Source of the DNA: a virus
Length of the DNA: 36,343 nt
IMG/VR virus record: IMGVR_UViG_3300020383_000016
Location: 1 to 36,343 of that record
Strand: one strand, 5' to 3'
Shown here: piece after piece, positions 1-36,343 of the stretch
Layout: every line of letters starts with the position of its first letter
Position numbering within the stretch: position 1 is the stretch's first letter
The notes under the pieces: model-generated
The model's input: the letters and a program-made list of their open reading frames with translations, nothing else
The model's database searches: none
What the model was told of the DNA's origin: nothing
Translations under genes and position numbers: made by a program

Positions 1-1113
1 ATAGATGACTCGATTTTGGCAACTCTCAGCAGCAAGACCACCAATTACTGCTAAGGCTTCTGCTACATTTTCTGCCGTGGGCGATTGAGGCAATTGTTGG
101 CTCAAGGAAATTTTATTGTCTAGGTGAGCGCCTTGTTCACTTCTGTGGCTTTCCAAGACTCTCTTCACCTTCAAAGGAGTCATTGGCTTATCATCTATAG
201 CCCCTTCTTCTGCCTCACTAGTACTGGCGACATTGGATGCTGCGAAGATTCGTACTTGATCTCCCCACTCCCCATTGAACCGCCTTCTATACGACAGGTG
301 TTCACCTCCACCATCTTCGGCTCTTATAATTATTTGCTGGGCTCTTTGTCCCGTATCGTCTTCAATGTGAAGGCCAGAAACGGTACACGCATCACCCATA
401 ACATTTCCGCCATTATTGGCGCCGACATAAAAGAATTTCGTTCTATCAATGTCGTCAACAACCCCAGCATCATTGAATTTTAAAGCAGCCCCTAAACCAA
501 ACTGATTGAATGACTCATGCACTCGTGCCGGAGTCATGGCGCGAGTGTTGTCGATTCCTGTCTTGGCCTGGGCGCTAGTGGCTCGCTGAATCATGCCTTG
601 TGCGGACTCAGTGGCAGCCGGGTGATTTCGGCTCTGCGCATGCTTGTCGATCTCACCATCGACGTACTCGCGCGTCGCCAGCACCACCGAGGGATCGACG
701 CGCAGCGTCACCGCCGCGGTATGGGACACCTCGAGCACCATGCGAATGGTCAGGGTGCGGCCGCTGCCCTGGTCGAGGGTCGGCTTGTACGTCTCGGGGT
801 AGTTGCCGTAACCGATCAGGTCGCCGTCGGTGTCGAAAATACCCACTTCGCGAATCGTCCAGCCGCCGTCGTCGGGCGGCAGTACCTGCTCGACGATCAG
901 CCACGAGGGATTATCGGCATCGACCTCGACGCGATTGATCGCGGCGCGGCGCAGCTCGTTGACCAGGGTCTCGCGGTTGCTGTCGGGATTCGGCAGCGCG
1001 CCGCCGCCGTCACCCACCGCCATGGCGGCGATCTCGATAGTGGTGCCGAGCGCGATGGCATTCGCCATCTTGGCCTGCCCGGTCTCGGTCAGGACGGTAT
1101 AGAACTGGGGCAT
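1..1113 (-). CDS. H: Tail fibre protein, N-terminal part (gpH-like), runs off the window start
   Basis: Open frame of 371 codons from ATG at 1113 to the window edge. It begins MPQFYTVLTETGQAKMANA, the usual start of the phage tail-collar/fibre N-terminal domain (DUF3751 type) that attaches the fibre to the baseplate, and continues through about residue 190 with GYGNYPETYKP and LATREYVDGEID, both typical of this domain. After about residue 190 (below position 540) the DNA becomes clearly more AT-rich and codon use changes, as expected for an exchanged receptor-binding part. The frame is open at position 1 and in phase with the frame open at 36343, so it is probably the same gene as the glycine-rich segment 36343-35849 (535 residues if joined directly). 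It follows gpI by 12 bp and is the last gene of the baseplate group. The family is clear; the specific receptor is unknown. Confidence 0.85.
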   Translation of the reverse strand, partial: MPQFYTVLTETGQAKMANAIALGTTIEIAAMAVGDGGGALPNPDSNRETLVNELRRAAINRVEVDADNPSWLIVEQVLPPDDGGWTIREVGIFDTDGDLIGYGNYPETYKPTLDQGSGRTLTIRMVLEVSHTAAVTLRVDPSVVLATREYVDGEIDKHAQSRNHPAATESAQGMIQRATSAQAKTGIDNTRAMTPARVHESFNQFGLGAALKFNDAGVVDDIDRTKFFYVGANNGGNVMGDACTVSGLHIEDDTGQRAQQIIIRAEDGGGEHLSYRRRFNGEWGDQVRIFAASNVASTSEAEEGAIDDKPMTPLKVKRVLESHRSEQGAHLDNKISLSQQLPQSPTAENVAEALAVIGGLAAESCQNRVIY

Positions 1114-1125
1114 GGTGATTCTCGC

Positions 1126-1755
1126 TTAGGGCTGCGGATAGACGGTGGCGGTGTCGATGGTGTCACTGCCGATGCCGAGGTAGAGCGGGCCGGTCACCTC
1201 GGCGGCTTCGGCGGCGTAGGGGTAAACGGCGGTGACGTCGCCGTCATAGGTCACGGCGCCGATGTACGCCCAGCCTCGCGACTCGCCGACGATCTCGAGT
1301 GTCAGCACGTCGCGCTCGGCCTTGGCCTCATTTAGGCGGCGCTGCAGGCGCTCCTGCATGCCGCCATCCAGGGCGGCACTGTTCACCGCGATGACGTGCA
1401 GGCTGTACGGCAGGCCGGCGGGGTCGGTCTTGTGCCAGGCGATCACCTCGGGCTCGAGGCCCAGTGAGCGCACGGCCAGCTCGAGTGCACGGCGTGTCCC
1501 GGCCAGCCGCTTGGTCGGCCACACGGCGGCCACCGTGGCGCGCTTCTCACTCTCGTCGGCGTGGGTGTTCCACTCCCGTGCGCCTCGATCGGCGGCCAGG
1601 TAGGGCAACGCCTGGCCCGGTGTGCGTTGCGGGTCGAGCAGCTCGGGAAATGGCGGCGCGATCGCCTCGAGCAAGTCGGCGAACGCTGCCTCGAGCCCGC
1701 GCTCGATCGCCGAGCTGTTGTCGGGCAGCAGGCTGCCGCGTTCGCGGTCGCTCAT
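1126..1755 (-). CDS. I: Tail protein I (P2 gpI-like), baseplate-fibre connector
   Basis: 209 residues. It has the features of the P2 gpI tail protein family: an acidic N-terminus with SLLPDNSSAIERGLE, then a central TKRLAGTRRALELAVRSLG segment and a C-terminal part ending in a YLGIGSDTIDTATVYPQP-like tail. gpI is a baseplate-periphery protein that joins the wedge to the tail fibre. Its ATG overlaps the stop of gpJ (ATGA at 1752-1755), so translation is probably coupled. It lies between gpJ and the fibre gene, exactly as in P2. Length is normal for the family (P2 gpI is about 176 residues). Confidence 0.85.
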   Translation of the reverse strand: MSDRERGSLLPDNSSAIERGLEAAFADLLEAIAPPFPELLDPQRTPGQALPYLAADRGAREWNTHADESEKRATVAAVWPTKRLAGTRRALELAVRSLGLEPEVIAWHKTDPAGLPYSLHVIAVNSAALDGGMQERLQRRLNEAKAERDVLTLEIVGESRGWAYIGAVTYDGDVTAVYPYAAEAAEVTGPLYLGIGSDTIDTATVYPQP

Positions 1756-2747
1756 AGCGTGCGCACCTCCACGTTAATGGCCGTGCAATAGGGCGCCTGG
1801 TGGTCAGCGGCGACGATCGGCGCGGCGGGGAGCTGCACGTCGAGGCGCACCGCCCCGGCGGCGTGCAGGTGGTAGTCGATCCAACTCGGGTCGACCTCGC
1901 CGCCGAGCACATGCTGCTCGTCGGCGTAGCCCTGCAGTGCTGCAACGGCGGCCTCCTCGGTCAGTTGCGCGTCGGGGCCGGCGTTGATCCAGGCGATGGC
2001 ATAGATCTCGTATTCGAGGATCTCGGCGGCCTGCACCGTCACCTCGTCGCTTTCGGGGCGCACGTCGTTGCGGGCGAAGTGCTTGCGCACCTCCTCGAGC
2101 AGCTCGGCCGAAGGCGTGCCGTCGCCGTCGCGGGCCAGCACCGTGACCGCGACCTTGCCGCTGTTGGGGTCGATCATGCGGCCGTTTCCGTCCTTGATCT
2201 GCGCGGCGTAGCCGCCCGGTGCCAGCGTGTACGTCACCACGACGCGGCCAGCCTCGGGGGCCTCGACGGTCACGTTGGCACGGTCGTCGAGCGTCAGCAC
2301 TTCGGCGCGGTAGTGCATGCGCGAGCCGGCGGCGGGCGCGTGCGGGGCCAGGTAGTAGCGCAGTCGGGCGTGGCTATCCTCCTCGAGCGTCGCCGGCACC
2401 GGCGGGAAGGCATTAGGATCGCCTTCGTCGATCACCTGGCGAGAAAGCCCCAGGTCGGCGAGCTTGGCATCGAGGTTCGTGCCCTCGGCCCACCACGCGA
2501 ACTGTTGCACGATGCGCTCGTTGTACTGGCGCATATGCGTCTGCAGGCGCACGGCCAGGGCCTCCACCAGCTTGGTGGCCAGCTCGGCCTCGTTGCCGAA
2601 GGCCTCCTCGAGCTGCTCGGCCATGGCCGGGTTTCTCTCGCCCACGTAGGCAATCGCGCCGGCCTTGAACTGCTCGAGGAGATCCTCGAACGCCTCGACC
2701 TTGACGATCTCGGGCTTGGCGAGCGTGTTCTGTCCAGGGATCAGCAT
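1752..2747 (-). CDS. J: Baseplate assembly protein J (P2 gpJ-like, wedge protein)
   Basis: 331 residues from ATG at 2747. The frame is open further upstream to 2786, but the TAATG overlap with the stop of the gpW gene and the start MLIPGQNTLAKPEIVKVEAFE support 2747. It belongs to the baseplate J family (P2 gpJ, Mu gp47, T4 gp6): an N-terminal helical part with FEDLLEQFKAGAIAYVGE, then RQVIDEGDPNAFPPVPAT, a DDRANVTVEAPEAGRVVVTY repeat-like beta region, and a C-terminal DPSWIDYHLHAAGAVRLDV segment. It is a component of the baseplate wedge. The neighbours V, W, J, I follow P2 order with overlapping stops and starts. Confidence 0.92.
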   Translation of the reverse strand: MLIPGQNTLAKPEIVKVEAFEDLLEQFKAGAIAYVGERNPAMAEQLEEAFGNEAELATKLVEALAVRLQTHMRQYNERIVQQFAWWAEGTNLDAKLADLGLSRQVIDEGDPNAFPPVPATLEEDSHARLRYYLAPHAPAAGSRMHYRAEVLTLDDRANVTVEAPEAGRVVVTYTLAPGGYAAQIKDGNGRMIDPNSGKVAVTVLARDGDGTPSAELLEEVRKHFARNDVRPESDEVTVQAAEILEYEIYAIAWINAGPDAQLTEEAAVAALQGYADEQHVLGGEVDPSWIDYHLHAAGAVRLDVQLPAAPIVAADHQAPYCTAINVEVRTL

Positions 2748-3079
2748 TACAGGTGCACCTCGAACGTCTCGCGCCGGTGGCGCCATTTGCCGGTAAAGCG
2801 CAGGCGCACGCCGTTGGCGTCGCGGCTGGCGACGACCTGGTCGGGCTCAAAGTCGCCGATGCCGTTGATGGGGTTATAAAACGCTTCGGTGGCGTGGGCT
2901 TGGGCCAGCAGCAGCAGCTCGTCGCCCATGTTGCGGGCCAGCGTCTCGGGCACCCTAGAGCCGAAGCCGGGGCGGTGCTCGCGGGCACCGAGCGGCGTCG
3001 TCATCACCTGCGTGACGCGCGAGACGAACTGCTCGAACGCGCCGATCGTGCGGCCGGTGTTGCGGTCGATTCCGATCAT
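2747..3079 (-). CDS. W: Baseplate protein W (GPW/gp25 family)
   Basis: 110 residues of the GPW/gp25 family, the conserved baseplate-wedge lysozyme-fold protein that nucleates the sheath in contractile tails. Recognisable features are MIGIDRNTGRTI at the start, then ITQ/VTQVMTTPLGAREHRP and GFGSRVPE, the family signature around residues 25-45, and a beta-rich C-terminus GVRLRFTGKW. Length is typical (P2 gpW is 115). The ATG overlaps the gpV stop (ATGA at 3076-3079) and its own TAA overlaps the gpJ start. No oddities seen. Confidence 0.92.
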   Translation of the reverse strand: MIGIDRNTGRTIGAFEQFVSRVTQVMTTPLGAREHRPGFGSRVPETLARNMGDELLLLAQAHATEAFYNPINGIGDFEPDQVVASRDANGVRLRFTGKWRHRRETFEVHL

Positions 3080-3711
3080 GAAGGCACGTCCGTTTTGCTA
3101 TTGCCGGCGACCACGCCGCCGTGCTTGTGGGTCTTGCCGATATCCTTGCCGTCGTGATCGACGCCGCTGCCTACCAGGTGCACGCCGCTGGCATCGATGC
3201 GCAGGCCGTTGCTGCCGTGCATCAGCGTGATGCCGTCACGGTCGGCGGTCATCGTGCTGCTACCGATCGCGCGCTCGAAGCGATGCGCGGCGTGGTCATA
3301 GCTCTCGGTGGTGCCGTCCTTGAACGTGCGGCGCCATACGTTGCCCTCGCCCGAGACCGGCGGGAACGCCGCCGAAGGCAGGCCGGTGAGCGCCATGGCC
3401 TGCGCGCTGCCGTCGCCGGCGCCGTAGTTGAGCAGCAGGCACTGCTCGCCCACCGAGGGGTGCCGCGTCTCTCGGGTCTCGCCGGCGGCGGGGTTGAAAT
3501 ACTTGATCCAGGGCGAGCGGTTGCCGCCGTGGCTGACCTGGCAGCGCCCGCTCGCCGGGTCCACCGCCACGCAGGTGCCGATGCGGTTCAGGTTGGCCGC
3601 CCGGCGGTGCAGGTCCTCGACCTCGTCGCGCAGCGTGGCGATCTCGTCGGCATACGGGGCCAGCGCGGCGCGAATCATTCGGCTGATCAGCTCGCGCATG
3701 GGGCTCGTCAC
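3076..3711 (-). CDS. V: Baseplate spike protein V (P2 gpV-like)
   Basis: 211 residues. This is the membrane-piercing central spike of contractile tails. The N-terminal 40 residues are helical, followed by an OB-fold part (CVAVDPASGRCQVSHGGNRS, then HPSVGEQCLLLNYGAGDG) and a C-terminal beta-helix with THKHGG near residues 194-199. The HxH in this position is the known iron-binding tip motif of P2 and phi92 spikes. The start may be Met1 or Met5 (3699). It overlaps the following W gene by four bases (ATGA) and the preceding tail-completion gene by four. Confidence 0.9.
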   Translation of the reverse strand: MTSPMRELISRMIRAALAPYADEIATLRDEVEDLHRRAANLNRIGTCVAVDPASGRCQVSHGGNRSPWIKYFNPAAGETRETRHPSVGEQCLLLNYGAGDGSAQAMALTGLPSAAFPPVSGEGNVWRRTFKDGTTESYDHAAHRFERAIGSSTMTADRDGITLMHGSNGLRIDASGVHLVGSGVDHDGKDIGKTHKHGGVVAGNSKTDVPS

Positions 3712-4250
3712 TCGTGCAAGGGGTGGTAGTTGTCCGGGTCGTCAATGTCGACCTGCCAGGCGTAAGCCAGGCCGCCCGGTGCAGTGGTGACCGGGTCCTC
3801 CTCGGCCCAGGACTCGCCCAGGTAGATGGTCTGCCGAAAGTGCACGCCCCACGCCTCGTACCCGCGTTCGCCGGTCTGAAAGATCGAGGGCGCGCTGTGC
3901 AGCGTCTCGGGGTCCGGCGGCTCGCACTGGCCAGGCGGCAGCGACCAGCGGTTGTCGTCGACGATGCGCTCGATGACAGTCGCCAGGTTGACCGCCTCGA
4001 GCGGCGCCCAGCGCCGCCATCGGGCCACCACCGCGTGCAGGGTGATGGCGAGGTCATGCGCATAACGCCCGTCGGTGCCGCGTGTGGCCGGCATCGTCCG
4101 CTCGAACTCGATCAGCACCGTCGCGTCGCCGACGGGCTTGTCGAACTCGTCGTAGTTGCCGACCGTTACCTCGGGGATCAGCTCGAGCAGCGTGTCGCCG
4201 ATCGCAAAGAACAGGTCGGCGGGGTTAGCCAGCGGCCTTGGTGAGGGCAT
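3708..4250 (-). CDS. Tail completion/terminator-like protein
   Basis: 180 residues. Position between the gpZ-like protein and the gpV spike, and the alpha/beta pattern (helical start LANPADLFFAIGDTLLELIPE, then VLIEFERTMPATRGTDGRYAHDLAITLHAVV and a long C-terminal part), fit the tail-terminator/completion proteins that cap the tail tube (lambda gpU-like place in the order). Assignment rests mainly on gene order; no catalytic motif is expected. The start overlaps the end of the upstream gene by 26 bp and the stop overlaps the gpV start. An alternative is a sheath-completion protein of the Mu gp37 kind. Confidence 0.6.
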   Translation of the reverse strand: MPSPRPLANPADLFFAIGDTLLELIPEVTVGNYDEFDKPVGDATVLIEFERTMPATRGTDGRYAHDLAITLHAVVARWRRWAPLEAVNLATVIERIVDDNRWSLPPGQCEPPDPETLHSAPSIFQTGERGYEAWGVHFRQTIYLGESWAEEDPVTTAPGGLAYAWQVDIDDPDNYHPLHE

Positions 4251-4761
4251 AACGTGCCTCCTGCTCGAAGATCTCGATAAACCGGGTCGTGGCTCGGCGC
4301 TCCCACCGATCGATGACCGTCAGCGCCTGGTCGCCCCACTCCTCGGTAACCCGCTCGATGGGCAGGCGCTCGCGGCCCTTTCGGCGCCATACGAGCTTGG
4401 CGCTCGACTTCATCGGCGAGATGAAGGCGCACTCGTAGTCGCGGCGCCGCACCCTGACGCCGGTCGGCGTCTGTCGCGGATCGCCCAGGTAGTGAACCGA
4501 TAGCGGGTTGATGCCGATCCACAGCTTGACCTCGCGCGCCCCGCGAATCGGGTAGACGCTAAATCGGTGCTTGATCGGCGTGTTCGGAATGCTCAGCTCG
4601 CGGCCGATCTCGCGCGCCGAGTGCGTGCGCAGCCACTGGGCGGTTTTGCGCAGGGCCCGGTCGGCGGCCTTATCCAGCTCCCGCTGGGCCAGTTCGACCG
4701 CCCCAGGCAGCCGCGCGAGCGCCGCGTCATAGTCAAGATCGAGGTGGAAGCCAGCGGCCAT
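4225..4761 (-). CDS. Z: Minor tail protein Z-like (phage tail Z family)
   Basis: 178 residues from ATG at 4761; the frame continues upstream to 4962 but that part overlaps the FII-like gene. The sequence MAAGFHLDLDYDAALARLPG followed by ELDKAADRALRKTAQWLRTHSARE and the C-terminal FIEIFEQEARYALTKAAG match the prophage minor tail protein Z family (PF06763 type), which acts at the head-tail interface or tail completion in lambdoid phages. Basic central region (RVRRRDYECAF) is typical. It overlaps the upstream FII gene by 29 bp and the downstream gene by 26 bp, as in the lambda FII-Z-U order. Confidence 0.75.
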   Translation of the reverse strand: MAAGFHLDLDYDAALARLPGAVELAQRELDKAADRALRKTAQWLRTHSAREIGRELSIPNTPIKHRFSVYPIRGAREVKLWIGINPLSVHYLGDPRQTPTGVRVRRRDYECAFISPMKSSAKLVWRRKGRERLPIERVTEEWGDQALTVIDRWERRATTRFIEIFEQEARYALTKAAG

Positions 4762-5116
4762 CGGTCTGCCCCTGTCGTGCGTTGCGATCGCCGTAAGGCA
4801 CCAGGACGAACAGCGTGCGCAGGCGGCCCAACGGCTTGTGGTCGGCGATCGAATACTCGACCCCGTCGACGGTGAGCTTGGCCTCGCGGCGGTTGGCCGG
4901 GGCGTCGCTGTTGAACAACTGCAGGGCCGAACTACCGGGGCCCACGCGCAGCCCGCCGGCACCGTTGGTGTTGAGCCGACGCAACGACTCGGGCTTGCCC
5001 GGCTCGCCCCACATGCCGGATACGGGGCGCGGCTCGAGGCCAGGCTCGGCGATCGTCACCTCGACCCCGAACTCGTCAGGGTCGAAGAACGTCGCGACGT
5101 CGTCGTCGCCGATCAT
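4733..5116 (-). CDS. Head-tail joining protein FII-like
   Basis: 127 residues. N-terminus MIGDDDVATFFDPDEFGVEV, a central turn with SGMWGEPGK, and C-terminal LTVDGVEYSIADHKPLGR resemble the lambda gpFII / phage attachment family (PF05354 type), a small beta-rich protein that sits on the connector and provides the tail attachment site. Gene order (small protein, FII, Z) agrees with lambda. The start overlaps the stop of the upstream 88-residue gene (ATGA at 5113-5116). Confidence 0.65.
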   Translation of the reverse strand: MIGDDDVATFFDPDEFGVEVTIAEPGLEPRPVSGMWGEPGKPESLRRLNTNGAGGLRVGPGSSALQLFNSDAPANRREAKLTVDGVEYSIADHKPLGRLRTLFVLVPYGDRNARQGQTDGRWLPPRS

Positions 5117-5379
5117 CCTGCCTTGCCGTCGCCGGCCTTGGCGGAGGCCCCACTGGTCGCGGCGGGCTCCTTGGCCTTGCTGCCGGCCTTGGCCTTGGCT
5201 GGGCCCTGGCGGAACGCCTCGACCTCCTCCTCGGTGGCGTCGCGCACGTTCTTGGCGGCCACCAGGCTGGCGCGCTCTTTGCGCGTGACCTCGAACGTTT
5301 CCTCGGCCTTGACCAGCGCGCCCTGGTGCCAGAACGCGCCCAGCGCGACGACAACGTAAGTGTTTTTCGCTTCTGCCAT
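5113..5379 (-). CDS. Small head/neck protein with Ala/Lys-rich tail, unknown function
   Basis: 88 residues: a short beta-rich N-terminal half (YVVVALGAFWHQGALVKAEETF, about residues 8-30) and a low-complexity Ala/Lys/Gly tail from about residue 60. It occupies the place of lambda FI between capsid and FII, but the sequence is not recognisably FI. It resembles the 65-residue protein at 35048-35245 in layout (short beta domain, then Ala/Lys/Thr tail), and both precede a major structural or joining gene. It follows an intrinsic terminator that lies behind the capsid gene. Function not assigned. Confidence 0.6.
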   Translation of the reverse strand: MAEAKNTYVVVALGAFWHQGALVKAEETFEVTRKERASLVAAKNVRDATEEEVEAFRQGPAKAKAGSKAKEPAATSGASAKAGDGKAG

Positions 5380-5406
5380 GATGGTGATCCTGTCGGTGAT
5401 GCGGTG

Positions 5407-5428
5407 AAAAATGGGGGCCGAAGCCCCC
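5407..5428 (-). terminator. Intrinsic terminator/attenuator behind the capsid gene
   Basis: On the minus strand a 6-bp G/C stem (5413-5418 with 5423-5428) closed by a TTCG tetraloop is followed by a run of five T. It sits 22 bp after the stop of the protease-capsid gene and before the 88-residue gene. It probably reduces transcription beyond the capsid gene, or is read through under antitermination. Confidence 0.8.
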
Positions 5429-5449
5429 TAACTGCCCGCTAGGTAAGGG

Positions 5450-7396
5450 TTAGGCGACGGTCTTGCGAGCCAGCGCGAACGACTCGGGGCGGCGCACGCC
5501 AACGTCGGCGTCTTGGAAGACGCGCAGGATCAGGCCGTCGCTTCCCGCCAGGGTGGCGGTGTCGGGCTTGAGATCCATCACGCCCCACATGCCGCACACG
5601 AGCTGCGAGAAATCGCCGAACAGCCAGGCATCGTCGGGCATCTGGTTGGTCGAGTTGAGCGGGTAACCGTTGGTGCGACCGTTGTCGGCAATGGTCTTGC
5701 CGGTGCCGGCAAACTTCTCGGCGGTCTTCGCGTAGCCGTCCTGCACCACGCTGGTGAGGTAGGAAAGCGCGTTCTTGCGCGCGTTCTTGGCCCGCACCTT
5801 GGTCTCAAGCTCCACCACCTGCGCCCAGCTCATGTTATCGGCGTACTCGAGACCGCCCAGGCCGGTCTGGTTGAGCAGGCCGAGCGGCTCGTCGTCGATG
5901 CCCGAGCCGAGCAGCATCGCGTAGTCGAGGGCGACCGCCAGGCCTTCGGTCAGGTCCTGAATGATCATCGCCTCGATCGACAGGCTCGCTTGCTTGCGCA
6001 GCTTGCGCGTGACCGGGATGCCGCCGGCGATGGTCTTCGGCGACAGGCGCAGGGTGCTCAGGTCCATATCGGTCAGCGGGGCGTCGGCGCCTTCCGTGAT
6101 CCACGAGAAGCCCGCGCCGCTGACCTTCTTCGGCAGGTCGACGTCACCGACAAGGCCGCTCAGGATGCGGGCGCCAAGACCGGCGACCAGCGCCTCGTTG
6201 CGCAGAATGTCGATGAACTGATCGACGCGCAGGTCGGTGGCCACCAGCTCGGGTCCCTTGCCGGCGGTCTTCTTTTCCATGGTGCGCGCGGCGCCGAGGG
6301 TTCGCTGCAGAATCTCGTGGGGCACGAAGAACCCACGGGCCTCTTTCTTCACCTTGTCGGAGATCGCGACCGAGATCTCTCGCTCGAGACCGGCCTTGTC
6401 CCAGTCGTTGTCGGCGGCGGCGTTGATCGCGCGCATCAGCGAGTAGCTGTCGGCTTCCTTGTCGCTGACGCCCAGCTCGCGCAGCGAGTTAGGCTGATTC
6501 ATGAAGCGCGGCAGGTCGCGGTCGTCCTGCTGCACACCAGGCGTCGGTGTCGGGCCGGGCGCGCCGGTGGCTTCGCGCAGCGAGCGCATGAACTCGCTGA
6601 CGCTTGTGCCGGCCTCGACGGCCTGCTGCGCCAGTTCGCGACGGTTCTGCATGTCGCCCAGGGCGATGATATCGGCGCAGCGCTGACGCTCGGCCTTGGC
6701 GTGATCGACCGGCTCGGCAGCGTGCTGACGCTGGCCGCCCTGCGGCTGCTCAGTGGTGCCGGCGGCGTTCGGGGTTTCGTTGGGCTTGGGCATTGCCGTT
6801 CCTCGAATGGTGATGGTGTTGGTGGCTTCGGGTAGGGAGCGGCCGACGCCGACCGTGGGGTCTGCCGGCACTGAAACGCTGGACACCTCGTAGGGCTCCC
6901 AGCGGGTAACGCGGTAGTGATCGAGATCGCCGTCGGTGCGCTCGAGCACCATTTCGTGGATCAGGTAGCCGCACGAGATATTGCGGCGGATACCGTCGAT
7001 CACGTCCTGCCAGATTTCCTCGGCGTACTCGCCCCGAGAGAATCGCACCTTCGCGCGCAGGCGTCGGTCGGCGGTTAGCCATGCCTCCTCAACGACGCCG
7101 ATCTGCCGGCGATGCTGATCGAGCAGCGGGGCGCCGGCCTGCAGGCGGTGCATATCGATGGCGTCGGTGCCGTGGTCGAGCACTTCCATGCCGAACCAGC
7201 GGCGCACCGGGTACTCGCTGGATACCGCGACCTCGACGGTGCGCGTTTCCTTGTTGATGGTGTCGCTATCGATCGCCAGGGCCCGCACTTGCGGCTGGCT
7301 CTCGATCTGTCGCAGCACCGCCAGGCCCGACCCGTCAGTCGGTGCCGGCGGCGTTGACGGTGTCGCCGTCGTCGGCGTCGTCTGTTGCTTGGGCAT
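5450..7396 (-). CDS. Prohead protease-major capsid protein fusion (HK97 type)
   Basis: 648 residues from ATG at 7396, chosen because GAGGAG lies 7 nt upstream; the frame is open to 7552. Residues about 25-190 are an HK97-type prohead protease: His95 in LLDQHRRQIG and Ser141 in NISCGYLI are the expected catalytic pair (family U35). Residues about 200-290 are a charged, helical delta/scaffold-like part. Residues about 330-648 are an HK97-fold capsid protein (KKVSGAGFSWITEGADAP, then IPVTRKLRKQASLSIEAM, and LGSGIDDEPLGLLN). Capsid proteins of this fold are often made separately; here protease, delta domain and capsid are in one frame. An internal ATG at 6793 with its own ribosome site would give free capsid precursor (447 residues). 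The gene overlaps the portal gene by 62 bp. Confidence 0.92.
   Translation of the reverse strand: MPKQQTTPTTATPSTPPAPTDGSGLAVLRQIESQPQVRALAIDSDTINKETRTVEVAVSSEYPVRRWFGMEVLDHGTDAIDMHRLQAGAPLLDQHRRQIGVVEEAWLTADRRLRAKVRFSRGEYAEEIWQDVIDGIRRNISCGYLIHEMVLERTDGDLDHYRVTRWEPYEVSSVSVPADPTVGVGRSLPEATNTITIRGTAMPKPNETPNAAGTTEQPQGGQRQHAAEPVDHAKAERQRCADIIALGDMQNRRELAQQAVEAGTSVSEFMRSLREATGAPGPTPTPGVQQDDRDLPRFMNQPNSLRELGVSDKEADSYSLMRAINAAADNDWDKAGLEREISVAISDKVKKEARGFFVPHEILQRTLGAARTMEKKTAGKGPELVATDLRVDQFIDILRNEALVAGLGARILSGLVGDVDLPKKVSGAGFSWITEGADAPLTDMDLSTLRLSPKTIAGGIPVTRKLRKQASLSIEAMIIQDLTEGLAVALDYAMLLGSGIDDEPLGLLNQTGLGGLEYADNMSWAQVVELETKVRAKNARKNALSYLTSVVQDGYAKTAEKFAGTGKTIADNGRTNGYPLNSTNQMPDDAWLFGDFSQLVCGMWGVMDLKPDTATLAGSDGLILRVFQDADVGVRRPESFALARKTVA
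6791..6804 (-). promoter_or_regulatory. Internal ribosome-binding site and start in the protease-capsid gene
   Basis: On the minus strand GAGGAA (6804-6799) precedes an in-frame ATG (6793-6791) with 7-nt spacing from GAGG. The outer start at 7396 has the same layout: GAGGAG, 7 nt, then GCAATGCCCAAG. Both products would begin MPK followed by a Pro/Thr-rich stretch. This supports a second, protease-free translation product. Confidence 0.65.
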
Positions 7397-8879
7397 TGCG
7401 GGGCTCCTCGGTAGGTTTGCCGTAGGGGTCGGGCAGGCCGAGCGACGCGAACAAGCGGCGGTCGTCGGCGATCTGCCGATAAACGTCGTCGGGGTCGCGG
7501 CCCTTGCGGCGGATGATGTCGCTGACCGAATCGGTGAAGGTCTCGAGGCCAACCTTGGCGGCCTCGCTGTCCTTCTTCGGGTCGACCCAGTCCCAGCCGC
7601 GCGGCAGCCAGTCGATCGGCGACAGGCGGTGAAAATGGCGCGGTGGAATCGCCAGCGCGCCGGTCATCACCGACTGCGCGAGCCAGGTCTCGCCGACCAG
7701 CTCGAGCAGCTCGGAGATCGCGAAGGCCTGCACGCACTTGTAGAAGTCGCGTTCGTCCAGCTCGCCGCTACGCAGCGAGGAAAACGACACGCCCTCGAGG
7801 TCGTGGGCCAGGCGGTTGTAGGAAGGCCCGAACGCCGCCGCGATCTTGCGCACCGCCGCCTTGGTGAAGGGCGCGAAGTTGGTCGAGGGATGCTTGTTGT
7901 CGAACGGCTTGAAGGTCACGCCGTGCGGCAGCAGCTTGGCGGTACCGGCCTCGATATCCTCGACGATGACGCCCTGCTCGCCGTCCTCGTCGGGCGGGTC
8001 GATCCATTCGGCGTCCTGCTCGTAAAAGCCGGTGATCTTGGCACCCTGCTCGGCGGCGACCAGTTCGGCGCCGGCATACTCCTCGACGTGGTGCAGCTCG
8101 TTGGCGCCGGCGTGGGTCCAGGTGAATCCGCGCGCCTGGTGCGGCCGCCAAGGGTCGAACGTCAAGCGCAGCTCGTCGGCCGGCACCCGCTCATAGTCCT
8201 GTTCGCCGGGCGTACGGTACGTGTCGCCGGGGTGGTCGTGCTTGAGCCAGTAGGCGACCGGTCGCTCCCACGCATCCATTTCCACGCCCATGCGCACCCG
8301 GTTGCCGTTGCTCAACCAGGTGTTCAGGTTCGCGTCGAGGCGGTCGGCCTCGAGGATCTGCAGGGCGAAGCCCCAGCGGTTCGGCCAGTTCTTCACCAGG
8401 CGCACCATCACCTCGCCGTCGCGGGCCAGGGTCTCGACCCACAGCCACATGAAGGTGACGAAGCTATAGCGCCCGGTGACGTCGCAGTTGCCGCGCTTGC
8501 ACCACTGGCGATATTCACGCTCGATCGCGCGACGCCAGGTCTCGTCGGCGGTGCCGTCGGCGCGCACCGCCTTCGACTGCATCTGAATGCCATGCGGGCC
8601 GACTACGTTCTGCCGCAACAGCCGATAGAAACGCTTGGCGTACCCCGAGTTGATCGACTGCTCGCGGGCGCGTTGGCGCAGCGTCTCGTGATCGCGGTAG
8701 ATGAGCTGATTGGCGTCGCCGCCCGAGCTGCGCCCGGACCATGAGCGGGTCAAGCGCCCCTGGCGCGCCATCTTGAAATCACGCTCGTTGAGCGTCGGCT
8801 CTTGTCGCGGGCTCGCCGGTGGGGCATCGGCCTTCCCGGCGAGCTTCCATGCGCGTTTGGCTCGCTCGAGTAGCCCCAT
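7335..8879 (-). CDS. Portal protein (lambda gpB family)
   Basis: 514 residues of the lambda-family portal. It begins MGLLERAKRAWKLAGKAD and has the family features: RLTRSWSGRSSGGDANQLI near residue 42, the arginine-rich RQRAREQSINSGYAKRFY, NVVGPHGIQMQ, the central EADRLDANLN region and VSFSSLRSGELDERDF, the lambda B signature for portal stem residues. The portal forms the dodecameric channel for DNA packaging. The C-terminal tail (about 30 residues, acidic, ending NAAGTD) overlaps the protease start. It starts 3 bp after the W-like gene. Confidence 0.93.
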   Translation of the reverse strand: MGLLERAKRAWKLAGKADAPPASPRQEPTLNERDFKMARQGRLTRSWSGRSSGGDANQLIYRDHETLRQRAREQSINSGYAKRFYRLLRQNVVGPHGIQMQSKAVRADGTADETWRRAIEREYRQWCKRGNCDVTGRYSFVTFMWLWVETLARDGEVMVRLVKNWPNRWGFALQILEADRLDANLNTWLSNGNRVRMGVEMDAWERPVAYWLKHDHPGDTYRTPGEQDYERVPADELRLTFDPWRPHQARGFTWTHAGANELHHVEEYAGAELVAAEQGAKITGFYEQDAEWIDPPDEDGEQGVIVEDIEAGTAKLLPHGVTFKPFDNKHPSTNFAPFTKAAVRKIAAAFGPSYNRLAHDLEGVSFSSLRSGELDERDFYKCVQAFAISELLELVGETWLAQSVMTGALAIPPRHFHRLSPIDWLPRGWDWVDPKKDSEAAKVGLETFTDSVSDIIRRKGRDPDDVYRQIADDRRLFASLGLPDPYGKPTEEPRNAQATDDADDGDTVNAAGTD

Positions 8880-8882
8880 CGG

Positions 8883-9401
8883 TTACATCCTCGCGTGAAT
8901 CAGTCGGCCAAAGGCCGAGCCGGGCCGCTCCTCGAGGCGAACCTCGCGGCGGTACTGGTTGCGCAGGGCGGTCAGGCGCTCGACCGGGATGCGGTCGAGG
9001 CGCTGGCCGTCGATCTCGTAGCTCTGTTGATCCTTGGGAATCCGCTTCTCGAGCGCGGCCTCGATCAGGTCGAGCATCCGGCGGGCGTGGCTGCGCACGT
9101 CCGTCGGGCCCTCGGTCAGCCAGTTGGGCAGAATGACCAGGTCGCCTGTGTCGATCGTGTAGCGTTCGCCGCCGGGGCTGGTCACATAGGCCGCCCAGTG
9201 GTAGCGTCCGGCCGCCCAGCCTTCCGTGATGGCGGCGGCGATCTCCACCTCGTGGGTCTCGCCGCTGCCGTGGGCCTCGATCTCCATCGCCGCCGGGCCG
9301 CGCAGCACGTAGCGCAGCACCCAGCCCTCGGCGGGCGGGTACTCGGGCACGTCACGCGACCAGGCGACCGAATCGCCGGCGTGTAGGGTCTTCGGTTCCA
9401 T
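8883..9401 (-). CDS. gpW-like head-tail joining protein with an extra N-terminal domain
   Basis: 172 residues. The C-terminal ~65 residues (from RMLDLIEAALEKRI through RIPVERLTALRNQYRREVRLE) have the two-helix form of lambda gpW, the small connector protein that sits under the portal. The N-terminal ~105 residues (WSRDVPEYPPAEGWVLRYVL, then GRYHWAAYVTSPGGERYTID) are beta-rich and look like a separate domain absent in lambda gpW (68 residues). Location between terminase and portal matches lambda A-W-B. The extra domain is unassigned. Confidence 0.7.
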   Translation of the reverse strand: MEPKTLHAGDSVAWSRDVPEYPPAEGWVLRYVLRGPAAMEIEAHGSGETHEVEIAAAITEGWAAGRYHWAAYVTSPGGERYTIDTGDLVILPNWLTEGPTDVRSHARRMLDLIEAALEKRIPKDQQSYEIDGQRLDRIPVERLTALRNQYRREVRLEERPGSAFGRLIHARM

Positions 9402-9403
9402 GG

Positions 9404-11527
9404 TTACCGCCGTTTCTTGATGAGGTTGAAGCGGCCCCGCTTTTTCGGCGAGGTCGGCGCAGGGTTGGCCGGGGCCGGCGCCTCCTCGGCTGGCATGGCC
9501 TCGGGCGCTGCCTCGGGCGGGGCGGCCTTGGGATCAACCTGCTGGGCGAGCTGGTCGCGGGTCAGGGCGCCTTTGCGCTTACGGTGCAGCTTGTCGCGCA
9601 GCGCGAGCACGTACTGCATCGCCTCGCAGTCGAGGTAATGGTTTTCGCCGACTTGCTTGAAGCGGCCCTCACTCTCGACCCACTCCTCGCCGACAAGCTG
9701 CTTGCAGTAGTCGTCATGCACGCCGATCGGCAGCAGCCACCAGCCGGGCCGGCGACCGGCGTCGGCCTGCTGGGCGCGCACGATGCGCGAGTGAACCCAG
9801 CGTTTCGCGAGCGGCGAATCGAAGGCCCAGCGCGCGTCGCCGCGCTTGCGGGTCTTACCCTTGCGGTCGACCTCGACGCGCTCGAGCTTGATTGGCTTGT
9901 CGAGCTTGTCGCGACCGCGCAGGGCGATGGCGCGATGCTTGTTGCGGTTGATGAACTGATAGACCTGGTCGTCGCGGTAGCCGATATCGATACCGACCAG
10001 GTCGATGCCGTGGCCGCCGTACTCGGTGCCGATCAGCTCCTCGAGCTGGTCCCATACCTCGTCTTGATCGGTCGGGCCCCACAGCTCGCCGTGCTCGACC
10101 AGGGCCGAGCCCATGCCCAGGAACCAGGCGCGCGTGACATAGACCAGGCGGTTTTTCTGCACATCGACCGTGCAATAGGTCTTGATCGGCTCGAGGACCA
10201 GCTCGCCGAGGGCGTAGGGCCATTGCAGCAATTTGATCTCCTCCCAGCTCGGCACGTCGCCGGTCTCGGAATACACCTCGCCGAACCCGGTGTTATGCAC
10301 CGCGAGCAGCTTGGCGGGGTCGCCGGCGATCTGTGCGGCGAGCAGCTTCTTGGCCAGGAATCCATAGGTTTTCTTGGCCGCGAACGAGCACAGCCCCGAG
10401 ACCCATATCGAGTAATGCGTCGAGCCCTCGGTGTCGGCCGTGCCGATCAACTCGCCCGCGTGCACCTGGTCGCCCTCGCGCTGGGCTGGCGTCACCGACT
10501 GACCCGGCGCAACAGGCACGCCTCGGCGGTTCATCCAGGGACGCCATTTGTCCTCGATCATGCAGCCGTGGTTCGGGCAGGTCAGGCGGGCCGCGCGCTC
10601 CGCCTCATCTGGCGTGCATTCCTTCTCGGTGCCCTGCCCCGGCCACCACAGCAGCCCCGACCAGGGCACGAAGTATTCCAGGCACTCGGGGCACGGCACG
10701 GCCCACTCGTGGCGCGTGCCGCTCTGCCACAGCCGCCACACCGCCGAGCCCAGCGCGGCATGCTTGGCCACCTGCCAGTGATCGAGGCCGGTGCGATCGT
10801 CTCGGCGCTTCTCGGCCTTGCCGTGCGTCGGCGTCGCCGTGTAACCGATCTTGCTGTCGACGTAAGCGTCGCCGCGCGCCTCGATCACTTCGGTGGTGTC
10901 GCCCTCGCTGGTGTTCACGATGCGGTCGACCTCATCGACCAGCACCAGGCCCGCCGAGTCGGCGGCCAGTTCGGTCGCCGAGCCCGCCCAGGCGAAGCGA
11001 AACTTGCTGCCGCCGACCCACTTGGTGGTAATCGACGAGCGGCGATGGTCGTACTTGGCCAGCAGCGACTGGCACTCACGAAACATGTCCATGAACTTCG
11101 GCTCGACCGTCGACACGATCAACGGCCGGGTGGGGGTCACGTACATGATCGGCGTCGGGTCTTCGTCGAGGCGGTGGCCAACGATGTTTTCCATCGTGAC
11201 GCTCTTGCCCATCTGCGTACCCATCACGAAGGTGACGCGGTTATAGCAGGGCTGGGCGAACGCCCAGGCGACCGGGCGCATATAAGGGTTGGCGTCAGGA
11301 TCAAATTTTCCGGGTATCGGCGACGTTGGCGGCATGATGCGCTTTTCGCTGGCCCACTCGTCAGCCGTCCTCGGCGGCGGCGCCGCCACCAGCTTCGCCA
11401 TCAATGACGTCGAACGAATCAACTTCTTCACCGAGCTGGCGTGCTGCCGCAACAAGTCCGTCAGCGGTAGCGGCGCGCACTCGGCGGGTTTCGGTGAGCA
11501 AACGGTGTCGGGCTTCGGCAGGGTCAT
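9404..11527 (-). CDS. A: Terminase large subunit (lambda gpA family)
   Basis: Up to 707 residues. It is a packaging ATPase-nuclease of the GpA family: Walker A GTQMGKS at about residues 103-109, Walker B LVLVDEVD with Asp-Glu near 198-199, a zinc-binding pair CPEC...CPNHGC around 275-320, and a C-terminal nuclease region with GIDLVGIDIGYRDDQVY containing the acidic residues expected for cleavage of concatemeric DNA. The C-terminal 60 residues are Pro/Ala-rich. Start is uncertain: 11527 gives the longest product and a 167-bp overlap with TerS; ATG at 11401 (MAKLVAAPPPRTADEWA) gives a 41-bp overlap. Neither has a strong ribosome site. Confidence 0.93.
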   Translation of the reverse strand: MTLPKPDTVCSPKPAECAPLPLTDLLRQHASSVKKLIRSTSLMAKLVAAPPPRTADEWASEKRIMPPTSPIPGKFDPDANPYMRPVAWAFAQPCYNRVTFVMGTQMGKSVTMENIVGHRLDEDPTPIMYVTPTRPLIVSTVEPKFMDMFRECQSLLAKYDHRRSSITTKWVGGSKFRFAWAGSATELAADSAGLVLVDEVDRIVNTSEGDTTEVIEARGDAYVDSKIGYTATPTHGKAEKRRDDRTGLDHWQVAKHAALGSAVWRLWQSGTRHEWAVPCPECLEYFVPWSGLLWWPGQGTEKECTPDEAERAARLTCPNHGCMIEDKWRPWMNRRGVPVAPGQSVTPAQREGDQVHAGELIGTADTEGSTHYSIWVSGLCSFAAKKTYGFLAKKLLAAQIAGDPAKLLAVHNTGFGEVYSETGDVPSWEEIKLLQWPYALGELVLEPIKTYCTVDVQKNRLVYVTRAWFLGMGSALVEHGELWGPTDQDEVWDQLEELIGTEYGGHGIDLVGIDIGYRDDQVYQFINRNKHRAIALRGRDKLDKPIKLERVEVDRKGKTRKRGDARWAFDSPLAKRWVHSRIVRAQQADAGRRPGWWLLPIGVHDDYCKQLVGEEWVESEGRFKQVGENHYLDCEAMQYVLALRDKLHRKRKGALTRDQLAQQVDPKAAPPEAAPEAMPAEEAPAPANPAPTSPKKRGRFNLIKKRR

Positions 11528-11942
11528 CGATAGTCGCCATGTCTGACGCCACGCGGCTGGCGATCGAGTCGATCTGCGTCGCGAAGATCGAAGCGAAGCG
11601 CATCATGATGGCTTCGACGGCATCGACCGGGACCAGGCGCCGGCGGGAAGTGTCAATTTCGATCTGCAGCTTTTCGCGGCGGGCCCGCTTTAGCTGCCGA
11701 TCCTCCGACGACGCCGACCCGACCGGATTGTCGGGGTCTTCGTCATCCTCGTCGTCACCGATCTGCCGGCGCACCTCGCGGCGAATCAGCCAATCGATCA
11801 CCGCCTCGCTGTCCAGCTCGACCGGCACGCCCCGCCCTCCTCCACCGGCGACGGGCAAGCCCTCCTCGATCAGCTTCGAGATCCAGCGTTCAGACTTGCC
11901 CAGCATCTGCGCGAGCGTCTTTTTGCTCAGCGTCATTGCCAT
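11361..11942 (-). CDS. Terminase small subunit (Nu1-like)
   Basis: 193 residues from ATG at 11942, preceded by GGGAG. The N-terminus SKKTLAQMLGKSERWISKLIEEGLP is a winged-helix/MerR-like DNA-binding domain of the phage Nu1 kind, which recognises the packaging site. The middle is a charged, probably coiled region (KRARREKLQIEIDTSRRRLV) for self-assembly and the C-terminal part should contact the large subunit. It lies directly upstream of the large subunit and overlaps it, as Nu1-A do in lambda. The packaging site is therefore expected just upstream, in 11943-12199. Confidence 0.88.
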   Translation of the reverse strand: MAMTLSKKTLAQMLGKSERWISKLIEEGLPVAGGGGRGVPVELDSEAVIDWLIRREVRRQIGDDEDDEDPDNPVGSASSEDRQLKRARREKLQIEIDTSRRRLVPVDAVEAIMMRFASIFATQIDSIASRVASDMATIDDPAEARHRLLTETRRVRAATADGLVAAARQLGEEVDSFDVIDGEAGGGAAAEDG

Positions 11943-12199
11943 GGGCAGGGCTCCCGGTAAGAAAGGACCAAGGTTCAAATGTGCTTTTGTGCAAAGGCGT
12001 AAAAGTCCTTTCTGGTAAAGGTGCTTTTACGCATTGGCGCAATAGGGCGGGGCCGCGCCGCGCCTGGCCTCGCCGTCAGGCGGGTCCAGCATGGGGCCGA
12101 CCCCGAGAAAGGAAGTAAGGACCTGAAAATTTCCACCAGACACGCACGAGAATCGCGAGTTTCTCACCCGTGAGGGAAAGGGGGCGGGGGAGGACCCGC
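11943..12199. other. Intergenic region upstream of terminase: probable cos region
   Basis: No gene seen. It contains a phased GTGC-type box array (11981-12048), a 9-bp inverted repeat flanking part of that array (11960-11968 with 12005-12013), and at about 12150-12195 a short palindrome CTCACCCGTGAG followed by a G-rich tract. By analogy with lambda and N15, the cohesive-end site should lie here, upstream of TerS, but no cleavage site can be recognised from sequence alone. Confidence 0.4.
11981..12048. repeat. 8-bp phased tetramer-box array, site A (candidate centromere/operator)
   Basis: GTGC or close variants start at 11981, 11989, 11997 (GCGT), 12005 (GTCC), 12021, 12029 (ACGC), 12037 (GCGC) and 12045 (GGGC), all in one 8-bp phase; only the position 12013 does not fit. 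Spacers are mostly TTTT, AAAG, AAAA or ATTG. The same boxes recur at three other intergenic sites in the window. Confidence 0.6.
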
Positions 12200-12496
12200 T
12201 CACCCTGGCGCGCTACCCCCGAGCAGGCGGGCGCGCGCATCACGAGAGATGGCACCCGCTGCCCGCCGTGCCGCTCTGCGAGTTCGATACAGCGGAAAAG
12301 ACGCGGCGATCTGTGTCGCCATGGCTCGACTTATCCGATAGGGCAAATGCTCACCCTCGACAGGATCAGGACCGTTGTCAGAAATCAGAAACTCGGCGAC
12401 CTCGGGGTCGAGGAGGGGTGTCTCATAGCGGCAGCCACCAAAAAACACCGTCATGCCTGCCCGAAGCTCTTGGGGGTGGTAGGTGGCCCGCCTCAT
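12200..12496 (-). CDS. Hypothetical protein, lysis operon distal gene
   Basis: 98 residues from ATG at 12496, which overlaps the holin stop (ATGA at 12493-12496) and so is preferred to the longer upstream frame. The first half contains RAGMTVFFGGCRYETPLLDPE and DNGPDPVEG; the second half is basic and alanine-rich (YRTRRAARRAAGAISRDARARL). No signal peptide or membrane segment is evident, so it does not look like a spanin. Last gene before the terminase region. Function not recognised. Confidence 0.6.
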   Translation of the reverse strand: MRRATYHPQELRAGMTVFFGGCRYETPLLDPEVAEFLISDNGPDPVEGEHLPYRISRAMATQIAASFPLYRTRRAARRAAGAISRDARARLLGGSAPG

Positions 12497-13059
12497 TTGC
12501 CGTAGTCTCCGAAGCCGCGCAGCGTCTTGCCGCCCAGCTCGTGCCGCTGCTGGGGGCGACTTCCGCCATAGAAGAACTTGAGCATGCCACCGAGCACGCC
12601 ACCGACGATGACCACGTTGAGGATCAGGTCGGCATAGCGCTCGCCTTGCGGCGTTAGCGGCACAAAGGTAACCGCCACCGAGTAACCGATAGCGAACAGC
12701 ACTAGCACCGCCGACATTAGGTAGACGAAGTTGCGGGCGAACCACCCGGCATTCTCCGACGCCATCACCTCGACCAGCATGGCTCGAGCGTCCTGCCGAT
12801 CAGCGGCGCCGATCTCGGCGAGGGCCTCCTCGTGGTCGAAGATGGCCTCCTCGAACTCGGTGCGCTTGGCCGCGTCCTGGTTGAGTAGCGCGAGGGCCTG
12901 CTCGGGCTCGCGAGCCCCAGTCACCGCCTGCGCAATACCGATCACCCTGCTGGCCACCTCCTCGCCTTTCTCGCCGGCGAGCCACTGCCCGACCTTGCCA
13001 CCGAGCCCCGTCATGCTGGCCAATTGTGAGGCCAGCGCGATCATTGATGTAACACCCAT
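12493..13059 (-). CDS. Holin, 3-TM type
   Basis: 188 residues, ATG at 13059 preceded by AGGAG. A short hydrophobic N-terminus (SMIALASQLASMTGLGGKVG), a long charged helical middle (AKRTEFEEAIFDHEEALAEI, then DRQDARAMLVEVMASENAGW) and two strong membrane segments (WFARNFVYLMSAVLVLFAIG and DLILNVVIVGGVLGGMLKFF) fit the phage/GTA 3-TM holin family (PF11351 type). It should form the lesions that release the endolysin encoded just upstream in the same operon. The conserved WFARN...P arrangement before the first strong membrane segment is characteristic. Confidence 0.8.
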   Translation of the reverse strand: MGVTSMIALASQLASMTGLGGKVGQWLAGEKGEEVASRVIGIAQAVTGAREPEQALALLNQDAAKRTEFEEAIFDHEEALAEIGAADRQDARAMLVEVMASENAGWFARNFVYLMSAVLVLFAIGYSVAVTFVPLTPQGERYADLILNVVIVGGVLGGMLKFFYGGSRPQQRHELGGKTLRGFGDYGK

Positions 13060-13070
13060 GCGATCAGCTC

Positions 13071-13688
13071 CTATGCAACAACTTCGTCAAACCAATGTGC
13101 GGGCGGCTCGTCGTTTGCCGCGACCGTGGATGCACGCAACGACACCACTCGATCGAACCAGCCGAACGCAAACGCCTCTTGGCTCTCCCGGCGCTCGGCC
13201 AGCTCTGCGCAGAATGCGATGCGACGGGCGTTGATCGTCTCGGCGAGCACGTTGATGCCGTGCTCCCCTCTCGCAGCGCGGAACGCGGACAAGGCGCCAA
13301 GCGTCTTGCTGCCAGGCGCGCCGTCGACCTTGATATCGGCGTAGAGCCGGCCCCGGTCGTTCAGCACGTTGAGCTGACGCTGCAAATATTCGCCAGCAGT
13401 TCCGGGGCCAGAATTTACGCCCCAGTCAAACAGGAACGTCGCCAGGTCGTGGCTATGCATCGCGACCTGGTCGAGTGACAGGCTTGACCAATAGCGGCCC
13501 GCGTACACCTTCGCGGCAAACTCGCGAGGAAGGGCACGCATGTCGCCGTCGTAACCGTGTTCGCGCGCCGTCGCGAGCGTGATGCCCCAGCAGGTTGGGC
13601 CGCCTCGATCGGCTGGATGATTCACATAACCGCCCTCGCGGGCGATGACCTCGCCGATCAGCTTTCGCCGCAACTCATCGATCGTCAT
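13071..13688 (-). CDS. Endolysin, GH108 muramidase
   Basis: 205 residues. The N-terminal domain has the GH108 (ZliS-type) signature: IAREGGYVNHPADRGGPT with catalytic Glu18 and the following CWGITLATAREHG. The second half (VDGAPGSKTLGALSAF and neighbours) is the peptidoglycan-binding domain usually found in this family. The enzyme hydrolyses the glycan backbone of the cell wall at lysis. No signal peptide, so release should depend on the holin encoded 11 bp downstream. The start overlaps the stop of the upstream membrane protein (ATGA). Confidence 0.92.
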   Translation of the reverse strand: MTIDELRRKLIGEVIAREGGYVNHPADRGGPTCWGITLATAREHGYDGDMRALPREFAAKVYAGRYWSSLSLDQVAMHSHDLATFLFDWGVNSGPGTAGEYLQRQLNVLNDRGRLYADIKVDGAPGSKTLGALSAFRAARGEHGINVLAETINARRIAFCAELAERRESQEAFAFGWFDRVVSLRASTVAANDEPPAHWFDEVVA

Positions 13689-13972
13689 AGCAGCACCCCT
13701 TGCAGCAGTAGGCCGGCGAGCACCGTCGAGGAGATCGTCGCGGCGATATTCACGAATCTGGCCGCCGTGGCCCAGCGGCCGGTGGCCTGCTGCACGGTGA
13801 TGGCATGGGCCTTCTCGAGCGCGTTAAGGCGCTGGCCCTGGCCGTCGACGACGACCTCGAGCTTTTCCAGGGCTCTGGCCTGATGGTTTTGGCGCTCCTC
13901 GACGCGGCCTAGCCTGTCGAGCTTCGCCTCGATTCTGTCGAGCTGCGCGCGCAGCGCCTCGGCTTCGGTCAT
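13685..13972 (-). CDS. Coiled-coil protein with C-terminal membrane segment (lysis-associated)
   Basis: 95 residues. Residues 1-60 are a heptad-rich coiled coil (LRAQLDRIEAKLDRLGRVEE), followed by a C-terminal hydrophobic segment (FVNIAATISSTVLAGLLLQG). This tail-anchored layout is common for small accessory genes at the head of phage lysis operons. It could modulate the holin; it lacks the signal peptide of an Rz-type i-spanin. First gene after the two terminators at 13991-14107 and coupled to the endolysin by ATGA. Confidence 0.6.
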   Translation of the reverse strand: MTEAEALRAQLDRIEAKLDRLGRVEERQNHQARALEKLEVVVDGQGQRLNALEKAHAITVQQATGRWATAARFVNIAATISSTVLAGLLLQGVLL

Positions 13973-13990
13973 GGAGTCACCAGAAAGAGA

Positions 13991-14011
13991 AAAGCCCGCA
14001 CGAAGGCGGGC
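13991..14011 (-). terminator. Intrinsic terminator ahead of the lysis genes (proximal)
   Basis: GCCCGC (13994-13999) pairs with GCGGGC (14006-14011); on the minus strand the stem is followed by TTTTC. It lies 19 bp before the first lysis gene, in the position of a leader terminator. Confidence 0.7.
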
Positions 14012-14083
14012 AAGGTTTACGCAGGGAACGGGTCGCGATTACATGATGGTCCTCCTCGGCCAGGCCGCGGGGAACAGAAACGC

Positions 14084-14107
14084 AAAAGCCCGCTCATTGG
14101 CGGGCTT
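14084..14107. terminator. Bidirectional intrinsic terminator in the late leader
   Basis: AAAAGCCCGC and GCGGGCTTTT form a perfect stem (14084-14093 with 14098/14100-14107 region) around CTCATTG-type loop bases, with A-run on one side and T-run on the other, so it can act in both directions. For minus-strand transcription it precedes the lysis genes. Confidence 0.8.
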
Positions 14108-14111
14108 TTGT

Positions 14112-14219
14112 GCGCATTTATCGCATTTCATCATTTACACTATCACGGCCCTTACTTTTGCGCAAAGGCTTTTTTGCCAGATTGTCAGAATGCGCATTTG
14201 TGCATTTGCGTATCTGTGC
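14112..14219. repeat. 8-bp phased tetramer-box array, site B (candidate centromere/operator)
   Basis: GCGC at 14112, 14160 and 14192, GTGC at 14200, GCGT at 14208 and GTGC at 14216 are all in the same 8-bp phase; the last four are consecutive with ATTT, ATTT and ATCT spacers. The region lies between the zinc-ribbon gene and the late-leader terminators and must also hold any late promoter reading to the lysis genes. Confidence 0.55.
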
Positions 14220-14227
14220 TCTGGATC

Positions 14228-14545
14228 TCACCGCCTTGTGCCGCGCAGCCACCCTGCGACCGCGCCCTCGATGCTCATAAAGCCGCCTGTCACATGCGAG
14301 CACGCCGAGCAGGCCACAAACCACTTGCCCTCGCGCTGCTTGAACCGAGGCGCGCCCTCGCCACAGGTATGACGGGGCAGACTGGGGTCGTTGGCACGCT
14401 CCCAGGTCGCACGGGCATAGTTCTCGGCCTCGCCAATCGTTGCGACGCCGCGATGATTGCAGACCGGGCAAATGAACATGACGCGCCCACTAGCCGAGTC
14501 CTCGCGGCGCTCGGGGGCGCTGTCGCAGTGGCGGCAGGAAATCAT
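14228..14545 (-). CDS. Zinc-ribbon protein, Lar-like
   Basis: 105 residues with two Cys pairs typical of zinc ribbons: MISCRHCDSAP at the start paired with FICPVCNHRG near 25-30, and a third pair VACSACSHVTG near residues 77-84. The arrangement is like the Lar (restriction-alleviation) family found in many phages and prophages, where the small zinc protein modifies host restriction-modification. The neighbour is a cytosine methyltransferase locus, which fits an anti-restriction role, but the similarity is only to motif layout. Its ATG overlaps the stop of the 274-residue frame upstream (ATGA). Confidence 0.55.
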   Translation of the reverse strand: MISCRHCDSAPERREDSASGRVMFICPVCNHRGVATIGEAENYARATWERANDPSLPRHTCGEGAPRFKQREGKWFVACSACSHVTGGFMSIEGAVAGWLRGTRR

Positions 14546-15366
14546 GCCGCATTACTCCCGGCCTGATAGCAACTCGAATGCTGTCGCTGCCACTCGTGAA
14601 ACCTGGCCATTGCCAAGGGCCTTAAGTCGGTCCACCCTTCCGGCCAACCCATCAGCCACTCGACCCATGTCGGGTTCAGCGGGCCACCGTCCGAAGCCAT
14701 CACTGCATGATCGAGGCGGTCGTTCGACCGATCCTCGCCACTCTTGCGGGTCAGGCTGGCCGGGCTGCTTCCCTTGCTCATTGAGGCAACCGGCGTCGGC
14801 CATTTCTTTACGGCTGTCGCCAACCCGTCGCCACTCTTGCTGCTCACTCCCTTGCGGTTGTGGTTCCCGCACACGGTAGGCGTCGGCCACAATCCAGATT
14901 CGCTTTCGCCGGTGCGGGGCGCCCAAGTCATCTGCTCCCAGCACTCCCCACTCCGCATCGAACCCCAGCTCGGCCAAGTCTCCGAGAACTCTTCCGAGCC
15001 CGCGAGAAGTGAGAGCTGGGCTGTTTTCCACGAAGACGAAGCGGGGTCGTACTTCGCCAATGATCCGTCGCATCTCGCCCCACAAGCCGGATCGCTCGCC
15101 ATCGAGGCCGGCGCCTCCGCCAGCAACGGATATGTCCTGACACGGGAATCCGCCCGAAACCACGTCAACAAGGCCTCGCCAAGGTCGGCCGGAAAATGTG
15201 CGAACGTCATCCCATATCGGGAAGGGCGGGAGAATGCCGTCATTCTGTCGGGCGGCAAGAACGCTTGCGGCGTAGGGGTCGAACTCGACAGCGCAGACCG
15301 TGCGCCATCCGAGGAGGTGGCCGCCGAGAATTCCGCCACCAGCGCCTGCGAAAAGAGCCAGCTCAT
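14542..15366 (-). CDS. Second full-length frame overlapping the methyltransferase gene
   Basis: 274 residues in a different frame of the same strand as the cytosine methyltransferase. It begins MSWLFSQALVAEFSAATSSD, then SALSSSTPTPQAFLPPDRMT, SLAKYDPASSSWKTAQLSLL, WPSWGSMRSGECWE, LWPTPTVCGNH and finally LNPTWVEWLMGWPEGWTDL. From memory these blocks recur in a phage protein family found near C5-methyltransferase genes. Operon context supports it: the upstream gene ends TGA directly before this ATG (TGAATG), and its own stop overlaps the next start (ATGA at 14542-14545), whereas the methyltransferase frame stops 10 bp earlier. No known domain; function unknown, perhaps methyltransferase-related. 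Confidence 0.7.
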   Translation of the reverse strand: MSWLFSQALVAEFSAATSSDGARSALSSSTPTPQAFLPPDRMTAFSRPSRYGMTFAHFPADLGEALLTWFRADSRVRTYPLLAEAPASMASDPACGARCDGSLAKYDPASSSWKTAQLSLLAGSEEFSETWPSWGSMRSGECWEQMTWAPRTGESESGLWPTPTVCGNHNRKGVSSKSGDGLATAVKKWPTPVASMSKGSSPASLTRKSGEDRSNDRLDHAVMASDGGPLNPTWVEWLMGWPEGWTDLRPLAMARFHEWQRQHSSCYQAGSNAA

Positions 15367-15370
15367 TCAA
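14552..15370 (-). CDS. DNA cytosine-5 methyltransferase
   Basis: 272 residues from a TTG at 15370, preceded by AAGGGGG. It has the C5-methyltransferase motifs: I LFAGAGGGILGG (about residues 6-17, S-adenosylmethionine), IV GGFPCQDIS with catalytic Cys77, VI FVFVENSP (Glu115), VIII APHRRKRIWIVA (about 151-162) and X KALGNGQVSR near the end. The target-recognition region between motifs VIII and X is short. The frame is open upstream to an ATG at 15529, but that part is covered by the 82-residue gene, so the TTG is preferred. Probably protects phage DNA from host restriction. Its entire length is overlapped by another same-strand frame starting 4 nt later. Confidence 0.88.
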   Translation of the reverse strand: MNELALFAGAGGGILGGHLLGWRTVCAVEFDPYAASVLAARQNDGILPPFPIWDDVRTFSGRPWRGLVDVVSGGFPCQDISVAGGGAGLDGERSGLWGEMRRIIGEVRPRFVFVENSPALTSRGLGRVLGDLAELGFDAEWGVLGADDLGAPHRRKRIWIVADAYRVREPQPQGSEQQEWRRVGDSRKEMADAGCLNEQGKQPGQPDPQEWRGSVERPPRSCSDGFGRWPAEPDMGRVADGLAGRVDRLKALGNGQVSRVAATAFELLSGRE

Positions 15371-15615
15371 GACAACCCCCTTTCGGCTTCTGGGATCATC
15401 ACCCTGCCTGCACGGTGGTCGTGCCAGCCAGCGGCGAACCAGCTTTCTCCACAAGACCTGATGCCAATCTCGGCTAGCGGCTCGCCCTCGTGACTTGAAT
15501 GTGCGCCCAGCGAATATTGCCTGGCGCACTCCGGTGAAATGGCATAGCGAGCCGCGATGTTATAGATCAAATCCAACTTCTCCGGCTCTGGCCGAAGGGC
15601 CTCGCGCGCGGTCAT
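15367..15615 (-). CDS. Hypothetical protein upstream of the methyltransferase
   Basis: 82 residues from ATG at 15615, which overlaps the stop of the 42-residue membrane protein (ATGA). It contains REALRPEPEKLDLIYNIAAR, then ARQYSLGAHSSHEGEPLAEI and CGESWFAAGWHDHRAGRVMI. No domain recognised. Its TGA is followed at once by the ATG of the 274-residue frame, so translation of that frame is probably coupled to it. Confidence 0.65.
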   Translation of the reverse strand: MTAREALRPEPEKLDLIYNIAARYAISPECARQYSLGAHSSHEGEPLAEIGIRSCGESWFAAGWHDHRAGRVMIPEAERGLS

Positions 15616-15740
15616 GCCGTCACCCCGCCGAGAATCAGCCAGAACGTCACCACCACCGACCAGGCATAGCTGCCGGCCAGCAGGGCGAGGGCAACCCACA
15701 CCACCGCGCGCCGAGCGCGCTGTCGCTTACTGCCATACAT
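15612..15740 (-). CDS. 42-residue single-pass membrane protein
   Basis: A gene too short for usual calling thresholds: MYGSKRQRARRAVVWVALAL followed by LAGSYAWSVVVTFWLILGG and VTA. A basic N-terminus and one or two hydrophobic stretches predict a small inner-membrane protein, N-terminus inside. It overlaps the stop of the Q-like gene at its start (15727-15740) and the start of the 82-residue gene at its end (ATGA), which supports that it is translated. Function unknown; superinfection exclusion and lysis-timing proteins are often of this size. Confidence 0.6.
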   Translation of the reverse strand: MYGSKRQRARRAVVWVALALLAGSYAWSVVVTFWLILGGVTA

Positions 15741-16374
15741 CGGTTATCTCCCACAACGCCGCGAGCGCCTCGCGGTCGATCCTGTCCATCAGCCGATGCA
15801 TCGCCTGCCAGCGCGGGCACCAATGCTGATCCCAATTCGATTCCTTTACGCCCAGCAACTCCCGCACGCGGGCCGGCTCGTGTATCGAGCGGCCGCTATT
15901 CTTGCGCGCCTTGTGGTCCTGCACCGCCAGGTGCGCCAGGCCCTTGGCGCGGGCCAGGGTCTTGCCTTGCGCGCGTCCCAGCGAGGGCTGGAAGCCTGCC
16001 CACAGCAGGCCCACGACGCCGGCCTCGTCGCTCCACTCCCGCGAATCGGCGTAGGCGTAACGCAGCCAATGCTGATGCTCGGCCGGCAGCCTGCCGATCG
16101 CTTGAACCATGCGGGCGTTGTCGAACGCCCAGGGCGGCAGGGGCATGGTTGAACCTTTCTTTGGCCGGGTTTCGGATGCTTTCACCCGCGTAACCACACG
16201 GGCCATTTCAGCCTCGCGGCGAGCGAGGGCTGTCATTGGCTTGCGATCGTTATAGCGTTCATCGGTGTAACGGGCGGTGCTCTCGACCATTCGGCGAGGC
16301 GTCACGGCCACATGGGCGCGAATGACGGCGGTGCGCATATAGGCAAGATCCTGCGGGGCAATATGGGCCGGCAT
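15727..16374 (-). CDS. Putative antiterminator Q-like protein
   Basis: 215 residues. The C-terminal two thirds (LPAEHQHWLRYAYADSREW, then LGRAQGKTLARAKGLAHLAV, VRELLGVKESNWDQHWCPRW and DRIDREALAALWEI) resemble the DUF1133-type phage proteins found in the place of lambda Q, with a helix-turn-helix-like stretch near VRELLGVKESNW. Location supports this: it is the last regulatory gene before the lysis/late genes, which are preceded by two terminators. The N-terminal 75 residues are basic. Assignment is by layout and position only; another late activator is possible. Confidence 0.5.
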   Translation of the reverse strand: MPAHIAPQDLAYMRTAVIRAHVAVTPRRMVESTARYTDERYNDRKPMTALARREAEMARVVTRVKASETRPKKGSTMPLPPWAFDNARMVQAIGRLPAEHQHWLRYAYADSREWSDEAGVVGLLWAGFQPSLGRAQGKTLARAKGLAHLAVQDHKARKNSGRSIHEPARVRELLGVKESNWDQHWCPRWQAMHRLMDRIDREALAALWEITDVWQ

Positions 16375-16376
16375 GG

Positions 16377-16604
16377 CTACCTCCGACGACGGGCGCGCTG
16401 ATCGGCGATAACTGCGCAGTCAATGCAGCGCACGGCATACGGCAGCGCCGCCCGGCGCTCGGCAGGAATCGGGTCGTCACAGTCGACGCATTCCTCGCGA
16501 CCAGGGCGCTGCTCCCGCTTGGCCGCCTCATGACGCAGGCGCGCCTCGAGGCGCGCCTGTTCGCGGGCTTCGCTGTCTGCGACGGCGTCGATGAAATCAG
16601 GCAT
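16377..16604 (-). CDS. TraR/DksA-type C4 zinc-finger protein
   Basis: 75 residues from ATG at 16604; GAGGTGA lies 6 nt upstream, and an in-frame GTG at 16613 falls inside that ribosome site. After a helical N-terminus (DFIDAVADSEAREQARLEAR) comes the zinc finger ECVDCDDPIP...CIDC, the four-Cys pattern of the DksA/TraR family that binds the RNA-polymerase secondary channel. Phages of the P2 and lambda type carry such short versions (about 70-80 residues). Overlaps the upstream gene by 8 bp. Confidence 0.85.
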   Translation of the reverse strand: MPDFIDAVADSEAREQARLEARLRHEAAKREQRPGREECVDCDDPIPAERRAALPYAVRCIDCAVIADQRARRRR

Positions 16605-17247
16605 GACCGTCACCTCGCTGGCGGGCTAGCTCGGCCGAGGCATCCATCAGCTCGATGGTGTATCTCAGCGCGTTGCGCGGCAGGGGCCGGCCGGTGCCCT
16701 GCGACAAGGCGACTAGCTCGCTGGCGACGTGCTCCATTGCCTCGAGCCCTTCCTTGAACATGCGCTCGACGGCGGCGGGGTCGTCGTCGCGGTGATAGGC
16801 GCCGTCGTGGGCCGGCTGGCAAGCGGCGATGAACTCGCCCACCTCGCGCATCACGTCACCCAGGCGAGCCACCGTGGCCCGAGGCGCGTTAGTGGAAGGT
16901 GTCGGCAGGCGGATATCGAGAACGCCGGCGATCGCCAGCAGTTCGGCTCGCGCGGCCTGATAGTGGTCATCGGGCAGACAACTAAGCCAGGTCCACTTCC
17001 ATTCCAGTGGAAACGGCTGCGTACCGTTGAAGATCCTGCCCACACGAACGCCCCAGGCGCGGCGCGCTCGTATGTACTCGTCACCGCTGGCTGGTGCCGG
17101 CATGGGGTCGATCTGCCCGTCGCGCTCGAGGGCGGGCGCGAGCAGCTCATTGGCGAAGCGCTCCACGCTCCACTGCGAGTTTTCAAACCAGCCGCGCGTG
17201 TACCCCAGCACAACGCTACTTTCAGTCTTGTGGCCCATATCACTCAT
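16597..17247 (-). CDS. Unknown phage regulator-position protein, divergent from the repressor
   Basis: 216 residues, first gene of the minus-strand operon facing the repressor, i.e. the cro/cII position. It starts MSDMGHKTESSVVLGYTRGW (Met4 at 17238 is an alternative start) and has FPLEWKWTWLSCLPDD followed by a helical C-terminal half with MREVGEFIAACQP and ERMFKEGLEAMEHVASELVA. No helix-turn-helix could be identified with confidence. It might be an early regulator or a replication-related factor. Unrecognised family. Confidence 0.6.
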   Translation of the reverse strand: MSDMGHKTESSVVLGYTRGWFENSQWSVERFANELLAPALERDGQIDPMPAPASGDEYIRARRAWGVRVGRIFNGTQPFPLEWKWTWLSCLPDDHYQAARAELLAIAGVLDIRLPTPSTNAPRATVARLGDVMREVGEFIAACQPAHDGAYHRDDDPAAVERMFKEGLEAMEHVASELVALSQGTGRPLPRNALRYTIELMDASAELARQRGDGHA

Positions 17248-17260
17248 TCCCGTGCGTGTC

Positions 17261-17289
17261 GTTATATGTTGCTAAGCCCACATTGTCAT
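17261..17289 (-). promoter_or_regulatory. Early rightward-type promoter of the minus-strand operon
   Basis: On the minus strand: -35 ATGACA (17289-17284), 17-bp spacer, -10 TATAAC (17266-17261), each 5 of 6 to the sigma-70 consensus. It lies 14 bp upstream of the first gene at 17247 and overlaps the palindrome at 17286-17297, so the repressor bound there would block it. Confidence 0.65.
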
Positions 17290-17297
17290 AATTATGA
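17286..17297. promoter_or_regulatory. Palindromic operator candidate of the immunity region
   Basis: TCATAATTATGA is a perfect 12-bp palindrome that covers the -35 of the minus-strand promoter. A wider inverted pair TGTTGC (17268-17273 region) and GCAACA (17306-17311 region) encloses it. Both are between the divergent repressor and early genes, as expected of repressor operators. Confidence 0.5.
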
Positions 17298-17382
17298 GAA
17301 AAATGGCAACACAATTCCATTATCGAACGTGGATATTTCATGGTTTAGCGAAGGACAATAGAGAAACAGGGAACGAGGGGCG

Positions 17383-18057
17383 ATGATGAAACCGACTTTA
17401 GATATAGGGCCTGCTATCAAAGCCCGTCGACACGCGCGGGGCTGGACCCTGCAACAACTTTGCGACGAGACCGGCGGGGCTATCTACACGAGCCACCTGT
17501 CATCGATCGAGCGCGGCAAAATGACGCCCAACGTGGCCATCGCTGCGGCGATCGCCAAGGCGTTGAGCGTCAGCCTTGATGCACTGATAGAGGAGAGCCG
17601 CGTCGGCGGCTTGCAGATCGCAACCAGCGAAATGGCCCGGCGCGTGCCGGTCATTACTTGGGAGAATGCGGCGCAGTGGGCCGCAAATCCCGACGTAGCA
17701 GGGCTTCCACAGGCCACGCCTTGGGTCTTGCCGCTGGACAACCCACCGGGCCGACAGTTCGCCATGATCGTGAGAGACGAGGCCATGCACGCGCCGAGCG
17801 GGCCAGCCTTTCCGATCGGCTCGACGATCTTCGTCGACCCTACCCGGCAGGCCACGCCAAATGATTTTGTCGTCGGTCACACCGGCGACCCGACCGAGCC
17901 GACCTTCAAAAAGCTGATTCGCGACGGCTCGCAGCGCTACCTGCGCGCGCTCAATCCGCAATTTCCGATATTGCAGGTAGATGATACATTCGAGGTCATC
18001 GGGGTCGTCGTGGGCATGGCCATGCGCCTGCGCAACGGCCTTGTTACAGAAAAATGA
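17383..18057 (+). CDS. CI-type phage repressor lacking self-cleavage residues
   Basis: 224 residues, ATG preceded by GAGGGG. Residues about 10-65 are a lambda-repressor-like helix-turn-helix (WTLQQLCDETGGAIYTSHLS, SSIERGKMTPN). Residues about 90-218 are an S24/LexA-like domain that aligns well with lambda CI, including APSGPAFP, TIFVDP, TFKKLIRDG and LNPQFPI. The active-site Lys is kept (176/177 in FKKLIRD), but the catalytic Ser of the GDSM motif is Ala134 (VRDEAMHAP), and the scissile Ala-Gly is Ala96-Ala97 (ITWENAAQW). So it probably maintains lysogeny but does not cleave itself on RecA activation. Expressed away from the early operon, with a GC-rich hairpin behind it. Confidence 0.9.
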   Translation: MMKPTLDIGPAIKARRHARGWTLQQLCDETGGAIYTSHLSSIERGKMTPNVAIAAAIAKALSVSLDALIEESRVGGLQIATSEMARRVPVITWENAAQWAANPDVAGLPQATPWVLPLDNPPGRQFAMIVRDEAMHAPSGPAFPIGSTIFVDPTRQATPNDFVVGHTGDPTEPTFKKLIRDGSQRYLRALNPQFPILQVDDTFEVIGVVVGMAMRLRNGLVTEK

Positions 18058-18154
18058 GATTGTAGCATTTCAGGATAATGGGAATTTGGCGTACACTGAC
18101 GGGGCCGCCCCGCTAGGCACGACCAGAAACCTGATGCACTGAGTACCAAAAGCA

Positions 18155-18181
18155 AAGGCCGGGGTTTGCGGCCCCGGCCTT
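18155..18181 (+). terminator. Hairpin behind the repressor gene
   Basis: AAGGCCGGGG (18155-18164) pairs with CCCCGGCCTT (18172-18181) around TTTGCGG. A strong stem but with only two T after it on the plus strand, so it is a terminator of uncertain strength. It separates the repressor from the rep leader. Confidence 0.6.
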
Positions 18182-18206
18182 GCGATGAAGCGAATCAACC
18201 TAACTG

Positions 18207-18277
18207 ACTGATCCTTAAAACGTTTATCTGTTTTAGCGGGCAGAAAAACGTAAAAACTACCTTTGGCAAGGATCAGT
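18207..18277. repeat. Long-range inverted repeat in the rep leader
   Basis: ACTGATCCTT (18207-18216) and AAGGATCAGT (18268-18277) are perfect inverted repeats 51 bp apart, enclosing an AT-rich stretch that also holds the palindrome AAACGTTT. Located 72 bp upstream of rep, where a structured leader or antisense RNA could control replication protein synthesis. Function is inference. Confidence 0.5.
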
Positions 18278-18309
18278 GTAGGCGGGCTGCTCGATCGCTT
18301 CAACGCTTT

Positions 18310-18337
18310 GCGCTTTTGTGCTTTTGTGCTTTTGCGC
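18310..18337. repeat. 8-bp phased tetramer-box array, site C, at the rep start
   Basis: GCGC 18310, GTGC 18318, GTGC 18326 and GCGC 18334, separated by TTTT spacers throughout. The array ends at the ribosome site (AAAGGA, 18337-18342) of the replication gene, so a protein bound here could control rep expression or couple it to partition. Confidence 0.7.
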
Positions 18338-18348
18338 AAAGGAATAAC

Positions 18349-21300
18349 ATGACACGCAACCCAGCAGCGACGGGCCTCGCCGGCTTCTACCGGGAACGCT
18401 TCAACAGCGACCCCTATGCCCTCATGGCCTACTTCGAGCGCGAGATCGACGCGCTCGCCGCCGGCGTCGGCATCGAATGGTCATCCATCAGCGCCGACAT
18501 CAATCTCGGCGGAGGCAAGTACCGCGGCAAGATCGCCGCCACCGAGAAGCGCTTCAAGAACAAGGTCATGGTTTGGGGCGACACCAAGCGCGCCGAGCAG
18601 GGCTTCGACTTCCCCTTTCTTACCTTCAACAACAACGTCGCCAGCATCGACCCCGAGACCTGGTCAGGCCTCGACGCGCTCTGGCGGCTGTACAAAGAGC
18701 AGGGCGGCGAGTCTGTTGGCGATGCCAAGCATGCCGCGTGGCTCAAGCGGCAGGCCGACAAGGCTGCCGAGCGCGAGGCGCGGCGCGCCGAGCGCGAGCG
18801 CCACGAACGCCACCTCGCCGAGCTGATCACCGGCGAAAAGAACGCCTATGAAATGGCGTGGTTCCGCGGCGGCGAGCAGCGCTTCGGCTATTGGAGCGAG
18901 CGTGCCAAGGCCGAGCGTCACGACACCGTCGTCGCCCTCGGCGACGAGGACGGCAGCGCCCCCTACCTGGTCAAGAAAGGCGTCGGCGATATCGCCCAGG
19001 TCGTGCAGCTCAAGCGCATGTGCGACCGCCTCGGCGAGTTCACCGCGGTGCCCCTGCAGAACGTCGCCGGCGACTTCCTCGGCCTGCAGCGACTCTATGC
19101 CGACAAGAAACTGCAGGGAACCGGCGTCAAGATGGACGGCGCCCACTGCGTGATAGGCGACCTCGAGACCGCCAAGCGGCGCTATGTCGTCGAAGGCTTT
19201 GCCACCGGCGCGAGCATCTTTCTCGCCGAGGCCACCGGCGGCAACGACGTCGCCGTCATCGTCGCCTTCAACGCCGGCAACCTGGCCAAGGTCTGCCGCG
19301 ACTTCCAGCATCACCACCCCGGCTGGCGGCTGATCAACGGTGCCGATAACGACCGCTGGACCCCGGCCGGTAACGCCGGTGTGCTCGCCGCGCTCGAAAT
19401 CCACCGCGACATGGGCCACTGGGCCGTGCTGCCCAACTTCGACACCCTGATCGAGGAGGGCGTCGTCGAGGCCTCGGCCATCTACGCCAAGAGCGCTCAG
19501 GGCAAAGGCCCGACCGACTGGAATGACTACCACCTGATGGCCGGTCTCGAGGCCACCCGCAAGGCCCTGCGTTCCCGCGAGGTAAATCTGCGCGCCGAGC
19601 CGGCATGGTTCGACTATACCCTGCAGCGCCTGCCGCACACCGGCCTCGGCTGCGAGAAAGCCGCCCTGTCGGCGATCGCCGCCGGTATGATGCTCGTGCC
19701 GATCAAGTTCGGTACTCGCGAGGTCGTCGAGGCCGTCCTCGAGCGCCTGCCCGGCGGTGTCCAGGTCAATCGATTCAAGATCAAATCGCGCGCCATGTGG
19801 CTGGCGAAAATCAAGATGAACCAGGCCCGCGAGCTGCGCAGCTTTTCCCCCGACGCCCTTTCGCGCGTCAACCACCTCAAGGTGCCTGGCGTGCGCGGCG
19901 AGCACGGCAATACCCTGCTGCCCGAGCACCTGGCCTGCCTGGTCGACAGCCTCGAGGGCTTCGTCATCGTGCGCGCGCCCATGGGCTCGGGAAAGACCGA
20001 GAAGCTGATCGCGCCGCTCATGCAGGACGCCCCGAAAGCGGCCTACATCGCCCACCGTATCAGCCTGATCGGCGACGCCGCCTATCGCCTCAACACCCAG
20101 CACTATCAGCAGGTATGCGCCGCCGAAATGCCCGACGTCTCGCACTTGTCCTGCTGCGTCAATTCGCTGACCAATCCCAAGTTCTACAACACCGACGGTC
20201 GATCATGGTTCACCACCTGCGACACGTTGTGCATCGACGAAGCCAGCCAGGTGGTGCGCCACACCACCACCGGGCCCGTCGATTCACCAGTGCGCGTCAT
20301 GGACGCCCTGACCGACGCCATGGCTGCCAGTCGCCGCACGATCCTTTGCGACGCTGACGCCAACGACTCGGTCATCGAACTGTGCGAGATGGCCAACCCC
20401 GACAAGCCGATCACCGTCATCGAGGTCGACGGCACCGCCGATCATATCCGGGTCGACCATTCCGACGACGAAAGCGTCTGGCAGCACGCCCTCGAGCTGA
20501 TCACCAAGGGGCGCCGCGTCCTGGTCGCGAACGACTCGGCCGAAAGCGCCAAGAAACTGGCCGCCGCGGTCGAGGAGCGCAACCCCGACGCCCGCATTCT
20601 GCTCGTCCACAAGGACAGTAAAGCCAACCCCGCCGTCGAGGCCTTCCTCGATCGCCCCAACGCCGAGGCCACCAAGTACGACGTGCTGATCTACTCGCCG
20701 GCGATCTCGAGCGGTGTCTCGATCACCGTCTCTCACTTCGAGCACCACATCGGCATTTTCAGCGGCAACACCGTCAGCCCCGCCGACGCCGTGCAGATGC
20801 TACGCCGTGACCGCACCGCTCGGCACTACCTGGTCGGCATCGGTCACACCAACAAGCAAAGCGTCACTGATCGCGAGGCGCTTTTTCGCGGTTTGGTCGC
20901 TGCCGACGTCGTCGCCTGCGAGTATGAGGAGACCACCGACGAGATCCTGCTGCGCCGACACAAGACCGTGTTCGACGAGCTCTATCTCTCGTGCCGCGTC
21001 AGCGAGAACAAGGCCCGCAACAACTTCGCCAACACGCTGCTCTTGATGCTTTACGCCGACGGCTACCAGGTGAACCACGTGGCCACCGACAAGGACGCCG
21101 TCGATGCCTCTCGAAGGAACCGCAAGAAAGCCGGCGAGATCGTGTTCAGTAATCGCCTGACGCTGCTGCAGTCGGTCGACACGCCCGACGAGGAGGCGTT
21201 CGCCCGCATGAACCGGCAGGAGATGCGTAGCGAGGCCGAGCAGGCCCAGGTCGACCGATACAACATCGTCCATCAGCTCGGCGTAGACGAGATCAGCGAG

Positions 21301-22143
21301 GACCACGTCAAGTTCTTCGACGATCACGGTATCGCCAAGGTCGTGGCACTCGAGCTGCTACAGGCCACCGAAGACCAGGCGCGCGAGTATGATCGCGCCC
21401 AGCGAAACGCCCGCGTCGTGCTCACCAAGCACCGCTGGAAAACGCCGGTGCACCGCTTCATGGTGCGTGTCTTCGAGATCCTTGGTCTCGACCGCTACAC
21501 CGGCGAGGGCGAGTTCAATACGGAGCAATGCCGTCAAATCTTGGCTCTGATCCGCGAAAGCGAAGAAAGCCTTGACATGTACAATGCCATGCGCCTTGGC
21601 CGTCACGTCGACGCCAAGGATAAGCGGGTCTGCGCTACCACCGTCACCAAGTCCATTCTCGAACGCCTCGGTGTCAGCGTCCTCAAGCGTGCGAGCAACG
21701 GCAAGAACCTCTACCGCATCAACCCCGAGGACTGGCAGCAGGTGTCTGCCTACGTCGAGCAGCGTGCCGCGCGTGGCGTCCACTCGCTCGAGACCCATGA
21801 AAGCACCACCTACCACGAGCCCAAGCGCCGCGACGACGACCAGCCGAAGACCAGTGACACCTCGCCCCAGCCGCTCAACCATACGGGTTCGGGCGACAGT
21901 GACACTTTGCAGTTAGGGGGTGATACGCCCACTGAAAAATATCACTGTGATATCAGTCTCCGCGAAAGAACCTTGGCCACCATCGCTCGCTTTAAGCCCT
22001 CCGGTATCACTGTTGATCAACTGGCCAAGGTGATGACGCCGCAAACGCTCAGGATTATCGGGACCTGTCATGACGAGGGGCATGCGCAATGGATGATCGA
22101 GTACACGGCCGGCTTGCTGATGCGTCACTATGCGGTACGATGA
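18349..22143 (+). CDS. repA: Replication protein RepA-like (primase-helicase)
   Basis: 1264 residues from ATG at 18349, preceded by AAAGGA; an in-frame ATG at 18316 lies inside the box array and is less likely. It has a TOPRIM primase part (VVEGFATGASIF from residue 280, acidic partner NGADNDRW near 330) and an SF2-type helicase part with Walker A APMGSGKTEK (about 543-552), LCIDEASQV Walker B near 628, ADANDSVIEL, VLVANDSAES and SPAISSGVS. The size and order match the multifunctional RepA of the linear plasmid prophage N15 (about 1324 residues), which carries primase and helicase activities and whose gene contains the origin. The last ~150 residues are hydrophilic. An origin within this gene is possible but not visible. 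Confidence 0.9.
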   Translation: MTRNPAATGLAGFYRERFNSDPYALMAYFEREIDALAAGVGIEWSSISADINLGGGKYRGKIAATEKRFKNKVMVWGDTKRAEQGFDFPFLTFNNNVASIDPETWSGLDALWRLYKEQGGESVGDAKHAAWLKRQADKAAEREARRAERERHERHLAELITGEKNAYEMAWFRGGEQRFGYWSERAKAERHDTVVALGDEDGSAPYLVKKGVGDIAQVVQLKRMCDRLGEFTAVPLQNVAGDFLGLQRLYADKKLQGTGVKMDGAHCVIGDLETAKRRYVVEGFATGASIFLAEATGGNDVAVIVAFNAGNLAKVCRDFQHHHPGWRLINGADNDRWTPAGNAGVLAALEIHRDMGHWAVLPNFDTLIEEGVVEASAIYAKSAQGKGPTDWNDYHLMAGLEATRKALRSREVNLRAEPAWFDYTLQRLPHTGLGCEKAALSAIAAGMMLVPIKFGTREVVEAVLERLPGGVQVNRFKIKSRAMWLAKIKMNQARELRSFSPDALSRVNHLKVPGVRGEHGNTLLPEHLACLVDSLEGFVIVRAPMGSGKTEKLIAPLMQDAPKAAYIAHRISLIGDAAYRLNTQHYQQVCAAEMPDVSHLSCCVNSLTNPKFYNTDGRSWFTTCDTLCIDEASQVVRHTTTGPVDSPVRVMDALTDAMAASRRTILCDADANDSVIELCEMANPDKPITVIEVDGTADHIRVDHSDDESVWQHALELITKGRRVLVANDSAESAKKLAAAVEERNPDARILLVHKDSKANPAVEAFLDRPNAEATKYDVLIYSPAISSGVSITVSHFEHHIGIFSGNTVSPADAVQMLRRDRTARHYLVGIGHTNKQSVTDREALFRGLVAADVVACEYEETTDEILLRRHKTVFDELYLSCRVSENKARNNFANTLLLMLYADGYQVNHVATDKDAVDASRRNRKKAGEIVFSNRLTLLQSVDTPDEEAFARMNRQEMRSEAEQAQVDRYNIVHQLGVDEISEDHVKFFDDHGIAKVVALELLQATEDQAREYDRAQRNARVVLTKHRWKTPVHRFMVRVFEILGLDRYTGEGEFNTEQCRQILALIRESEESLDMYNAMRLGRHVDAKDKRVCATTVTKSILERLGVSVLKRASNGKNLYRINPEDWQQVSAYVEQRAARGVHSLETHESTTYHEPKRRDDDQPKTSDTSPQPLNHTGSGDSDTLQLGGDTPTEKYHCDISLRERTLATIARFKPSGITVDQLAKVMTPQTLRIIGTCHDEGHAQWMIEYTAGLLMRHYAVR

Positions 22144-22153
22144 TTGGTGTACA

Positions 22154-22169
22154 CTGGATAAATAACCAG
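22154..22169 (+). promoter_or_regulatory. LexA-type SOS box upstream of the 88-codon gene
   Basis: CTGGATAAATAACCAG: the CTG-N10-CAG form of the enterobacterial/gammaproteobacterial SOS box with an AT-rich core and extended dyad (ACTGG/CCAGT, 22153-22170). It lies 31 bp upstream of the ATG at 22201, where it would overlap a promoter (TTGGTG at 22144-22149 as a possible -35). This is the only such box noticed in the intergenic regions. Confidence 0.7.
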
Positions 22170-22200
22170 TAAATACAGGGTACGACAGGGAGGAACACGA

Positions 22201-22467
22201 ATGGCATTGACGATGGAAAGCCGCGACCAAGCGGCTCTGCACACCAGCCGAGCCCAAGCGCTGCTTGCGCTGACCTCGGCTGCTGGGCACGAGGTACAGC
22301 AGCACCAGCTCCTCGAGGTGGTGGGCATCGCCCTCGAGGAGATCGACGCCGCGAGCCGCGCGCTCGCCGGCGGCGACACGAAAAAGCCGGGCATTCGCCC
22401 GGCTCCGGTCCGCATCACGCCGTGCGATCACGGCGTTGTGTGTCAGCTCTTGACCGCGGCCTCGTAG
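22201..22467 (+). CDS. Small LexA-box-controlled protein, candidate antirepressor
   Basis: 88 residues, ATG preceded by GGGAGGAAC with good spacing. The first 57 residues are helical (MESRDQAALHTSRAQALLAL, VQQHQLLEVVGIALEEIDAA), then a Pro-rich part and a short C-terminus. No family recognised. The 3' end runs through the protelomerase terminator and 25 bp into the convergent protelomerase gene, so the last third may be an accidental extension, but no earlier stop exists. An SOS box precedes the gene, and the phage repressor looks non-cleavable, so an SOS-induced antirepressor (like Tum of phage 186 or the small Gifsy antirepressors) is the leading hypothesis. Confidence 0.6.
   Translation: MALTMESRDQAALHTSRAQALLALTSAAGHEVQQHQLLEVVGIALEEIDAASRALAGGDTKKPGIRPAPVRITPCDHGVVCQLLTAAS
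22381..22404 (-). terminator. Protelomerase terminator
   Basis: AGCCGGGC (22385-22392) pairs with GCCCGGCT (22397-22404) around ATTC; on the minus strand the stem is followed by TTTTT. It lies 39 bp beyond the protelomerase stop. Confidence 0.85.
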
Positions 22468-24017
22468 GCCTCCCGCATGGCTGCCATCCGATCGCTCGCC
22501 ACCACCTTGGCCACCTCGACGCCGTTGACCTTCGCGGTGGCCTCGAACTGGCCATCCTCTCGTCGGTGCGCGACGAGCTTCGGTTTCGGCGCCTCGACAG
22601 CGCGCGGTGGCTGGAAGGCCGCCGCCAGAATCTCCCGGTTCGGGGTGGCGAGCGCCTCCTCGGCAATCTCGAGATAGTCCTTGATCACCGGCCTCGAGGC
22701 GATCTTCTCGCGCAGCATGTACGACTGCGTGATCGGCGCCTCGGGTTCCTGCTCGACCTGCGCCTTGACCCACTCATGCGCCCGCGCCATCGGCTCCCGC
22801 TTCAATATCTCGGGGTGCTCGTCCAGGGCGCGAAGCGCCGCGATGCGGCTCGGGTACCGCGGCGCCTCCTCGGCGGCCGGCCTGGTGTAATCGATCTTGA
22901 ACGCCTTATAGCTCTCCTGCGTATCCATGTCCTCGTGGCCGAGCTGCTCGCGCCAGAAAATGGTTTCGTTGACGTTGCGCCAGCGCGGGTCGGTGGCGAA
23001 ATGAGTCTCGAACACGATGCGGGCCCAGATGGCGCGAGAGTCCTTGAAGGTCCGCGCGTCGCTGCCAAAGGTGCGCTTGGTCAGCTCGTTCAACGTCTTC
23101 GCGACCCGGCGGTTGAACTCGGTATGGTCGAGGTCCTGCAGCTCGCGCACCTCGGGCAGCGCCCGCATCGTCTCGAACGCCTCGACGACCTGGTCGGCCT
23201 TGAGCAGCGTGTAAATCCGGTAGCTCGCCCCATAGTCGACCCCGGTGCGCTTCTTCGCCTGGCCGCGAAACTCGACCTCGTACTCGCCCACCGCCTTGAA
23301 CCGGCCCAGCACCAGCACCTCCCACATGCGCCGCCCAGTGACGATCGCCAGCGCCAGCGCCATATAGGAATAGAACGGCTCGTACTCGCCTTCCTCGTTG
23401 GCCCGGCGCGCGGTCAGTAGCTCGCCGACCTTGTCCATCAGCCACCAGTAGTTGATGCGCACCGTGTTCGTCGCCCGGTGCTCGAGCACTTCCTGGTGCT
23501 CGCTGGCCAAGCTCGCCTTGGTCGCCTTCGGCAGGCGCAGGTGGCGCATCACCTCGTGGTCGAGCTTCATGTCGACCAGGTCGTCGTGGGCCGCGTCGTC
23601 GCCGGCCTGCAACATCTTGTTGACCAGCTCGCGGTGCGTGAGGCGAAGCTCGGTCACGTCGTCGATCGCCGCCAGCGCGAGGATCTCGTCGGCCCATTTG
23701 GGGTGCCGCTTCGCCAGCCGCTCGGCTTCCTTCGGTATCGAATGGTGCCGCCAGTTCTGCGCCGTGATCGCCTGCCGCGCCCGCGTCAGGTACCGGCGAT
23801 AGCTCGAGGCCTTGAGCTTCGCCTCGGGCCGCCGCCGGCCGTCCTCGTACAGCGCGTTCTTGAACTTGGTCGCGATGCGCTTCATCGCCTGCGTTTTCTG
23901 GCTGCGTGACATTTCCTCGTCGCGGTCGGCCTCGCGAACCTCGTTAACCATCGCCTCGATCAGCTCGCCAAGCTCGACCTTCTGCCTTGTTTGTCCGCCA
24001 ACGTTTCCCGTCGCCAT
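22443..24017 (-). CDS. tel: Protelomerase (telomere resolvase, TelN/TelK family)
   Basis: 524 residues from ATG at 24017, which has GGAGGGCAGG just upstream; the frame is open to 24086. The enzyme cuts and rejoins telRL to form hairpin ends of the linear prophage. Catalytic residues expected from TelN/TelK are visible: Arg in VTGRRMWEVL (about 229), Lys in GQAKKRTG (255/256), Arg in FKDSRAIWAR (328), His in LGHEDMDTQ (361) and the nucleophile Tyr in ESYKAFKID (370). N-terminal residues 1-130 form the DNA-clamping helical part and the C-terminal ~150 a winged or stirrup-like domain. It is shorter than TelN (631) and closer to the size of the marine phage enzymes. The target palindrome lies 130 bp upstream. 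Confidence 0.93.
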   Translation of the reverse strand: MATGNVGGQTRQKVELGELIEAMVNEVREADRDEEMSRSQKTQAMKRIATKFKNALYEDGRRRPEAKLKASSYRRYLTRARQAITAQNWRHHSIPKEAERLAKRHPKWADEILALAAIDDVTELRLTHRELVNKMLQAGDDAAHDDLVDMKLDHEVMRHLRLPKATKASLASEHQEVLEHRATNTVRINYWWLMDKVGELLTARRANEEGEYEPFYSYMALALAIVTGRRMWEVLVLGRFKAVGEYEVEFRGQAKKRTGVDYGASYRIYTLLKADQVVEAFETMRALPEVRELQDLDHTEFNRRVAKTLNELTKRTFGSDARTFKDSRAIWARIVFETHFATDPRWRNVNETIFWREQLGHEDMDTQESYKAFKIDYTRPAAEEAPRYPSRIAALRALDEHPEILKREPMARAHEWVKAQVEQEPEAPITQSYMLREKIASRPVIKDYLEIAEEALATPNREILAAAFQPPRAVEAPKPKLVAHRREDGQFEATAKVNGVEVAKVVASDRMAAMREAYEAAVKS

Positions 24018-24035
24018 GTCCTGCCCTCCGATTGA

Positions 24036-24304
24036 TACATAGATAACCCTAATAACAAGACTAGACCATACAAACCGACATAGCAAGCCCTAATGCATCG
24101 ACATGCGACATAGTAAGCCATATAACAAGATGCTCCAATTAAGGGATAGGGCCACCTATGCCACCACGCTTGCCCCATTCTATACGTATAGAATGGGGCC
24201 ATTATGGTGGCATAGGTAGCCCTAGAAGTAGGGAGGGGTGCATATGTCACACTTGGGAGGGCTATCTATGTCAGGATATGGCGGGCAATGGCACAGACAG
24301 CCCT
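24036..24304. repeat. 15-bp motif array flanking the telomere
   Basis: A motif close to GACATAGATAGCCCT occurs on the plus strand at 24036-24050, 24077-24091, 24107-24121, 24209-24223 and 24290-24304, and on the minus strand at 24148-24162 and 24258-24272. Two of the seven copies form the outer arms of the telomere palindrome. Copies differ at 1 to 4 positions. They could bind the protelomerase or another factor that controls tel or resolution. Confidence 0.6.
24147..24224. other. Telomere resolution site (telRL), imperfect 78-bp palindrome
   Basis: Centre between 24185 and 24186. The inner 28 bp (24172-24199) are a perfect palindrome with core ATTCTATACGTATAGAAT; beyond that, outer arms extend to 24147 and 24224, with 34 of 39 pairs matching (mismatches at 24153, 24167-24169 and 24171). 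The inner CCATT...AATGG frame is like the N15 telRL centre. It lies between the protelomerase and parA genes, the expected location. Confidence 0.9.
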
Positions 24305-24538
24305 ACCATATGAAAGGGGAAGCCCTACGCATGAAGTCATTCAGCCATAAAGGGAGGACAACCAAGAGTCATGTATCAGAAACGCCCACGAGAGCCGCAA
24401 ACAGCGGCGACATAGAAAGGACGGGGCGCCCAGGGGTCGGGCAAACCCGCGCGGAACCCGCATGGTTGAAGGCTTCACGACGGTGAAGAAAGGACAGGCG
24501 CGGAAATGGTCACGGGGTAGGCGATAAAATGTCATGTT
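24305..24538. other. Telomere-proximal region without a supported gene
   Basis: 234 bp between the telomere array and the parA promoter. No gene with convincing start or composition was found. It holds further AGCCCTA-like fragments (e.g. at 24321) and, near 24531, the start of the phased boxes of parA. In the linear prophage this lies close to one hairpin end. Confidence 0.5.
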
Positions 24539-24574
24539 GTGCTTTTGTGCTTTTGTGCTAAAGTGCATTTGCAC
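24539..24574 (+). repeat. 8-bp phased tetramer-box array, site D, at the parA promoter
   Basis: GTGC at 24539, 24547, 24555 and 24563 and GCAC at 24571, all 8 bp apart, with TTTT, TTTT, TAAA and ATTT spacers. A possible promoter (TTGTGC 24537-24542, 16 bp, extended -10 TGCTAAAGT with TAAAGT at 24559-24564) is embedded in the boxes, which suggests autoregulation of the partition operon. Confidence 0.75.
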
Positions 24575-24599
24575 ATCAACGAAATGAGGCTTTTCATCG

Positions 24600-25250
24600 A
24601 TGCCTACCGTTATCGCGGTACTCAACCAGAAAGGGGGGACCGGCAAGACGACCACCGCGACCAACGTCGCGAGCTGCCTTGTCAGTGTCCATCACGCGAA
24701 AGTGTTATTGGTCGATCTCGACCCCCAGGGCTCGGCCAGCGATTGGAGCGCGGCGCGCGGCGAGGAGCCGGGGCCCGGCCAGGTGCCGGTAGTACGCATG
24801 GGCCGAGCGCTGGCCCGCGACCTGCCCGGCGTGGCGCACAGCTATGACTATGTCGTCATCGACGGCACGCCCCAAATCAGCGAGCTGGCCACGGCAGCGG
24901 TCAAGGCGGCCGACGTGGTGATCATCCCGGTACAGCCCTCGCCCTATGACATTTGGGCCTGCGAGGAGCTGGTCGAGCTGATCAAGGACCGCCAGGAAAT
25001 CACCGACGGTCGGCAGCCGCGAGCGGCGATGGTGGTCTCGCGCGCCATCAAGGGAACGCGCCTCGAGGGCGAGGTATGGCAGGCGCTCGAGGGCTACGGC
25101 CTGCCCGTCTTCAAGGCCGGCACCTGCCAGCGACAAGCCTACGCCAACACCGTGAAGACCGGCGGCAGCGTCGTCGACCTGCCCACTACCGATAAGGCCC
25201 GCCAGGAAATCGAAAGCCTGACCGCCGAGCTGCTGGAGTTCGCCAAATGA
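24600..25250 (+). CDS. parA: ParA partition ATPase (type Ib)
   Basis: 216 residues without an N-terminal helix-turn-helix, i.e. a type Ib ParA. It has the deviant Walker A KGGTGKTT (residues 11-18), Walker A' LLVDLDPQGSASDW (Asp near 40), and Walker B-like YVVIDGTPQISE. It should form nucleoid-associated filaments or gradients that move the plasmid prophage. Ends in ATGA overlap with the next gene, forming a parAB operon downstream of box array D. Such ATPases are typical for low-copy plasmids and linear prophages. Confidence 0.93.
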   Translation: MPTVIAVLNQKGGTGKTTTATNVASCLVSVHHAKVLLVDLDPQGSASDWSAARGEEPGPGQVPVVRMGRALARDLPGVAHSYDYVVIDGTPQISELATAAVKAADVVIIPVQPSPYDIWACEELVELIKDRQEITDGRQPRAAMVVSRAIKGTRLEGEVWQALEGYGLPVFKAGTCQRQAYANTVKTGGSVVDLPTTDKARQEIESLTAELLEFAK

Positions 25251-25564
25251 CCGACCGCAAGAAAGCCCCCGCCCTCACCGCTGGGCGACCGAGCCGAACC
25301 GATCGCCCCGAGGTCGAGCGCGCGCGCCGCGACGTGACCGCCACCGACGAGCCCGAGAAGCGCCTGCCTCCGGTCTACGCACGGCCCAGCTATCACCAGC
25401 GCCTGCAGGCCATCCGCTCCATGAGCCGCGACAACGTGCCGGCTAAGGCGCTGCTGCTCGAGGCGGTCGAGGATCTGTTCGAGAAATATGCCAGCGGGAA
25501 GGGGCGCTATCCCATCGCGCGGCAAGCCCAACTTGAGCGAATGCTCGAGGAACTGCGCGACTAG
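25247..25564 (+). CDS. parB: Small ParB/ParG-like centromere-binding protein
   Basis: 105 residues. The first 40 are disordered and basic/acidic (KKAPALTAGRPSRTDRPEVE), the rest is helical (YHQRLQAIRSMSRDNVPAKA, LEAVEDLFEKYASG). Position directly after a type Ib parA, with ATGA overlap, size and a flexible N-terminus followed by a ribbon-helix-helix-sized domain fit the ParG type of partner rather than a large ParB. ParG binds tetramer boxes spaced by 4 bp; the GTGC boxes found here have that layout. Identity is inferred from context. Confidence 0.7.
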   Translation: MTDRKKAPALTAGRPSRTDRPEVERARRDVTATDEPEKRLPPVYARPSYHQRLQAIRSMSRDNVPAKALLLEAVEDLFEKYASGKGRYPIARQAQLERMLEELRD

Positions 25565-25638
25565 CGCGGAAAGATGCCCGGCCAGCGGCGGCTACCGCTG
25601 ACCAGGCGAGGACACAACGACCTAGCGAGGTTTTCATC

Positions 25639-25794
25639 ATGTCCGCCACGGATATTAACACGGTCCGGCGCCTGCCCCTGAGTGCGGCGTGCAACATACA
25701 GCACCGCGACCTGGTGCGCCGATTCGCCATGCGCGAGGACACCCACCCGGCGGTGCGCCGGGGTCTGCTCGCACTACTGGGGAGGGCCGCCTAA
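25639..25794 (+). CDS. 51-residue hypothetical protein
   Basis: Begins MSATDINTVRRLPLSAACNI and continues QHRDLVRRFAMREDTHPAVR to RRGLLALLGRAA. It ends TAA overlapping the next ATG (TAATG), which supports translation. Basic and helical, no domain recognised. Weak ribosome site (CGAGG). Confidence 0.5.
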   Translation: MSATDINTVRRLPLSAACNIQHRDLVRRFAMREDTHPAVRRGLLALLGRAA

Positions 25795-26186
25795 TGCCTG
25801 CTCTCAACCACGCTGCCGCGCTCGAGAAAGCTGCCCAGCTCCTAGCCCAGTGGCGCGGCAAGGACTACAGCGACGAGCGCATGCTCGACCACTACCTCGA
25901 ACGCGTCGAAAAGCCCCGCAAGGCAATCGCTGCCGTGGTCGCCGTCGCCGACGAGATCACCCGGCCGCTGCTCGACACGATCGCCGACCTAGAGGCCGAG
26001 GAGGCGCTGCTGCAGGGCCGCGTGCGCGAGCTTCGCGCGGATCTTCGCAACCTGGTCGAGTATTTCACCGCCATGCCCGACCGACTGCCCGAGCACTTCG
26101 AGGAGACCTTTACCGGCACCGAGCTGAAAGCCTGGCTCGTGCGCGAGATCTCGGCCGCGCCGACAGTAAGGGGCTTCCATGAGTAA
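25794..26186 (+). CDS. Hypothetical helical protein
   Basis: 130 residues from ATG at 25794, with GGGGAGGG upstream. Largely coiled-coil: KAAQLLAQWRGKDYSDERML, LDTIADLEAEEALLQGRVRE, LRADLRNLVEYFTAMPD. Acidic overall. Not recognised. It overlaps the next gene by 8 bp. Part of the small-gene group after parAB; early-expressed phage accessory gene of unknown job. Confidence 0.65.
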   Translation: MPALNHAAALEKAAQLLAQWRGKDYSDERMLDHYLERVEKPRKAIAAVVAVADEITRPLLDTIADLEAEEALLQGRVRELRADLRNLVEYFTAMPDRLPEHFEETFTGTELKAWLVREISAAPTVRGFHE

Positions 26187-26505
26187 CCTTCAACACCTCC
26201 ATCCGGCCGAGCTTCACATCAGGCTGCGCAACGCCAAGGCGCGTGAGGCGATGCTGCTCGAGGCCCTAGCACCGTTCGCCGCCGCCTGGCCCCTGCACCG
26301 CGCCCGCGTGACGATCACGCATCGGCTGCATGAGGAGCCGGGACAGGCCGAGCGGCAGGCTCTCGAGCCCTTCCACGCCATCACTCTATGCGGTCAACCC
26401 CACCGCCTGCAGGTGGCCCTGACGGGGGCCGACCTGCGCGAGGCGTTCGAGGCATTCAGCGCCGTTCGAGGCACCATTGATCAGGGAGGCCCAGGCCATG
26501 GGTAG
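26179..26505 (+). CDS. Hypothetical protein
   Basis: 108 residues: helical N-terminus (AELHIRLRNAKAREAMLLEA), a beta-like middle (RVTITHRLHEEPGQAE) and a C-terminal helix (LTGADLREAFEAFSAVRG). No domain recognised. Start overlaps the upstream gene's end and its stop overlaps the next gene's start by 8 bp. Confidence 0.6.
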   Translation: MSNLQHLHPAELHIRLRNAKAREAMLLEALAPFAAAWPLHRARVTITHRLHEEPGQAERQALEPFHAITLCGQPHRLQVALTGADLREAFEAFSAVRGTIDQGGPGHG

Positions 26506-26743
26506 CCAGCTCAACCACGACCCCGAGGCGGCGATCGCCGCCTCGCAGCGCGAAAGCCTCGACGTGGCGGCCATGCGCTCGATGATGCTCGTGCTCGAGG
26601 AGATCCTCGCCGGCGACGACGCCAGCCTGCGAGCGACCGCGCTGCGCATGGTGCATTGCTTCAACCAGGGGCGCCCGTTCGACACCGCGCGCGCCTTCAA
26701 CGACCTGAAACGCAAGATGAACACCGAGGAACCCAGCCAATGA
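26498..26743 (+). CDS. Hypothetical protein ending TEEPSQ
   Basis: 81 residues from ATG at 26498, GGGAGG upstream. Helical (MRSMMLVLEEILAGDDASLR, MVHCFNQGRPFDTARAFNDL). The 3' end encodes NTEEPSQ and lies in a 21-bp sequence that is almost repeated at 27537-27557. No family recognised. Confidence 0.6.
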   Translation: MGSQLNHDPEAAIAASQRESLDVAAMRSMMLVLEEILAGDDASLRATALRMVHCFNQGRPFDTARAFNDLKRKMNTEEPSQ

Positions 26744-27180
26744 GCAAGGCAACGATCCAACCACTAACCGACCTGGAACGCTTCGAGCTGCTGCAAATCA
26801 TGTTCCCCCAAGAACTCGGCGAAGATGCCGATTTGGGCGACGAGGAGGATCTGCTATTCGACAAGTTCGACCTGGGGCCGGAACAGTTCGACCAGCTCGT
26901 CGGCCACTTGGTTATGTGTGCGCCGGTGCTGACCTCTCCGCTATCCGGCGCCGCTCACCATGTGCTGGGCGAGATCATCATCAAGAACGGGCAACAGCGC
27001 GTCATGGCCGCCGTGAAGCGGAAGGCCGTCGAAACAACACCGACGGCCGAGCAGCGGACCGAGGAAGAATGCGACCACGACTGGGATGACGTGGGCAATG
27101 GCACCATGGCGTGCACCTATCCGAACTGCGACGCCACGCGCCCCAGGCGGCCCGAAGACGACGAGGATGCCCAGCAATGA
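26740..27180 (+). CDS. Acidic hypothetical protein with a Cys/His cluster
   Basis: 146 residues. Very acidic N-terminal half (FPQELGEDADLGDEEDLLFD) and a C-terminal EEECDHDWDDVGNGTMACTY followed by PNCDATRPRR, where Cys and His residues could bind one zinc. ATGA overlap at both ends. Strongly negative proteins of this size in early phage operons sometimes act as DNA mimics; this is only a hypothesis. Confidence 0.55.
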   Translation: MSKATIQPLTDLERFELLQIMFPQELGEDADLGDEEDLLFDKFDLGPEQFDQLVGHLVMCAPVLTSPLSGAAHHVLGEIIIKNGQQRVMAAVKRKAVETTPTAEQRTEEECDHDWDDVGNGTMACTYPNCDATRPRRPEDDEDAQQ

Positions 27181-27557
27181 CCATCGCCACATATCGCATC
27201 ACGTACCACGAAGACGACCTCGACCTCGAGTATCTCCTCAAGATCGACCGGGACCAGCTCGCCGACGAGGATCTGCGCGATGTACTCGGCTCCACTGGCA
27301 GCATTCAAGGCGAGATCGACGGCGCCGGCGGCGATCTCGAGCTAGCTGTCGCCAATGCCTCGCGAGCCGCTGCCATTGTCGAAGCCTACGCCAACGCCGC
27401 CGCCCTCAACCCCGGCAAGGCTGCGGCGAACGCCTTGAAGCGCTATGACAGCTGGTGCGCCGATGGCCTCGAGTTCGAGTTCACGGAAATCGAGCTTACG
27501 ATCGACAGCGACGGCGCCACCGTCACCAAGGTGACCACCGAGGAGCCCAGCCAATGA
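27177..27557 (+). CDS. Acidic hypothetical protein, ends TEEPSQ
   Basis: 126 residues, mostly acidic: ITYHEDDLDLEYLLKIDRDQ, then GDLELAVANASRAAAIVEAY and FEFTEIELTIDSDGATVTKV. The 3' end has the near-repeat of the 26723-26743 junction. Not recognised. Confidence 0.55.
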   Translation: MTIATYRITYHEDDLDLEYLLKIDRDQLADEDLRDVLGSTGSIQGEIDGAGGDLELAVANASRAAAIVEAYANAAALNPGKAAANALKRYDSWCADGLEFEFTEIELTIDSDGATVTKVTTEEPSQ

Positions 27558-27802
27558 CCCAGCAGGCCGAAAAGCGGGGCGTCGACGCCCTTACTCGAGA
27601 CGAGGTCGAGATCTACCTCGCCGGCAGTTGCAACACGGCTGACGACGCCGCCGAGATCTTCGGGCTCGACGAGGACCAGGTCGCCGCAATCATGAGCGAA
27701 TGCGGGCACGAGCGCTGCGAAGGATGCGGCTGGTGGTGCGAAGATGGCGAGATCGATATCGTTGATGACGAGTATATCTGCGCCGACTGCCTCGACCCCT
27801 AG
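27554..27802 (+). CDS. Acidic Cys-rich hypothetical protein
   Basis: 82 residues. C-terminal half CGHERCEGCGWWCEDGEIDI...ICADC looks like a zinc-binding knuckle with five to six Cys, the rest is acidic (DEVEIYLAGSCNTADDAAEI). Last gene of the operon; an intrinsic terminator follows 24 bp later. The role is unknown; a small zinc protein of phage host-takeover type is plausible. Confidence 0.6.
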   Translation: MTQQAEKRGVDALTRDEVEIYLAGSCNTADDAAEIFGLDEDQVAAIMSECGHERCEGCGWWCEDGEIDIVDDEYICADCLDP

Positions 27803-27825
27803 CGCCCCTTGTTGCTCGCCCCACA

Positions 27826-27851
27826 AGCCCCGCCCTCGCGCGGGGCTTTTT
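27826..27851 (+). terminator. Terminator of the parA-downstream operon
   Basis: AGCCCCGC (27826-27833) pairs with GCGGGGCT (27840-27847), followed by TTTTT on the plus strand. It closes the operon starting at parA. Confidence 0.88.
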
Positions 27852-27888
27852 GGTACCCTGCCGCTAGTCACGCAGGGGAACCCTACCA

Positions 27889-28266
27889 ATGAAGAAAAGC
27901 ACCATCGTCATCCTGGCCGGCGGCCTCGCGGCCGGCCTATGGGCCTACACCATCGACGGCGAGCCGACATGGATGGAAGAACTGCAGCGGCACGCCGGCA
28001 TCGGCACCGAGTGCACCGTCACGCGCAACGTCGAGGGGCGCGACTGGATGGTCTGCCGGCGCAGCCCCAACCACCAAGGCTCGGCATGGCTGGCCGATGG
28101 CGAGCACCATGGCAAGGCGGTATGGATCGCCGCGAGCCCGAAGGCCGACGAGGCGCTGCGCAAGATCCAGCAGCTCGAGGCCAGCGAGCGAGAGGGGTTG
28201 GCCAACGTGCGCCCGCCTCGAGGCGGCGAGGAACTGCCCCCGGTGCCATGGGATCGGCTCGACTAG
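27889..28266 (+). CDS. Exported or membrane-anchored moron-like protein
   Basis: 125 residues. The N-terminus MKKSTIVILAGGLAAGLWAY is a signal peptide or membrane anchor; the rest is soluble with two Cys at GTECTVTRNVEGRDWMVCRR that could form a disulfide. The gene stands alone between two terminators (27826-27851 and 28280-28310), with its own ribosome site after GGGGAACC-type sequence, opposite to the late tail operon. Such solitary genes (morons) are often expressed in the lysogen and change surface or exclusion properties. Not recognised. Confidence 0.65.
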   Translation: MKKSTIVILAGGLAAGLWAYTIDGEPTWMEELQRHAGIGTECTVTRNVEGRDWMVCRRSPNHQGSAWLADGEHHGKAVWIAASPKADEALRKIQQLEASEREGLANVRPPRGGEELPPVPWDRLD

Positions 28267-28279
28267 CCAGGCACGCAAA

Positions 28280-28310
28280 AAGCCCCCACCGCCAGCAGGC
28301 GGTGGGGGCT
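28280..28310. terminator. Bidirectional terminator between convergent genes
   Basis: AGCCCCCACCGCC (28281-28293) pairs with GGCGGTGGGGGCT (28298-28310) around AGCA, with A-run upstream and T-rich end downstream. It separates the moron-like gene (plus) from gpD (minus). Confidence 0.88.
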
Positions 28311-28313
28311 TCT

Positions 28314-29336
28314 TCATTCCTCGCGGCCCTCGGGCCATGTCGCCTCGACGGCGCAGCGGTATCCCTCGCGGCGACTGCCACGCGCGGTCACCTTGTCGAT
28401 CGACCAGCGGCCGCGCACATAGGTCGGCCAGGTGTCGTCGAGCACGATGATGCCCTCGGCGGCAAGGTCGGGGTTTCCCGGCACGTCGATGCGCAGCTTG
28501 GCGCCCTCGCGCTTGATCTTGCGCAGCTCGCCCTCGGCGGCGGCGCGCGCCTCGGGGTCGCTCTGGTACCGCTGTCGCAAGCGCTTGAACGGCTCTGCGC
28601 CCGCCTCGACGATGCACTCCTCGCCCGCCTCGCCGTCCCACCAGGTGGTGCGGCAGCCGCGAAAGCGCACGCGGCTATGGCGGTCGACGCTGGCCTCGAT
28701 GAACGCCTGCTCGCCGGGGCGATTGTCCTGCGGCACCGACAGGGTCACCTCGGGCATCGTCTTGCCGCTCAGGCTGCGGGTCTGGCCGCGCCGAGCCAGC
28801 ACATACAGGTCGTTGAACGGCTTTGTCACTGCGTCGTAGCGCCGCGCAAGGCGCGTCAGAAAGCCCATGTCGGTTTCGTCGCTCTGGTCGGCGTGCTCGA
28901 TCGGGATCGCATCGAGGTCGGCCGCCACGCGCGGCGAGAAGCCATGCCGGCTGGCCAGCGTGCGAAAGATCTCGCCGAGCGTGGTGTTGCTGTAGCTCGC
29001 CGAGCGGCGCGCCTTGAAGCCGGTCTCGTCTTCCACCTTGAACGGCGCCGCGGTGGCCACGATCAGCAGTTGATGCGGGAACAGCTTGGGCGTCGTGCGC
29101 GTGATGGTGAAATCACCCTTGCTGACCAGCGGCAACGTTTCCTGATAGCCGACCTCGAGGCCAATCGTTGCGCCCTCCTCGGGCAGGCCTTCGAGCCCGC
29201 GCGTGTCGACCGTGAGGTGCAGGCGGTCGGACTCGATACCGGCGGCGTCGATATGCTCCCAGTCGATCAAGCGCTCGTTGATCAACGCCTCGTGGCGCCC
29301 GGTGATGTTGACGCGCGGCGTGTAGCCGATCGGCAT
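28314..29336 (-). CDS. D: Tail protein D (P2 gpD-like baseplate hub)
   Basis: 340 residues of the P2 gpD family, the tail/hub protein historically called late-control protein D (T4 gp27 fold). Recognisable blocks are GYTPRVNITGRHEALINERL, the central TLGEIFRTLASRHGFSPRVA, the DETDMGFLTRLARRYDAVTK signature and the SLSGKTMPEVTLSVPQDNR loop. It forms the hub between spike gpV and the tube. Follows gpX by 13 bp and ends at the convergent terminator, being the last tail gene of the minus-strand transcript in this direction. Confidence 0.93.
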   Translation of the reverse strand: MPIGYTPRVNITGRHEALINERLIDWEHIDAAGIESDRLHLTVDTRGLEGLPEEGATIGLEVGYQETLPLVSKGDFTITRTTPKLFPHQLLIVATAAPFKVEDETGFKARRSASYSNTTLGEIFRTLASRHGFSPRVAADLDAIPIEHADQSDETDMGFLTRLARRYDAVTKPFNDLYVLARRGQTRSLSGKTMPEVTLSVPQDNRPGEQAFIEASVDRHSRVRFRGCRTTWWDGEAGEECIVEAGAEPFKRLRQRYQSDPEARAAAEGELRKIKREGAKLRIDVPGNPDLAAEGIIVLDDTWPTYVRGRWSIDKVTARGSRREGYRCAVEATWPEGREE

Positions 29337-29349
29337 GGCGTGGCCCTCC

Positions 29350-29562
29350 TCAGTCCCACATGGTCACGGCGCTGCGCGCCTTTCGCTCGGCCGGAAAATC
29401 CGGCAGCAGGATCTCGACGCCCGACGGCAGCACCGGGCCATACTCGGCCAAACCGGGATTGGCCGACCATAGCGCCTCCTCGGCGGTATCGTCGGCGCGC
29501 CCGGTCTCGCGGTACAGCAGCCGATTGACGCTGTCGCCTGCCTTACTCCTCACTCGACGCAT
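29350..29562 (-). CDS. X: Tail protein X (P2 gpX-like, LysM-like)
   Basis: 70 residues of the P2 gpX family: NRLLYRETGRADDTAEEALW and NPGLAEYGPVLPSGVEILLP are the conserved LysM-like blocks. It is a small tail protein that binds to the baseplate hub. Overlaps the end of gpU by 20 bp, normal for this pair. Confidence 0.92.
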   Translation of the reverse strand: MRRVRSKAGDSVNRLLYRETGRADDTAEEALWSANPGLAEYGPVLPSGVEILLPDFPAERKARSAVTMWD

Positions 29563-29938
29563 TGACGAACTCCTTTAGCTCGAGGGTCCAGTCGATCACC
29601 TGCGCGGTGCCGTCATCGATCACCCGCGACTGGTCCTCGGTCACCTTCTCGATTCGCCAGCGGCCCCAGTTGCGGCCCAGCGCATCGACCAGCGAGTAAG
29701 GCTGCCGGGCGTCGGCCATGGCGCGCAGCTCGTCGAGCTTGGCCATGCCCGCCCCCCGGTGCGCAACGCCCATGATGCGCAGCGTCTCGAGATCCTGACC
29801 GGTGTTGTGCGCGTAGGGCTTCGAGTTGACGATATCCAGGTCGACCCAGCCGCCGGCGGTCTCCCGGCGCAGCCGCTCATAGGGAAAGCCACCGCCCAGC
29901 GAAAAGACGAACTCGCCGAGCACCATTTGCTGTCGCAT
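29543..29938 (-). CDS. U: Tail protein U (P2 gpU-like)
   Basis: 131 residues of the P2 gpU family. The N-terminus VLGEFVFSLGGGFPYERLRR, then GWVDLDIVNSKPYAHNTGQD and TLRIMGVAHRGAGMAKLDEL are family-typical. It acts in tail completion/initiation near the tip. TGATG overlap with the tape-measure stop. Confidence 0.92.
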   Translation of the reverse strand: MRQQMVLGEFVFSLGGGFPYERLRRETAGGWVDLDIVNSKPYAHNTGQDLETLRIMGVAHRGAGMAKLDELRAMADARQPYSLVDALGRNWGRWRIEKVTEDQSRVIDDGTAQVIDWTLELKEFVNASSEE

Positions 29939-32586
29939 CAGTTGCCCCCATCGGTAAGAGACGCGCCAATGCGCACGCCCAGGTAGCCACCACCGGCGGC
30001 CGGTTCGTCCATTCCTTCGGACAGCCGCCGGGTCAGCTTGTCGAGCACGCTGTCGACGAGCGCCTCGTCGGTCTCGCGATTGCCGCTGGCCTGCACTTGA
30101 ATGGCCCCGCTCTCGACCACCACGCGGCGGTTATCGGTGTTGGTCACCACCTCGCGCGCCACGTCCTCGGGGGCCGCGAGCCGGTCGGGCGGCCCGTCGC
30201 CAAACAGCCAGTTCCAGAACTCGCCGCCCTGCTCGCCCAACCAGGCACCGGCCTCGCTGCCAGCGATGCCACCGGCGATGCCGCCGACTGCACCACCGAC
30301 GGCGGTGCCGACACCGGGCATGACCATCGTGCCCAGGGCGGCCCCGGTAGCCGAACCGGCCCACATGCCGCCCATGCCGCCCACCATGCCACCGGCAGCG
30401 TTGCCCACCGCCTCGGCGTCGCCGTCGCTGGCGGCGTTGGCCACGCCAATGGTGCCGGCGGTCAGGGCCAAGGGCATGGCCACCCGGCCACCCCACCGCA
30501 TCGCACGGCTATCGCCCAGCCCGGCCAGGCGACCAGCGAGGCCGGTACGCGGGGGCGAGGCACTCCCGACACCTGCCCTTCCAGCGGGCGCGGGGGGCCG
30601 TCTCCCTGCGCCACGGCGGCCACCCCCACCACCAGGACCGCCCATGCCCGCCATTCGCGCCAGGGCGCTGTTGAGGCGCACATAGGCGGCATTGGCCAGG
30701 GTCGCCGAGCGGGTCGTGCGCGCGTCGAGCTGCGCGCGCAGCAGCCCCGCCCGGTTGAAGCCCTGCCCCACCAGTAGACCGGCGAAGCGCAGCGCCAGGG
30801 CGCCAGTCTTGAGGGCCAGCAGGCCGCCGGCGGCGACGCCGATTGCCCTCGTCACGCCGGGGAAGTTCTCGGCCGCGTCGCCGATCATGTCGACGAATGC
30901 GCCGGTCGGCTCGAGCACCGCCGTCATCACCGGCAGCAGCGCGGTACCGATCAGCGTCGTGGTGCGACCGACCCGGTTCTTGAACGCCTCCCAGCTCGTG
31001 CCGTGCAGGTCCGCCTGCCGGGCCGCCTCACGCTGCATGCTGCCCTGTTGCTTGGCCGTATCACCGGCGTCGGCGAAGGCCTGACGCAGCAAGTCGAGGT
31101 TGGTCAGCAGCGGCGTGATCGCGCCCTTGGATTCCTCGCCGAACAGTTGCGAGATCAGCGAGTTGACCTCCTCGGGCGGCTCCTGCGACAGCGCCTCGAG
31201 CACGCGAACCATGGTCTCGGGCGCGTTGTCCTGCATGGCGCGGGCGAGCTGCATGGGATCAAAGCCGAGCTGCGCCATAGCATCCGCCTGGCCAGCCGTC
31301 GCGGCACTACCCTTGGTCAGGGCGCCGGTCGCGTTCTTGAGCGCCGTGGCGGCGATCTCGGGCCCGCTACCACCCGACAGCAGCGCAGCGGCGAGGCCGG
31401 TAGCCTGCTGCTCGCTGAACCCAGCGGTCAGGGCCACCGAGCCCTGGCGGCGCAACACCTCGGAGACCATCGCGGGCGTCACGTTCTTGGTACGGTCGGC
31501 CACGTAATTGACGGTATCGGCCAGGGCCACCGCCTGGCCCTGGTCGAGGTTCATCGACGCTTGCCACTGCATCATGGTCTGGCCGGCATCGGCAGCGCTC
31601 ATGCCAAACGCCGTTGCCATGACCGCCGCATCGCGGGCATATGGCAGAAGATCATCTTTCGCCACGTTCGACTGCGCGGCCGCCTCGACGATCTGCGCGA
31701 TACCCACCGCATCCAGCCCGCCGCCCGCGATCTCGCGCTCGTTGGCCATGCGCAGAATTTCCGCGCCCATGGCTTGCGACTCACCAGGGGCAAAGTCGAC
31801 CAGCTTCTCGACGCCGGCCATGGCGCCCTCAAACGTCATCGCCTGCGAAAGCGGCCGCGTGGCGACATACCCCAGGGCGGCGGTTTCCAGCACCCGGCCG
31901 TGCATATCGGCCCGCGCAGCGCGATTGCCGTCGATGCGGCCCTGCGCCTCGCTCACGGCTGCCAAACGGCCGCGCTGCGCCTTCAACGCCGCATTGGCGC
32001 GCTCGGCGGCGCTTTCGAGACGGCGCTGCTCGTCGGCCAGGCGGCCGGTATCGACACCGGCGCGCTGCAGGGCAGCCTCGGTGCGATCCAGCTCGTTACG
32101 CTGGCTGCGCTGGGCAGCCTCGAGCGTGCGCACGCTGGCAACGGCCTGGTCTTGCTCGCTGGTCAGGCTGCGATGCGAGCGCTCTGCCCGGCCCAGCTCT
32201 CGCCCCAGGCGGCTATGCTCGGCGCGCGCCGCGCGCAGCTCGCCGGCGCTGGCTTCGGTCGACGCCTCGAGGCGGCGAACCTCGGCAGCGGCGGCGGCGT
32301 AGTCGCTGGCTAGGGCATCCAGTCGAGCACCCGCCTCGCGCTGTTCGCGGGTCAGGCGCGCCTGTTTCTCGCGGGCTCGGTCGAGGTCGGCGCCGGTAGC
32401 CGTGAGCGCGGTCTGCAGGCGCTCGTGGCCATCGATGCGCTTCGCCACGTTGTTGAGCCGGCGAATCTCGGCCTGCTGCTCCTTGAGCGACGCCTGCATG
32501 CGCTCCGAACCCTGCTCGAAGTCGTCAAACGTCGCCTTGAAGGCGTTGACCGCCGCGAGGCGAATCGAGTATTTGCTTTCCGCCAC
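29938..32586 (-). CDS. T: Tape measure protein T (P2 gpT-like)
   Basis: 882 residues with a GTG start; AGGAGGTG lies just upstream. The N-terminal ~230 residues are a long coiled coil (REKQARLTREQREAGARLDA, VRRLEASTEASAGELRAARA). Residues about 240-560 are the phage tape-measure domain (family TIGR01760-like: LGYVATRPLSQAMTFEGAMA, ADAGQTMMQWQASMNLDQGQ). Then a hydrophobic stretch (AIGVAAGGLLALKTGALALR) and a Gly/Ala-rich C-terminal region with GGMVGGMGGMWAGSATGAAL-type sequence that may cross the inner membrane during DNA entry. It sets the tail length and guides ejection. Confidence 0.93.
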   Translation of the reverse strand: MAESKYSIRLAAVNAFKATFDDFEQGSERMQASLKEQQAEIRRLNNVAKRIDGHERLQTALTATGADLDRAREKQARLTREQREAGARLDALASDYAAAAAEVRRLEASTEASAGELRAARAEHSRLGRELGRAERSHRSLTSEQDQAVASVRTLEAAQRSQRNELDRTEAALQRAGVDTGRLADEQRRLESAAERANAALKAQRGRLAAVSEAQGRIDGNRAARADMHGRVLETAALGYVATRPLSQAMTFEGAMAGVEKLVDFAPGESQAMGAEILRMANEREIAGGGLDAVGIAQIVEAAAQSNVAKDDLLPYARDAAVMATAFGMSAADAGQTMMQWQASMNLDQGQAVALADTVNYVADRTKNVTPAMVSEVLRRQGSVALTAGFSEQQATGLAAALLSGGSGPEIAATALKNATGALTKGSAATAGQADAMAQLGFDPMQLARAMQDNAPETMVRVLEALSQEPPEEVNSLISQLFGEESKGAITPLLTNLDLLRQAFADAGDTAKQQGSMQREAARQADLHGTSWEAFKNRVGRTTTLIGTALLPVMTAVLEPTGAFVDMIGDAAENFPGVTRAIGVAAGGLLALKTGALALRFAGLLVGQGFNRAGLLRAQLDARTTRSATLANAAYVRLNSALARMAGMGGPGGGGGRRGAGRRPPAPAGRAGVGSASPPRTGLAGRLAGLGDSRAMRWGGRVAMPLALTAGTIGVANAASDGDAEAVGNAAGGMVGGMGGMWAGSATGAALGTMVMPGVGTAVGGAVGGIAGGIAGSEAGAWLGEQGGEFWNWLFGDGPPDRLAAPEDVAREVVTNTDNRRVVVESGAIQVQASGNRETDEALVDSVLDKLTRRLSEGMDEPAAGGGYLGVRIGASLTDGGN

Positions 32587-32590
32587 GCGG

Positions 32591-32761
32591 TCACCTCCTT
32601 TTCACGCCCAGGCGCTTGAGCGCCAATTCATAGCGTCGGAACGCTTTTCCGGCATCCCACTCGAGCACCTCGGCCTCGCTGACGTGATACACCAGCGGGA
32701 CCACATCGGTGATCGTCTCTATGTCGCGAGCGGAAACGAGGATGCCGGGGCGTTCAAAAAA
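32591..32761 (-). CDS. E': E' frame: C-terminal extension of the tail chaperone by -1 frameshift
   Basis: After the slippery run, the -1 frame reads ERPGILVSARDIETITDVV, then LEWDAGKAFRRYELALKRLG to a TGA at 32591. Reading it as an extension of gene E gives a 229-residue E+E' product. There is no ATG near its beginning, which supports production by frameshifting. P2 and many other tailed phages make the long form at low level as a tail-assembly chaperone for the tape measure, and gene T follows here directly. Confidence 0.85.
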   Translation of the reverse strand, partial: FFERPGILVSARDIETITDVVPLVYHVSEAEVLEWDAGKAFRRYELALKRLGVKRR

Positions 32762-33279
32762 TCGTCGAGCCTCTGCTGCAACTGGTTCCAGTCCGGCGCC
32801 GACAGCTCGGCCAGGTCGGGCACCATCAGGCCGGTACAGTGCGCGGTGATGAACTCGCTGCGCTTGCGCGGGTCGTCGATCTTCTGCATCTCGCGCGAGG
32901 CCTTGAGCGTCGGCACCTCGATCGTCAGTTGATCGATGCGGCGACCGCCGACGTCGAGCGGCACCAGCAGGCGCGGATTGTCGGCGTCGAGCTTCTCGGC
33001 CATGAAGTGCTCTGCGTCCTTGTTGACCATCTCGGCGACACGCACGGCCAGCGAGTTGTAGTCGGGCTTGCGCAGCGTCTCGAGCAGCGACACCGGGGCG
33101 CCGGTGGCCAGCTCGAGCAGGGCGAGCAGTCGGTCGTCGTCATCCTCATGGGCGTCGAGCACCGCGGCGTGCTCGCCGTGCAGGATCGGGCGAAAGTGCA
33201 GCGTGTCGACGGTCTTGCCCTGGTCGTCTTGCAGCGGCCAGCGCAGCGGATACGGGGGAATATTCCAGGTCTCGGCCAT
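32719..33279 (-). CDS. E: Tail assembly chaperone E
   Basis: 186 residues of the phage tail assembly (Mu gp41/P2 gpE; PF10109-type) family. The C-terminal half LVPLDVGGRRIDQLTIEVPT, KIDDPRKRSEFITAHCTGLM and DLAELSAPDWNQLQQRLDDF is the family signature; the N-terminal half looks like a divergent copy. The codons GAT TTT TTG near residue 175 contain a -1 slippery site. Normal stop (TAG) gives E; frameshift gives E+E'. It is longer than P2 gpE (91). Confidence 0.9.
   Translation of the reverse strand: MAETWNIPPYPLRWPLQDDQGKTVDTLHFRPILHGEHAAVLDAHEDDDDRLLALLELATGAPVSLLETLRKPDYNSLAVRVAEMVNKDAEHFMAEKLDADNPRLLVPLDVGGRRIDQLTIEVPTLKASREMQKIDDPRKRSEFITAHCTGLMVPDLAELSAPDWNQLQQRLDDFLNAPASSFPLAT
32755..32761 (-). 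promoter_or_regulatory. Slippery heptamer for programmed -1 frameshift (TTTTTTG)
   Basis: On the minus strand T TTT TTG in the E reading phase, the same heptamer used in phage P2 gene E. The -1 frame downstream stays open to 32591 and encodes a sensible E' sequence. Confidence 0.85.
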
Positions 33280-33306
33280 GGCTATCGGTTCCTAATCAGC
33301 AGGCAG

Positions 33307-33338
33307 AAAAGCGCCGCCCCTCGGGCGAAGGGCGGCGC
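33307..33338 (-). terminator. Intrinsic terminator/attenuator behind the tail-tube gene
   Basis: GCGCCGCCC (33311-33319) pairs with GGGCGGCGC (33330-33338); on the minus strand the stem is followed by TTTT. It sits between the tail tube and gene E and probably reduces downstream expression. Confidence 0.8.
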
Positions 33339-33366
33339 GTGGCAGGGCGGCAGGTGATGGCGCGGC

Positions 33367-33876
33367 TTAGGGCAGCAGTACCGCGCGGCGCGCGTCGGCG
33401 AGCAGGTCGCCGCCGCCCAGGTCCATGACCTGCGTGCGCGTATTGATGTTGATCACCGGCACGCCGTTCTCGAAGGTCTGATAGCGGTAGACCGACATGA
33501 CGATCGTCGTGCGCGGCAACTCTCCCATCTTGACGTTGTCCTCCTCGATCGACTCGATCTCGCCGGCCAGCAGGTACCAGGTCGACCAGGTGCCGCCGTC
33601 CTTGTCGCGACCTGACTCTCGCACGTCGAGCAGGAAGCCGTCGCCGGCGGCCACGCCGAGCGACTTCTTGATCAGCATCTCGGGGCCGTTGAGCTGCAGC
33701 GTCGCCCCCAGCTCCTTGAGGCCGGTCATGATCTTGTCAGCCGCGAATCGCCCGCCGCGAACGGTCTGCATGTCCTTCTCGATCTTGGGTGGCGTGAACT
33801 GCTCGATCTGCTCCATGATCGGCAGGCCGTTGGCGGTGCCCGCGATGATATAGCGGGCCTTTTCGGTCTTAGCCAT
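33367..33876 (-). CDS. FII: Major tail tube protein (P2 FII-like)
   Basis: 169 residues of the P2 FII family: ADKIMTGLKELGATLQLNGP, VAAGDGFLLDVRESGRDKD and SVYRYQTFENGVPVININTR are the conserved core of the tube subunit, which forms hexameric rings through which DNA passes. Overlaps the sheath stop by 8 bp. Followed by a terminator, in keeping with its need for high relative expression. Confidence 0.93.
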   Translation of the reverse strand: MAKTEKARYIIAGTANGLPIMEQIEQFTPPKIEKDMQTVRGGRFAADKIMTGLKELGATLQLNGPEMLIKKSLGVAAGDGFLLDVRESGRDKDGGTWSTWYLLAGEIESIEEDNVKMGELPRTTIVMSVYRYQTFENGVPVININTRTQVMDLGGGDLLADARRAVLLP

Positions 33877-35041
33877 TCAACACGTCCTCGAGGAATTGTT
33901 CGGTCAGGCCGTCGTCGGCGTTGAGCTGATAGACCATCGTCTCATTAGGCGAGTAGCGGCCGTAATTCAGCACGATGTACCACTTGCCGTTCTTGTAGTT
34001 CTCGATGCTGTTCAGCTCGGGGTGCAGGTAGCACTCGAAGACCGGCACGATCTCGTCGGCCACCAGGGTCTGGCCCCAGTCGTCGATGCGCTTGACCTCC
34101 TGCTCCATGAACGACTTGGTCAGATTCTCGGCCATGGCGCGCTGGCTCGACTTCACCAGCTTGCGGGCGATCGCGTAGCGCAGGCCGACGTGGCTGATGA
34201 AATCGCCCATCACCGAGCGGTTACCGATCAACGAGAAACCGCCGAGCGAGGTGCGCGCGAAGTACGACACGCCGTAGCGGTTGAGCAAGTCGCCGTTGGT
34301 GGTGTCGTCGAGAATGTTGTAATTCACCGTGCGCGCCACATCGGTGGCGTTGACGCCCTGGTTGCCCGGCGACTCCCACGGCGCACGAGCCGCCATGCAG
34401 CCCACCGCGAGCGCCGAGGGGGCGACGGCAATGTCACCGCCGGCGGCCTTTGAGTATATCTTCGGCATCGGATAGACCAGATAAGCCGCCTCGTAGCCCA
34501 GCCCAAGGCCGCCCATGCTCTCGCTCTCGGTGATCACGTCGGCGATCGGCACGTCGGGCGCATCGAGCATCGGCAGGGCCATCATCTTCTTGGCGATGCT
34601 GACCATTTCACCGCGCAGGCCCGCCTGATCGCTGTAGCCGGGGCACGCGATCATGGTCGGCACCTCGGCGCAGTTGGGCAGCACGTAGAGCCCCGTCGGC
34701 TGGTCGGTCACCGGGTCGATGCCGCCGATGATGTTGTTCAGCGTCTCGGTATCGTCGAGGCCCTCGGGCACCACCACGACATAGATCGGCACGGCGGTCT
34801 TTTTCAGCGTCTCGCGCACGCAGTGATAGAGCGAGCCCGCCTCCTCGCCGAGCGTGTCGAGCTTCTCGGCGTCGCCCATGTTGGCGATCCGATACGGCAC
34901 GTTCTCGACGATATCGGCGTGATGGTTCGGCGCGGTGCCGACCAGGCCCACCACATGCTGGCCGAGGGGGCCGAGCGGGGGCGGCGCCTCGGTCATGTCC
35001 ACGCGAACGCCGTTATGGTCGAACTGTGTAATCTCCGGCAT
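33869..35041 (-). CDS. FI: Tail sheath protein (P2 FI-like)
   Basis: 390 residues of the P2 FI/contractile sheath family. Typical: HGVRVDMTEAPPPLGPLGQH-like N-terminus (the window reads NGVRVDMTEAPPPLGPLGQH), TLGEEAGSLYHCVRETLKKT, APWESPGNQGVNATDVARTV (the conserved SPxNxGV region) and a C-terminal VADEIVPVFECYLHPELNSI domain that inserts in the tube/neighbour. It is the contractile layer around the tail tube. Confidence 0.95.
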   Translation of the reverse strand: MPEITQFDHNGVRVDMTEAPPPLGPLGQHVVGLVGTAPNHHADIVENVPYRIANMGDAEKLDTLGEEAGSLYHCVRETLKKTAVPIYVVVVPEGLDDTETLNNIIGGIDPVTDQPTGLYVLPNCAEVPTMIACPGYSDQAGLRGEMVSIAKKMMALPMLDAPDVPIADVITESESMGGLGLGYEAAYLVYPMPKIYSKAAGGDIAVAPSALAVGCMAARAPWESPGNQGVNATDVARTVNYNILDDTTNGDLLNRYGVSYFARTSLGGFSLIGNRSVMGDFISHVGLRYAIARKLVKSSQRAMAENLTKSFMEQEVKRIDDWGQTLVADEIVPVFECYLHPELNSIENYKNGKWYIVLNYGRYSPNETMVYQLNADDGLTEQFLEDVLNG

Positions 35042-35047
35042 GGGTCA

Positions 35048-35245
35048 TCAGTCCTTGGTGGCGGCCTTGGCGGCCTTGGTGGCTTTGGTCTCGGTGGCGG
35101 CCGCCACCGGCGTGATCCGGCCGACGCGGCGTAGCTGCGCCGCCTCGCACTCGAGCAGGTCGAGCACCTGGCCCTTGTGGGTCCAGGCCCCGCGATGGTG
35201 CGGGAACGGGACCAGCACCTCGTATTGCTTGCGTTTTCCAGCCAT
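35048..35245 (-). CDS. Small protein before the sheath gene, Ala/Lys-rich tail
   Basis: 65 residues from ATG at 35245, GGAG upstream. A short beta-rich part (KQYEVLVPFPHHRGAWTHKG, QVLDLLECEAAQLRRVGRI) followed by an Ala/Thr/Lys tail. Layout resembles the 88-residue protein at 5113-5379. Lies 6 bp before the sheath gene. Unknown function. Confidence 0.6.
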   Translation of the reverse strand: MAGKRKQYEVLVPFPHHRGAWTHKGQVLDLLECEAAQLRRVGRITPVAAATETKATKAAKAATKD

Positions 35246-35265
35246 GGGCGTTTTCTCCGGGCATG

Positions 35266-35286
35266 AAAAAACCGCCGGGCGGCGGT
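35266..35286 (-). terminator. Intrinsic terminator behind the fibre chaperone
   Basis: ACCGCC (35271-35276) pairs with GGCGGT (35281-35286), loop GGGC; on the minus strand followed by six T. Lies between the fibre-chaperone gene and the sheath group. Confidence 0.78.
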
Positions 35287-35318
35287 CTGATGGGTTGCGG
35301 TTGAGGTGGGCCGGGCGG

Positions 35319-35855
35319 CTACCAGTCGATGGCTTCCAGCGCGGCCCGGTCCTCGGCCTGACGAGCGGCCTTGATGTCATCTTCCAGGCGCTGACGGCGC
35401 CCCGTGGCATTGCCGTGCGCTGCGACGAAGGCGTCGGCCTTAGCGAGGATTCGCGTCACCAACTCGCCCTTTCCGATCGGCCGTTCAGCGAGCATGGCGT
35501 CGAGATATGGCGTCGCCGGCTCGGTGCCGCCGATCTCTTGCCATTCACCCCAGGTGCGCGCCTCGCGCTCCTGCTTGTCGAACGACAGGGTCTCAGCGTC
35601 GGGATACTCCACCAGGATCGTCGCCATGACTCGGGTGTAGCCGTCATTGATGCGGCCGATGGCCTGGTCGACGACCTCGTCGATGGGCGTCTCCGGTGGC
35701 GCGCTGAACTCGCTACCGTCGTAGGTCCATCCCACATCAACATGCTCGTTACAATCCACCCACTCGATGGACGGATGAAAGCGGCCGCCAGGGTCTATAT
35801 CCGTGAGTTCGGCCACGGTGCCATTTTCGATTCGTGCCCACATAGTTGTCACCAT
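35319..35855 (-). CDS. G: Tail fibre assembly/chaperone protein
   Basis: 178 residues. MWARIENGTVAELTDIDPGG and RFHPSIEWVDCNEH (Met5, at 35843, may be the true start) are typical of the N-terminal domain of tail-fibre assembly proteins, and the C-terminal AKADAFVAAHGNATGRRQRL/EDDIKAARQAEDRAALEAID is the usual helical end. It should help fold the fibre encoded directly before it. The start overlaps the fibre stop by 7 nt. Confidence 0.8.
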   Translation of the reverse strand: MVTTMWARIENGTVAELTDIDPGGRFHPSIEWVDCNEHVDVGWTYDGSEFSAPPETPIDEVVDQAIGRINDGYTRVMATILVEYPDAETLSFDKQEREARTWGEWQEIGGTEPATPYLDAMLAERPIGKGELVTRILAKADAFVAAHGNATGRRQRLEDDIKAARQAEDRAALEAIDW

Positions 35856-36343
35856 TCGATGATTACTCCGCCTGGCGCTCCATTGCCGCCATTTTTGCTG
35901 CTAGTCCCATCGCCCCCGCCGCCTCCGCCACCAGGCCAGTGGCCGTGCTGACCATGACCTGTCACCGATGCATCAGACAAAGACGTACCGCCCACACCGC
36001 CACAGCCTCCTCCTGCACCGCCGTACCCCTTGACGCCGGTCGAGCCATCTGTCTCGAAACGCACGCCGAAGCTGCCTGCGCCGGTCGACCCGTTGTAGTC
36101 ACCGCCAGAGCCTGCGCCACCCTTTCCACCAGTACCAAATGACATCCCGGCTTGTCCGCCAGTGGCGCTCATATACGGCCCGAAGCTGCTGGTGCCTCCG
36201 TTGTCCTTTCCGCTGCCATTCGTGTCACCGGCTCCCCCGGCTCCCACAGTGATGCTGACCGTATCGACGCCTGAGAGGTCGACCATTCCTCGGGCTATCC
36301 CACCACCACCGCCGCCGCCACAATAGTAAAGAGAACTCCGCCC
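35849..36343 (-). CDS. H: Tail fibre, glycine-rich C-terminal part (continues past the window end)
   Basis: The frame enters open at 36343 with GRSSLYYCGGGGGGIARGMV and reads DLSGVDTVSITVGAGGAGDT, then GGTSSFGPYMSATGGQAGM and a long Gly/Ser/Asn/Asp-rich repeat-like stretch, ending in GGNGAPGGVIIEW. Glycine-rich polyglycine-II-like tips (VSITVGAGGAG... to GVIIEW) are known receptor-binding ends of fibres and adhesins. The frame is in phase with the fibre N-terminus that is open at position 1, so both are probably one gene interrupted by the window ends. A Met at 36286 is not a likely start. Confidence 0.85.
   Translation of the reverse strand, partial: GRSSLYYCGGGGGGGIARGMVDLSGVDTVSITVGAGGAGDTNGSGKDNGGTSSFGPYMSATGGQAGMSFGTGGKGGAGSGGDYNGSTGAGSFGVRFETDGSTGVKGYGGAGGGCGGVGGTSLSDASVTGHGQHGHWPGGGGGGGDGTSSKNGGNGAPGGVIIEW

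Follow-up and report, generated by a model that had tools for sequence, protein, structure and literature searches.

The BsuMI modification methylase is made of two subunits, YdiO and YdiP, and is part of a restriction-modification system. In the case of M.EcoHK31I, the small chain is said to lie in another frame inside the large-chain gene, and both chains are reportedly required for activity. PMC3404938 describes M.EcoHK31I (YGGCCR) as a two-polypeptide C5-methyltransferase (Lee, Kam and Shaw 1995, as cited there) whose large chain carries motifs I-VIII and X and is assigned the recognition domain, and whose small chain carries motif IX alone. In M.AquI (CYCGRG), according to the same paper, motifs I-VIII are on alpha and the distal variable region together with motifs IX-X is on beta. 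Two phage-related cases come from other sources: ShiLan, an out-of-frame HNH insertion in mycobacteriophage methylases (PMC11855218), and M.BatI, a characterised orphan C5-methyltransferase encoded by a prophage; this enzyme is small, its recognition domain is short and its toxicity in E. coli is independent of methylation (PMC8936443).

The window analysed here is a viral record of 36,343 bases that, by its gene content, belongs to a lambda-like temperate phage, with a Q-like antiterminator, a CII-like activator and a repressor on one flank and endolysin, terminase and capsid genes on the other. The genes nearest to the locus of interest are the Q-like gene, an unknown ORF, the Lar-like gene and the lysis genes, not all ORFs of the window having been annotated. 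At this locus, frame A runs from a TTG at 15370 to 14552 and frame B from an ATG at 15366 to a TGA at 14542 (Table 1). The TGA within TTGAATG is the stop of the upstream ORF (15699-15367), and the B stop shares an ATGA with the gene that follows (14545-14228). A could also be opened further upstream by an ORF finder, at a GTG at 15529; the TTG is favoured by relatives. The third frame contains 13 stops. The gene directly 3′ of B, on the same strand, encodes a Lar-like restriction alleviation protein (PHROG 6795, 4.6e-9), so that methylase and anti-restriction gene form one coupled row.

Table 1. Features of the overlapping A/B locus; positions are those of the window.
Feature	Position	Strand	Remarks
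Frame A (alpha)	14552..15370	-	C5-cytosine methyltransferase chain, 272 aa, TTG start; PF00145 3.5e-30; PHROG 363 2.5e-69
Frame B (beta)	14542..15366	-	274 aa, +1 relative to A; core and motif IX; predicted target-recognition/motif IX subunit; PHROG 1008 8e-27
Shine-Dalgarno-like AAAGGGGG	15376..15383	-	a few nt 5′ of the A start, 4 nt more to the B start; duplex energy -9.8
Start cluster TTGAATG	15364..15370	-	upstream stop TGA, A start TTG and B start ATG inside 7 nt
A motif I (ALFAGAGGGILG)	15323..15358	-	AdoMet binding
A motif IV (GGFPCQDIS)	15128..15154	-	catalytic Cys; P76, C77 and Q78 invariant
A motif VI (ENSP)	15017..15028	-	E115 and N116 invariant
A motif VIII (HRRKRIWIVA)	14885..14914	-	
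A linker VIII-X	14642..14881	-	variable, predicted disordered; overprinted by B variable region and motif IX
A motif X (RLKALGNGQVSRVAATAF)	14576..14629	-	N254, G255, Q256 and V257 invariant
B core (SLAKYDPASSSWKTAQLSLL ... WPTP blocks)	14704..15063	-	homologous to PHROG 1008
B variable region with WPTP repeats	14686..14892	-	presumed target-recognition region; inferred from its place before motif IX, substitutions and A disorder
B motif IX (GPLNPTWVEWLMGWPEGWTDL)	14623..14685	-	near-invariant; precedes motif X in one chain in relatives; terminal in fused form

Frame A contains the motifs expected of the PF00145 family, since I, IV (PCQ), VI (EN), VIII and X all lie in this frame. The initial annotation had reported these five motifs, as well as starts 4 nt apart, the TGAATG junction and the ATGA overlap with the next gene; coordinates and junctions are as it described, and the motifs are borne out by the profile match and the invariant residues. 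However, A departs from the PF00145 arrangement in which motif IX and the target-recognition domain are on the same chain. The A chain contains nothing resembling a motif IX; it sits in B. The AlphaFold model of A is confident over residues 1-163 and the motif X helix and disordered over 174-249 (pLDDT < 50), and it contains no folded target-recognition domain; its best Foldseek matches are M.HhaI and M.HaeIII. By family and predicted fold, A is a C5-cytosine methyltransferase, cytosine C5 methylation itself being inferred in the absence of any assay.

The B chain matched no family in Pfam or NCBIfam, and comparison of its family with PDB and Pfam gave chance-level matches only. The blocks that the initial annotation linked to a phage family near cytosine methyltransferases could be traced to PHROG 1008, the family of B, which stands beside PHROG 363, the family of A; both are catalogue entries only. 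The most conserved block of B, GGxLNPxWVEWLMGWPxGWTDL, fits the motif IX pattern (compare RKITPREASRLQGFPSDF of a single-chain enzyme), and this sequence likeness, taken together with the relatives and the fusion described below, gives good support for naming the partner protein as the carrier of motif IX. On the other hand, the AlphaFold model of B alone is poor (pLDDT 57, pTM 0.27) and found no match in the PDB by Foldseek, so that the fold of B as a recognition domain remains unproven. A poor lone model might be expected for an obligate subunit, and a shallow alignment would give the same outcome.

Where motifs IX and X are encoded varies among relatives. In a partly redundant set of classified loci, about 228 are arranged as in the window; IX and X are both in B in 46 loci, and IX is in A in another 23. 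In two of the loci in which A closes after motif VIII (L039 and L078), the B chain runs from the IX block into a motif X that the A profile picks up (E 9e-11 and 4e-10); a search for further loci of the L039 type gave one match only. Similarly, in Catdawg, gp6 supplies motifs I-VIII and gp5 reads RVNPAFAEWMMGWPDGWVTG...IIGNGVCPQQ. The B chain of L078 (2983-4497, Paraburkholderia), of around 500 aa, has several WPTP-type repeats, which suggests tandem recognition modules. The opposite arrangement is found in Rhodococcus phage ReT1v-1 and some twenty more loci, where frame A encodes the IX block and usually motif X as well; the C-terminus of the ReT1v-1 A chain is matched by the C-terminal portion of PHROG 1008. 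All 23 loci in which frame A encodes IX still keep the B core, and therefore B must do more than supply motif IX.

A natural fusion of the two chains is present on Vibrio and Alteromonas plasmids, as one non-overlapping chain with the order I-VIII, X and a B-like tail ending in GGLHPEFCEVFMGYPAGWTEL. Profile matches link the N-terminal part to A (99.8%, E 1.5e-27) and the tail to B (94.4%, E 8.8e-8), and the +1 frame is full of stops. The significant match to B is short, comprising motif IX and a weak upstream block, and no fused form was found in the viral collection. These plasmid proteins make up a conserved family of single-chain cytosine methyltransferases of about 414 aa with a permuted order: I-VIII, X, B-like region, IX.

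The reading that we favour, with a probability of roughly 0.84, is that a single C5-methyltransferase is built from A as its catalytic subunit and B as its recognition/motif IX subunit, with adjacent starts, the translation of both chains and the activity being inferred. A would fold as the large catalytic domain, with AdoMet binding, PCQ, ENS, motif VIII and motif X, and without motif IX or a folded recognition domain. B, encoded by these same bases with a shift of one nucleotide, would provide motif IX and, only probably, the target-recognition region. A single ribosome site would serve both starts, which lie 4 nt apart, and the two products would come together in one enzyme that methylates phage or host DNA. 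In its simplest role, this enzyme may be the orphan, restriction-protecting methylase of a temperate phage. There are no expression, proteomic or activity data behind the two-subunit reading; dual coding, selection, motif distribution, variants and fusion are documented at the level of sequence, whereas heteromer assembly, B as specificity subunit and a protective or regulatory role are inferences. By analogy, M.EcoHK31I is a functional precedent for motif IX alone on a small subunit (PMC3404938).

Could B be a separate protein overprinted on the gene, for instance a regulator or an anti-defence factor, translated together with A without being part of the methyltransferase? The N-terminal ~95 residues of B have no equivalent in fused or split relatives, including the plasmid fusion and Catdawg gp5, and a separate function for them is possible; in addition, B has no recognised domain and a Lar-like anti-restriction gene directly follows it. 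We nevertheless consider this unlikely: B has precisely the motif missing from A, motif IX moves between chains with motif X in relatives, a B-like tail is fused to A on the Vibrio plasmids and the recognition region of A is disordered.

In the start region of the family, A and B begin 4 nt apart in 139 of the 146 loci with both ends defined. The Shine-Dalgarno-like sequence has a median duplex energy of -7.1 in the family, compared with -2.5 in the control, and its commonest spacing is 5–6 nt to the A start, which means 9–10 nt to the B start. Codon 2 of A is AAT in 169 loci and AAC in a single one, whereas AAT represents 37% of the Asn codons elsewhere in A. Codon 3 is GAG in 175 loci and GAA in 13, while elsewhere in A only 37% of the Glu codons are GAG and most are GAA. 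This bias preserves the Met-Ser start of B and, judging from codon choice, B's own ATG is under selection. No xTG is available to A at the start point in around 25 of 194 loci, most of which retain the B ATG.

The same region bears on programmed ribosomal frameshifting, by which one chain (I-VIII from A, followed by the B core and motif IX) would be made instead of two proteins from separate starts. In the 46 loci whose A frame ends after VIII, leaving IX and X to B, a single +1 shift would indeed restore a canonical chain. However, the class of the window would need two shifts because motif X is back in frame A, and a downstream product without its own start, as programmed frameshifting implies, is not what is found, B having its own selected ATG and Ser2 and being open and conserved from that ATG. 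Furthermore, a TGA directly precedes the ATG of B, as TGAATG, in 154 of 194 loci. Hence, we regard frameshifting as very improbable, even more so than an independent B.

Since many antisense frames of this GC-rich window are open, the openness of B by itself does not suffice as a proof of coding. The number of stops expected in B was obtained by synonymous codon shuffling of A, keeping the A protein. Shuffles of the window locus gave a mean of 3.8 stops in B, which stayed open in 0.7% of them. Since fetching loci by B patterns introduces an ascertainment bias, 80 loci were fetched by A-only patterns: all 80 encode a B relative, B is open in 79 and one stop was seen where 372 were expected. The corresponding figures for 143 B-selected loci are 27 and 586, and four single-chain methyltransferases have 27–28 stops in the +1 frame.

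Selection was assessed in disjoint pairs of close relatives (90–98.5% identity), with flanking genes as controls. Differences at A codon positions 1, 2 and 3 amount to 38, 19 and 43% in the overlap and to 26, 20 and 54% in the control genes. Differences silent in A that change B occur at 0.25–0.44 of the doubly silent rate (0.81–0.96 in controls) and those that change A and are silent in B at 0.22–0.31. Control genes diverge more than the overlap, and for this reason patterns and not rates were compared; doubly silent sites are few and near saturation, which makes the absolute ratios rough. The pattern is A-dominant over motifs I-VIII and X and B-dominant over the linker and opposite motif IX. 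In A motifs I-VI, 50–74% of the differences fall on the third position of A, whereas in the linker VIII-X and the stretch opposite LNPxWVEWLMGWP of B the first position of A, which is the third of B, is the most variable and the A-silent, B-changing differences are the rarer class. These substitution classes indicate that purifying selection acts on both frames, and B is confirmed, on sequence evidence, as a real, conserved protein-coding frame. That B is merely a non-coding shadow of A's conserved protein and GC-rich codon use, for which the open antisense frames and the generally lower identity of B might speak, is refuted by the shuffles, by substitution ruled by B over a third of the gene, by the AAT/GAG bias at its start and by B-like sequence in non-overlapping DNA.

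The pair probably goes back to a single-chain enzyme in which a frameshift after motif VIII separated two halves, each then extending over the other. Such a history predicts the observed succession along the gene, where A rules, then B, then A again, although the order of events is not based on a tree.

The initial annotation held that B was not a GC-rich shadow and named what would refute it: no independent homologues of the 274-residue frame, no purifying selection or stops in close relatives. None of these applies. Stops in B are almost never seen, the fusion provides B homology outside the overlap, and relatives of B are present in 144 phage records and 106 genome loci as well as in hundreds of viral contigs, with a register to A that is nearly always that of the window. 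Phages or prophages with this register are those of Pseudomonas, Halomonas, Acinetobacter, Burkholderia, Desulfobacterota, Acidobacteriota, Verrucomicrobiota, Planctomycetota, Nitrospirota, Paenibacillus, Lacticaseibacillus, mycobacteriophages and cyanophages; on plasmids, it is found in Leptospira, Bacteroides and the archaeon Methanomethylovorans. Host assignments of MAGs may include contaminating viral contigs. As far as can be judged from these records, the geometry is a widespread conserved class, present in hundreds of phages and prophages of many bacterial phyla. Thus, the overlap proposed initially stands; beyond that proposal, motif IX allows the partner, left unknown there, to be named, and the geometry is common and not a peculiarity of one phage.

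Some loci are interrupted or rare. DNA-level relatives are found in only 4 of 5426 E. coli genomes. The one of these that was read, in the prophage of E. coli PCP07014, carries a pseudogene annotation and an internal stop at ~3363-3369 of the locus, and B is interrupted within a few bases of there. In Mycobacterium phage OfUltron and its relatives, a frameshift divides A into two genes (75 and 76), each called DNA methylase, and the B frame is broken near the split point of A. In a Gallionella MAG, an indel at 3200-3320 of the locus swaps the frames, so that a chain begun as the N-terminal part of B continues as the C-terminal part of A, through sequencing error or decay.

Why is half of a common phage enzyme missing from many records? 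Pipelines retain one of the two frames. Annotators disagree on which one: ABMM1 and S9-5 list A, and phPA-G lists only B, as a hypothetical protein. Both nested ORFs are annotated in Paenibacillus phage Tadhana and Escherichia phage fKuEco01; the label 'Mte8-like' on the nested ORF traces to one paper that gives only the name. A studied alone might look inactive or mis-specific. The two-subunit reading would also give a function to PHROG 1008, annotated only as 'DNA methyltransferase'. We give somewhat better than even chances to a broader proposal, namely that these loci constitute a phylum-spanning class of split methyltransferases whose subunits come from the same ~800 bp, with IX and X switching frames between lineages and the halves of an ancestral enzyme having slid over each other, catalytic in frame 0 and recognition in +1. 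If true, the pair would rank with the longest overlapping genes known on one strand and with the most widely conserved, a recognition subunit being encoded atop a catalytic one. In this class, nature has replicated full-length dual coding hundreds of times, and a function can be identified for both frames; with the un-overlapped fusions as natural controls, the origin and persistence of long overlaps become directly testable.

Compared with M.EcoHK31I, the window has the same division, with I-VIII and X on one chain and IX on the other. Its beta lies in a different frame within alpha, as reportedly in M.EcoHK31I. The recognition domain of M.EcoHK31I is assigned to the large chain, whereas in the window the A region is disordered and B-dominant, which points to beta; there are no specificity data. 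Moreover, the frames of the window overlap end to end from adjacent starts, and the gene is apparently an orphan in phages. Three small enterobacterial plasmids with dcm genes were considered as M.EcoHK31I-type relatives and rejected, since they carry long single-chain enzymes. The M.AquI layout, with motif X on beta, is not that of the window, where X is in A, but it is that of the 46 relatives with IX and X in B; Catdawg gp6/gp5, L039, L078, L352-L357 and the L367 group are of this kind. BsuMI YdiO/YdiP resembles the window in being a two-subunit methylase but belongs to a restriction-modification system; a match in Paenibacillus phage HB10c2 is annotated YdiP. ShiLan also hides a second frame in a phage methylase gene, but there it is a local homing-endonuclease insertion and here an end-to-end overlap with what appears to be the enzyme's own missing part. 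We found no description of this overlap class, its selection or the motif swap in the open-access literature, bioRxiv and most subscription papers being outside the search. In summary, split C5-methyltransferases and some doubly annotated nested ORFs were already known, and what is new is the end-to-end overlap, its wide spread and the swapping of motifs IX and X between frames.

Follow-up and report, generated by a model that had tools for sequence, protein, structure and literature searches.

A probable hairpin-telomere resolution site of known type beside the protelomerase gene of a contractile-tailed phage

In the window, by which we mean the whole 36,343-nt stretch of DNA analysed here, a palindrome at 24147-24224 almost certainly serves as telRL in a temperate telomere phage with a contractile tail, one whose relatives include phiHAP-1, VP882 and Pseudomonas linear plasmid prophages. 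Telomere resolvases make linear DNA molecules whose ends are closed, each enzyme acting on a target of its own. By comparison with these relatives, the site found here is of a known type common to other telomere phages and represents no new cutting system. The sequence comparisons directly support the site, the enzyme family with its catalytic residues, and the core and arm architecture and hairpin-end assembly signatures seen in relatives. An earlier note on this DNA had described the hairpin-telomere resolution site of a linear plasmid prophage beside its protelomerase; homology, position, the conserved core and the hairpin-end assembly signatures strongly favor that description of the site, and its sub-claims of uniqueness and a longer arm fail, as set out below.

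The palindrome and the adjoining protelomerase gene

The features of the site and of the genes around it are as follows.

24147-24224, no strand: telRL palindrome, from base pairing, shuffles and folding
24172-24199, no strand: perfect 28-bp core GCCCCATTCTATAC/GTATAGAATGGGGC (the stroke marks the center), counterpart of N15 telO; its inner 26 bp are identical to both NZ_CP096940 junctions
24183-24188, no strand: TACGTA, the 6 bp predicted to separate the scissile phosphates, from the 6-bp stagger of all known protelomerases (PMC3558466)
22443-24017, minus strand: protelomerase, 524 aa, with TelK_N, catalytic and stirrup domains and a C-terminal dsRBM-like mini-domain (residues about 473-524), from Pfam, alignment and model
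24600-25250, plus strand: ParA partition ATPase, NF041546 above cut-off
25247-25564, plus strand: small protein overlapping parA, possibly a ParB-like partner judging from its position; phrog_15913, function unknown, no Pfam match at E 0.001
18346-22143, plus strand: replication protein, CyRepA1 family with Toprim domain, from Pfam/PHROG-type family matches
17383-18057, plus strand: S24/HTH prophage repressor, from domain/family matches

The palindrome is centered between 24185 and 24186, and 34 of the 39 pairs formed by its 39-bp halves are matched. The innermost 14 pairs are perfect and form the core; the five mismatches lie mostly in the stretch adjoining the core, where the two arms are unlike. 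The coordinates and counts given in the earlier note for the palindrome and its core were reproduced exactly. With a match scored +1 and a mismatch -2, it scores 24, more than any other palindrome in the window. Dinucleotide shuffling of the whole window (100 shuffles) never gave more than 14, and shuffling of the 2 kb around the site (1000 shuffles) never more than 11, which rules out a chance palindrome. Folded as single-stranded DNA it reaches -32.2 kcal/mol (z = -8.7), a value equaled in none of 200 shuffles. Its center is 169 bp upstream of the protelomerase start codon, in AT-rich intergenic DNA (GC 0.49 at 24018-24340 versus 0.65 window-wide).

The protelomerase ORF is intact, and Pfam TelK_N, ResT-TelK_cat (E 2.1e-30) and TelK_stirrup all match it above cut-off. 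Its best solved homolog by both sequence and fold is TelK of Klebsiella phage phiKO2 (PDB 2v6e), an enzyme whose site has a CGCGCG center: the sequence match has an E of 6e-67, and a structure model built from 47 aligned sequences (mean pLDDT 83.9) gives Z scores of 22.5 for TelK, 21.9 for TelA and 14.0 for ResT, with 435 residues aligned to 2v6e at an rmsd of 5.5. The catalytic residues, assigned by alignment to TelK and TelA with their roles taken from the TelA study (PMC3558466), are R230, K255, R328, H361 and Y370; none of them varies in alignments of 25 and of 47 protelomerases. Pfam and the alignments thereby agree with the earlier statement that the palindrome adjoins a protelomerase gene with all expected catalytic residues. 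In the protein tree the enzyme sits on a long branch beside the Pseudomonas/Stutzerimonas group, the Halomonas group being placed outside, and its identity to the relatives in the tree does not exceed 57%. With the window, a deep-branching protelomerase and its cognate site join the group of enzymes with TACGTA-centered sites.

The five arm mismatches, and the differing arms next to the core, could also mark a degenerate or dead telRL in a decayed prophage that is cut no more. We consider this extremely unlikely, since the 28-bp core is perfect, the protelomerase ORF retains all of its catalytic residues, and the sites of N15 (26 of 28 pairs) and VP882 (12 perfect pairs per half) are also imperfect in phage genomes.

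Terminase, portal, capsid, tail sheath, baseplate and tape-measure-like genes identify a contractile-tailed phage, and the gene set of a linear plasmid prophage is present in the form of CyRepA1 replication, ParA partition and S24 repressor genes. No integrase was found among the proteins scanned, which represent part of the window's ORFs. A tail-fiber frame exits both contig ends in register (1-1113 and 35849-36343, minus strand; 371 and 164 residues), as if a closed genome had been opened inside the gene; its C-terminal 164-aa fragment had no match in phages.

Core and hairpin-end assembly signatures in relatives

Searches for protelomerase relatives yielded 36 records from phages and 231 from plasmids, and located relatives in 52 IMG/VR loci among 88 pattern matches and in 9 genome loci among 35. 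The genome-record relatives are from Pseudomonas, Stutzerimonas and Halomonas, with one labeled Spirulina; this last (L066, NZ_JAIHOM010000047.1) is a Halomonas-type telomere phage contig in an assembly labeled Spirulina subsalsa, and it probably derives from an associated bacterium. At least 1.5 kb of DNA lies upstream of the gene in 28 of those 61 loci, and the other 33 start near the gene. An even palindrome centered on TATAC/GTATA is present upstream in 26 of the 28, at 165-333 bp from the gene match, and six of the 33 loci that start near the gene still show it. The two exceptions among the 28 are L072, where a palindrome about 290 nt upstream of the gene has the odd center TATACAGTATA, with one extra A between the halves, and the VP882-like locus L118, which has no core despite 3 kb of upstream DNA and keeps arm-like repeats.

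One half-site position varies with clade. Among tree rows with a readable core, position 7 is T in all 11 Halomonas/Vibrio rows and A in all 29 rows made up of the window and Pseudomonas. Many of these rows are close kin, and on the tree the difference counts as one change, not forty. Such a matched set of enzymes and sites is material for testing how protelomerases read their targets.

Several database records of relatives carry the traces that hairpin ends would be expected to leave in assemblies. The Pseudomonas aeruginosa plasmid NZ_CP096940, recorded as a circle of 77,056 bp, has the appearance of an inverted dimer with a 38,528-bp unit: the 3000 bases at its start exactly complement, in reverse, the 3000 at its end, no mismatch occurs in the 19,742 bp inspected at the internal junction, and both junctions are centered on CCCCATTCTATAC/GTATAGAATGGGG, identical to the 26-bp core of the window. 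Two such junctions occur in NZ_CP102178 (perfect over 19,659 and 3,461 bp) and one in NZ_CP115281 (149 bp perfect), and NZ_AP022474 has a 54-bp perfect half on the tel side; no core was found at the recorded ends of CP075795. More broadly, circular-labeled plasmid records of about 75-79 kb (NZ_CP096940, NZ_CP102178, NZ_CP115281, NZ_AP022474; L004, L005, L006, L008, L055-L058, L060, L061) look like inverted-dimer read-throughs of linear hairpin prophages of about 38 kb.

Contig ends show a corresponding pattern. In 28 of 52 related viral loci (one contig is counted twice among the 52) a contig ends less than 450 nt upstream of the gene, versus about 2 expected at random; for contigs of at least 30 kb the figure is 19 of 35, versus 0.84 expected. 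Of the 28 end-near contigs, 11 start with a readable half-site within 60 nt. Inverted dimers and contig ends at the core are what read-through of hairpin ends, or stopping at them, would give. The depositors labeled the inverted-dimer records circular, and these could instead be real circular dimers or assembly artifacts, which would remove their support for resolution at the core. We regard this as very unlikely: both dimer junctions fall at the telomere core, other assemblies also end there, and PMC13293297 describes, in other linear plasmids, reads that pass from one strand to the other at the hairpins. The Pseudomonas prophage records appear to read through their hairpins, whereas the window keeps an intact telRL in mid-contig, and for that reason its contig represents the unresolved form (virion or circular/replicating).

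The same observations bear on whether the palindrome, lying in the divergent tel-parA intergenic region, might act as an operator or a terminator and be no telomere site. It does lie between divergently transcribed genes, and arm-like repeats occur near the protelomerase start codon. No terminator-like site was found at the palindrome, however, so a transcription terminator there was rejected, and the core is conserved in relatives, whose records become inverted dimers or contig ends at that point. An operator or terminator in place of a telomere site is accordingly highly improbable; that it acts as an operator as well as a telomere is possible. A scan of 23900-24700 gave no sigma-70-type promoter.

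Comparison with known telomere phages and predicted resolution

The closest counterparts of the site are those of Pseudomonas linear plasmid prophages (NZ_CP096940 pNY5520-NR, NZ_CP102178, NZ_AP022474), which share the 26-bp core and have protelomerases 55-57% identical to that of the window. The tel-rep-repressor order is as in the window, with parA at the other end, and their outer arms have inner palindromes such as GGGTGCATGCACCC, where the window has CTATGCCACC. Halomonas phage phiHAP-1 (Hapunavirus) encodes a 54% identical protelomerase, with ParA and replication genes arranged as in the window, and its site has the TACGTA center and a similar outer arm (GGGCCACCTATG). The phiHAP-1 half-site, CCATACTATAC, differs from that of the window by one substitution, at position 7, and its site is a perfect palindrome with 46-bp halves, unlike the imperfect one of the window. 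Vibrio phage VP882 (Hapunavirus) has a 47% identical enzyme, the same center, ParA upstream and a half-site that also differs only at position 7; it carries a LuxR-family gene between tel and rep, whereas none was identified in the gap of about 300 bp in the window.

By gene order and proteins the phage is Hapunavirus-like; it was not assigned to the genus, as 15000-36343 had no megablast match to phiHAP-1 or VP882. The sole megablast matches of 15000-36343 to phages, in two records, are over a stretch of about 350 bp in a DNA methyltransferase gene; this stretch (15023-15369) is 87% identical to Pseudomonas phage VB_PaD_phPA-G (PP083311), which suggests a recent exchange.

Escherichia phage N15 (TelN/telRL) is a more distant member of the same enzyme family, with a protelomerase 31% identical to that of the window and a palindrome and annotated cut site just upstream of the gene. 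Its architecture of a 28-bp core, an arm motif and degenerate flanking copies, as given in PMC12624138, is like that of the window. N15 is a Ravinvirus, whereas the window encodes a contractile-tail set, and the center of the N15 site is CGCGCG, in contrast to TACGTA here. Read towards the center, the 11-nt half-sites are CCATTCTATAC in the window and CCATTATACGC in N15; they are equal in length, with substitutions at positions 2, 3 and 6 from the center, and the CCAT box is equally far from the center in both. The half arm had previously been put at one bp more than in N15, and this does not hold: three substitutions, not an added base pair, separate the two.

The earlier note had further suggested that the core may define a distinct cutting specificity. 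The center does differ from that of N15, and this part stands. TACGTA is not unique to this phage, however, as phiHAP-1, VP882 and the Pseudomonas, Stutzerimonas and Halomonas relatives have it as well, and a specificity peculiar to the window phage alone was therefore rejected. All known protelomerases cut 6 bp apart (PMC3558466), so the two cuts should enclose TACGTA in the window and CGCGCG in N15. That source also describes TelK as cutting a GTATAC center without hairpin formation; because of this, a specificity differing from that of TelN and TelK is likely for the window enzyme, and would be common to the whole group, and an exchange of partners with TelK is not to be assumed.

By analogy with TelK and TelN, a protelomerase dimer would bind the two half-sites of the palindrome and cut both strands via Y370, 6 bp apart, leaving self-complementary TACGTA ends, each of which would fold back and be sealed into a hairpin. 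Thereafter the genome would be maintained as a linear plasmid prophage, in which parA occupies one end and the protelomerase, rep and repressor genes occupy the opposite one. Cutting of 24147-24224, the exact scissile bonds and the lysogenic linear form of this phage are inferred.

Flanking arm-motif copies and the C-terminal mini-domain

Copies of the 17-bp outer-arm motif TAGGGCYACCTATGCCA were located by motif comparison within the palindrome and on both sides of it.

24147-24163, plus strand: left outer-arm motif TAGGGCCACCTATGCCA, inward
24208-24224, minus strand: right outer-arm motif TAGGGCTACCTATGCCA, inward
24035-24051, minus strand: copy, outward, with the protelomerase start codon about 18 bp downstream
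24076-24092, minus strand: copy, outward
24106-24122, minus strand: copy, outward
24233-24249, plus strand: weak copy, outward, par side
24257-24273, plus strand: copy, outward, par side
24289-24305, minus strand: copy, inward, par side

Outside the palindrome the protelomerase side and the par side have three copies each, and all but one of these six point outward; a further weak match, inward, lies at 24311. Shuffles give a mean of 0.15 copies, and none of 200 reaches six. Across the 28 non-duplicate genomes of the group, tel-side copies number 67 outward and 4 inward, par-side copies 44 and 26, and the density of the motif is 9.7 per kb near the site versus 0.25 per kb elsewhere in the loci. 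No shuffle equals the observed count in 23 of the 28 genomes. The motif test found no copies at all in Halomonas getboli (L065), and it gave no significance for N15, phiKO2, PY54 and the Aeromonas plasmid, where 12, 72, 72 and 47 of 200 shuffles, respectively, equaled the observed count. The copies tend to be most similar to the arm of the genome in which they lie (median rank 2 among 27 arms); this own-arm test failed in L065, L070, L083, L084 and L089, for which 16-22 of 27 foreign arms gave a closer match.

N15 has been described (PMC12624138) as having L3/R3 arm motifs beside its 28-bp telO core and degenerate L1/L2 and R1/R2 copies, with binding by TelN CTD1 proposed. The flanking copies in the window resemble these degenerate repeats, and since N15 is described with them the flanking repeats are a known kind of feature. 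Their conservation suggests that telomere function in this group spans a few hundred bp, as proposed for N15. A subtelomeric array of mostly outward arm copies might be bound by protelomerase, possibly via its dsRBM-like domain, as an end-protecting complex that shuts down the protelomerase promoter, a proposal we consider speculative and rather unlikely. If true, it would supply a role for a domain that TelN does not need in assays: according to PMC12624138, no function is known for the C-terminal domains of TelN, and both resolution and end protection proceed without them.

Residues about 473-524 of the protelomerase (22446-22616, minus strand) are modeled as three strands and a helix. Such a shape may resemble the arm-binding domains of integrases; those of Tn916 and lambda integrases were absent from the best 50 structure matches of the C-terminal model. 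The window's own C-terminal domain had no Pfam match at E 10, and with a limit of E 1 Pfam dsrm was matched by 9 of 45 aligned sequences, the best at 3.3e-4. The top solved match of the C-terminal profile was RNase III (1o0w, E 0.007), and the structure matches are mostly to dsRBM proteins, none below E 0.001. Among the matches listed in a literature search linking protelomerases or telomere resolvases with dsRBDs, judged by titles and the starts of abstracts, no such domain was described. That the mini-domain binds the flanking repeats is a guess. N15 TelN, TelK and the PY54 enzyme have ends that align with this mini-domain.
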